Assembly: GCA_015487695.1 (NCBI GenBank)
Contig: WFPF01000106.1
Span: forward strand, 1-38,076
Direction of reading: 5' to 3'
DNA: 38,076 nt
Source: Chitinophagales bacterium
Lineage (GTDB): Bacteria > Bacteroidota > Bacteroidia > Chitinophagales > S012-47
In this document: positions 1 to 38,076 of the stretch, piece by piece
Position numbering within the stretch: position 1 is the stretch's first letter
How the letters are laid out: every line of letters begins with the position of its first letter
Translations under genes and position numbers: made by a program
The notes under the pieces: model-generated
Told to the model about the DNA's origin: nothing
What the model saw: only the letters and a program-made list of their open reading frames with translations
The model's database searches: none

Positions 1-883
1 CTCCATAAATAAGGGGCGTGGAACTTGAGGAATTTTCAATATAGAGCTTGTTGCTGCCCAACTCATTGGCTCCGGCATAGTATCCTAAAAATACATTTCC
101 CGAACCCGAGGCTAAACTGCTTCCGGCATTGTATCCGAGAGCTGTATTTTGCGCTCCGGTGGTATTGTTATCAAGGGCATTGGCTCCTACTGCGGTATTG
201 TAACTATTGCTATTTGCAATCAGTGCCCGGTATCCAATGGCCGTGACACCTGAGGCAGCAGTGCTTGCACTGGCTGCTGCGTATCCGAGAGCTGTATTTT
301 GCGCACCTGTGGTATTGGCATCGAGAGATAAAGCTCCTATAGCACTATTATAGACTCCGCTTGTATTGGCTTGACCGGACCTATAACCCATAAAAACATT
401 GTAATTGGTCGAAAGATCATCATTTGCCCCTGCCCATTCTCCGATAAAAACAGATCTGCCGGTATTGAACACTTCTATCTGTCCCTTGGTTGTGATGCGG
501 GTTCTTAAAATATTGTTGGTCCTTATGCTGAGGGCCTGATTGTCCGTGGTTCCGAGAAAATTGCCGGAGGAAAGCGTGCCGCTGTTGCCTGTGAGCAGCC
601 ATCCTTCGTTGCTGGTCCCGAGGCGGATCCAGTTGCTGCCGTCATAATACCAAAATCCGGACGGAGCATCGCTTTGATAAATGATCAGCCCGGTGGCCGG
701 AGTGGCGATGGCCGCTTTCTGTGCTGCGGTCATGCGCGGTATCAGCAGGCCGCTTGATGTCGAAACGATATCCAGCTTGGCACTGGCATCCGGGCTCGTG
801 GTTCCGATCCCCACATTCTGAGCTGATGCTATAGGGCCGATATGTAAAAAAGCAAAGATGAGAATGATGGATAAAAGTTTCAT
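1..883 (-). CDS. Repeat-containing surface protein, S74-family-like (paralogue A), 3' part cut by window edge
   Basis: Open for 294 codons from ATG at 883 to the left edge with no stop, so the C-terminus lies outside the window. It starts with a signal peptide (MKLLSIILIF..., ending SAQ) and then the NVGIGTTSPDASAKLDIV leader and LLIPRMTAAQ segment, which are near-identical to the next two genes. Residues about 85-140 hold the LGTTDNQAL and GQIEVFNTG segments. After these come YadA-head-like units of the NTALGY type, including one full 50-residue unit (residues 178-227, bases 203-352) and part of a second, then the GNVFLG...NKLYIEN segment. Such proteins are exported and probably surface-displayed fibres; the exact role is unknown. 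The missing end may carry an S74 domain as in paralogue B. Compared with B, a whole first head module is absent (see findings). Confidence 0.85.
   Translation of the reverse strand, partial: MKLLSIILIFAFLHIGPIASAQNVGIGTTSPDASAKLDIVSTSSGLLIPRMTAAQKAAIATPATGLIIYQSDAPSGFWYYDGSNWIRLGTSNEGWLLTGNSGTLSSGNFLGTTDNQALSIRTNNILRTRITTKGQIEVFNTGRSVFIGEWAGANDDLSTNYNVFMGYRSGQANTSGVYNSAIGALSLDANTTGAQNTALGYAAASASTAASGVTAIGYRALIANSNSYNTAVGANALDNNTTGAQNTALGYNAGSSLASGSGNVFLGYYAGANELGSNKLYIENSSSSTPLIYG
203..352 (-). repeat. Single full 150-bp head-repeat unit in paralogue A
   Basis: This encodes one 50-residue unit starting YNSAIGALSLDANTTG and ending just before the next YNTAVG start. A second, incomplete unit follows from base 202 downwards. 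It is the same unit that is present eight times in paralogue B and three times in C. Confidence 0.8.
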
Positions 884-950
884 GGCATTCCGATTGACTT
901 AATCCACCTTCAGGCAAAAGAAGGTTGAAAATTTATAAGTAAATATATTG

Positions 951-981
951 AATAGTTAATGTATTAACATAATAATAGCAA
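951..981 (-). promoter_or_regulatory. Candidate promoter of paralogue A
   Basis: Read on the minus strand: TTGC (978-981), a 19-base spacer, then TAACTATT (951-958), about 70 bases upstream of the ATG. The same arrangement (TTGC, 18 bases, TAATTATT) sits upstream of paralogue B, and the flanking bases are also similar. The second box fits the Bacteroidota -7 consensus TAnnTTTG only partly, so the conservation between A and B is the main support. Confidence 0.35.
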
Positions 982-1215
982 TGAAACAGCAAGGTTTGTA
1001 TTTAATTTGATACGATTTAATGAGCTGATTCTCAAGGCGCGTAGCATGAGATCCGGACAAGACGTTTCTTAAAAATCAAGATACCGATATGGTAAAAGCG
1101 CTTGAGATTCCTGCTTCTTATCGAGTCTGTTTTCCGATATGCTCCGGGCGTGTCGTGATGCCAGTGCCCGGCAAATATTCTCTGCGTAAAGGCAAAAAGA
1201 AAAAGCGGCAACGGC

Positions 1216-1249
1216 AAAAAACAGCGGGTGGCGCAAAATTATTCCGCTG
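1216..1249 (-). terminator. Possible intrinsic terminator downstream of paralogue B
   Basis: On the minus strand CAGCGG (1249-1244) pairs with CCGCTG (1227-1222) across a 16-base loop and is followed directly by six T (1221-1216). It lies about 95 bases beyond the stop codon of B. The stem is short, so confidence is moderate. Confidence 0.4.
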
Positions 1250-1344
1250 CCATCGGGATTTTCGAAATTTTCGTGGTACGCTGAGAAGGGGGCCTTTGAA
1301 GAAATACTTTGAGAGTGAACGACTATGTTGCGGTCCATGCCCGT

Positions 1345-4300
1345 TTAACGATTCTCGGGATTTTCTTTTTTCATCAAAAGCTTTATTTGCTCCTGCATGG
1401 TTTTCATTTCTTCCCTTAGCATTTGCAGTTCTTTTTCCTGCTTATCCATTCTTTGCTTTTGATCCTCAATGATTTGCTGTTGTTCCTGAATGGCACTTGT
1501 CAAAATCGGGATAAAGCCCAGGTAATTGACGGCTTTAATAGTTTCAGAACCATCTTCTGCAAGTACTTCCTCTCCGTTCTCGTTTTTTTCTTTTTTGAAA
1601 TGAGGATTCTTAATCTCTTTCACCAATTCCGGGAAAAGTGTTTCTACATTTTGTGCTAAAAATCCGTATTGTTTTCCTGAGGGGAGGTTCAGCTCATTGT
1701 TGTCATGGCGAAATTCATAAAATGAAGGGAGTAACATGCCGACTTTGCTGATGATTGAGCCGTCAATTCGATTCACATTTTGCTTTAATCGTTCATCCGA
1801 TGTAGTCCACAATGTTCCGCTCGACAGATAGGCGGTGCCTAAGCCGTAGAATGCATAATTTGTACTGCCGCCTGACGGGTTGGAATAAACTCCGTAATTT
1901 ATTCCGGAAGCACTGTTTTTTATTACACGGTTGAAAATGCCATATGCATTAGAGGTTTGCGAAACAGGGGAACTTACGTAATTGTATATTCCATAGAATG
2001 TTCCGTTCGGTGAACCGGTAGAGGACAAATTATTGTAAATACCATACTTCCCATATGAAGCATTGGCGGAGCTGGCCAGGGTATATAAATACATCCCGTA
2101 AAGGCTACCGAAAGCTGTTGCACTTTGATTGCTTCTTCCGTAATAACCGTACACATATCCGCTGGCATTGGCGTAGGCGCTATTGTAAAAGCCGTAATTT
2201 GCAGATGCACCGCCAAAATTCTGGGATAAATAAATGCCAATGGAGTTGGTATTTGAAGCAACATTTAACTTGCCGCTTGTCGAAGAGGTGCCGATACCTA
2301 CCGTGCCGCTCACTGCACTGAATTGATTAACGCCTGAAACGGTCCAGTCGGCATCATTTAAAGAGGCCGGGTTGGTCCAGGTGAGAGTGCCCGAGCCATT
2401 GGAAGAAAGCAAATAGCCCGAAATGCCCTCAGTGGCCGGGAAAGCATAGCCGGTGGCAGCCGGATTGTTTACCTGCAGGGTACCGTTTATTCGCAGAAGA
2501 TTTGCAGCAAAATCGCCATAAATAAGAGGCATAGTGCTTGAAGTATTTTCAATATAAAGCTTATTGCTGCCAAATTCATTGGCCCCTGCATAGGCCCCCA
2601 AAAAAACATTCCCCGATCCCGAACTTACACTCGTCCCGGCCTGATAACCCAGAGCCGTATTGTATGTGCCGGTGATATTGTTATCCAGGGCACTGGCTCC
2701 TACGGCCGTATTGTAATTGCCCCTATTGTAATACAAAGCATTGTATCCGATGGCCGTGATGCCGTTGGTATAGATATTTGTGGTAGCAGCATTGTAACCC
2801 ACTGCAGTATTTTGCGTTCCTGTGGTATTTGCATCGAGGGCATTGGCCCCAACAGCGGTATTGTAATGGGCCCGGTTGCTCGCCAATGCATTGTAGCCGA
2901 TGGCGGTGATGCCGTTGGTGGTGCTATTGATGCCGGCTGTGTTGTATCCGAGTGCCGTATTTTGAGTTCCTGTGGTATTGTTGTCCAGGGCATAGGCTCC
3001 TACGGCTGTGTTATAACTGGCGCTATTGTATAACAAAGCATTGTAACCGATAGCGGTGATACCACTTGTATTGATATTCGTGGTTGCGGCATTGTACCCC
3101 AGAGCCGTATTATAGGTTCCCGTAGTATTGTTGTCCAGGGCATAGGCTCCTATGGCTGTATTGTAATTGCCCCGATTGTAAAACAAAGCATTGTAACCGA
3201 TGGCGGTGATACCGCTGGTATTGATATTCGTGGTTGCGGCATTGCACCCCAGAGCCGTATTAAAGGTTCCCGTAGTATTGGCATCGAGGGCAAAGGCTCC
3301 AACAGCTGTATTGTAGTTATTGCTGTTTACAAGCAGTGCCCGGTATCCAATAGCCGTGACTCCTGATGCACCAGTGCTTGAAGTGGCGGCATTGTATCCC
3401 AGAGCCGTATTATAGGTTCCCGTAGTATTTGCATCGAGGGCATTGGCCCCAACAGCGGTATTGTAATGGGCCCGGTTGCTTGCCAGTGCATTGTATCCGA
3501 TGGCCGTGATGCCGCTTGTGTTGATGTTGGTCGTAGCGGCATTATATCCCAGAGCCGTATTTTGCGTTCCTGTGGTATTTGCATCGAGGGCCAGGGCACC
3601 TACTGCGGTATTGTAGCTATTGCTGTTTACAAGCAGTGCCTGGTATCCAATGGCCGTGACTCCTATTGCACCAGTGCTTGAAGTGGCGGCATTGTATCCC
3701 AGAGCCGTATTTTGCGTACCTGTTGAATTGGCATCGAGGGCATAGGCTCCTACCGCGGTATTGTAGCTTGCCCGATTGATTGCCAGTGCATTGTATCCGA
3801 TGGCCGTGATTCCGTTTGTGTTGATGTTGGTCGAAGCGGCATTGTACCCCAGAGCCGTATTATAGGTTCCCGTAGTATTGGCATCGAGGGCATTGGCCCC
3901 TATAGCCGTGTTACCACCGGCCCTATTTGCTCCCAGAGCATTGTATCCCAGAGCCGTATTAAGTGTGCCTGTAGTATTGGCATCGAGGGCAAAAGCTCCT
4001 ATGGCTATGTTGGAGTATCCTGATGTATTTGCCACACCGGCCCTGTAACCCATAAAAACATTGTAGTTGCTAGAAAGGTCATCATTTGCCCCCGCTGATT
4101 CTCCGACAAAAACAGAATTGCCGGTATTGAACACTTCAATTTGTCCTTTGAGAGTGATGCGGGTTCTTAATACATTGTTGGTGCGGATGTTGAGTGCCTG
4201 ATTATCTGTGGTTCCGAGAAAATTAAGAAAACTGGTTCCTGCATTGCCGCTCAGCGACCAGTAGTCACCGGTGAGAAGAGCGGCCGGATCTACCCAACTC

Positions 4301-5697
4301 AGTGTGCCGGCTCCGTTGCTGGCCATTACATAATTTGCCGACCCGTCTGATGCCGGGAATGCATATCCGGTAGTTGTGGGATTGTTGACCTGCAGCATAC
4401 CGTAAATGCGCAGATAATTGCCTGCAAAATCTCCATAAAGCAGTGGTTGTGGGGTATTGCTGTTGTCAATATAGAGTTTATTGTTGCCGGTTTCGCTGAA
4501 TCCCGCCTGTGCCCCGAGAAAAACATTTCCGCTACCGATATTGGAGAACCCGGCATTGTAGCCAATGGCCGTATTGTTTTGGCCACTGACGTTATTCGTA
4601 AGGGCATTAAATCCCAGCCCGGTGTTGTTGCTTCCGCCAGCGTTTATATCCAGTGTAAATGCACCCAGGGTTACGTTATTTGATCCGGTGGTATTGCTGA
4701 GCATCGAGCGATATCCGATGGCCGTATTTCCGTTTCCCGTGTTGACGACCGGGTTGGCAGATCCGCGGAGAGCATAGGTTCCTATGGCCAGATTTTGATT
4801 CGTAAAAGGGGTAGCGGTATTGTTGGCAAATCTCATGGCATGATATCCGATGGCAACCGCGTAACTGCCGGTCCTGCTGTTTTGCAGGGCATTGTTCCCA
4901 ATACTGATATTTCCGGCTCCGCTCGTATTTTGAAATAAAGAATAATATCCGATGCTGACATTATCATTTCCCGTAGTTGAATTATAAGCGGAAAACATTC
5001 CCATGGCTGTATTTGATGCTCCTGTGGTGTTCCTGGTCAGGGCATGAGAGCCTACTGCCGTATTGTATGCGCCTGTGCTGACGGCCAATGCGTTATAGCC
5101 AATGGCGGTAATGTATCCTGCAGTTGTACTGCTGCTTGCCGCACGATAACCGATGGCCGTATTGTAAAATCCGGTAGTATTGCCGGTGCCGGACTGATAG
5201 CCCACAAAGACATTGGAATTGTTGCTCAGATCGTCTGCGGCTCCGGCCCCTTCACCGATAAAGACCGAGAAGCCCGTATTGAGTACCTCTATCTGTCCTT
5301 TGGTAGTGATGCGGGTTCTTAAAATATTGTTGGTCCTTATGCTAAGGGCCTGATTATCTGTGGTGCCGAGAAAATTGCTGGAAGAAAGCGTACCGCTGTT
5401 GCCTGTGAGCAACCATCCTTCATTGCTGGTTCCGAGGCGGATCCATATGCTTCCGTTGTAATACCAAAACCCGGACGGAGCATCGCTCTGATAAATGATC
5501 AGCCCGGTGGCCGGGGTGGCGATGGCCGCTTTCTGTGCAGCAGTCATGCGTGGTATCAGCAGTCCGCTTGATGTCGAAACGATATCCAGCTTGGAACTGG
5601 CATCCGGGCTCGTAGTTCCGATACCCACATTCTGTGCCGATAGTTCATGGGTGGTGAGCAGTATGGAAAGGATAGCAAGAAGGGATAGAAGTTTCAT
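1345..5697 (-). CDS. Giant head-repeat surface protein with C-terminal S74 auto-processing chaperone domain (paralogue B)
   Basis: 1450 residues. I start at ATG 5697, which gives MKLLSLLAIL..., aligned with paralogue A; an in-frame TTG three codons upstream is less likely. Order: signal peptide (to about residue 21, SAQ); GIGTTSPD leader; head module 1; head module 2, which begins with a repeat of the LGTTDNQAL/GQIEV segment and includes eight exact 50-residue units (residues 595-994); a YGIYN-type repeat stretch; an S74 domain with the TSDERLK motif (Ser1300, bases 1798-1800) and YGFLAQNVE; then a C-terminal coiled coil. S74 domains of phage tail spikes fold trimeric beta-structures and then cut themselves off at the conserved serine. 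By analogy this is probably a trimeric exported fibre whose chaperone tail is released. No T9SS sorting domain is visible. Surface location and binding partner are inference. Confidence 0.88.
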   Translation of the reverse strand: MKLLSLLAILSILLTTHELSAQNVGIGTTSPDASSKLDIVSTSSGLLIPRMTAAQKAAIATPATGLIIYQSDAPSGFWYYNGSIWIRLGTSNEGWLLTGNSGTLSSSNFLGTTDNQALSIRTNNILRTRITTKGQIEVLNTGFSVFIGEGAGAADDLSNNSNVFVGYQSGTGNTTGFYNTAIGYRAASSSTTAGYITAIGYNALAVSTGAYNTAVGSHALTRNTTGASNTAMGMFSAYNSTTGNDNVSIGYYSLFQNTSGAGNISIGNNALQNSRTGSYAVAIGYHAMRFANNTATPFTNQNLAIGTYALRGSANPVVNTGNGNTAIGYRSMLSNTTGSNNVTLGAFTLDINAGGSNNTGLGFNALTNNVSGQNNTAIGYNAGFSNIGSGNVFLGAQAGFSETGNNKLYIDNSNTPQPLLYGDFAGNYLRIYGMLQVNNPTTTGYAFPASDGSANYVMASNGAGTLSWVDPAALLTGDYWSLSGNAGTSFLNFLGTTDNQALNIRTNNVLRTRITLKGQIEVFNTGNSVFVGESAGANDDLSSNYNVFMGYRAGVANTSGYSNIAIGAFALDANTTGTLNTALGYNALGANRAGGNTAIGANALDANTTGTYNTALGYNAASTNINTNGITAIGYNALAINRASYNTAVGAYALDANSTGTQNTALGYNAATSSTGAIGVTAIGYQALLVNSNSYNTAVGALALDANTTGTQNTALGYNAATTNINTSGITAIGYNALASNRAHYNTAVGANALDANTTGTYNTALGYNAATSSTGASGVTAIGYRALLVNSNNYNTAVGAFALDANTTGTFNTALGCNAATTNINTSGITAIGYNALFYNRGNYNTAIGAYALDNNTTGTYNTALGYNAATTNINTSGITAIGYNALLYNSASYNTAVGAYALDNNTTGTQNTALGYNTAGINSTTNGITAIGYNALASNRAHYNTAVGANALDANTTGTQNTAVGYNAATTNIYTNGITAIGYNALYYNRGNYNTAVGASALDNNITGTYNTALGYQAGTSVSSGSGNVFLGAYAGANEFGSNKLYIENTSSTMPLIYGDFAANLLRINGTLQVNNPAATGYAFPATEGISGYLLSSNGSGTLTWTNPASLNDADWTVSGVNQFSAVSGTVGIGTSSTSGKLNVASNTNSIGIYLSQNFGGASANYGFYNSAYANASGYVYGYYGRSNQSATAFGSLYGMYLYTLASSANASYGKYGIYNNLSSTGSPNGTFYGIYNYVSSPVSQTSNAYGIFNRVIKNSASGINYGVYSNPSGGSTNYAFYGLGTAYLSSGTLWTTSDERLKQNVNRIDGSIISKVGMLLPSFYEFRHDNNELNLPSGKQYGFLAQNVETLFPELVKEIKNPHFKKEKNENGEEVLAEDGSETIKAVNYLGFIPILTSAIQEQQQIIEDQKQRMDKQEKELQMLREEMKTMQEQIKLLMKKENPENR
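2716..3915 (-). repeat. Eight tandem in-frame 150-bp repeats inside paralogue B
   Basis: Eight consecutive units of exactly 150 bp, each starting at a Y/G-NTA(V/I)G codon block; the unit tops fall at 3915, 3765, 3615, 3465, 3315, 3165, 3015 and 2865. Each encodes a 50-residue YNTAVGA.ALDANTTGT..NTALGYNAA...GITAIGY.AL unit, i.e. three or so YadA-head-like turns. The middle linker alternates between NINTSGI-type and SSTGASGV-type versions. A partial ninth unit follows below 2716. Confidence 0.95.
4080..4230 (-). repeat. Second copy of the LGTTDNQAL/GQIEV module in paralogue B
   Basis: Bases about 4080-4230 repeat the segment at about 5225-5380 at an offset of exactly 1152 bp (384 codons). For example the same 14-base block TGATTATCTGTGGT starts at 4199 and at 5351. 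The duplicated segment opens each of the two head modules. Confidence 0.75.
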
Positions 5698-5773
5698 AGT
5701 ATTCAATTAATTCACAACTAATTCATTAGACCTTGAGGCGTATGGGGATTTGGATTAATCGGTAAAGATATTA

Positions 5774-5803
5774 AATAATTAAGTCATAACATATCTCAGG
5801 CAA
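5774..5803 (-). promoter_or_regulatory. Candidate promoter of paralogue B
   Basis: On the minus strand TTGC (5800-5803) is followed after 18 bases by TAATTATT (5774-5781), about 77 bases upstream of the ATG. The sequence around it (TAACAT..., GGTTTG on the plus strand) matches the region upstream of paralogue A. The boxes are imperfect against the Bacteroidota consensus. Confidence 0.35.
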
Positions 5804-5932
5804 TGAGAGAAACGGGTTTGCATAAATTATGCTGCGGTATCATGAATTCATTTCGTAGTGGAATGTCATAAAATCCGGATAGCATACTTCTTAATAGAAA
5901 TGGCATTGAAGCAAACAATCCGGTTGAAATTC

Positions 5933-8728
5933 TTAATGATTTTCGAGTCTTTTTTCAATATGCTCCAGGCGTTTCTCCAGGAGGAGAATGCGTTCTTCCT
6001 GCCTCCTGATGACTTCATTTTGCTCCCGGAGGCGTTTCTGCATTTCCTTTACCGACAACCCCGGGGAAAGGGGCGAATACGATTTCGGGACATATTCCTT
6101 TTTTGATTTGTCATAAAGGTAAATGAGCTGCTCGCCCGAAAGTTGCTCAATGAGGCGAATGGCCTTCGTCATGTCCACATTAATAATTTGTTGATTTCTT
6201 TCGGAATAAAAAGACCAGGCCATTTCTTCGCTTCTGCCTCCGGGAATGAGGCTGAAATTGTGTGGCGACAATACGGTAGTGTTGCCCGCTTCATCCCTTA
6301 CATACAATTCGCTGGAGGCGCTTAAATCGGCCGCATAAAGTTGTACACCGTTTGCTACCGATGCGGCTGGTTGTGTCCCGTTGAAGATCGCCAGCACATT
6401 GTTGGCCGAGGCATCAAAACTTTTTGATCCGATGCTCAGGTTCCCGTTGATGGCGGCATCATTTGTGCTGAAATCACCCCAGATCAACGGAGATGTGGTG
6501 GAAGAGTTGTCAATATAGAGTTTATTGCTTCCGGTCTCGTAATATCCCGTAAGGTAGCCTATAAAAACATTGGAATTGCCATTGTTTTTATATCCCGCAT
6601 ATGCTCCGAGAGCCGTATTATATGCGCCAGTAGTGCTTTGTCCGAGAGTACTGAAGCCCAGCGCTACGTTTCTGTCTCCGCTGCTGTTGCTTTCCAGTGC
6701 CAGCGACCCCAGTGCCAGATTCCCCTGTCCGGTGCTTTCGCTGAAGAGGGCTTTGTGTCCGAGTGCGCTGTTGTTGCTTCCTGTTGTGAGCGAATAGAGC
6801 GCGTGATGGCCGGCTGCGGTATTGGAATCTCCGGAGCTGTATGAGTAGATGCTTTCATAGCCGAGGGCCGTATTGTAGTTACCGGTAATGTTGGAGAAGA
6901 TGCCGCCTCCGTACATGGCCCGGTAACCCAGCGCTACATTGTATGATATACCGGGTGTCGCTGTATTTGAAGCTTTATGAAGGGCCTGATAGCCAATGGC
7001 GGTGGCACGGCTTGCCGCCACACTGTAGTACATGGCTGAGCGGCCAATGGCCACATTTTGCGAGCCGGTCGTATTACTAAAAAGCGCATCCCCTCCAATG
7101 CCGGTATTTTCCGACCCGCTGGTGTTATTATACAGCGCAATTCGTCCCAAGGCACTGTTTGTAGTTCCCGTAGTGTTGGCACTAAGGGCATGTTGTCCAA
7201 TTGCCGTATTGTAGCTTCCACTGGTGTTGGCATCCAGGCTGAAGCTGCCCACGGCCACATTGAATCCTCCGGTGGTATTGGCCAGCATGGAAGAGGATCC
7301 CACGGCTGTATTGTTTTCCCCTTTATTGGCATTTAATGCATTGTATCCTATGGCCGTGATGTAGCTGCTTGTTGTGCTTTCGCTTGCTGCGGCATATCCC
7401 AGTGCGGTATTGGAGAGACCGGTCGTATTTGAATCCAGGGCATAGGCACCTACAGCGGTATTACCACCGCCTGTGTTTACTGCCAGTGCGTTGTAACCGA
7501 TGGCTGTGATTCCACCTGCAAATACACTTGCCGAAGCCGTGTTATATCCCAGGGCTGTATTGTATGCTCCGATGGTATTGGCATCCAAAGCACCGGCTCC
7601 TACAGCGGTATTGTAGCTTGCGGTATTTAATTTCAGTGCCCGGTGCCCAATGGCCGTAACTCCATCCGAAGCGGTGCTTGCAGTGGCGGCATTGTATCCC
7701 AGAGCTGTATTATATGTACCGGTGGTATTGGCATTCAGGGCATTGGCTCCTACCGCGGTATTGTAATTGCCGGTTGTATTGTTATATAGGGCAAATGCTC
7801 CCGTTGCAAGATTCTGGATCCCCGTACTTATTTTATTCATGGACCTGAAGCCTACGGCCGTATTGCTTTCGGCACTGGTAAATTCTTTCATGGATTCGGC
7901 TCCGATAGCGGTGTTGTATTTCCCGGTGTTGTTGCCGGCTATACCGGATCCGTACAGTGCATGTGAACCCATGGCCACATTGTATTGAATAGAAGCAGTC
8001 GTAACATCATAGGCATTGCCCATGGCCAGATAACCCACAGCCGTTGAATAGCTGCCGGCCCGGTTTTTAAACATAGCCATGCGGCCTATTGCCGTGTTGG
8101 CATCTCCCGTATTCAACCACAGGCTGCTTTCTCCATAGGCTGCATTGTAGCTGCCGCTTATATTGTAATACATGCTGTAGCGGCCATATGCCGAATTTGA
8201 GTTCCCGCTCGTATTGCTGAAACCCGCATATGACCCAATGAAAGTGTTGTTATTCAGCACTAAATCGTCACTGGCTCCGGCTCCTTCTCCCAAAAAGACA
8301 GAGCCACCCGTATTCAGTACTTCGATCTGTCCTTTGGCTGTGATCCTTGTGTAAATGATATTGTTAATCCTGATGTCGAGGGCCTGATTGTCCGTGGTTC
8401 CCAAAAAATCCGTTCCGTTGACGGTGCCTGCATTTCCCTGCAACTCCCAACCATTCACCCCACTGAGCTGTTGCCATATGCTGCCATCAAAATACCAGAA
8501 CCCTGCGGGGGCATCACTTTGATAAATGAGCAGCCCGGTGGCCGGAGTGGCGATGGCCCCTTTCTGTGCTGCGGTCATGCGGGGTATCAGCAGTCCGCTG
8601 CTGGTAGATACGATATCGAGTTTGGCACTTCCGTCCGGTGTGCTGGTCCCGATTCCGACATTCTGTGCCTGCAGGCTTGCTAAAGAAAAGTAAAGAATGA
8701 TGAGGGCAATCAGGCTTTTATTACTCAT
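5933..8728 (-). CDS. Head-repeat surface protein with coiled-coil tail, no S74 domain (paralogue C)
   Basis: 931 residues from ATG 8728 (MSNKSLIALI..., signal peptide ending LQAQ); a TTG two codons upstream is disfavoured. It has the same leader as A and B (NVGIGTSTPDGSAKLDIV, LLIPRMTAAQ), one LGTTDNQAL/GQIEV segment, and a long run of YadA-head-like units (NTAIG, NTALG, NVAIG). Three of the 50-residue units lie at residues 322-471. After the GNVFIG...NKLYIDN segment the tail differs from B. It has a SELYVRDEAGNTTVLSPHNF-type segment, known to me from bacterial and phage-like structural proteins, then about 55 residues of charged heptad-like sequence that should form a coiled coil. No S74 motif or T9SS domain is present. 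It is likely an exported oligomeric fibre; its function is unknown. Confidence 0.85.
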   Translation of the reverse strand: MSNKSLIALIILYFSLASLQAQNVGIGTSTPDGSAKLDIVSTSSGLLIPRMTAAQKGAIATPATGLLIYQSDAPAGFWYFDGSIWQQLSGVNGWELQGNAGTVNGTDFLGTTDNQALDIRINNIIYTRITAKGQIEVLNTGGSVFLGEGAGASDDLVLNNNTFIGSYAGFSNTSGNSNSAYGRYSMYYNISGSYNAAYGESSLWLNTGDANTAIGRMAMFKNRAGSYSTAVGYLAMGNAYDVTTASIQYNVAMGSHALYGSGIAGNNTGKYNTAIGAESMKEFTSAESNTAVGFRSMNKISTGIQNLATGAFALYNNTTGNYNTAVGANALNANTTGTYNTALGYNAATASTASDGVTAIGHRALKLNTASYNTAVGAGALDANTIGAYNTALGYNTASASVFAGGITAIGYNALAVNTGGGNTAVGAYALDSNTTGLSNTALGYAAASESTTSSYITAIGYNALNANKGENNTAVGSSSMLANTTGGFNVAVGSFSLDANTSGSYNTAIGQHALSANTTGTTNSALGRIALYNNTSGSENTGIGGDALFSNTTGSQNVAIGRSAMYYSVAASRATAIGYQALHKASNTATPGISYNVALGYRAMYGGGIFSNITGNYNTALGYESIYSYSSGDSNTAAGHHALYSLTTGSNNSALGHKALFSESTGQGNLALGSLALESNSSGDRNVALGFSTLGQSTTGAYNTALGAYAGYKNNGNSNVFIGYLTGYYETGSNKLYIDNSSTTSPLIWGDFSTNDAAINGNLSIGSKSFDASANNVLAIFNGTQPAASVANGVQLYAADLSASSELYVRDEAGNTTVLSPHNFSLIPGGRSEEMAWSFYSERNQQIINVDMTKAIRLIEQLSGEQLIYLYDKSKKEYVPKSYSPLSPGLSVKEMQKRLREQNEVIRRQEERILLLEKRLEHIEKRLENH
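7316..7765 (-). repeat. Three tandem 150-bp head-repeat units in paralogue C
   Basis: Three in-frame 150-bp units with tops at 7765, 7615 and 7465, each 50 codons long and matching the pattern of the array in paralogue B. They are more diverged from each other than the B copies. Confidence 0.85.
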
Positions 8729-8960
8729 TTTCAATGGCTTGTGTAATTTAAATTCTTGTAGTCCGGAGGTGTTGAAGATTGCTTAAAAGTATATAATATT
8801 TAGAATATATGAATTTTGGGTTCCTTATTTAATCGAATATTAAGAAAATGTAATGCTTCCTACGCTTAAATTTCCTCACGGTTACACTTCGCAGCAGATT
8901 CCTGAAAATTCCGGGAGCCGGCCGTTAAGTTGAACGCAGGACCGGGTCTGAAATAGTCCC

Positions 8961-8977
8961 ATGCCGGAGCCCGGCAT
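8961..8977. repeat. GC-rich inverted repeat, possible terminator
   Basis: ATGCCGG and CCGGCAT flank a 3-base loop. Eight T follow on the plus strand from 8984, six bases after the stem, which is too far for a textbook terminator, and no plus-strand gene precedes it. The role is unclear. Confidence 0.35.
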
Positions 8978-9052
8978 ATGCGCTTTTTTTTATTCGAAAC
9001 AGGACAAATATGTTCAATCCGAAGCAATTTCCGGGTGGAGAACGGATAAATG

Positions 9053-9070
9053 TGCAGTTCACAAACTGCA
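9053..9070. repeat. Perfect 7-bp hairpin downstream of the DUF5916 gene
   Basis: TGCAGTT and AACTGCA are separated by four bases, 48-65 bases past the stop codon at 9118 on the minus strand. There is no T-run, so it may be an RNA 3'-end stabiliser or chance. Confidence 0.35.
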
Positions 9071-9117
9071 ATTATGGCTGAACGGGGAAAATAAGAGGAC
9101 GACCGGGCCGCTGCCGG

Positions 9118-11553
9118 CTAACGAAAAGCGTCCTTCACGTTCAGGTAGTCGATGTAATAAATCACTTTGAGTGAGAGGCCGTTGAAAGCCGGATTATCGG
9201 CCAGGAGATCGAGGTTCTTAAAATAATCGAGGGGCAGGTCGTTGCCGGATTGAAAGATGGAAAGCTTCCATACGAGCGAAAGGTCGCTGCCCGGAGCAAA
9301 ACGCCAGGAGTAGCCCAGGTCGAGGGTCAGGGCATTGAAATTGGTATTGTGCAGGGGCTCTCCCTGGCTGTCGCTGCCACTGTAGGCGGTTTGGGCCAGT
9401 TCACCATTGCTCAGGAGCTCGTAAAACTGAAAATATTTCACTTTGGACCAGTAATGCCTCAGTTTCATACGCATCCCCATTTTGTTATTGAAAATATAGG
9501 ACCCGATGAGGGTTTGCGTAAGGGTGAGCTGGTTGCGCTGGCCGAAGATCACCTTGTCTTCCCAGAAAGTGGCATATCCGACATCATGGTAGGAGCGGTT
9601 TTGCGACCAGCTGAAGGTCGTGAAGAACTTGTCGTTGAAGCGAATGCGGGGGGCTACGTTGGCAAAGAACCCCCATCGTCCTTTTTCTTCGGTCAAATCG
9701 ACACCGCCCCGGATATCCACAACAAATTTCTTGCGATAGTCGGGAGAGAAGAAAGCGAAAATTCCCCCGCTGGCGGGCCTGTGATAAAAGAAGCCTTCTT
9801 TTCGCGGATCAAAGTAGTCATTGTAACCGGCCGGGCTGGCGTAGATTCGGCTGCCCACCGTCAGAAAATTCTGGAAGGTGGTCAGATGAAAAGCCGATAT
9901 ATTCCAGGAGACAAGGGCATTGGGGTTGTAAAGCCGGTTGTAGGAGATATTGATATCATTCAAGTGGCGAATAAACGGGCCCTTGGGTTCGTAGATGTTG
10001 TACGATAGCGTGATATCCGCTTCGCGTGTGTTGTTGTTGAGCTGAAATCCGAGGTCGCTCTGATCATATTGATCATCCATGACGAAATAAGAGAGATCAA
10101 ACTGAAAATTTCCGCTGATCTTTTTTATGGCACCCCAATATTGCAGGCCCAGTTCCGTATTGTCCGGACCGGGGTAGTAGTGCTGGCTGATATTGATTCC
10201 TCCGCGGCCGCTGTATGTATTTGTTTTATCTCTCAGCTCAAATTCTCCGGCACTTACATTGGCTTCCGGAGCGGCTCCTTCGCGCCATACATTCGTATTA
10301 ATGAAGGCTACATAAGAGTTATTTTTCAGTGCCTGGTCAAGTACGATGATGTTGTAATTCGTCAGCGGATTGCTGAGAATCTGGCGGCTTCTGCCCTGCT
10401 CATCCTCGGCCGTTGCATACATTCGGTTTTCAAGCGCATTGAAGAATCCGATCCCGAGCTTTTTGCTGTTTCGTCCTGATATTTTGGTAGCATTGATGAG
10501 CTGGCTCCGGCCCGGATTGCTGGTCAGTGTTTCGTTTTCCTTCAACTGAGAGGCTACTTCATCGCGATAGAAAGGTGTGCCCCCGATCCTTCGGGAGTAG
10601 AAGATATCGCCACGGTTGAAGAGCTGCACACCTTCGGTGAAAAATTGCCTTCGCTCGTCAAAACGGACTTCAAAGGGAGAAAGGTTGAGCACCTGCTCAT
10701 CAAATTCCACCTGGCCGAAGTCAGGAATAAGGGTCATGTCGAGGGTGAAAGCATCGTTGATGCCATATTTGAGGTCCATACCTCCGTTGATGCGTTCATC
10801 GCTTTTCAGGGAGTGGTCGACCGGGTCGCTTGTGATATCCAGATAAGTGGATACATAGGGCGTAAATGAGAGACGAAGAGGCGGTTCTATGTCCCTGATT
10901 CCTGTCAGGTAGCCCATCTGAGTGAGCACTCCGGGCCCATCGGGTGTCACCTCGTTCCACCAGCTTTCTTCGCGGTATCGTCTGATTTCGCGGATAAAAT
11001 TGATGGCCCAGTGTTGCTCTTTTGATTTCGGAAAACGAATGGCACTATAGGGAATGCGCATCTCTACGGTCCAGCCACTGTCGTGTATGCGCACTTCGCT
11101 GGCCCAGACCAGGTCATAGCTCATGTCGCGGTCTTCGGGCGTAAAACGGCCATCCAACTGCACTCCGGCTGCGGTGACAGAAAAACCCGTGCCGGCCAGG
11201 CCGTCATCATAGGGATTGAGGAAAACCCCGAACCAGTCATCATTTTCCGCATTGTCGCGCAATGTCAGTTCCGTAAGAATGCTGTCGGGAGCCGTGTCGT
11301 ACAATATGGCTCCGACATAAAGCGCTTTGTCGTCATAGAGTATTCTGATCTCGCTTTTCTGCCTGGAAGCTTTGCCGGGATCAGGCGTGGTTTGTATAAA
11401 ACGGTCGCTTGCCGGAGCCTCTGACCATGCCGCTTCGTTGAGCAAGCCGTCAATTTTTATATTTTCCGTTGTACGTACGGCTTTGATTTCCTTCTGCCCG
11501 TAGCTTAAGAGGCAGATCCATGTGAAGGTGATAAGTAATATGCTTTTTTTCAT
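9118..11553 (-). CDS. DUF5916 outer-membrane protein with CBM9-like N-terminal domain
   Basis: 811 residues from ATG 11553, with a signal peptide (MKKSILLITF..., cleavage near YGQ). Residues about 25-215 look like the family 9 carbohydrate-binding fold: IKIDGLLNEAAWSEAP, LYVGAILYD and the WTVEMRIPYSAIRFP strand. The remaining about 590 residues match the DUF5916 pattern, with DFGQVEFDEQVLNLSPFEVRF, FFTEGVQLF and a series of alternating polar/hydrophobic strands typical of an outer-membrane barrel, ending without a T9SS domain. These proteins are common in Bacteroidota and are thought to sit in the outer membrane; ligand and substrate are not established. It is transcribed alone, with the dioxygenase gene diverging upstream across 100 bp. 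Confidence 0.85.
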   Translation of the reverse strand: MKKSILLITFTWICLLSYGQKEIKAVRTTENIKIDGLLNEAAWSEAPASDRFIQTTPDPGKASRQKSEIRILYDDKALYVGAILYDTAPDSILTELTLRDNAENDDWFGVFLNPYDDGLAGTGFSVTAAGVQLDGRFTPEDRDMSYDLVWASEVRIHDSGWTVEMRIPYSAIRFPKSKEQHWAINFIREIRRYREESWWNEVTPDGPGVLTQMGYLTGIRDIEPPLRLSFTPYVSTYLDITSDPVDHSLKSDERINGGMDLKYGINDAFTLDMTLIPDFGQVEFDEQVLNLSPFEVRFDERRQFFTEGVQLFNRGDIFYSRRIGGTPFYRDEVASQLKENETLTSNPGRSQLINATKISGRNSKKLGIGFFNALENRMYATAEDEQGRSRQILSNPLTNYNIIVLDQALKNNSYVAFINTNVWREGAAPEANVSAGEFELRDKTNTYSGRGGINISQHYYPGPDNTELGLQYWGAIKKISGNFQFDLSYFVMDDQYDQSDLGFQLNNNTREADITLSYNIYEPKGPFIRHLNDINISYNRLYNPNALVSWNISAFHLTTFQNFLTVGSRIYASPAGYNDYFDPRKEGFFYHRPASGGIFAFFSPDYRKKFVVDIRGGVDLTEEKGRWGFFANVAPRIRFNDKFFTTFSWSQNRSYHDVGYATFWEDKVIFGQRNQLTLTQTLIGSYIFNNKMGMRMKLRHYWSKVKYFQFYELLSNGELAQTAYSGSDSQGEPLHNTNFNALTLDLGYSWRFAPGSDLSLVWKLSIFQSGNDLPLDYFKNLDLLADNPAFNGLSLKVIYYIDYLNVKDAFR

Positions 11554-11653
11554 CGTTTATTGCAGGGTCTTGGATCTCGGGAAATGAATGTCTGCTAAAT
11601 TGTTAACTTTTTAAGTTTAAACGTCTGATTTTACTTATTTTAACCTTCCTAAA

Positions 11654-12619
11654 ATGAAGGAAGAAATGGGAAATATTGGAATTCCGACCGTTGATCTGGC
11701 TCACTTTGTAAGCGGATCGGAAGAAGAAAGAGCCGCATTTATCAAAGAATTGGGTAAGGCCTACGAGAAGGTGGGCTTTGTAGCCGTGGTCAACCACGGA
11801 GTAGATGAGGGAAAGGTCAGGCGATTTTATGATCTCGTACAGGCCTTCTTTGCACTGCCCGAAGAAGTTAAAAAAAGATACGAAATCCCCGGCTTGTTTG
11901 GCCAGCGGGGCTATACCTCTTTTGGCCGCGAACATGCCAAGGGCAGTGATGCCCCTGACCTGAAGGAGTTTTACCAGATTGGCCAGACTGTCAGCGATGA
12001 GGATGCACTGCGTGCCGAATATCCCGAAAATGTGGCTGTCAAGGAGTTGCCCGAGTTCCTTGAAACAGGGGTTAATCTATTTAAGAGTTTTGAAGACAGC
12101 GGCACCCGGCTTCTGCAGGCTATTGCGCTTTATCTCGGGCTCGATGAACACTACTTTGACCATTGGGTGGAAAAGGGCAACAGCATCCTGCGGGCCATCC
12201 ATTATCCGCCTATCACTCGTGAGCCGAAGTCGAGCATCCGTGCCGAGCAACATGAAGACATTAACCTGATCACCCTCCTTGTCGGTGCTTCTGCCGAAGG
12301 ACTGCAGGTGCAAACCCTCGATGGCCAATGGGTAGATGTGATGGCACCCGAAGGTTACATTGTGGTGAATGTGGGCGATATGCTGCAACGTCTCACCAAC
12401 AGGCGCCTGCGTTCTACCACACACCGGGTGGTGAACCCGCCCAGAGAGCGTTGGTATACCCATCGTTATTCAATTCCTTTTTTCCTTCATCCCCGATCGG
12501 ACATGCCGCTCAACGTGCTGGAGTCCTGCGTTTCGGATGAACGGCCACCGGCCTTTGACGACATTACAGCCGGTGCGTATCTGGACGAGCGCCTGAGGGA
12601 GATCGGATTGAAAAAATAG
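11654..12619 (+). CDS. Isopenicillin N synthase-like 2-oxoglutarate/Fe(II)-dependent dioxygenase
   Basis: 321 residues, full length for the family. The N-terminal DIOX_N part has IPTVDLAHF and GFVAVVNHGV (residues 41-50). The C-terminal jelly-roll has the iron-binding facial triad His200-x-Asp202 (EQHEDIN) and His257 (TTHRVV), and the Arg271-x-Ser273 pair (RYSIPFF) that binds the 2-oxoglutarate carboxylate. It should therefore be an active mononuclear iron oxygenase in the cytoplasm. The substrate cannot be told: plant, fungal and bacterial members act on very different small molecules, and no peptide synthetase or other biosynthetic gene is nearby. It stands alone on the plus strand, ending six bases from the convergent Asp-box gene. 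A second ATG at codon 5 is a possible start. Confidence 0.85.
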   Translation: MKEEMGNIGIPTVDLAHFVSGSEEERAAFIKELGKAYEKVGFVAVVNHGVDEGKVRRFYDLVQAFFALPEEVKKRYEIPGLFGQRGYTSFGREHAKGSDAPDLKEFYQIGQTVSDEDALRAEYPENVAVKELPEFLETGVNLFKSFEDSGTRLLQAIALYLGLDEHYFDHWVEKGNSILRAIHYPPITREPKSSIRAEQHEDINLITLLVGASAEGLQVQTLDGQWVDVMAPEGYIVVNVGDMLQRLTNRRLRSTTHRVVNPPRERWYTHRYSIPFFLHPRSDMPLNVLESCVSDERPPAFDDITAGAYLDERLREIGLKK

Positions 12620-12630
12620 ATTTCTCTATT
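12615..12630. repeat. Short inverted repeat between convergent stop codons
   Basis: AATAGA and TCTATT flank a four-base loop and include the stop codon region of both convergent genes. It is AT-rich and weak; if it matters, it could help end transcripts from both sides. Confidence 0.3.
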
Positions 12631-15391
12631 CCGATTTTATGAAGCTGCGTACTCCTTTGCCCTCTTTGCTTTCGAGCTGCAGGAAGTAGATGCCTGGAGC
12701 CAATTCCCCGAGGGGCAACCCGTCTGTGGATCCCAGCATTCCACGGCTTACGAGGCGGCCTGACTCGTCAAATATGTGATAAAGTGCTCCGGTTTCTGCG
12801 AGGCGTCCCCGCAGCCGGAGCTGATTCCTCACAGGATTGGGATAAAGCTCAAATGATTCTTTCTTTTCGTTCGAGGGGCTTCCTGTGATGGCGGGGGTAA
12901 AGTAGGCGCGGTAAATACCGTTTCCGTGTGTTGCCACCAGCACCTGCCCGTCTGCTTCGCGGGCCTTCACCATTTCCACCACCACATTTCCGATGCTTTC
13001 GCTGCCATATTGCACCCAGACGGTATTTTCTCCCTGCAGTTTTTTGGTGCCAAAGAGGCCGACACTCGTTCCGGCCAGGTAAAGCGTATCGACTCCCATG
13101 GGGAGGATAGCCAGCGAACGCACAGAAGGTCCGTTGCCGCCTCCATTGGGAAACTGCTCCAGGTTGCCGGCCGCTTTTTCCCAGCTTTGCCCCCCGTCAT
13201 GGCTGTAAAAAATACTGTAAACACGATAATTGCTGTATGCCACCAGAATCTTCCGGGCGTCTCCCGGATCTACGGCAATGCTGCTGGTGTAGGCAGAGAG
13301 GTTGATGCCGGCCGGATAGCCATTCCGGTCTTTGATACTCAGCAATTGCGAAGCGGGTTGGCCCGTATGGGCATTCTCGATTCGGTAAATGCGTGCCTGA
13401 TCGGTGCCGAAATAGAGCGTGTGGGCGGGGTTGCTGCCACTCAGAGCCAACGAAGTAATTATCTTTTGCTCCAGCGTGTCGGGGAAAAACTCCCAGCCCG
13501 TGCTGATCGAATCGTCTCTCCCGTTGAGGGGAAGACTCTTCAACTGATTGTTGCGCCAGAGCACCCGGCCGGCCGGGAAATACATGATATCCTCGTCATT
13601 CGGATCCAGAGAAAAGGGATTGACGAAGAGGGCATCACGGGCTTCTGCCGGATCGATGCGGGTAAATGCCAGGCTGTCGCCCCCGGCATCAAGGCTGAAT
13701 TTATACACTTTGCCCCGCTGTTTTGAGAGGTAAAAAGCTTCTTCGTCAGAGGTGATATAGGAATAGGAACCATCTCCGTTGAGGGGCATTACCCAATCCG
13801 ACTGCAGATCGGCACTTCGCGTTACAAAGTTGCCATTGTCCTGAAATCCGGCCGCAATGCTCGGGGTGGCTTCCTGGCGGTTCATGCTGAGGGCATAGAG
13901 TTGTGTAGTGACATAGCGATGGTTCAGCGACTCCCATCGTACGGTATCGGCATAGGCATCGCTTGTTTTGTAGAGGCCTCCGTCATTCGCGGTGATCAGA
14001 GCAGCGGGCTCCGAAGGGATAAAAAGAAACTTATGCTGATCTGGGTGGTGCGTTTCGTAGATCTTCCAGCGGGCGCGTGTGCTTCCGGGATGATAGCCGC
14101 CCATCAGGGAAGTATGGAGGCTGTCGCGGAAGGCATTGTCTGATCGATAGACATTGGTTCCGCCCAGAAAAAGCACATTGCTGTCGAGGGGAGATACGGC
14201 TATGCAGAGGTCGTAGCCTCCCTGCGAGTTGAAATGGTCGAAGCGGCTGCCTTCATTCGGGATATTGGATGAAAGGTCCTGCCAGCGCCCTCCGCTGCCG
14301 CTGCCGTCCCCCGAGCGGTATTCGTATTTCCAGAGGCTGGTCCACTCGGTTTCTCCAAAAAATACAGCGGTTTTCTTTCCGTAGCCGGGTGTGCGGGCAA
14401 GAAAATAGAGCTGCTTCTCATTGGCCGGATTGAAGGCCATCACAATGCGGTCATAGGCAGCCGGGAAGCTATCCGGTAGAATACGGGTCCATTCCTGCCC
14501 GTCATCACTGCGCCAGATTCCCCGGTACTGGGAGCTTCCGTCACTGCTGAGGGTGGCGTAGGCCACACCCGAGGGAGTCAGGAGTATGTCGCTCGTGTAG
14601 GAGCGGTTGCTTGCCGAGCCCAGTACCGTTTCCCAGCTGTCCCCGCCATCGATGCTCCGGAGGATGGCGCCATAGCACGCTGCATAAACTACGTCCTGGC
14701 TGTCGTTGGCCGGATTGACGGCTACGCGGTAAACAATGTCGAAATTCTGATCAAAAGAATTCTGCGCACTGCTTACTGTACTGGCCAGGGGGGTCCAGCT
14801 TTTTCCGCTGTCTTCGGACTTATAAAGACCGTTGCCGAGGAAGAAAGCTCCGCCTGCTCCTGCCGAGTTGCCCAGCCCTTCACCGGTTCCGTAGTACCAT
14901 ATATGTGTCTTTCCGGGCCGGGTGTCCTGCACCAGTGTAGTGACGGAATGAAACTGCCCGGGGTCGGTTCTTTTGCTCCAGCTCATTCCGCCATCGGTGC
15001 TGCGCCACACACCTCCCGAAACTCCGGCAGCCAGGATAATGCGGTCATTGTTGACATCAATGGCGGCTGCGCGGGTACGTCCTCCCACATTGGGCGGCCC
15101 CAGGTGCTCCCAACTGCCCGAATCCTCGCTTGCCCTGGGAAGGGTGCGGGCATAGGCCAGTTCTTTCGCCCGCATGTTCGCAGGTATCCCGCCATCGGGG
15201 GCTCGCAGGCGTTTTAGTTCCCAGTCTTCCGTGGCAGCCCGCAGGCCCTCATAGCTCCGGCCGAAGACAAAGCGGGGGCCTTTCCTGCTCTCCTTGAAGT
15301 GGCCTTGCTCCTGATCAGGGACGGCAGTGCGGAACAGGAAAAAAATCAGGGCGGAGACAATGGCCGCAAAGAGGAATAATTTCTTTTTCAT
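12626..15391 (-). CDS. Secreted Asp-box (BNR/sortilin-like) beta-propeller protein with T9SS sorting domain
   Basis: 921 residues from ATG 15391, chosen because it gives a clean signal peptide (MKKKLFLFAAIVSALIFFLF) with a purine-rich run just before it; an in-frame ATG 17 codons upstream (15442) gives an unlikely hydrophilic leader. Repeated Asp-box motifs (S/T-x-D-x-G-x-x-W) are seen: RSTDGGMSW, KSEDSGKSW, RSIDGGDSW, RSDDGQEW, YSHDGGQSW. These place it in the BNR/VPS10-type propeller group, whose members include glycosidases and binding proteins; no catalytic set could be picked out. The last about 75 residues (ELYPNPVRNQLRL ... GELAPGIYFLQL) are a type A T9SS sorting domain, so it should be exported across the outer membrane and be surface-bound or released. 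Confidence 0.87.
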   Translation of the reverse strand: MKKKLFLFAAIVSALIFFLFRTAVPDQEQGHFKESRKGPRFVFGRSYEGLRAATEDWELKRLRAPDGGIPANMRAKELAYARTLPRASEDSGSWEHLGPPNVGGRTRAAAIDVNNDRIILAAGVSGGVWRSTDGGMSWSKRTDPGQFHSVTTLVQDTRPGKTHIWYYGTGEGLGNSAGAGGAFFLGNGLYKSEDSGKSWTPLASTVSSAQNSFDQNFDIVYRVAVNPANDSQDVVYAACYGAILRSIDGGDSWETVLGSASNRSYTSDILLTPSGVAYATLSSDGSSQYRGIWRSDDGQEWTRILPDSFPAAYDRIVMAFNPANEKQLYFLARTPGYGKKTAVFFGETEWTSLWKYEYRSGDGSGSGGRWQDLSSNIPNEGSRFDHFNSQGGYDLCIAVSPLDSNVLFLGGTNVYRSDNAFRDSLHTSLMGGYHPGSTRARWKIYETHHPDQHKFLFIPSEPAALITANDGGLYKTSDAYADTVRWESLNHRYVTTQLYALSMNRQEATPSIAAGFQDNGNFVTRSADLQSDWVMPLNGDGSYSYITSDEEAFYLSKQRGKVYKFSLDAGGDSLAFTRIDPAEARDALFVNPFSLDPNDEDIMYFPAGRVLWRNNQLKSLPLNGRDDSISTGWEFFPDTLEQKIITSLALSGSNPAHTLYFGTDQARIYRIENAHTGQPASQLLSIKDRNGYPAGINLSAYTSSIAVDPGDARKILVAYSNYRVYSIFYSHDGGQSWEKAAGNLEQFPNGGGNGPSVRSLAILPMGVDTLYLAGTSVGLFGTKKLQGENTVWVQYGSESIGNVVVEMVKAREADGQVLVATHGNGIYRAYFTPAITGSPSNEKKESFELYPNPVRNQLRLRGRLAETGALYHIFDESGRLVSRGMLGSTDGLPLGELAPGIYFLQLESKEGKGVRSFIKSE

Positions 15392-15535
15392 CCTTTCTCG
15401 GATTTTCAATATGCAAGCCCCGGAAAATGAATGGATATCCATGTTGCTCTTCCTTTATTTCCGGATTTGGCTTCATCTAAAAATGGATCAGCGGAAGAGC
15501 TGTTACCCGAAAATAGGGAATTGTCTTCATTCGGG

Positions 15536-16231
15536 TCAATAGCAAAGGCCGGGGGTTTCGGCTACGAGCGGAATTCGACAGTCGGGGGCTTTGTCGCGGG
15601 GATCGCAGTGATAGCCGTAGATGCTGAAATCAGCCAGATGCTTTTGCACGTCCTTGTAATAAGAATGGCTTTTGGCTTCCGGATCAAAGCTTATCTCATG
15701 AAAAACGCGGGCTCCTGCCATGCCTTTTTCCTTCAGTTTTTCGAAAAGAAAATTTTCATCCCCGAGATCGCCCGAGTAGGCCAGCACTTCATTTCCTTCC
15801 TGAAAGAGGTAGGCCCGGCCCGGCATCCACGAAACATGGCGTCCGCTGGTGTCGATGGATTGCGCACCGCTTAGCTCATCAAGCGGAAGAAAGTTTGCAT
15901 ACTTTGCGATGGGGCGCACAGAGAAGGAAAGGAAATCGCGCAGCAGACGAAGGAAGGCCTCATCAGGATAATAGACGCGAAGGGGGCTCTTGCTTTTCTC
16001 CACGTAGATGTGGTGCGCCAGCAGCGAGACGAGACTTCCGGCATGGTCGTCATGCAGGTGGGTGATCACAACGGAATCGGGAAGACCTGCCAGCCCCAGT
16101 TCGCAGAGCCGGCTGTATATCCGGTTGCCGCAGTCGATGAGAATGTGTTCTCCCTTCCATTCGAGGATGGCTGAACTGTTGTAGTAAAGAAAATCAAAGG
16201 CCCCACCGCTGCCAAGGAATCGAATCTTCAT
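15536..16231 (-). CDS. MBL-fold metallo-hydrolase, RNase Z/phosphodiesterase-like
   Basis: 231 residues. The metallo-beta-lactamase signature is complete: GSGGAFD near the start, His58-x-His60-x-Asp62-His63 (THLHDDHAGS), Asp155 in YSGDLGD, His179 and His189 (FHEISF, KSHSYY) and a late His208 (YGYHCDP). The layout resembles the RNase Z/phosphodiesterase-type branch, but at 231 residues it is shorter than most tRNase Z enzymes (about 300) and I see no clear exosite arm, so the substrate is uncertain. It probably binds two metal ions in the cytoplasm. It lies 17 bp downstream of trmB on the same strand, so a shared transcript and a link to tRNA or nucleotide metabolism are possible. Confidence 0.82.
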   Translation of the reverse strand: MKIRFLGSGGAFDFLYYNSSAILEWKGEHILIDCGNRIYSRLCELGLAGLPDSVVITHLHDDHAGSLVSLLAHHIYVEKSKSPLRVYYPDEAFLRLLRDFLSFSVRPIAKYANFLPLDELSGAQSIDTSGRHVSWMPGRAYLFQEGNEVLAYSGDLGDENFLFEKLKEKGMAGARVFHEISFDPEAKSHSYYKDVQKHLADFSIYGYHCDPRDKAPDCRIPLVAETPGLCY

Positions 16232-16248
16232 ATCCCGAAATTTTGATT

Positions 16249-16929
16249 TTAGAGACGGAATCGCAGGTAATGTATTTTCTTTTTTGCTTCGAGGTGCATC
16301 TTTTCATAAAAAGTAAGGATCTGCAATTCTTCCGGAGTTTTGGCCATGCCATGTACATCGAGGATCACTTCTTCGGCTGTGATGCCTTCTTCTTCGAGGA
16401 CTTCGAGCGTGTATTCAAAGAGTCCCGTGGCATCGGTTTTGAGGTGTATGCAGGCTCCGGGTTTGCAGACCTTCCGGTAGATATCGAGAAAGCGCGGAGA
16501 AGTCAGACGCTTCAGCGCGCGGCTTTTTCGGGGGAATGGATCGGGGAAGGTGATCCATATCCCGGAAATCTCTTCCGGGGCGAAAAACTCGCTGAGCTGT
16601 TCGATGCGGGTCCTGACAAAAGCCACATTTTCGAGGCCGTCAACAAGCGCCTGCCGGGCACCCGTCCAGATGCGGTTGCCTTTGACATCAATGCCTATAA
16701 AATTCTTCTCCGGATATTGCCGCGCAAGGTTTACACTGTAGTCGCCTTTGCCGCAGGCAAGTTCCAGCACAATGGGATTTCCGTTTCGGAAAAAGAGCTC
16801 CTTCCAGTGCCCTTTCATTGCGACTTTCTCTCCGCAGCAGGTCAGGGCCGGTTGCAGGGGAGTGAAATTCTGAAAGACATTGGAAAAGGTTTCGAGTTCG
16901 GCAAATTTGGCCTGCTTATTCTTGCTCAT
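16249..16929 (-). CDS. trmB: tRNA (guanine(46)-N7)-methyltransferase
   Basis: 226 residues, the usual size. TrmB moves a methyl group from S-adenosylmethionine to N7 of G46 in the variable loop of tRNAs. Visible signatures: the SAM-binding loop ELACGKGDY (residues 56-64), the acidic GIDVKGNRIW (79-88), and the family hallmark WITFPDPFPRKSRALKRLT (125-143), followed by LKTD. The start at 16929 lies two bases from the stop of the upstream antiporter gene, so the two are translationally close and surely co-transcribed. The downstream MBL gene follows after 17 bp. Nothing unusual in the catalytic parts. Confidence 0.95.
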   Translation of the reverse strand: MSKNKQAKFAELETFSNVFQNFTPLQPALTCCGEKVAMKGHWKELFFRNGNPIVLELACGKGDYSVNLARQYPEKNFIGIDVKGNRIWTGARQALVDGLENVAFVRTRIEQLSEFFAPEEISGIWITFPDPFPRKSRALKRLTSPRFLDIYRKVCKPGACIHLKTDATGLFEYTLEVLEEEGITAEEVILDVHGMAKTPEELQILTFYEKMHLEAKKKIHYLRFRL

Positions 16930-16931
16930 GT

Positions 16932-18785
16932 CTATAGGCTTTCTGCTTCTTCGCTTTCTTCATTTTCGATCGTGATATGCTCCCCCATGTAGGCCAGTGT
17001 GAGCCCTTCTTCATAATCCACTTCCCGCTCGGCCAGTACCACTTTGATTTGGCCGTTTTTATGTTTTGTGAAGATGGGGGCATCGCTGGCCGGAAAATCT
17101 GCAAGCAGGGCTTCGAGGCTTTCTTTGCCGTCTATTTCAATTTCCTGCAAGGTGGGATATTTGCGTGCCAGGCTGATGAGTTTGTAAAAATCCACATCGT
17201 TGCCGAATAGGATGTCTTTGGGTCTTACCAGGCTGGTAAATTTCATTTCATTGCGGGTGATCAGGCGGTAGGAGGTGTCGCGGCCAAACTCTTTCCGGAA
17301 TTTCCGGCAGGCCAGAATATTCAGTTCATTGTTCGATGTCAGTGCCAGAAAGTAGCCGATATCCGACAACTCGATCTGCTCGGTCAGATATTCGGACAGG
17401 ATATTCAGTTCCATCACTTTGAGGTTCATCATCCGGGCTTCGTTGATGTTGTTGTGTGAAGTATCGACCAGCACCACATGCACTCCGTTGTTTTGCAGGT
17501 ACTTTGCAATGGCCCGGCTGCCTTCGTGGGCCCCCAGAATGAGATAACCCGTAGGGTCTTTGTCGACCACTCCGAGCCATCGTGCCACGGGCTTGGCCGT
17601 GGAGCCCTGCAATACCACCGTCCCCAGGATGATCATGAATGTGAGGGGAATAAGAAGCTGGGCATCGGCCTGTTCCTGTGCCGAGAGCGTGTTGTTCTCC
17701 ATGATGCTCAGTGCAAAAATCGAAGCCACGGCAGCAGCCACGATACCGCGCGGGCCGATCCAGGATATAAAAATTCTTTCGCGGATATTCAGATTGCTGC
17801 CCATGCTGCTGAGAAAGACACTGAGGGGCCGCAGCAGAAATACTACCACCAGAAATACCGGAATGGTGCCCCAGCCGAGGAGCTGCAACTGCGCCAGGTC
17901 GATGTTTGCCGAAAGGATGATGAAAAGTATGGAAATCAACAGGATGACCAGGCTTTCTTTGAAGGTGAGGATTTCTCTAATTTCGGGCAGGCGCGTGTTG
18001 GCCAGGATCATGCCCATGAGGGTGACGGCCAGCAATCCCGACTCTTTGGCCATCATATCGGCTATGGCATAGCAGGCTACTACCAGCGCCAGACTCAGCA
18101 CATTGCGAAGATATTCGGGCACCAGTTTCTTCTTGAGCAGATAGTACAATGTGTAGGCCGAAACAACGCCCATAACCGCTCCGGCAAGCACGGTTTTCCC
18201 GAAGGTCACCATGGCGGTAAGCGTAAACTGGGGCGCCCCGGCTTCCTGCGTAAGGATAAATTCATACATCAGCACGGCCACCAAGGCTCCGATGGGGTCA
18301 ATCAGAATACCTTCCCATTTGAGGATGGTGGCAACCTTTTTTACCGGACGCACATTGCGCAGTATGGGGCCGATGACCGTGGGTCCCGTTACGATGATCA
18401 ATGCACCGAAAAGCAGGGCGATGCGGATGTCCATGCCAATGAAATAGTGGGCAGCCAGCGCCCCTCCGATCAGTGAGATGATGGGGCCGATGATGAGCAG
18501 GTTTCGCACGGTGGAGGCCACGGAGCGCACATCGCGCAGGCGCAGGGTCAGTCCGCCTTCGTAGAGGATGACGCCTACCGAAAGAGATACAAAATGGCTC
18601 AGCATTTCCTTATTCAGAATCATGGAAGGGTCGATCAGCTTATATCCCAGCAGAATATCCATACTGGCCAGGGGGCCGGCCAGAAGCCCGATGAGGATGA
18701 GCGGAAAAATAGCCGGCATTTTGATGCGCCAGGCCAGCCATTGTGCCGCAATCCCAAGAATCAATATGGAGGCGAGTTCGAGCAT
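16932..18785 (-). CDS. CPA1-type sodium(potassium)/proton antiporter with C-terminal RCK domain
   Basis: 617 residues. About the first 400 are a polytopic membrane domain of the CPA1/NhaP kind: LILIGLLAGPLA, GPTVIGPILR (134-143), EGILIDPIGALVA (158-170) and WIGPRGIVAAAVAS (342-355). Residues about 412-520 form a TrkA_N/RCK Rossmann domain that could gate the transporter by nucleotide binding. The glycine loop is degenerate: G418-AHE-GS replaces the usual GxGxxG, while the acidic end of strand two (VVLVDTS, Asp441) is kept. The remaining C-terminal part is hydrophilic and acidic at the end. It should exchange monovalent cations for protons in the inner membrane. It sits 17 bp downstream of glyA and 2 bp upstream of trmB. 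Confidence 0.9.
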   Translation of the reverse strand: MLELASILILGIAAQWLAWRIKMPAIFPLILIGLLAGPLASMDILLGYKLIDPSMILNKEMLSHFVSLSVGVILYEGGLTLRLRDVRSVASTVRNLLIIGPIISLIGGALAAHYFIGMDIRIALLFGALIIVTGPTVIGPILRNVRPVKKVATILKWEGILIDPIGALVAVLMYEFILTQEAGAPQFTLTAMVTFGKTVLAGAVMGVVSAYTLYYLLKKKLVPEYLRNVLSLALVVACYAIADMMAKESGLLAVTLMGMILANTRLPEIREILTFKESLVILLISILFIILSANIDLAQLQLLGWGTIPVFLVVVFLLRPLSVFLSSMGSNLNIRERIFISWIGPRGIVAAAVASIFALSIMENNTLSAQEQADAQLLIPLTFMIILGTVVLQGSTAKPVARWLGVVDKDPTGYLILGAHEGSRAIAKYLQNNGVHVVLVDTSHNNINEARMMNLKVMELNILSEYLTEQIELSDIGYFLALTSNNELNILACRKFRKEFGRDTSYRLITRNEMKFTSLVRPKDILFGNDVDFYKLISLARKYPTLQEIEIDGKESLEALLADFPASDAPIFTKHKNGQIKVVLAEREVDYEEGLTLAYMGEHITIENEESEEAESL

Positions 18786-18802
18786 AGCGTTTTAGTAGGT
18801 GC

Positions 18803-20077
18803 TTAGGAGGGGTAAAGAGGAAACTTATCCATGAGCTCGTTCACTTTCCTGCGGATTTCGCGGCTGCGATCTTCGTTTTCGGGCTCCTGCATCGCATAAT
18901 CCATCCAATGCACGATCTCTCGTATGTGCCCGGGATTCAGTCCGCGGGTAGTCAGGGCGGCTGTTCCCACACGAATGCCCGAAGTGACAAAGGGCGACTG
19001 ATCGTCAAAAGGAACCATATTCTTGTTTACGGTGATGTCGGCCCTGCCCAGGGCATGTTCGGCCGCTTTGCCTGTAAGGCCTTTGTTGCGGAGGTCAATC
19101 AGCATCATATGGTTGTCGGTTCCTTCTGAGATGATCTGATAGCCCAGCTGAACAAATTCATCGGCCATGGCTTTGGCATTGTCAATGACTTTCTGGGCAT
19201 AGTCTTTAAACTCCGGCTGCAGGGCTTCGTAAAATGCCACGGCTTTGCCGGCTATGACATGCTCGAGCGGGCCGCCCTGAGAACCCGGAAATACGGCACT
19301 GTCAATCAGTGAGGACATTTTTCGGATAGTTCCTTTCCGCGTAGCAATGCCCCATGGGTTTTCGAAGTCGCGGCCCACCATGATCATTCCGCCACGTGGC
19401 CCGCGCAGGGTTTTGTGGGTGGTGGTGGTCACGATGTGGCAGTGGGGGATGGGGTCGTTGAGGAGACCCGCAGCGATGAGCCCGGCCGGGTGGCTGATGT
19501 CGGCCATAAGGATGGCCCCCACTTCATCGGCTATCTCCCTGAATCGCCTGAAGTCCCAGTCCCGCGAATAGGCACTGGCCCCGGCAATGATCAGCTTCGG
19601 GCGACTTTCATGTGCTTTGGCAGCCACCTGTTCCATGTCGATGCGGCCGCTCTCGCGGTTGACACCGTAGAAGACGGGATGATAAAGTTTGCCCGAGAAA
19701 TTGACCGGAGAGCCATGTGTAAGATGTCCTCCGTGCGAGAGATCGAAGCCCAGTATGGTATCGCCCGGCTTGAGGCAGGCCAGATAGACTGCGGCATTGG
19801 CCTGCGAGCCGGCATGAGGCTGTACGTTGGCATGATCGGAGCCAAAGAGTTTCTTTGCCCGTTCCACAGCCAGCCTTTCCACTTCGTCCACCACTTCGCA
19901 TCCGCCATAGTAGCGCTTGCCCGGGTACCCTTCCGCATATTTATTGGTGAGGCAGGAGCCGACAGCTTCCAATACCTCTTTGCTTGTAAAATTTTCACTG
20001 GCTATCAATTCCAGTCCGCGCGACTGTCGTTGCAGTTCTTTATTGATCAGTTCGAAGACTGCATCATCTCTCTTCAT
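18803..20077 (-). CDS. glyA: Serine hydroxymethyltransferase
   Basis: 424 residues, normal length. It interconverts serine plus tetrahydrofolate with glycine plus 5,10-methylene-tetrahydrofolate, the main source of one-carbon units. Signatures: LIASENFTS near the start, [15 protein letters not shown] (45-59), [20 protein letters not shown], and the pyridoxal phosphate lysine Lys222 in [14 protein letters not shown]. The C-terminal [14 protein letters not shown] is intact. An exact TAnnTTTG box 24 bases upstream suggests that its transcript starts here and probably continues into the antiporter (17-bp gap), trmB and the MBL gene. Confidence 0.97.
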
Positions 20078-20100
20078 GGCTCTTGGGTTTTGTGCTTAGC

Positions 20101-20108
20101 CAAAGATA
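20101..20108 (-). promoter_or_regulatory. TAnnTTTG promoter box of glyA
   Basis: TATCTTTG on the minus strand matches the Bacteroidota -7 element exactly and lies 23 bases before the glyA ATG. I find no good TTG element at the usual distance further upstream. Confidence 0.5.
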
Positions 20109-20135
20109 TTAATTTCGAAAGGCTTTGCCGGCTAC

Positions 20136-21920
20136 TTATTCTTCGCTCGTGTGATGGATGAGCATTTTGCGGTAGATGGAGAAAATCTTCGATTTGGAGA
20201 CGAAGCCTATATACTTGTCGCCATCGAGTACGGGCAGGTTCCATGCTCCGGTTTCCTGAAACTTATGCATCACCTTGTCCATCGGGTCGTGGATGTCCAC
20301 ATAGCCGGGCGGGGCATGCATGAGTTCGGCAACGGTCGTTTTCTCATACATATCGGGGCGGAACATGATTTGGCGAATATCATCGAGCAGTATGACCCCC
20401 TGCAGTTTTCCGTCCTGATCGACCACCGGAAAGATGTTTCTTTTTGACTTTTTTATGAGCTCTACCAATTCGCCCAGGGTAGCATCGGGGTGAATGGTTT
20501 TGAGATCCTTTTCGACCACCCGCTTGATCTTCAGCATGTTCAGCACCACCTTGTCTTTGTCGCCCATCACCAGTTCTCCCTTCTCTGCCAGCTTCTTGGT
20601 ATAGACCGAGTAGGGCTCGAAAATCAGATTGGTGATATAGGAAATGGAGGAAACGATCATCAACGGCAACATGAGGGAATAGCCGGAGGTGGCTTCTGCT
20701 ATGAAGAAAATTCCGGTAAGCGGTGCATGCATGGTGCCGCTCATGATGCCGGCCATGGCCACCAGGGCAAAAGCACTTTCTACCAGCGGAAATCCAAAAC
20801 CCGTACTGTTGATGGCATGGGCAAAAAGAAAACCCGTAAAGGCTCCGATGAAGAGGGAGGGCGCGAAAATGCCCCCGTTGCCTCCTGCCGAAATGGTAAC
20901 CGAACTGGCAATCATCTTGAAAAGAATGACGGCCAGCAAAAAGAGGAAAAGCATGCCGCTGTAGTGCATAATGGGTGCAAATACCTGCGCACTGTGCAAG
21001 ACCAGGTCGGGGCGGTCGAGCAGCAGCATGCGGATCACTTCATATCCCTCGCCATAGAGCGGTGGAAAAATGAAAAGCAAAATACCGAGCAACAAACCTC
21101 CGGCAAAAATCCTTGAGGACCGGTTGGGGAGACGTGCAAAAAGATCATCCGAGCGAAAAATAACCCGGGTGTAGAGGAGTGATACCAGGCCCGTGACCAC
21201 ACCAAGCAGCACATAATAGGGCACTTCCTGCACCACAAATTCGTAGCTGTGGGTGTAGGGCAGGATAAGCTCGGCCGTGTTCAGCACTTTGGCTACGATC
21301 ATACTGGTAACCGAAGAAATAAGTATGGGTACGAAAGCCGAAACCCCCATTTCGAGCATGAGCACCTCGAAGACCAGCACGACCCCCGTAATCGGAGCCC
21401 CGAAAATGCCCGAGATGCCTCCTGCGGCTCCACAACCGAGCAGAAGCAGACGTTGCTTATAATTCAGGTGAAAGAGCCGGCCGATGTTCGAGCCGATAGC
21501 CGAACCGGTGGTGACAATGGGGGCCTCCAGCCCTACCGATCCACCGAGGCTGACGGTGAAAAAACTCGTGAACATATGGCTGTACATCTTGTCGGGTTCC
21601 ATCACGCCTGCTTTGCGGGTGATTACATAGATGATGTTGCTCAGTCCGTGCCCCAGTTTTTTCCGGTTGATGTAAACCACAAATGCGCTTGTCAGCAAGA
21701 GGCCGATAAGCGGATAGACGAGAAAAAGGTAATCGAATTTGAAGTACTCGTTGAGTGAGAAAAGCCAGTGCTGGGTTTTGTGAACGCCCCATTTGAGTGA
21801 GGCTGCGGCAAATCCGGAAATGATGCCTACAATTACGCTGAGCACATATATGAGATTGCGGCTGCTGATATGACGGCTGCGCCACAATAAAAACCCGACC
21901 CAGGCATTGCTTTGTCTCAT
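20136..21920 (-). CDS. CLC-family chloride channel/transporter with two CBS domains
   Basis: 594 residues. Residues about 20-440 are the CLC membrane domain, which works as a dimer with one ion path per subunit. Seen are the gating glutamate Glu132 in GLEAP (GKEGP in the E. coli protein), GGIFAP, and PYSVY near the end of the membrane part, which fits the inner-gate tyrosine. The internal proton glutamate of E. coli CLC (Glu203) aligns with Val186 in APITGVVLVFEV, as in chloride channels, so this protein may not couple to protons in the classical way. GHGLSNI stands where GSGIP is expected. The C-terminal about 130 residues are two CBS domains (DATLGELVELI, DPMDKVMHKF) that usually sense nucleotides. 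The gene is followed by glyA after 58 bp. Confidence 0.92.
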   Translation of the reverse strand: MRQSNAWVGFLLWRSRHISSRNLIYVLSVIVGIISGFAAASLKWGVHKTQHWLFSLNEYFKFDYLFLVYPLIGLLLTSAFVVYINRKKLGHGLSNIIYVITRKAGVMEPDKMYSHMFTSFFTVSLGGSVGLEAPIVTTGSAIGSNIGRLFHLNYKQRLLLLGCGAAGGISGIFGAPITGVVLVFEVLMLEMGVSAFVPILISSVTSMIVAKVLNTAELILPYTHSYEFVVQEVPYYVLLGVVTGLVSLLYTRVIFRSDDLFARLPNRSSRIFAGGLLLGILLFIFPPLYGEGYEVIRMLLLDRPDLVLHSAQVFAPIMHYSGMLFLFLLAVILFKMIASSVTISAGGNGGIFAPSLFIGAFTGFLFAHAINSTGFGFPLVESAFALVAMAGIMSGTMHAPLTGIFFIAEATSGYSLMLPLMIVSSISYITNLIFEPYSVYTKKLAEKGELVMGDKDKVVLNMLKIKRVVEKDLKTIHPDATLGELVELIKKSKRNIFPVVDQDGKLQGVILLDDIRQIMFRPDMYEKTTVAELMHAPPGYVDIHDPMDKVMHKFQETGAWNLPVLDGDKYIGFVSKSKIFSIYRKMLIHHTSEE

Positions 21921-21927
21921 AACCCGG

Positions 21928-21935
21928 CAAAGTTA
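21928..21935 (-). promoter_or_regulatory. TAnnTTTG promoter box just before the CLC gene
   Basis: TAACTTTG on the minus strand is an exact -7 match, ending only seven bases before the ATG at 21920. If used, the mRNA would have a leader of just a few bases. The gene could also be read through from the sigma/barrel pair 50 bp upstream. Confidence 0.4.
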
Positions 21936-21970
21936 AAGCCTGGCAGGAAAGGAGCGCTATGGAAGAATCA

Positions 21971-23314
21971 TTAATTTATAAAATAGTGCATGGCCATTCC
22001 GAGGTCGATGCGATTCATGTTCCTCTGCTCAATGCCCATGCCGCCAAGCGAGCGGGAATAGTGGGCACTCATTTGAAATCCCAGCCTCGGGTTGACCTGA
22101 AAATTCAAACCGCCTCCGGCCGAAGCAAGAAGATACATCCCCCGGCTTCCGGGCAGGCTGATGGCTCCGTTGCTGCTGCTGAAATCTAAGGTTCCGGTAG
22201 TCTTGCTTTCCTGCCCCGCAGCGTTGGAAAGATTGAAAGTATCACGTACAATCAATGCTTCCAGCGCCTGAGACTGATTGTTGAGCTTGCCCATGTCGAA
22301 CGAAAAAACATACTGCTCTTTGACGGGAATAAATGCCGTCAGTCCCGTGCTCAGAAAAGCTTGTACCCTGTTTCGCGAACGGAAATGAAAGTTTGCTTTC
22401 AGCGGAATGGAGATTCCTGATAAAGAGCCTTCGCTTTCTGTATGATTTTCTCCGAGGAAGAGACTGGCTGCAGGGGCTTCTGCGTATCGAAATCGATCTT
22501 CCAGAATTCCGGTTTCAATGCTGAGAGGCAGACCGGGGAAGGTCATTCCGGCAACGACTCCGCGGGCGAAACTTCCCTGCGTATTTTGCACAAACTGCAG
22601 GCCCGGATTGGCCGTCATGCCAATCCACCAGCTTCTTCGTCTGTTCTCAGTATTCGGTATCATGGCCTCAAACGGGATGATTTGCGTTTGCCCTTTGTTT
22701 TCTCCTGTTCCGATAGACAGAGTCTCTTTTTTCACGAGCACAATGCTTTCTCCGGGTTCGGAGACGAGCGCGGTACCCGGATCTGCCGTGCCTTTGTAAG
22801 AATCCGCCTGCTTCTTTGCCGCAAATAGAACAGCGGAGCCGGGGGAAGCGGCAGCCGCATTGCCCTTGCTGCTTTTTCCTTCTTTTTCTCCCGAAAAGGA
22901 TGCCGGTGATTCGCTATTACCGGCCATTGCCGGGTTCTCCGTTTTCGTTTCCGCAGCGGGGGTCTTCGGAAGGGCTTCTCTTTTCTGAGCAGCTACTTTC
23001 TCTTTTTCGGCAAAGGTCAGCGGGTAGTTTTTCTCGGGAGCTGTGGAAGTTTTGGCTTCCCTGACCATGTTTTTTCCCGGGGAAGAATAGCTTAGCGCAT
23101 GGCGGCTGTTGTCCGCATTTGAAAAATAGGAATAGCTGAGATAGCCCAGAACAATAAGAGCCAGGCCCGCAGCCACCCGCATCATCCGGAGGGGCACGAT
23201 GGGCCTTTTCCGGTCGAGCATGGCTTCCATGGCTGCCCAGTCTCCCGGATCGAACTCCGGCTCAATGCCGCTGAGCTTCGATTTTATCCGATTAAAGAAA
23301 TCTTCATTTGGCAT
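21971..23314 (-). CDS. Single-helix envelope protein with C-terminal beta-barrel, partner of an ECF sigma factor
   Basis: 447 residues. A short cytoplasm-like N-terminus (MPNEDFFNRIKSKL, then a DPGDWAAMEAMLD segment) is followed by one hydrophobic helix at about 44-64 (a MMRVAAGLALIVLGYLSYSYF-type segment), then a long low-complexity linker rich in K, E, A, P and S (about 65-210). A C-terminal domain (from about 225) of beta strands ends in MAMHYFIN, typical of outer-membrane barrels. The gene overlaps the sigma factor gene by 11 bp, the usual place for an anti-sigma factor. I infer that the N-terminal part may bind the sigma factor and that the barrel part faces the periplasm or outer membrane. 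I see no zinc-finger anti-sigma motif. Confidence 0.72.
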   Translation of the reverse strand: MPNEDFFNRIKSKLSGIEPEFDPGDWAAMEAMLDRKRPIVPLRMMRVAAGLALIVLGYLSYSYFSNADNSRHALSYSSPGKNMVREAKTSTAPEKNYPLTFAEKEKVAAQKREALPKTPAAETKTENPAMAGNSESPASFSGEKEGKSSKGNAAAASPGSAVLFAAKKQADSYKGTADPGTALVSEPGESIVLVKKETLSIGTGENKGQTQIIPFEAMIPNTENRRRSWWIGMTANPGLQFVQNTQGSFARGVVAGMTFPGLPLSIETGILEDRFRYAEAPAASLFLGENHTESEGSLSGISIPLKANFHFRSRNRVQAFLSTGLTAFIPVKEQYVFSFDMGKLNNQSQALEALIVRDTFNLSNAAGQESKTTGTLDFSSSNGAISLPGSRGMYLLASAGGGLNFQVNPRLGFQMSAHYSRSLGGMGIEQRNMNRIDLGMAMHYFIN

Positions 23315-23894
23315 GCTGTCTTCTTTTTATTTCATAGTTGATTGAAAGTGCTTTCTGCAATTTCTTTCTTGCTTTGGCAAGGTTTGATTTGGATGTGCCT
23401 TCGCTGATGCCTAGGCGCTCACCTATTTCCTTATGACTGAAGCCTTCAATGGCAAAAAGGTTGAACACCGTCCGGTAGGCCGGAGGCAGGTCCTGCACGA
23501 GTTTCAATATTTCCTGGGCCGTCAGGTCTTCTACCGCAATGGAGCCGTGCGATTCTTTATAGGCATAATCCAGATCGATGGTGTTGGGTCGTTTGCTTTC
23601 TTTGCGATAGCGGTCGATGGCGGTGTTGGTCACGATGGTCCGTATCCAGGCTTCCACGTTGCCCTTCGAATCGTCAAATCGATGGATATTCTTGAAAACC
23701 TTATAAAAACTGCTGTTGAGTACCTCTACGGCTTCTTCGCGGCTGGCAGCGTAACGCAGGCAGATGCCCAGCATTTTACTGTGGAAATGTTCGTACAACT
23801 TTCGCTGTGCATTCCTGTCTTCCTTACGGCACCCTTCCACCAGGTCTGTCAACATCAATCGATGAATAATTTTCACTCGAGGCAATTTATCCAT
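23304..23894 (-). CDS. ECF-type RNA polymerase sigma factor (sigma-70 family)
   Basis: 196 residues. Region 2 (YEHFHSKMLGICLRY ... AWIRTIVTNTAIDRYRK) binds core polymerase and the -10 element. Region 4 (LPPAYRTVFNLFAIEGFSHKEIGERLGISEGTSKS) is a helix-turn-helix for the -35 element. There is no region 1 or 3, as expected for the extracytoplasmic function class. The ATG at 23894 gives an N-terminus slightly longer than usual; Met14 (ATG at 23855, MLTDLVEGCRKEDRNAQ) matches the normal start of Bacteroidota members and may be the real one. It overlaps the downstream barrel gene by 11 bp. It probably responds to an envelope signal through that protein; the target genes are unknown. Confidence 0.92.
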   Translation of the reverse strand: MDKLPRVKIIHRLMLTDLVEGCRKEDRNAQRKLYEHFHSKMLGICLRYAASREEAVEVLNSSFYKVFKNIHRFDDSKGNVEAWIRTIVTNTAIDRYRKESKRPNTIDLDYAYKESHGSIAVEDLTAQEILKLVQDLPPAYRTVFNLFAIEGFSHKEIGERLGISEGTSKSNLAKARKKLQKALSINYEIKRRQHAK

Positions 23895-23995
23895 GTAAAC
23901 GCAGCATGTGGCCGCCCGGTTGCCCGGCCGGCCGATTCTGATTAATCGGGGCCTATGGTTATAGCGAAATTAGCGATTCCCGATACAATACTTTG

Positions 23996-24697
23996 CTAAT
24001 CAAGCAGAAACTGAATGGGAAGAGTGAAATAAACGCTTACCCTGCGGCCGTTTTGTCTTCCGGGGGTCCATCTCGGCATTTCACGGATGCAACGAACGGC
24101 TTCTTCATTGAGGCCCCGCGAAGCACCTCTGAGCACCCGGATATTGCTAACCCGGCCGTTGCGGTCCACTACAAATTTGAGATACACGGTGCCCTCTATT
24201 CTCAGCTCGCGTTCGCGCGAGGGGTAGCGAATCTGCGATCGGATGTAGGAATAAAGTGCGCTGAGGCCACCCGGAAAGGAGGGCATCACTTCGGCAATGT
24301 CGATGGGTGGAGCTTCGAGGGTGTCGATGCTGCCGATCCGGTTCCATATATTGCTGTCAATCGGAATGAGCTGGATATCTTGCTGCTCTTTTTTCTCTCC
24401 GCGCATATCTTCGTTCTTGTCAGGGGCCTTTTGGTCGATGCGTATATCGGCCAGACGGCTGTCCCGGCTTCTTTGCCTTTTTTCCGGATTCTTTGCTGTA
24501 GTCTGCTCGCTGCGAATCTTTACATTCTTCATTTCAATTTGAAAAGCTTCGTCTTCGAAGCTCCCGGACGGCCGGGCTTTTATTTCATAGTCGGGTGTCC
24601 AGCGAAAAGCCAGAAGCAGGAGCGCAAATGTGATAACAAAGCCCAGGCGAAGAAAGAAGGAGCGATGGCGGAGGGGATTTTTGATCAGATCTTTCAT
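23996..24697 (-). CDS. TonB-domain (energy transducer) family protein
   Basis: 233 residues. One membrane helix near the start (about 17-31, LRLGFVITFALLLLAF) is followed by a charged, K/E/R/D/Q-rich periplasmic linker and a C-terminal TonB-like domain: FPGGLSALYSYIRSQIRYP, then EGTVYLKFVVDRNGRVSNIRVLRG and VSVYFTLPIQF. TonB proteins pass proton-motive energy from ExbB/ExbD to outer-membrane receptors. The linker here is short and not proline-rich, and no exbB/exbD lie nearby, so it may instead be one of the many accessory TonB-domain proteins of this phylum. It sits upstream of the sigma factor gene with a 101-bp gap. Confidence 0.88.
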   Translation of the reverse strand: MKDLIKNPLRHRSFFLRLGFVITFALLLLAFRWTPDYEIKARPSGSFEDEAFQIEMKNVKIRSEQTTAKNPEKRQRSRDSRLADIRIDQKAPDKNEDMRGEKKEQQDIQLIPIDSNIWNRIGSIDTLEAPPIDIAEVMPSFPGGLSALYSYIRSQIRYPSRERELRIEGTVYLKFVVDRNGRVSNIRVLRGASRGLNEEAVRCIREMPRWTPGRQNGRRVSVYFTLPIQFLLD

Positions 24698-24791
24698 GGT
24701 GTATATCCTTTGGTCTGCTTATAAGACGCTGCCAAAGGCGCTGATCGTATTCGCATTGTCCGTTATGACAAAAAAGCGACAGAGGCCTGTT

Positions 24792-25484
24792 TCAGAAAAA
24801 TCCCCAGCTAAAACCAAGCATGATGGGAGGCGCTTCAGGGAATCCGCTGTTGTCGATAAAGAAAGACTGCATGCGGTAGCGGGCAATGATGGCGAAATTG
24901 TTTACACCGAGCGCGCTGTACAGATACCAGTTAGATGAACGTATCAGGCGGTAGTGCCTGATTTTGACTTCCATTATTTCTTTGCCCTGCAGGGGCTCTT
25001 CATATTGGTAGTTGGCCCCGGTCTGCAGCAAGCCGCCTATTCCGAGCTCAAAGTATTTTCCTATGCTGTTGCCCCTCTTTTCCATATTTATCCGGAGGTA
25101 ATAGCTCCCGCTCAGGGCAAACTGCTGCAGGGTTTCTTTGTTGTGTTTCACAGTGTCGGGGAAAGGAAGCACACGGTCTTTTGAAAGGCGAATATTGCTG
25201 CTTTCCATGCTCAGGGTGACACCGGTCGAGAAGTAGTCGCTCAGCTTCAGCTTGTACAATACGCCAAAGGAACTGTAGGTTGAGCGCGGGAAGTTGTAAT
25301 TGCCGCTGACCGGAATCTGTGTGTGAAGGCCCAGCGACATAAAGGTGTGAATAAAATGCCGCCTGTTGGCACCGAACTGCGACTCGGTCGAGTCTGTGTC
25401 GACATCAATCTGTAATATTTCCGTTTGCGCCTGTGCCAGGTTCATGGCAGCCAGCAAAATAAGTATCAGGGTAAAGTTTTTCAT
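24792..25484 (-). CDS. Small outer-membrane beta-barrel protein, unknown function
   Basis: 230 residues, with a signal peptide (MKNFTLILILLAAMNLAQAQ, cleavage after AQA). The mature part is a series of short amphipathic strands (FGVLYKLKLSDYFSTGVTLSM, YYLRINMEKR, KYFELGIGGLLQTG, LYSALGVNNFAIIARYRM) ending in LGFSWGFF, whose final phenylalanine is the usual barrel-insertion signal. It probably forms an eight-stranded-size barrel in the outer membrane. No enzyme motif is present. The gene starts 15 bp after the stop of the upstream serine protease gene, so the two are likely co-transcribed. Confidence 0.8.
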   Translation of the reverse strand: MKNFTLILILLAAMNLAQAQTEILQIDVDTDSTESQFGANRRHFIHTFMSLGLHTQIPVSGNYNFPRSTYSSFGVLYKLKLSDYFSTGVTLSMESSNIRLSKDRVLPFPDTVKHNKETLQQFALSGSYYLRINMEKRGNSIGKYFELGIGGLLQTGANYQYEEPLQGKEIMEVKIRHYRLIRSSNWYLYSALGVNNFAIIARYRMQSFFIDNSGFPEAPPIMLGFSWGFF

Positions 25485-25499
25485 CTATGGCATTGTGCT

Positions 25500-27125
25500 T
25501 TATAGTTCCTCATCAATGATATATGATTCTGTATAGCCTTCAAAGTGTACTACTACTTTTTCGCCTTTTTTCAGGTCGTCCCGTTCAAAATATACGGGTT
25601 CGTCCATTTCGGCCAGCACCACTCCGTATTTTCTGATTTTTCCGTTGGCCTTCACTATTTTGTAATAGAGGTTCCCGGGGTGGCTCAGGAGCTTCCCGTC
25701 CTCATCTTTTTCAGGAACAAACTCCTCATTTATTTTTACTTCAAGATAGGCATCGGACAAATCGAAGTGGAATGTAGGGGCTGTTTTGGCCGCGAGGCCA
25801 AGCACTTTGTCGGCTTGTGGTATGCCGTATCCGTGGTGGTAATCGAAGTAGGGAAAGAGGTGCCCCGAAGATTCGATCATGTGAAATATTTCCATGTTGC
25901 TTTTCCCGGGGTTGGCCTGCCAGGCACAGGCGGCAAATCCTGCCGTAAGGGGTGTGGCAAAGGAAGTTCCTTCGGCCGTGCCGAATTTGCGTGGAAAAGA
26001 AGTGAAGGCAATGCCGAGGTTGACGACATTGGGTTTGGGTGTGCCATCGGCTGCCGGCCCGGCTGAGGAAAAAGCAATGGCCGCATCGGTACGGGGGTCT
26101 ACTCCGCCCACCGTAAGCACACTGTCGGCATCGCCCGGTGCCACAATGGTGCCCCATGAGTTGCCGGCCTCATTGCCGGCTGCATTGATTACCAGGATTC
26201 CTCTTGAAGCGGCAATATTGGCTGCCCGCGAGATGGGTGCCACCCGGCCGTCCATTTCCTCCTGAAAATAACGTACATCGGAGTAGCCCAGCGAACTGCT
26301 GATGATGTCGGCTCCGTGCCGGTCGGCCCACTCGGCAGCGGCTATCCAACTGTATTCTTCAAAGGTGATCTCAAGATGAGCACGCTCCGTACGGGCCAGC
26401 AGAAAATCGGCACCTGTCGCGAGGCCCATCGGAATGCTGTCATAAACTCCGGCCAGACAGCCCAACACCATCGTACCATGCGATCCGCGGTCATACACTT
26501 TCGGGTCATCTCCGATAAAATCATAGGTAGCCCGGATGGCTCCCCGCTGAAAAAGATGCTGGAAAGCCGGATGGATATCCGCATTCCTGAATCCGACATC
26601 AAAAACGGCAATGGTGATTCCTTTCCCGTCCAGCTTTTCTTTTTTGAAAACTTCTCCTTTCATCCGGTGAAGCTGAAAACGAAGAAGCAGTGAATCATTT
26701 TTCTTTATTCTGAAAATGCGCAGCGAATCTTCGGTCTTGCGGGCGAGCTGCAGTGTGCGAACCGGCTCTATGCCTTTTACAAATGGGAGCCCGGCAATTT
26801 GATCAAGCGATGTGCTTCCGGCAGAGACCACAATGGCATTGAGCCAGCGGGAACGGGCATAGAAACTGTCGGCCAGGGCCATGACTTCCCCCGTGTAACG
26901 GCTGGCTACCGGCAAATCATAGTAATCGCCCAGCGGCAGATTCCTCTTCACTCTTCGCTCATATCCCCTGGGGCTAAAATATTGCCGGGCATCAAATTGT
27001 TTCTCGGGTTTATCTTTAAAAAAGACCCAGTATTTGCTTTGTGCCCGGACAGGCAGAGCCGAGAGCAGGAGCAGTGCAAAGAAAAGAAGAAAGAGGCTGT
27101 AAGGGGCTTGAAACAAGGATTTCAT
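25500..27125 (-). CDS. Secreted subtilisin-like (S8) serine protease
   Basis: 541 residues from ATG 27125 (a GTG one codon upstream is the longer alternative). It has a signal peptide to about residue 29 (ALPVRAQ), then a region of about 120 residues that fits an I9-type prodomain position. The catalytic domain has the complete triad: Asp176 (IAVFDVGF), His216 (RGSHGTMVLG) and Ser388 (GTSFATPLTAG), with the oxyanion Asn318 (INAAGNEAG). The last about 100 residues are a beta-rich extension (LYYKIVKANGKIRKYGVV, VVVHFEGYTESYIIDEEL) without the features of a T9SS sorting domain, so it may stay in the periplasm. Substrates are unknown. Its gene leads a likely two-gene unit with the small barrel protein. 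Confidence 0.92.
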   Translation of the reverse strand: MKSLFQAPYSLFLLFFALLLLSALPVRAQSKYWVFFKDKPEKQFDARQYFSPRGYERRVKRNLPLGDYYDLPVASRYTGEVMALADSFYARSRWLNAIVVSAGSTSLDQIAGLPFVKGIEPVRTLQLARKTEDSLRIFRIKKNDSLLLRFQLHRMKGEVFKKEKLDGKGITIAVFDVGFRNADIHPAFQHLFQRGAIRATYDFIGDDPKVYDRGSHGTMVLGCLAGVYDSIPMGLATGADFLLARTERAHLEITFEEYSWIAAAEWADRHGADIISSSLGYSDVRYFQEEMDGRVAPISRAANIAASRGILVINAAGNEAGNSWGTIVAPGDADSVLTVGGVDPRTDAAIAFSSAGPAADGTPKPNVVNLGIAFTSFPRKFGTAEGTSFATPLTAGFAACAWQANPGKSNMEIFHMIESSGHLFPYFDYHHGYGIPQADKVLGLAAKTAPTFHFDLSDAYLEVKINEEFVPEKDEDGKLLSHPGNLYYKIVKANGKIRKYGVVLAEMDEPVYFERDDLKKGEKVVVHFEGYTESYIIDEEL

Positions 27126-27300
27126 CACTTTTTCATAAGTAAAATATCAACAAAAACACGCACAATGATCATTCAATGGGTAAATATAAAACACTGATAA
27201 ACAGCGTATAAAGTATTAAATACATATGCATGACGTTCTGAAACGCTTTGTTTATCAACATTTGCGCATCCGAAATAGAAGCCGCTTATTTTTCTGCAAG

Positions 27301-27308
27301 TATATTTG
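27301..27308 (+). promoter_or_regulatory. TAnnTTTG promoter box of the HU gene
   Basis: TATATTTG is an exact -7 match, 53 bases before the ATG at 27362, which leaves a leader of roughly 45 bases. AGGA at 27354-27357 may act as a weak ribosome binding site. I found no clear TTG box at the expected spacing. Confidence 0.55.
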
Positions 27309-27361
27309 TTACTGTTCAAAAGCATTAAACTTATTTACTAACCCAAAAATTATAGGATCAA

Positions 27362-27634
27362 ATGAACAAAGGTGAATTAATCAACACGATCGCTGAAAAA
27401 GCAAATTTAACGAAAGCACAGGCAGCAGATGCACTTAACGCTGTTATTGATGCTATCGAAGGTTCTCTGAAAGGTGGTGACAAAGTAACATTGGTTGGAT
27501 TCGGTACTTTCTCCGTTTCTCATCGTGCTGCCCGCAAAGGAAGAAACCCTCAAACCGGTAAAGAAATTGATATTGCAGCTCGCAATGTAGTTAAATTCAA
27601 GCCCGGTAAGGAATTGAGTGATGCTGTAAACTAA
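27362..27634 (+). CDS. HU-family DNA-binding protein
   Basis: 90 residues, the exact size of HU/IHF subunits. Seen are the N-terminal helices ([20 protein letters not shown]), the [11 protein letters not shown] strand, and the DNA-contacting arm [12 protein letters not shown] with the proline that inserts between bases, then [15 protein letters not shown]. It bends and compacts DNA as a dimer. The gene stands alone with its own promoter box and a strong terminator, and its codon choice is more AT-rich than its neighbours, which fits high expression. HU versus IHF cannot be fully separated by eye, but the sequence is HU-like. Confidence 0.97.
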
Positions 27635-27660
27635 GCGGAGGCTCTTACGCAAATTAAATG

Positions 27661-27690
27661 AGCAGAAGGCTTTTGTCTTCTGCTTTTTTT
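27661..27690 (+). terminator. Intrinsic terminator of the HU gene
   Basis: A perfect 8-bp stem, AGCAGAAG (27661-27668) with CTTCTGCT (27677-27684), an 8-base loop and a run of seven T to 27690. The T-run overlaps the stop codon of the convergent gene that ends at 27689. Confidence 0.9.
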
Positions 27691-28942
27691 ATGCCCATTT
27701 TCGCGATTCCACACGGTGCATTCCTCTTTCTGTCTTTCGCATATACTCAAGCAATTGCCCGACATTCAGTATGCCCGAACGGATGGAGTAGCTCTCGTGC
27801 AAAAAGGCCGCACTTTCTTTTATCAGGCTTCTTTCCTCCTGCTCATAGCTGCCGCACTGTTGCAATAGGCGTTTCATGCGCAGTGGGCTGAGCCATGCCG
27901 AAAACAATTGACGGAAGTGAAGGAGATTGTGCGCATTGAGCAGTGATTCCTGCCAGTAAGGAAAGAATTGCTCTGTCTGCAGAAATGCCCGGACAGGCAG
28001 CTCAAGAGTCGCCAGCACTTCCTGGTAATCATGGCTGCTCCGTGCCCGGAAAAAATTGTCGCTACGAAGCAGGAACTCCTGAATCTGCCGGAATGAATCG
28101 GCACCGGGCAGAATCGGTGCATTGCCTGACAGTTCCGCCCACTGAGCGGGATGAAGGGTGAGCAATCCATTACGAAAACGAGAAACCTGTGTGCCTTCGA
28201 GGCCCGCAAGGTGCATCATTTGTTCTGCAAGGGCATTTGCCGAGTCAATCTTCCCGCTGATTAGCCTGAAAACCCAGGCGCGCAGACTCAGCGTGGAGAG
28301 AAGGGCAAATACGGGGAGCCTGTATCCGGCTTTTTGCAATTGCAGATTGACGAGCTTGACCCTGAGCTCTGCTTCCCTGCCTTCATTTCCGGATTGCTTT
28401 TCCGCATTTGATTTTTCATGAGGCCCATCGCATTGCCAGAGGCACTCCGTAAGTCCGCTGTCCGGGTTTTGATCATAGAATTCCAGCAGACGATCGGGAT
28501 AGCCGTCCGAATACCGTGCTCCGGGGTGCAGAAGACCCACAATGCCGTTGGCCCGGCCATTGTCAAGGAGACGCTGGGCAGCTTCCCGCATGCCGGTGAA
28601 TGCTGCTATGTCGGTGTTCTTCCATCTCTGCTCAATCCCCGTTATATGTACCGGTTGGATCTGCAGCCCCTCTTTGAGCCATTGCTCCCGTGCCGTCTCG
28701 AGATACCAGAAAAAATCGAGGTTGCTCTCGCTGATCTGATCTTCATCCTCTTCGAAACTGTAGATGAGCACAATCATTTCAAAGGATTGCACCGACTGTG
28801 TAAAGGGCTGAAGCCATGCATTAAAAGCCTCGGGGCTTCCCGGTCCCCGCCATGGAACGACAAAGATGAGCCGCGTATCGGAAGCCGGCTCACTGCTTAT
28901 CTGCGGAGGGAAAAGCGGATATGGATGTGGGGATAATTTCAT
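27689..28942 (-). CDS. Uncharacterised protein, possibly related to glycosyltransferases
   Basis: 417 residues, no signal peptide and no membrane helix. I do not recognise a family with confidence. The segment at about 23-62 (RLIFVVPWRGPGSPEAFNAWL ... FEMIVLIYSFEED) has the look of the first strand-helix-strand of a GT-A type glycosyltransferase, and residues about 130-170 (NGIVGLLHPGARYSDGYPDRLLEFYDQ) could hold the rest of such a fold. No convincing DxD motif is seen. The C-terminal half is rich in Leu, Gln, Glu and Arg and probably all-helical. The start codon overlaps the stop of the TrpF-like gene as ATGA, so the two proteins are made from one message and may work together. Confidence 0.65.
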   Translation of the reverse strand: MKLSPHPYPLFPPQISSEPASDTRLIFVVPWRGPGSPEAFNAWLQPFTQSVQSFEMIVLIYSFEEDEDQISESNLDFFWYLETAREQWLKEGLQIQPVHITGIEQRWKNTDIAAFTGMREAAQRLLDNGRANGIVGLLHPGARYSDGYPDRLLEFYDQNPDSGLTECLWQCDGPHEKSNAEKQSGNEGREAELRVKLVNLQLQKAGYRLPVFALLSTLSLRAWVFRLISGKIDSANALAEQMMHLAGLEGTQVSRFRNGLLTLHPAQWAELSGNAPILPGADSFRQIQEFLLRSDNFFRARSSHDYQEVLATLELPVRAFLQTEQFFPYWQESLLNAHNLLHFRQLFSAWLSPLRMKRLLQQCGSYEQEERSLIKESAAFLHESYSIRSGILNVGQLLEYMRKTERGMHRVESRKWA

Positions 28943-29541
28943 GATCTGAGCAAATTGAGGAGTTCCAGGCTTTCGGCAAAATCGCTCATCCCGCTTCCCA
29001 TTTCGCTGCCGGCATGGATATTAATGCCAAAAGGAGCAAAACGCTGAATGAAATCGGGCAATGTGTCGCTGTTAAATTCGGCAGAAAGAAAAACGGCTTT
29101 TTCGGAAAAAAGGGCATCTATAAAATCCAGCATCCCGGGGCTGATTTCATCGGGGTGTACAATGCCGGGAAGTTCGAGAATTACGTAGTCGGCCCGATCG
29201 GCAGAAATGCCGGCCGGAATGGCATCAGAACTGAGTTGCAGCCTTTCAAAGACAGGCAGGTCGTGCGCAGGCAGCTTTGTGCCGTAGGGTACCTGAATGG
29301 CATCCAGGCCAAGCTGCTCCGTGAGATAGAGGATTTCATCGCCATCGCGATGTTCGAACTCTCCCACCAGGCGGGTGCCGGCCAGCCAGCCGATGATTTC
29401 TTCGGCATCGGGCAGCGTAAGCGGCAGCTCCGAAAGCGGATTGAGGTCAATGCCTACCCAATCGGGCATTTGCGAGGCAAAGAACCTGGCATTTGTCAGG
29501 TCATTGATGCCGGAAGCTTTTATCTTGAGCTTATAATTCAT
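28939..29541 (-). CDS. Phosphoribosylanthranilate isomerase (TrpF)-like protein, probably not catalytic
   Basis: 200 residues from ATG 29541. A start at 29583 adds 14 residues (MAERRPVDSIFAPV) but would put the promoter box inside the gene. The N-terminus MNYKLKIKASGINDLTNARF aligns with the TrpF start KICGITN..DA, and DWVGI, the VQVPYG-like IQVPYG and the C-terminal INIHAGSEMGSGMSD keep the TIM-barrel phosphate-site pattern. The general-base cysteine of TrpF (KxCGI) is Ser10 here, and the LD...GGTG..FDW motif with the general acid is absent. It therefore probably does not isomerise phosphoribosylanthranilate. No other trp genes are present. It is cotranscribed with the unknown gene downstream. 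Confidence 0.75.
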   Translation of the reverse strand: MNYKLKIKASGINDLTNARFFASQMPDWVGIDLNPLSELPLTLPDAEEIIGWLAGTRLVGEFEHRDGDEILYLTEQLGLDAIQVPYGTKLPAHDLPVFERLQLSSDAIPAGISADRADYVILELPGIVHPDEISPGMLDFIDALFSEKAVFLSAEFNSDTLPDFIQRFAPFGINIHAGSEMGSGMSDFAESLELLNLLRS

Positions 29542-29549
29542 TACCGGAG

Positions 29550-29557
29550 CAAAGATA
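29550..29557 (-). promoter_or_regulatory. TAnnTTTG promoter box of the TrpF-like gene
   Basis: TATCTTTG on the minus strand is an exact -7 match, eight bases before ATG 29541. It supports that start over the one at 29583 and implies a very short leader. Confidence 0.45.
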
Positions 29558-29650
29558 GAATCGACAGGCCTTCGTTCCGCCATAGAAACTGAACAACGAA
29601 GCCGTACGGCTCCATTAAATAGTACAGCAGGGAGATGTTAATTTTGAAGA

Positions 29651-30010
29651 ATGGATGAAAAAAGCCTGAGTTTTTATGAGAAGGTATTTGAAACAGCCCG
29701 GCATATTCCCCGCGGACGGGTGACTTCTTACGGTGCCATTGCCCGCTTCCTCGGCTCGGGCAGGAGCGCCCGGCTGGTGGGCTATGCCATGAATCTGAGC
29801 CACATGGCTTTTCCGCCCGTACCGGCCCACCGGGTGGTCAATCGCAACGGGATGCTGACCGGCCGCATGCATTTCGAAACCCCGGAGACGATGCAGCGCT
29901 GTCTCGAAGCGGAGGGTCTGACCGTCAGGCAACATCAGCTGCTTCACTTTAAAGAGCATTTCTGGGACCCGTCAGCGCATCTGAATTACAGCGATTTGTT
30001 CGAACAATAA
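29651..30010 (+). CDS. Alkyltransferase-like protein (ATL), MGMT family without the active cysteine
   Basis: 119 residues, just the DNA-binding domain of O6-alkylguanine-DNA alkyltransferase. The usual PCHR active site reads PAHR (Ala59-His60-Arg61), so alkyl transfer to the protein is not possible. The wing and helix-turn-helix (IPRGRVTSYGAIARFLG) with the nucleotide-flipping Tyr27 and the Arg41 finger (SARLVGYAM) are kept. ATL proteins bind O6-alkylguanine, flip it out and hand the lesion to nucleotide excision repair. TAATTTTG lies four bases before the ATG; if it is a promoter, the message would be leaderless. It diverges from the TrpF-like gene across about 110 bp. Confidence 0.9.
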   Translation: MDEKSLSFYEKVFETARHIPRGRVTSYGAIARFLGSGRSARLVGYAMNLSHMAFPPVPAHRVVNRNGMLTGRMHFETPETMQRCLEAEGLTVRQHQLLHFKEHFWDPSAHLNYSDLFEQ

Positions 30011-30021
30011 AATAGTCAACT

Positions 30022-30447
30022 ATGCCACATGGAAAAGACCTCATGATACTTGCCGCATTGCTCCTCCTCTTCTTTGCCTGCCGGAGCAATAAAGAAGGAA
30101 ATGCCAGGGAAAAGATCTGGATGCAGACCGAACCGGTGCAATGCCTGGGAAACCCGTGGGAGCAGGACTGGCTGGCGACAAAGGGAAGGAAATATGAAGA
30201 CTATCCGAAGGGCGATCCCCGTGTGCTGGAAGAGGCGGAGAAAGAAATAATTCGCTCCTTTTTTGAAAAAGAGGGCATACGGATTTATAAAGTGGAAGGG
30301 GTGTCGTTTCCGGATTCCGTCATGCTTTGCGATGCCTGCGACTGCCCACAGGGATATACATTGAATGTGTTGATTGCTCCGGCCGATTCGGCCCGGCTGC
30401 GAAATTTTGGATTCAGAATAAAAAAAGAAGCAGAAGATGGAAAATAG
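30022..30447 (+). CDS. Small cysteine-rich lipoprotein, unknown function
   Basis: 141 residues. The N-terminus has a hydrophobic stretch (MILAALLLLFFA) ending in a lipobox-like LFFAC (Cys20), so the mature protein should be lipid-anchored in the envelope. After that come QCLGNPWEQDWL and a C-terminal part with CDACDCPQGYTLNVLI, whose CxxCxC pattern could bind a metal or form disulfides. Small proteins of this kind with a cysteine cluster occur in Bacteroidota, but I know no function. The gene starts 11 bp after the ATL gene and its last 11 bases overlap the start of the flavoprotein gene. Met8 is an alternative start. Confidence 0.75.
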   Translation: MPHGKDLMILAALLLLFFACRSNKEGNAREKIWMQTEPVQCLGNPWEQDWLATKGRKYEDYPKGDPRVLEEAEKEIIRSFFEKEGIRIYKVEGVSFPDSVMLCDACDCPQGYTLNVLIAPADSARLRNFGFRIKKEAEDGK

Positions 30448-31384
30448 GATAAAGGCTTTGTTCGGTATTCGTTATCCGCTCGTTCAGGGAGGCATGGTGT
30501 GGTGTGCCGGCTGGGAACTGGCTGCGGCCGTCAGCAATGCGGGCGGGCTGGGACTTATAGGCTCGGGCTCCATGTCCGCGGAGGAGCTTCGCAGGCAGAT
30601 AAAAGCCTGCCGGGCGGCCACAAAGGAGCCTTTTGGCGTGAATGTCCCCCTGATGAACCCGAGAGCGGAGTCGCAGCTCGAAGTGGTGTTGGAGGAGGGC
30701 GTGGATATTGTCTTTACTTCAGCGGGAGACCCTTCGCGCTACACCCCGCACTTGAAGGCCGAAAATGTGCGGGTATGTCATGTGGTGTCAAGCAGCCGTT
30801 TTGCGATGAAAGCAGTTCGGGCAGGTGTGGATGCGGTGGTGGCCGAAGGTTTTGAAGCGGGCGGACACAATGGCCGCGAAGAAACGACCAGCATGGTCCT
30901 CATTCCTGCCGTATGCCGGGCCGTGGACATTCCGGTCATCGCTGCAGGAGGCATTGCCACGGGGCGGCAGATGCTGGCTGCGTTTGCACTCGGTGCCGAA
31001 GGGGTGCAGATGGGAACGCGCTTTGTGGCAAGCCGCGAAGCATCCTGCCATGTAAATTTTAAGCGAAAAGTGCTGGAACTCGGAGAAGGCGATACCATGC
31101 TGGCACTGAAAAGCCTGCAACCGGTGCGCCTGGTGAAAAATGAATTCTTTGAGGAAATCAATTGGGCCGAAACGCACGGGGTGAAGGCAGAGGAATTGAA
31201 AAAAATACTCGGGCAGGGCCGATCCAAAAAAGGTATGTTCGAAGGGGATCTGGAGCAGGGTGAACTGGAGATCGGGGAAGTGGCGGCACTGGTCGATGAA
31301 ATAAAGAGCGCGGGCGAAATAGTCCGCGATATTGTCAGCGAATTTGAAATAGAGCTCAATCGGATGAAAACCTTACATCTGTAA
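30437..31384 (+). CDS. FMN-dependent nitronate monooxygenase / FabK-like oxidoreductase
   Basis: 315 residues, TIM-barrel of the 2-nitropropane dioxygenase family. Signatures: YPLVQGGM near the start, NAGGLGLIGSGSM, the active-site His144 in AEGFEAGGHNGR, and the FMN phosphate site AAGGIATGRQM ... GVQMGTRFVAS. The last 100 residues (KNEFFEEINW, GDLEQGELEIGEVAALV) resemble those of both nitronate monooxygenases and the FabK enoyl-ACP reductase, which share this fold. I cannot decide between nitronate detoxification and fatty-acid synthesis from the sequence; no fab genes are nearby. Translation probably couples to the lipoprotein gene through the 11-bp overlap. Confidence 0.88.
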   Translation: MENRIKALFGIRYPLVQGGMVWCAGWELAAAVSNAGGLGLIGSGSMSAEELRRQIKACRAATKEPFGVNVPLMNPRAESQLEVVLEEGVDIVFTSAGDPSRYTPHLKAENVRVCHVVSSSRFAMKAVRAGVDAVVAEGFEAGGHNGREETTSMVLIPAVCRAVDIPVIAAGGIATGRQMLAAFALGAEGVQMGTRFVASREASCHVNFKRKVLELGEGDTMLALKSLQPVRLVKNEFFEEINWAETHGVKAEELKKILGQGRSKKGMFEGDLEQGELEIGEVAALVDEIKSAGEIVRDIVSEFEIELNRMKTLHL

Positions 31385-31483
31385 AAGATTCTCAGAGATG
31401 ATCAGAAGAAAAACGTAACCATTTGATGCGCGTTCCGTTCAATCAGGGTGTAAAAAGTACACAGTTACTAAAATGCCCTGACA

Positions 31484-32641
31484 ATGAAACGCTTTATCCT
31501 ATCTTCCATCCTCATTCTTTCCGCCCTTCTGAGCCAGGCTCAGGAGAGTTCCTGCGGAACGGAGCTTACAGCCGAGCATTACAAAAACCTGGTGGAACTG
31601 GTAGGAGATGCCCAGCGGATCACGGCCATGCGTTCAGGGTCTATCAAAATCCCGGTCAAGGTGCACATTGTGCAGAATGCGGACGGGTACTCAGGATTGA
31701 GCATGGACGACATCATTTTCGAATTTGACAAATTGAATGACCTCTTCAGCGGTGCCGATATGGAGTTTTATCTTTCCAGCGAGATTGATTACATAAAAGA
31801 TGAGGAACTCTATGATTTCAATCAAAGCGAAGAAGCCAGACTTGCAGCTTCCAGAGACGAGCCCAATGCCATGAATATCTATTTTGTAGGATCTATCACC
31901 AATAAGCAGGGCAACGAAATTTGCGGGTACACCTATTATCCCGAGGCCAACCGCGATCGCATCTTTGTGGCAGCCGGATGCCTGCAAAACAGCAGCACGC
32001 TGGCCCATGAAATCGGACATTACTTTTCTCTGATCCACACGCACGGCATCAGCGGCATCGACCCGGAAGCCGTTAACGGAGAGAACTGTGAAAAGGCCGG
32101 AGACCTGCTCTGCGACACACCGGCCGATCCCAACCTTTTGGGAAAAGTGGACGGAGATTGCAGTTACACAGCCCACGAACGCGATTTCAACGGTGATGCC
32201 TATGATCCGGATACCCGCAATATCATGTCTTACGCTCCTTCTTACTGCCGCAGTGAGTTTTCTATGGATCAGCTGAAAGTGATGACAGCCTCTTATCTGG
32301 AAAACAAAAGCTACCTCGTAGCAAATGACGATTATTCGCCCATTGCCGATTTCGTTTCTAACAAGAACTTCAACGATGAGGTAAGCAATCAACTTCAAAT
32401 CAAGGTCTATGCTAATCCCGGTGCCGACCAGCTGGGTGTGGAAATACTGGACGGGCTCGAAGGAGAATTCAGGGTGCAGGTCTTTAATATTATGGGCAAT
32501 TTGATCTATGAAGAACCCATGGATACCTACAATCAGGGAAATAAAATGATACTGGATCTCAGTGCCAATGTACGGGGTGTCTATTTCGTCAATGTGGTCG
32601 GAAAAGGCCGCCATGCCAGCGAAAAAGTGATGCTCATGTGA
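31484..32641 (+). CDS. Secreted M43-type zinc metalloprotease with T9SS sorting domain
   Basis: 385 residues, signal peptide to about residue 20 (LLSQAQ). The zinc site is the metzincin motif His175-Glu176-x-x-His179-x5-His185 (HEIGHYFSLIHTH), with the Met-turn at Met248 (NIMSYAP). The spacing of about 60 residues and the cysteines between (NCEKAGDLLCDTP, DGDC, SYC) fit the pappalysin-like M43 family. The last about 75 residues (VYANPGADQLGVEIL ... VRGVYFVNVV ... SEKVMLM) are a type A T9SS sorting domain, so it should be exported through the outer membrane. No propeptide of usual length is seen. It ends at a well-formed terminator. Confidence 0.92.
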   Translation: MKRFILSSILILSALLSQAQESSCGTELTAEHYKNLVELVGDAQRITAMRSGSIKIPVKVHIVQNADGYSGLSMDDIIFEFDKLNDLFSGADMEFYLSSEIDYIKDEELYDFNQSEEARLAASRDEPNAMNIYFVGSITNKQGNEICGYTYYPEANRDRIFVAAGCLQNSSTLAHEIGHYFSLIHTHGISGIDPEAVNGENCEKAGDLLCDTPADPNLLGKVDGDCSYTAHERDFNGDAYDPDTRNIMSYAPSYCRSEFSMDQLKVMTASYLENKSYLVANDDYSPIADFVSNKNFNDEVSNQLQIKVYANPGADQLGVEILDGLEGEFRVQVFNIMGNLIYEEPMDTYNQGNKMILDLSANVRGVYFVNVVGKGRHASEKVMLM

Positions 32642-32666
32642 TTGGATGAAGTGTATGGCAGTTTGC

Positions 32667-32698
32667 AAAAGGGATGGTGCTTCGGTGCTGTCCCTTTT
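32667..32698 (+). terminator. Intrinsic terminator with UUCG tetraloop after the M43 protease gene
   Basis: AAAAGGGA (32667-32674) pairs with TCCCTTTT (32691-32698). Between them the RNA of the plus strand can pair fully through G-U wobbles down to a C(UUCG)G tetraloop at 32680-32685. The U-run is on the plus strand. Read on the minus strand the wobbles become A-C mismatches, so only the outer 8 bp pair; it may still serve polA, which ends at 32703. Confidence 0.8.
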
Positions 32699-32702
32699 AT
32701 TT

Positions 32703-35504
32703 TTAGTGCGCTTCGAGCCAGTTATTGCCCATGCCGATATCGACTTCCAGCGGTACATCCAGCTCTGCGGCATGGCGCATCTTCTCTTCAATCAATGGCA
32801 GCAGCTCATCCGTTTCGGATTTAAGGGCATCAAATACCAGTTCGTCATGCACCTGCAAAACCATTTTTGATTCATAGCCCTTTTCCTTCATGCTTTGGTG
32901 CAGCTTCACCATGGCCACTTTGATAATGTCGGCTGCCGATCCCTGAATGGGCATGTTGATGGCATTGCGTTCGGCAAAATTGCGCACGGCCACATTGCGC
33001 GATTCGATTTCGGGCAAATAGCGCCTGCGGCCCAAAATGGTCTTTACATAGCCATGCTCACGGGCAAAGGCGATGCTTTCGTCCATAAATCGCTTGATGC
33101 CCGGAAATTTCTCAAAATAGTTGCGGATGATTTCGGCTGCTTCCGTGCGGCTGATGTTCAGGGTTTGTGCCAGCCCGAATGCCGTTTGCCCGTAGGCGAT
33201 GCCGAAATTGACAGCCTTGGCCTTTCTGCGCATCTCCCGGTTCACCTCTTCGAGCGGGACATTGAAAATTTTCGCAGCCGTGGAGGCATGGATGTCCTCT
33301 CCCCTTGCAAAGGCTTCTTTCATATTCTTGTCACCGCTCAGCGAAGCAATGATGCGCAACTCGATCTGCGAATAATCGGCCGAAACGATGACGTGTTTTG
33401 GCGAACGGGGAATGAATGCCTTCCGCACCCGCTGTCCTTTCTCCGTGCGGATGGGAATATTTTGCAGGTTCGGATTGGCCGAACTCAGCCTGCCCGTGTT
33501 GGCCACCGCCTGGTTGTAGGTAGTGTGGATGCGGCCCGTCTTTTTATTGATCAGGCGGGGCAGCGCATCTACATAGGTCGACTTCAGCTTTACGAGTTCG
33601 CGGTAGTCCAGCACTTTTCGTGCAATCTCATATTCATCTTTCAGCCGGCTCAGAATGTCTTCCCCGGTAGAATACTGACCGGTTTTTGTTTTTCTTCCCG
33701 TATAGGGTATTTCGAGCTTGACAAAGAGCAACTGCGAAAGCTGCTTGGGCGAGTCCACGTTGAATTCCACCCCCGCCAGCTCATATATTTCCTTTCGAAG
33801 CCGTTCGATGTCTTTTTCCAGTTCTTCCGAAAATTTGTGCAGGAATTCCACGTCCAGGTTGATGCCCTCATATTCCATATCGGCCAGCACTTTGACCAAG
33901 GGCATTTCCACCTTGTAAAAGAGATCCTCCAGTTCGAGCTCACGGAGTTTGGGCTCCAGCACTTCTTTGAGCTGCAGGGTCACGTCCGCATCCTCGGCTG
34001 CATAGTCTTTGATGGCTTCGGGTTCCAGGTCGGCCATGCTTTTTTGATTGCGGCCCCGCTTGCCGATGAGTTTCTCTATCGATACCGGAATATATCCCAG
34101 GTACTTTTCGGCCAGGAAATCCATGCTGTGTTTCATATCCGGCTCAATGAGATAATGGGCAATCATGGTATCGAAGAGCGGGTCGCTGACCGGGACACCG
34201 TATTGGCGCAGCACCAGCATATCGAATTTGGCATTTTGCGCAATTTTCAACTGCGTATGGCTGCCGAGCACTTCGCTGAAGCGCTGGCTGATTTTTTTAG
34301 CCTCTGCCTCATCGGCCGGCACGGGAATGTACACTCCCTCCCCTTTGCGGGTGGAAAAAGAAAGCCCGACAAGGCGGTCTTCCAGCGCATTCAACCCCGA
34401 GGTTTCGGTATCGAAACTGAATACTTCCGCCTTTTGAAGTTTGGCCAGCACTTTGCCGATTTCCTTTTCGCCAACGGCCATCTCGTAGTGATGATCCGTA
34501 TTGTCCATGTGATTTCCCTCCGCCTCTTCTGCTTTGCGGCTCAGCATTTCTTTTCCCGCTTCGCTGCCAAAGAGGTCCATCTGCCCGTTTGGCGAAGGGG
34601 ATGAGAGTTTAAAATCCTGTCCCAGGATGCGCTGTCCCATGGTTCGAAATTCCAGCTCATTGAAGATGGCGGCCAGCTTTTCGCGGTTGGGTTCGCTCAT
34701 CACGAGGTCCTCTTCGTCCCAGATGATGGGAACCTTGGTGTCGATGGTCGCCAGTTGCTTGCTCAGCAGGGCCTGATCTTTGTACTCTTCAAAGCGTTCT
34801 TTCAGCTTGCCTTTCAGTTCATCAATGTGTTCGATGATGCCTTCCACACTGCCGTATTGCTTGAGCAGTTTGACGGCTGTTTTTTCACCCACACCGGGCA
34901 CCCCCGGGATGTTGTCCACCTTGTCGCCCATGAGGCCCAGCAGGTCGATCACCTGCTCCACCCGGTCAAGGCCCCAGCGTGCTTTCACCTCTTCGGGGCC
35001 GATTTTTTCGAAACCGCCTTTGCCCTGGTAGGGCGGTTTGTAGATAAAGACTTTGTCGGAGAGCAACTGCCCGAAGTCCTTGTCGGGAGTCACCATGTAC
35101 ACTTCATATCCGTCCGCTTCGCCTTTTTTTGCCAGTGTCCCGATGATGTCATCGGCTTCGTACCCGTCCAGTTCGAGCACGGGAATGTTAAAGGCTTTTA
35201 CGATTTCCTTGATGTAGGGAATGGACTTGATGATATCGGGCGGGGTTTCCTCGCGGTTGGCTTTGTATTCGGCATAGCTCTCGCTGCGCAGCGTGGGGGC
35301 GCTGGTGTCGAAGACCACGGCAATATGCGAAGGCTTTTCTTTGCGGATGAGATCGAAGAGGGTGGAAGTAAAACCCCGGATAGCCGAGGTATTCAGCCCC
35401 TTGGAGTTGAAGAGGGGATTCCGGATCATGGCAAAGTAGGCCCGGTAGATCAATGCCATGGCATCGAGGAGAAACAGGCGTTTATCGTTCTTATTTTCCG
35501 TCAT
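32703..35504 (-). CDS. polA: DNA polymerase I
   Basis: 933 residues, close to the 928 of E. coli. All three domains are present in order. The 5'-3' flap nuclease (to about 300) has LLDAMALIYRAYFA, DGYEADDIIGT and TPDKDFGQLL. The 3'-5' proofreading exonuclease has Asp365/Glu367 in FSFDTETSG, NAKFDMLVL and YAAEDADVT, all intact. The family A polymerase has Asp710 in SADYSQIELRI, the O-helix RRKAKAVNFGIAYG, and Asp887 in VHDELVFDA. It should repair and process Okazaki fragments with proofreading. It is a single gene, convergent with the protease gene and preceded by a 77-bp gap to the AhpD-like gene. Confidence 0.97.
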   Translation of the reverse strand: MTENKNDKRLFLLDAMALIYRAYFAMIRNPLFNSKGLNTSAIRGFTSTLFDLIRKEKPSHIAVVFDTSAPTLRSESYAEYKANREETPPDIIKSIPYIKEIVKAFNIPVLELDGYEADDIIGTLAKKGEADGYEVYMVTPDKDFGQLLSDKVFIYKPPYQGKGGFEKIGPEEVKARWGLDRVEQVIDLLGLMGDKVDNIPGVPGVGEKTAVKLLKQYGSVEGIIEHIDELKGKLKERFEEYKDQALLSKQLATIDTKVPIIWDEEDLVMSEPNREKLAAIFNELEFRTMGQRILGQDFKLSSPSPNGQMDLFGSEAGKEMLSRKAEEAEGNHMDNTDHHYEMAVGEKEIGKVLAKLQKAEVFSFDTETSGLNALEDRLVGLSFSTRKGEGVYIPVPADEAEAKKISQRFSEVLGSHTQLKIAQNAKFDMLVLRQYGVPVSDPLFDTMIAHYLIEPDMKHSMDFLAEKYLGYIPVSIEKLIGKRGRNQKSMADLEPEAIKDYAAEDADVTLQLKEVLEPKLRELELEDLFYKVEMPLVKVLADMEYEGINLDVEFLHKFSEELEKDIERLRKEIYELAGVEFNVDSPKQLSQLLFVKLEIPYTGRKTKTGQYSTGEDILSRLKDEYEIARKVLDYRELVKLKSTYVDALPRLINKKTGRIHTTYNQAVANTGRLSSANPNLQNIPIRTEKGQRVRKAFIPRSPKHVIVSADYSQIELRIIASLSGDKNMKEAFARGEDIHASTAAKIFNVPLEEVNREMRRKAKAVNFGIAYGQTAFGLAQTLNISRTEAAEIIRNYFEKFPGIKRFMDESIAFAREHGYVKTILGRRRYLPEIESRNVAVRNFAERNAINMPIQGSAADIIKVAMVKLHQSMKEKGYESKMVLQVHDELVFDALKSETDELLPLIEEKMRHAAELDVPLEVDIGMGNNWLEAH

Positions 35505-35581
35505 GGATTTTGATTATGCTCGTCAGTGTTGCGGCTTTCCCCCTTTCGCAGGGATATAAGCCGGCATTCGTGCTGTAAAGT

Positions 35582-35926
35582 TCAGTCTTCTTTCAGTGCT
35601 TCCCAAAATTCGCCCGCCCTGCGGGTATGCGGTATGACAATGCTCCCGCCCACAATGTTGGCAATGGCGAAGACTTCATAGACTTCCTCATCCGAAAGTC
35701 TCTGCTCGCGGCATTTCTCAAGGTGGTATTTTATGCAGTCGTCACAGCGCAAAACCATGGAGGCCACCAGGCCCAGCATCTCTTTTGTCCTGGACGGAAG
35801 CGCCCCTTCCATGTAGGCATTGGTATCCAGATTGAAAAAGCGTTTCAGTACTTTGTTTTTCTTGCTCAATATCACTTCATTGCCGCGAATACGCGAAGTG
35901 TTAAATTCTTTAACGGTTTGCTTCAT
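35582..35926 (-). CDS. Carboxymuconolactone decarboxylase/AhpD-like protein
   Basis: 114 residues. The family centre is kept: Glu49 in RTKEMLGL, and Cys61-x-x-Cys64 with His68 in RCDDCIKYHLEKC, the redox dithiol and proton relay of AhpD-type alkylhydroperoxidases. The rest (SDEEVYEVFAIANIVGGSIVIPHTRRA) fits the all-helical fold. The CxxC suggests a thiol-disulfide or peroxide-related role rather than decarboxylation, but no partner such as ahpC is close by. It starts under an exact promoter box and lies upstream of polA on the same strand. Confidence 0.9.
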   Translation of the reverse strand: MKQTVKEFNTSRIRGNEVILSKKNKVLKRFFNLDTNAYMEGALPSRTKEMLGLVASMVLRCDDCIKYHLEKCREQRLSDEEVYEVFAIANIVGGSIVIPHTRRAGEFWEALKED

Positions 35927-35947
35927 GGCTTATACACTTTGCTTGAT

Positions 35948-35955
35948 TAACTTTG
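35948..35955 (+). promoter_or_regulatory. TAnnTTTG promoter box for the LemA-TPM operon
   Basis: TAACTTTG, exact match, 73 bases before the LemA ATG. A TTTG at 35917-35920 could be the upstream element, but its spacing of 27 bases is longer than usual. It is separated by only eight bases from the opposite-strand box at 35964-35971. Confidence 0.45.
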
Positions 35956-35963
35956 GTAGCATT

Positions 35964-35971
35964 CAAATATA
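35964..35971 (-). promoter_or_regulatory. TAnnTTTG promoter box of the AhpD-like gene
   Basis: TATATTTG on the minus strand, exact match, 37 bases before the ATG at 35926. With the box at 35948-35955 it forms a tightly packed divergent promoter pair. Confidence 0.5.
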
Positions 35972-36027
35972 GATGCGGGCGGCTAAACTTGCCCCTTTTC
36001 TTACTTAAAAACTAAAATTAGAATCAG

Positions 36028-36636
36028 ATGAATAATAAAAAGTTGATCCGCTATGGTGTACCGATCCTGCTGATCTTTCTCCTCTATTTCTCGGTGAAAG
36101 GTATTTACAACAACATGGTAGCCAAGGAAGAAAGCGTAGCGGCTCAGTGGGCGCAGGTCGAAAATGTCTATCAGCGCAAGTACGACCTGATCCCGAACCT
36201 GGTTTCGGTAGCAAAAAAGTATGCCGAGTTTGAGCAGGAGACCCTTACGAAAGTAGTGGAAGCCCGCTCCAAAGCGACTTCCGTCAATATCGATGCCCGG
36301 AACCTGACACCTGAACAACTGCAGCGATTCGAGCAGGCACAGGGACAGCTAAATACTTCGCTGGGGAGATTGATTGCCACTTTTGAGCGCTATCCCGATC
36401 TGAAAGCCAATGAGCAATACAAACAGCTTATGGATGAATTGTCGGGTTCTGAAAACAGAATATCGGTAGAGCGAAGAAAGTACAATGAGGTGGTTCGTGA
36501 TTACAATACCTATATCCGGAAATTTCCTCAGAACCTCTTTGCCGGAGTCTTTAATTTTCAATCCAAACCGCTCTTTAGTGCCGATGAGGAAGCGGCAGGC
36601 GGCAAGGTGGATGTAGAAAAACTATTTGATAAGTAA
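36028..36636 (+). CDS. LemA family protein
   Basis: 202 residues. One membrane helix near the N-terminus (about 10-28, YGVPILLIFLLYFSVKGIY) is followed by a long all-helical domain with the family core: VENVYQRKYDLIPNLVSVAKKYA, then EARSKAT and ATFERYPDLKANEQYKQLMDELSGSENRI and ERRKYNEVVRDYNTYIRKFP. LemA proteins are membrane proteins of uncertain role, usually found next to TPM-domain genes, as here. The gene opens a three-gene operon; its stop codon overlaps the next start as TAATG. Confidence 0.93.
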   Translation: MNNKKLIRYGVPILLIFLLYFSVKGIYNNMVAKEESVAAQWAQVENVYQRKYDLIPNLVSVAKKYAEFEQETLTKVVEARSKATSVNIDARNLTPEQLQRFEQAQGQLNTSLGRLIATFERYPDLKANEQYKQLMDELSGSENRISVERRKYNEVVRDYNTYIRKFPQNLFAGVFNFQSKPLFSADEEAAGGKVDVEKLFDK

Positions 36637-37082
36637 TGGCAAATGCAAAATATTTCTTCAGTCCGGAAGAAAAGGAAAAAATAACGGACGCCATACGCAG
36701 GGCAGAGGATAAGACTTCGGGCGAAATACGGGTACACCTTGAAGAGCGATGTCCGGGGGGCGATCCCTGGGCAAGGGCCCTGAAGGTTTTTGCAAAGCTG
36801 GGCATGCATCGCACGGAGTTGCGCAACGGAGTGCTCTTCTATCTGGCCGTGAAAGACCGGAAATTTGCCATTGTGGCCGATGAGGGCATCAACCGCACGG
36901 TGGAGGACGGTTTCTGGGATCAGATAAAGGCGGTGATGGAGGAAAAATTTAAAAACGGGGATTTCCTCGGAGGACTGGTCACAGGCATCGGCATGGCCGG
37001 AGAAAAACTTAAAAAGGCCTTTCCGGTCAGTGAGGACGATATCAATGAACTTAGCGATGAAATTTCCTTTAATGAGGACTAA
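36636..37082 (+). CDS. TPM-domain protein, soluble form
   Basis: 148 residues with no signal peptide or membrane helix. The TPM fold is seen in FFSPEEKEKITDAIRRAEDKTSGEIRVHLE, LGMHRTELRNGVLFYLAVKDRKFAIVADEGIN and FWDQIKAVMEEKFKNGDF. The family is named after TLP18.3, Psb32 and MOLO-1 and is linked to membrane-protein assembly or repair; its enzymatic activity is disputed. This one would act in the cytoplasm while the next gene encodes an exported version. It is translationally coupled to LemA (1-base overlap) and to the next gene (11-base overlap). Confidence 0.9.
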   Translation: MANAKYFFSPEEKEKITDAIRRAEDKTSGEIRVHLEERCPGGDPWARALKVFAKLGMHRTELRNGVLFYLAVKDRKFAIVADEGINRTVEDGFWDQIKAVMEEKFKNGDFLGGLVTGIGMAGEKLKKAFPVSEDDINELSDEISFNED

Positions 37083-37833
37083 TCTGCACGCATTTCTTTT
37101 CCTCCTTGTAATGAGCTCCTTTCTGCACGTGCAGGCACAGGAAGATGCCATTCCGCGTCTATCGGGCAAGCGCCTCGTTTACGATTTTGCGGATATGCTC
37201 AGTGACAACGAGGAGGAAGCATTAAATCAAAAGCTGATTGCCTACAACGACAGCACATCCAATGAGTTTGCGATTGTCATTGTAGAAGACCTCAAGGGCT
37301 ATGACGTGGGCGACTTTGCCCAGCGGCTGGGCGAACTGAATAAAATCGGAAAAGCCGGGAAAGACAACGGGGCACTTATCCTCATCTCGCGTGACGACCG
37401 CAAAATATCCATTCAGGTGGGCTACGGCCTCGAACCGGTCATCCCCGATGGGAAAGCAGGATTTATTATCCGCAATATCATTACGCCTGCTTTCAAAGAG
37501 AAAAAATATTACGAAGGTCTCGACAAAGCCACGGATGCCATGATGGAAATGGCGGCCGGAGAGTTTGATGCCGAAAAATACAAAGAGGATGAACCCTGGT
37601 TTGTCCCCATGCTCGTGTTCCTTGGAATCTTCATACTCATGATGTTCTTTGCTTCAAAGAATAAGAACAAGTCGAGTACATACAGCAGCAGGGGAAGAAA
37701 TGCAGGCGCATGGCCCTTCTGGGGCGGTGGCTTCGGTGGGGGCGGCTTTGGTGGCGGTTCCGGAGGCGGAGGCGGTTTCGGTGGATTCGGAGGCGGAGGT
37801 TTTGGCGGAGGCGGTGCCAGCGGGGGCTGGTAA
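37072..37833 (+). CDS. Exported TPM-domain membrane protein with glycine-rich tail
   Basis: 253 residues from ATG 37072 (MRTNLHAFLFLLVMSS...QAQ, a good signal peptide); ATG 37057 is also possible, while a GTG at 37030 gives a hydrophilic leader and is unlikely. The mature TPM domain has VYDFADMLSDNEEEALNQKL, SNEFAIVIVEDL, NGALILISRDDRKISIQVGYGLE and IITPAFKEKKYYEGLD. Then comes a membrane helix (MLVFLGIFILMMFFA) and about 55 residues made almost only of Gly, Phe and Ser, ending GGASGGW. This is the standard YgcG-like build. Third gene of the LemA operon. Confidence 0.92.
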   Translation: MRTNLHAFLFLLVMSSFLHVQAQEDAIPRLSGKRLVYDFADMLSDNEEEALNQKLIAYNDSTSNEFAIVIVEDLKGYDVGDFAQRLGELNKIGKAGKDNGALILISRDDRKISIQVGYGLEPVIPDGKAGFIIRNIITPAFKEKKYYEGLDKATDAMMEMAAGEFDAEKYKEDEPWFVPMLVFLGIFILMMFFASKNKNKSSTYSSRGRNAGAWPFWGGGFGGGGFGGGSGGGGGFGGFGGGGFGGGGASGGW

Positions 37834-38076
37834 TCCATTGCCTTGATTTAGCATTTCCTTGCCTCACGAAATTTAAAATTAGCATAGACATACAGTTAAC
37901 AAAGAACCAGGAGACGGGATGGAAGTAAGGAGTTTAAAAGTGGATGAGGGGATAAGTTTATAAGTTGAAAAAAGCCGCGGGCCGGCTGTTAAAATCGGCC
38001 TCGTGCTTTGAAAGCAAAGATATGCGGTATGTTTATGAGGCTCACTTCTCTTTTCTCCTTCTACTTTTTTTAAAAA
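37834..38076. other. Right-end noncoding stretch
   Basis: I see no gene in these 243 bases. On the minus strand GCCG (37986-37983) and CGGC (37977-37974) with a five-base loop are followed by six T (37973-37968). This could be a weak terminator for a leftward gene beyond the window, but the stem is only 4 bp. Confidence 0.3.

Follow-up and report, generated by a model that had tools for sequence, protein, structure and literature searches.

Block-copied three-coil repeats in the predicted stalk of a putative S74-type surface fibre of a Chitinophagales bacterium

Introduction

Several described systems bear on the locus presented here. In the MAT fibres of Bdellovibrio bacteriovorus, the signal peptide is followed by a conserved beta-rich N-terminal domain of about 130 amino acids which has no homologue in the PDB, and the S74 domain with the SDxxxK motif is present in one subgroup of the fibres and absent in another (PMC10769870). 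Location on the surface and binding of glycans of the prey are further marks of the MAT fibres. The head of BpaC of Burkholderia pseudomallei is a solenoid expanded by a three-layer motif, and one homologue is ten layers shorter; the authors propose a change of length via tandem repeats, and the layer spacing is 4.8 angstroms (PMC9543794). Periscope Proteins are defined by monomeric, individually folding domains which are encoded by highly identical DNA and are variable within populations (PMC8201768, PMC9704523). They are detected as repeats of more than 50 amino acids with at least 80% identity, and arrays of the most identical repeats vary most (PMC8201768). In a literature search, no paper on the Bacteroidota proteins described below was found.

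Results

Locus and composition of P0001

The analysed stretch of 38,076 nucleotides (the window) comes from a Chitinophagales bacterium, the assembly of which comprises 137 contigs and 2.77 Mb; it corresponds to contig 106. Both the type IX sorting domains encoded in it and its relatives indicate Bacteroidota. Three adjoining genes of the minus strand, P0002, P0001 and P0003, share a common N-terminal module (Table 1). P0001 is composed of a signal peptide, two solenoid cassettes, a variable tip, an S74 chaperone and a coiled coil. The Peptidase_S74 domain at its C-terminus was detected with 35.2 bits against the Pfam cut-off of 22. The SDxxxK catalytic motif is present as SDERLK at residue 1303, and its S, D, R and K are invariant in the alignment. 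A 21-bp repeat in two copies was seen in the coiled-coil end of P0001 at positions 1452-1492 of the window.

P0003 is without the C-terminal part and the gene on contig C129 (L103:3-2552) is without the N-terminal part; therefore, the two are probably one gene which was broken by the assembly. No 51-mer common to the two contig ends was found.

Table 1. Features of the fibre locus, in window coordinates.
Feature	Position	Strand	Remarks
P0002, paralogue	5933-8734	-	Has a P0001-type N-terminal module and three full units of 50 aa; lacks an S74 match
P0001, fibre protein gene	1345-5706	-	1,453-codon open frame, probably starting with the ATG at 5697
P0001 signal peptide	5635-5697	-	MKLLSLLAILSILLTTHELSA; read from the sequence
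P0001 cassette 1	4270-5376	-	~13 irregular coils between the head module (NFLGTTD) and the end module (GNVFLG to GYAFPA)
P0001 cassette 2, predicted beta-solenoid	2347-4269	-	28 coils, among them those of the array, between a head and an end module
Two-coil unit preceding the array	3913-4011	-	NIAIGAFALDANTTGTLNTALGYNALGANRAGG; 33 aa, one coil short
Array in cassette 2	2713-3912	-	Eight exact 150-bp (50-aa) units; coils of 17+16+17 residues
Ninth, terminal unit	2563-2712	-	DNA 52-58% identical to that of the eight units; merges into the cap (GNVFLG)
107-bp block	2424-2530	-	Exact match to contig C129:1643-1749; surrounding end module 92% identical
P0001 variable tip, YG-rich	1801-2325	-	Similar to C126 and G001 (same genus); unrelated to the C129 tip
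Peptidase_S74 (PF13884)	1618-1800	-	SDERLK; predicted self-cleavage at Ser1303
P0001 C-terminal coiled coil	1348-1530	-	Beyond the S74 core; read from the sequence
P0003, paralogue	2-883	-	Truncated at the contig end; has a P0001-type N-terminal module and a single full unit

Period, register and linkers of the array

A preliminary description of this DNA had reported, inside a giant surface protein, eight consecutive units which keep the reading frame, measure exactly 150 bp each and contain no indel. The array was borne out. The units run from 3912 to 2713, each of 50 codons, the interval 2716-3915 given earlier being another phase of the same array, and they lie in frame within a fibre-like protein which is predicted to be exported on account of its signal peptide. 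Tandem Repeats Finder, the check suggested there, resulted in a period of 150 with 8.4 copies at 2648-3906 of the window (score 977), and a period of 300 with 3.7 copies was called in parallel. The low identity of the ninth unit (Table 1) is due to its transition into the cap.

The identity of the array with itself at lags of 150, 300 and 450 nt was determined to be 0.74, 0.77 and 0.71, respectively, in comparison with 0.26 ± 0.01 for shuffles. Random synonymous recodings of the array protein resulted in identities of 0.66-0.69, and none of the 500 recodings reached the observed values. Therefore, the repetition of the DNA exceeds what the protein imposes and reflects shared DNA ancestry.

Three levels of repetition were distinguished: the coil of 16-17 residues (N-T-A-[VIL]-G-[AY]-x-A-L followed by a loop), the 50-residue unit of three coils, and the cassette with its head module, coils and end module. 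As the coil spacing of 17-17-16 is invariant in the array, the unit amounts to 50 residues and the period of 150 bp is of a higher order. The linkers of the units, in N-to-C order, are NINTNGI, SSTGAIGV, NINTSGI, SSTGASGV, NINTSGI, NINTSGI, INSTTNGI and NIYTNGI. The two linker types reported earlier were found again; SSTGA is confined to units 2 and 4, and the other six units have NINT-like linkers or variants. The statement that many blocks are identical between units was too strong: the pairwise DNA identity of the eight units was 59-89% (mean 74%) with an amino acid identity of 64-88%, and the longest exact blocks were of 56, 45 and 45 bp. The longest exact repeat is shorter than typical reads and, for that reason, the count of eight is probably genuine and not an assembly artefact.

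Age and mode of copying

The synonymous difference among the units ranged from 0.22 to 0.83 and was 0.56 overall, and the non-synonymous difference was 0.16. The most similar unit pairs were 2/4 (89%), 5/6 (87%), and 1/3 and 5/8 (83%). These values fit one duplication of a pair, in which units 1-2 gave 3-4 (83% and 89%), together with one duplication of a single unit (5/6), in agreement with the earlier suggestion that units were copied both singly and as pairs. In the tree which included the units of the paralogues, the SSTGA-type units 2 and 4 clustered with P0003 and P0002 units at support values of 98 and 92, and most of the remaining nodes were weak. Since the unit types group across paralogues, the linker types predate the genes. 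The runs of shared polymorphic sites exceeded those of permutations, the best p value being 0.001 with all columns and 0.007 with third positions, which indicates patchwork exchange. The pN was 0.03 in the core and 0.26 in the loops and the pS 0.46 and 0.68, respectively; judged by these values, the core positions are under strong purifying selection and the loops are freer.

It had been proposed that the copy number changes by slippage or recombination. There is support for block copying and patchwork exchange but not for slippage in the present day: recent slippage was rejected in view of the synonymous divergence, as even the youngest pair differs at 22% of its synonymous sites. The comparison of the units supports an array which was grown and patched by the copying of three-coil blocks, the copies being old. 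The 56-bp exact repeat would in principle be long enough for homologous recombination. Nothing in the analysed genomes, one per species, points to a variation of the array length between strains today.

These data bear directly on a hypervariable length switch of the Periscope type, in which units would be gained and lost now by recombination and rods of different lengths would be mixed within a population. The exact in-frame period, the three longest exact repeats and the unequal unit counts of the paralogues (see below) speak for such a switch, but the average DNA identity lies below the Periscope rule of at least 80% (PMC8201768), the overall synonymous difference is high and no copy is recent. 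We consider the switch improbable.

Unit number in paralogues and relatives

The full 50-residue units numbered 8 in cassette 2 of P0001, 3 in P0002, 1 and 2 in the two cassettes of the partial C129 gene, and 1 in P0003. The counts of 8, 3, 2, 1 and 1 differ among paralogous cassettes of one genome, as the proposed changes in copy number would have it. As to whole cassettes, P0001 and the C129 gene have two each, those of P0001 comprising about 13 and 28 coils, and P0003 has one.

The same eight units, whose presence everywhere had been named as the sign of a fixed array, do not recur: the three other family genomes analysed are without the array, an absence which in fragmented assemblies is weak evidence. 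The array protein had no match in family genomes G001 and G003, and G002 has single-coil (51-bp) arrays instead; in further relatives repeat periods such as 51, 99 and 102 bp were found. Among the genomes seen, the three-coil unit is therefore a feature of this one. The array DNA had no match in the genomes of 19 relatives, which alone shows little, and a regular-expression census of cassettes across species gave few comparable ones. A match to the P0001 protein was detected in 48 of 60 related genomes.

In three relatives (L008, L007 and L015), 51-bp single-coil arrays were observed with a local DNA identity of up to 88-97%. These are better candidates than the present array for length variation today. 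A match with 53% in the best segment was seen in a record of another phylum titled Candidatus Brocadia carolinensis (L091), due to either transfer or contamination.

Exchange between sister genes and the mosaic family

Two cassettes of the C129 gene share a 153-bp tract (near L103 541-700 and 1459-1618) with 1 mismatch and sharp edges, and its flanks are about 70% identical. The tract could be the result of gene conversion or, the assembly being fragmented, of an assembly error. A block of 107 bp is exactly common to the end modules of P0001 cassette 2 and C129. The tract within one gene and the block common to two genes both speak for block exchange between cassettes.

The identity profile between P0001 and C129 rises from about 70% to 100%, the stalk ends being 90-100% identical, and falls to about 30% ahead of the S74 domain; therefore, the end of the stalk is shared and the tip is different. 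The tip and S74 domain of P0001 resemble those of the C126 protein (33%), whose N-terminus and stalk differ, as well as a G001 protein (36%), G001 being a genome of the same genus. The C123 paralogue (L106:300-2843) contains nine YadA_head stretches and an S74 domain, and its N-terminus is similar to the P0001 chassis; judging from this protein, the stalk types on the S74 chassis look interchangeable. P0002 consists of a stalk and a C-terminal coiled coil, with no S74 match. By their sequences, the relatives of P0001 are a mosaic family.

An array which has been static since the early gene family was weighed against these results. Its period would be kept by selection on the solenoid alone and the shared blocks would be leftovers of old duplication. 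The high synonymous divergence, the strong purifying selection on the core and the unit types older than the genes are in accordance with such stasis. However, the DNA identity is above that of synonymous recodings, the mosaic runs and the near-identical C129 tract point to exchange, the latter in a sister gene, and the paralogues differ in unit number. A static array is therefore regarded as unlikely.

Coil structure and viral relatives

Cassette 2 (641 aa) and a stretch of four units (200 aa) were modelled with AlphaFold2; over the coils the pLDDT was about 90, and the pTM values were 0.72 and 0.85, respectively. Both models are continuous solenoids with one coil per 16-17 residues, so that a beta-solenoid fold of the coils is predicted with confidence; three short strands per coil are suggested by the models for part of the array. 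In the PDB, no significant fold match was found by Foldseek with either model and no match by sequence profile, which makes the coil a clear target for structure determination. There was no Pfam match for the coil. YadA_head (PF05658, with 14-residue layers) and YadA_anchor (PF03895) had no Pfam match in P0001-P0003, and a YadA head was rejected on account of the missing Pfam match and of the absence of a significant Foldseek match in the PDB.

The viral Foldseek matches to the coil model included an FhaB-like adhesion protein of Bodo saltans virus, Prochlorococcus phage P-SSM5 and a marseillevirus, with E values down to 2.6e-27 (Bodo saltans virus) and 38% identity. The coil also matched the PHROGs tail-spike family phrog_4636, PHROGs virion families and 102 phage records.

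Genomic context

The cellular neighbours in the window include DNA polymerase I, SHMT and proteins with type IX sorting domains. The sorting-domain proteins at 12626-15442 and 31484-32641 of the window are Sortilin/BNR-like and M43 peptidase-like, respectively. A DUF5916 protein with a CBM9-like domain (9118-11553 of the window) is located directly upstream of the fibre genes and has homologues in relatives. The neighbour P0004 had no match in the same-genus genome G001; in other relatives it did have matches. Within the window, which on one side ends with the contig inside the next paralogue, no phage genes were recognised by Pfam. No inverted repeats of at least 12 bases were found between the genes, and invertible promoters were rejected. 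Promoter- and terminator-like sites were not above shuffles; one of them, within the array, matches a promoter at 11 of 12 positions.

S74 domains are common in phage spikes. An origin of the genes from a prophage or a phage-tail-like particle, rather than from the cell surface, would account for the matches of the coil to tail-spike and virion families and phage records but is highly improbable in view of the signal peptide, of the neighbourhood, in which Pfam recognised no phage genes and which is made up of genes for housekeeping and for substrates of type IX secretion, and of the matches to the protein in most of the related genomes.

Discussion

The explanation held with good confidence is that the array forms the stalk of an exported, S74-chaperoned surface fibre, the length of which evolves by copying, loss and exchange of blocks while the tip is swapped separately. 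From the established knowledge of S74 domains and by analogy with the MAT fibres (PMC10769870), the P0001 chain would be exported and trimerised with the help of S74. In the manner known from phage spikes and from the MAT fibres of Bdellovibrio, the S74 domain would then cleave itself off at Ser1303, and the processed protein would stand on the cell surface as a tipped fibre, possibly with a role in adhesion in which its length may matter. With the layer spacing of BpaC, each 150-bp unit would provide three coils or about 14 angstroms of rod, and the eight units about 115 angstroms. Over evolutionary time, the length of the stalk would change as blocks of coils are copied in frame, lost or exchanged in patches, both inside a cassette and among its paralogues, and the tip would be exchanged as a separate module.

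According to the MAT idea, fibres are phage-like, process themselves and have stalks and tips which can be swapped; the proposed fibre extends this idea to a Bacteroidota genome, the relatives of which mostly carry similar proteins. It also makes the growth of a solenoid readable from the DNA: the blocks consist of three coils, their cores are conserved and their loops free, and sister genes exchange sequence. A broader proposition is offered tentatively, and we hold it with more doubt than conviction: the coil may represent a solenoid without a solved relative which is common to Bacteroidota fibres, marine phages and giant viruses, the Bacteroidota S74 chassis may also take YadA-type stalks, and the three-coil growth may have arisen independently of BpaC.

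In comparison with known systems, the fibres of phages and giant viruses are similar to the array in coil motif and predicted fold, a likeness known for the coil alone. Periscope Proteins resemble the array in their in-frame tandem repeats which form a rod, and the number of units could set the reach in both. In contrast to them, the array consists of three-coil units of one continuous solenoid, and its units of 50 residues with the DNA and amino acid identities given above fall outside the Periscope detection rule. BpaC, lengthened by a three-layer repeat as the array is by a three-coil one, is the closest precedent for this mode of growth. However, BpaC is a trimeric autotransporter adhesin with 14-residue layers of the YadA family and a membrane anchor, whereas P0001 has coils of 16-17 residues and an S74 domain instead. 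The MAT fibres share with the P0001 family a signal peptide, a long beta-rich stalk, diverse tips and paralogues with swapped parts (PMC10769870), and their S74 and non-S74 subgroups are paralleled by P0001 and P0002, respectively. The mosaic architecture of the MAT type, with a shared stalk, different tips and members both with and without S74, was found in the P0001 family. P0001 differs in originating from another phylum and in building its stalk from 17-residue coils in 50-residue units. The MAT family is the closest working analogue of P0001.
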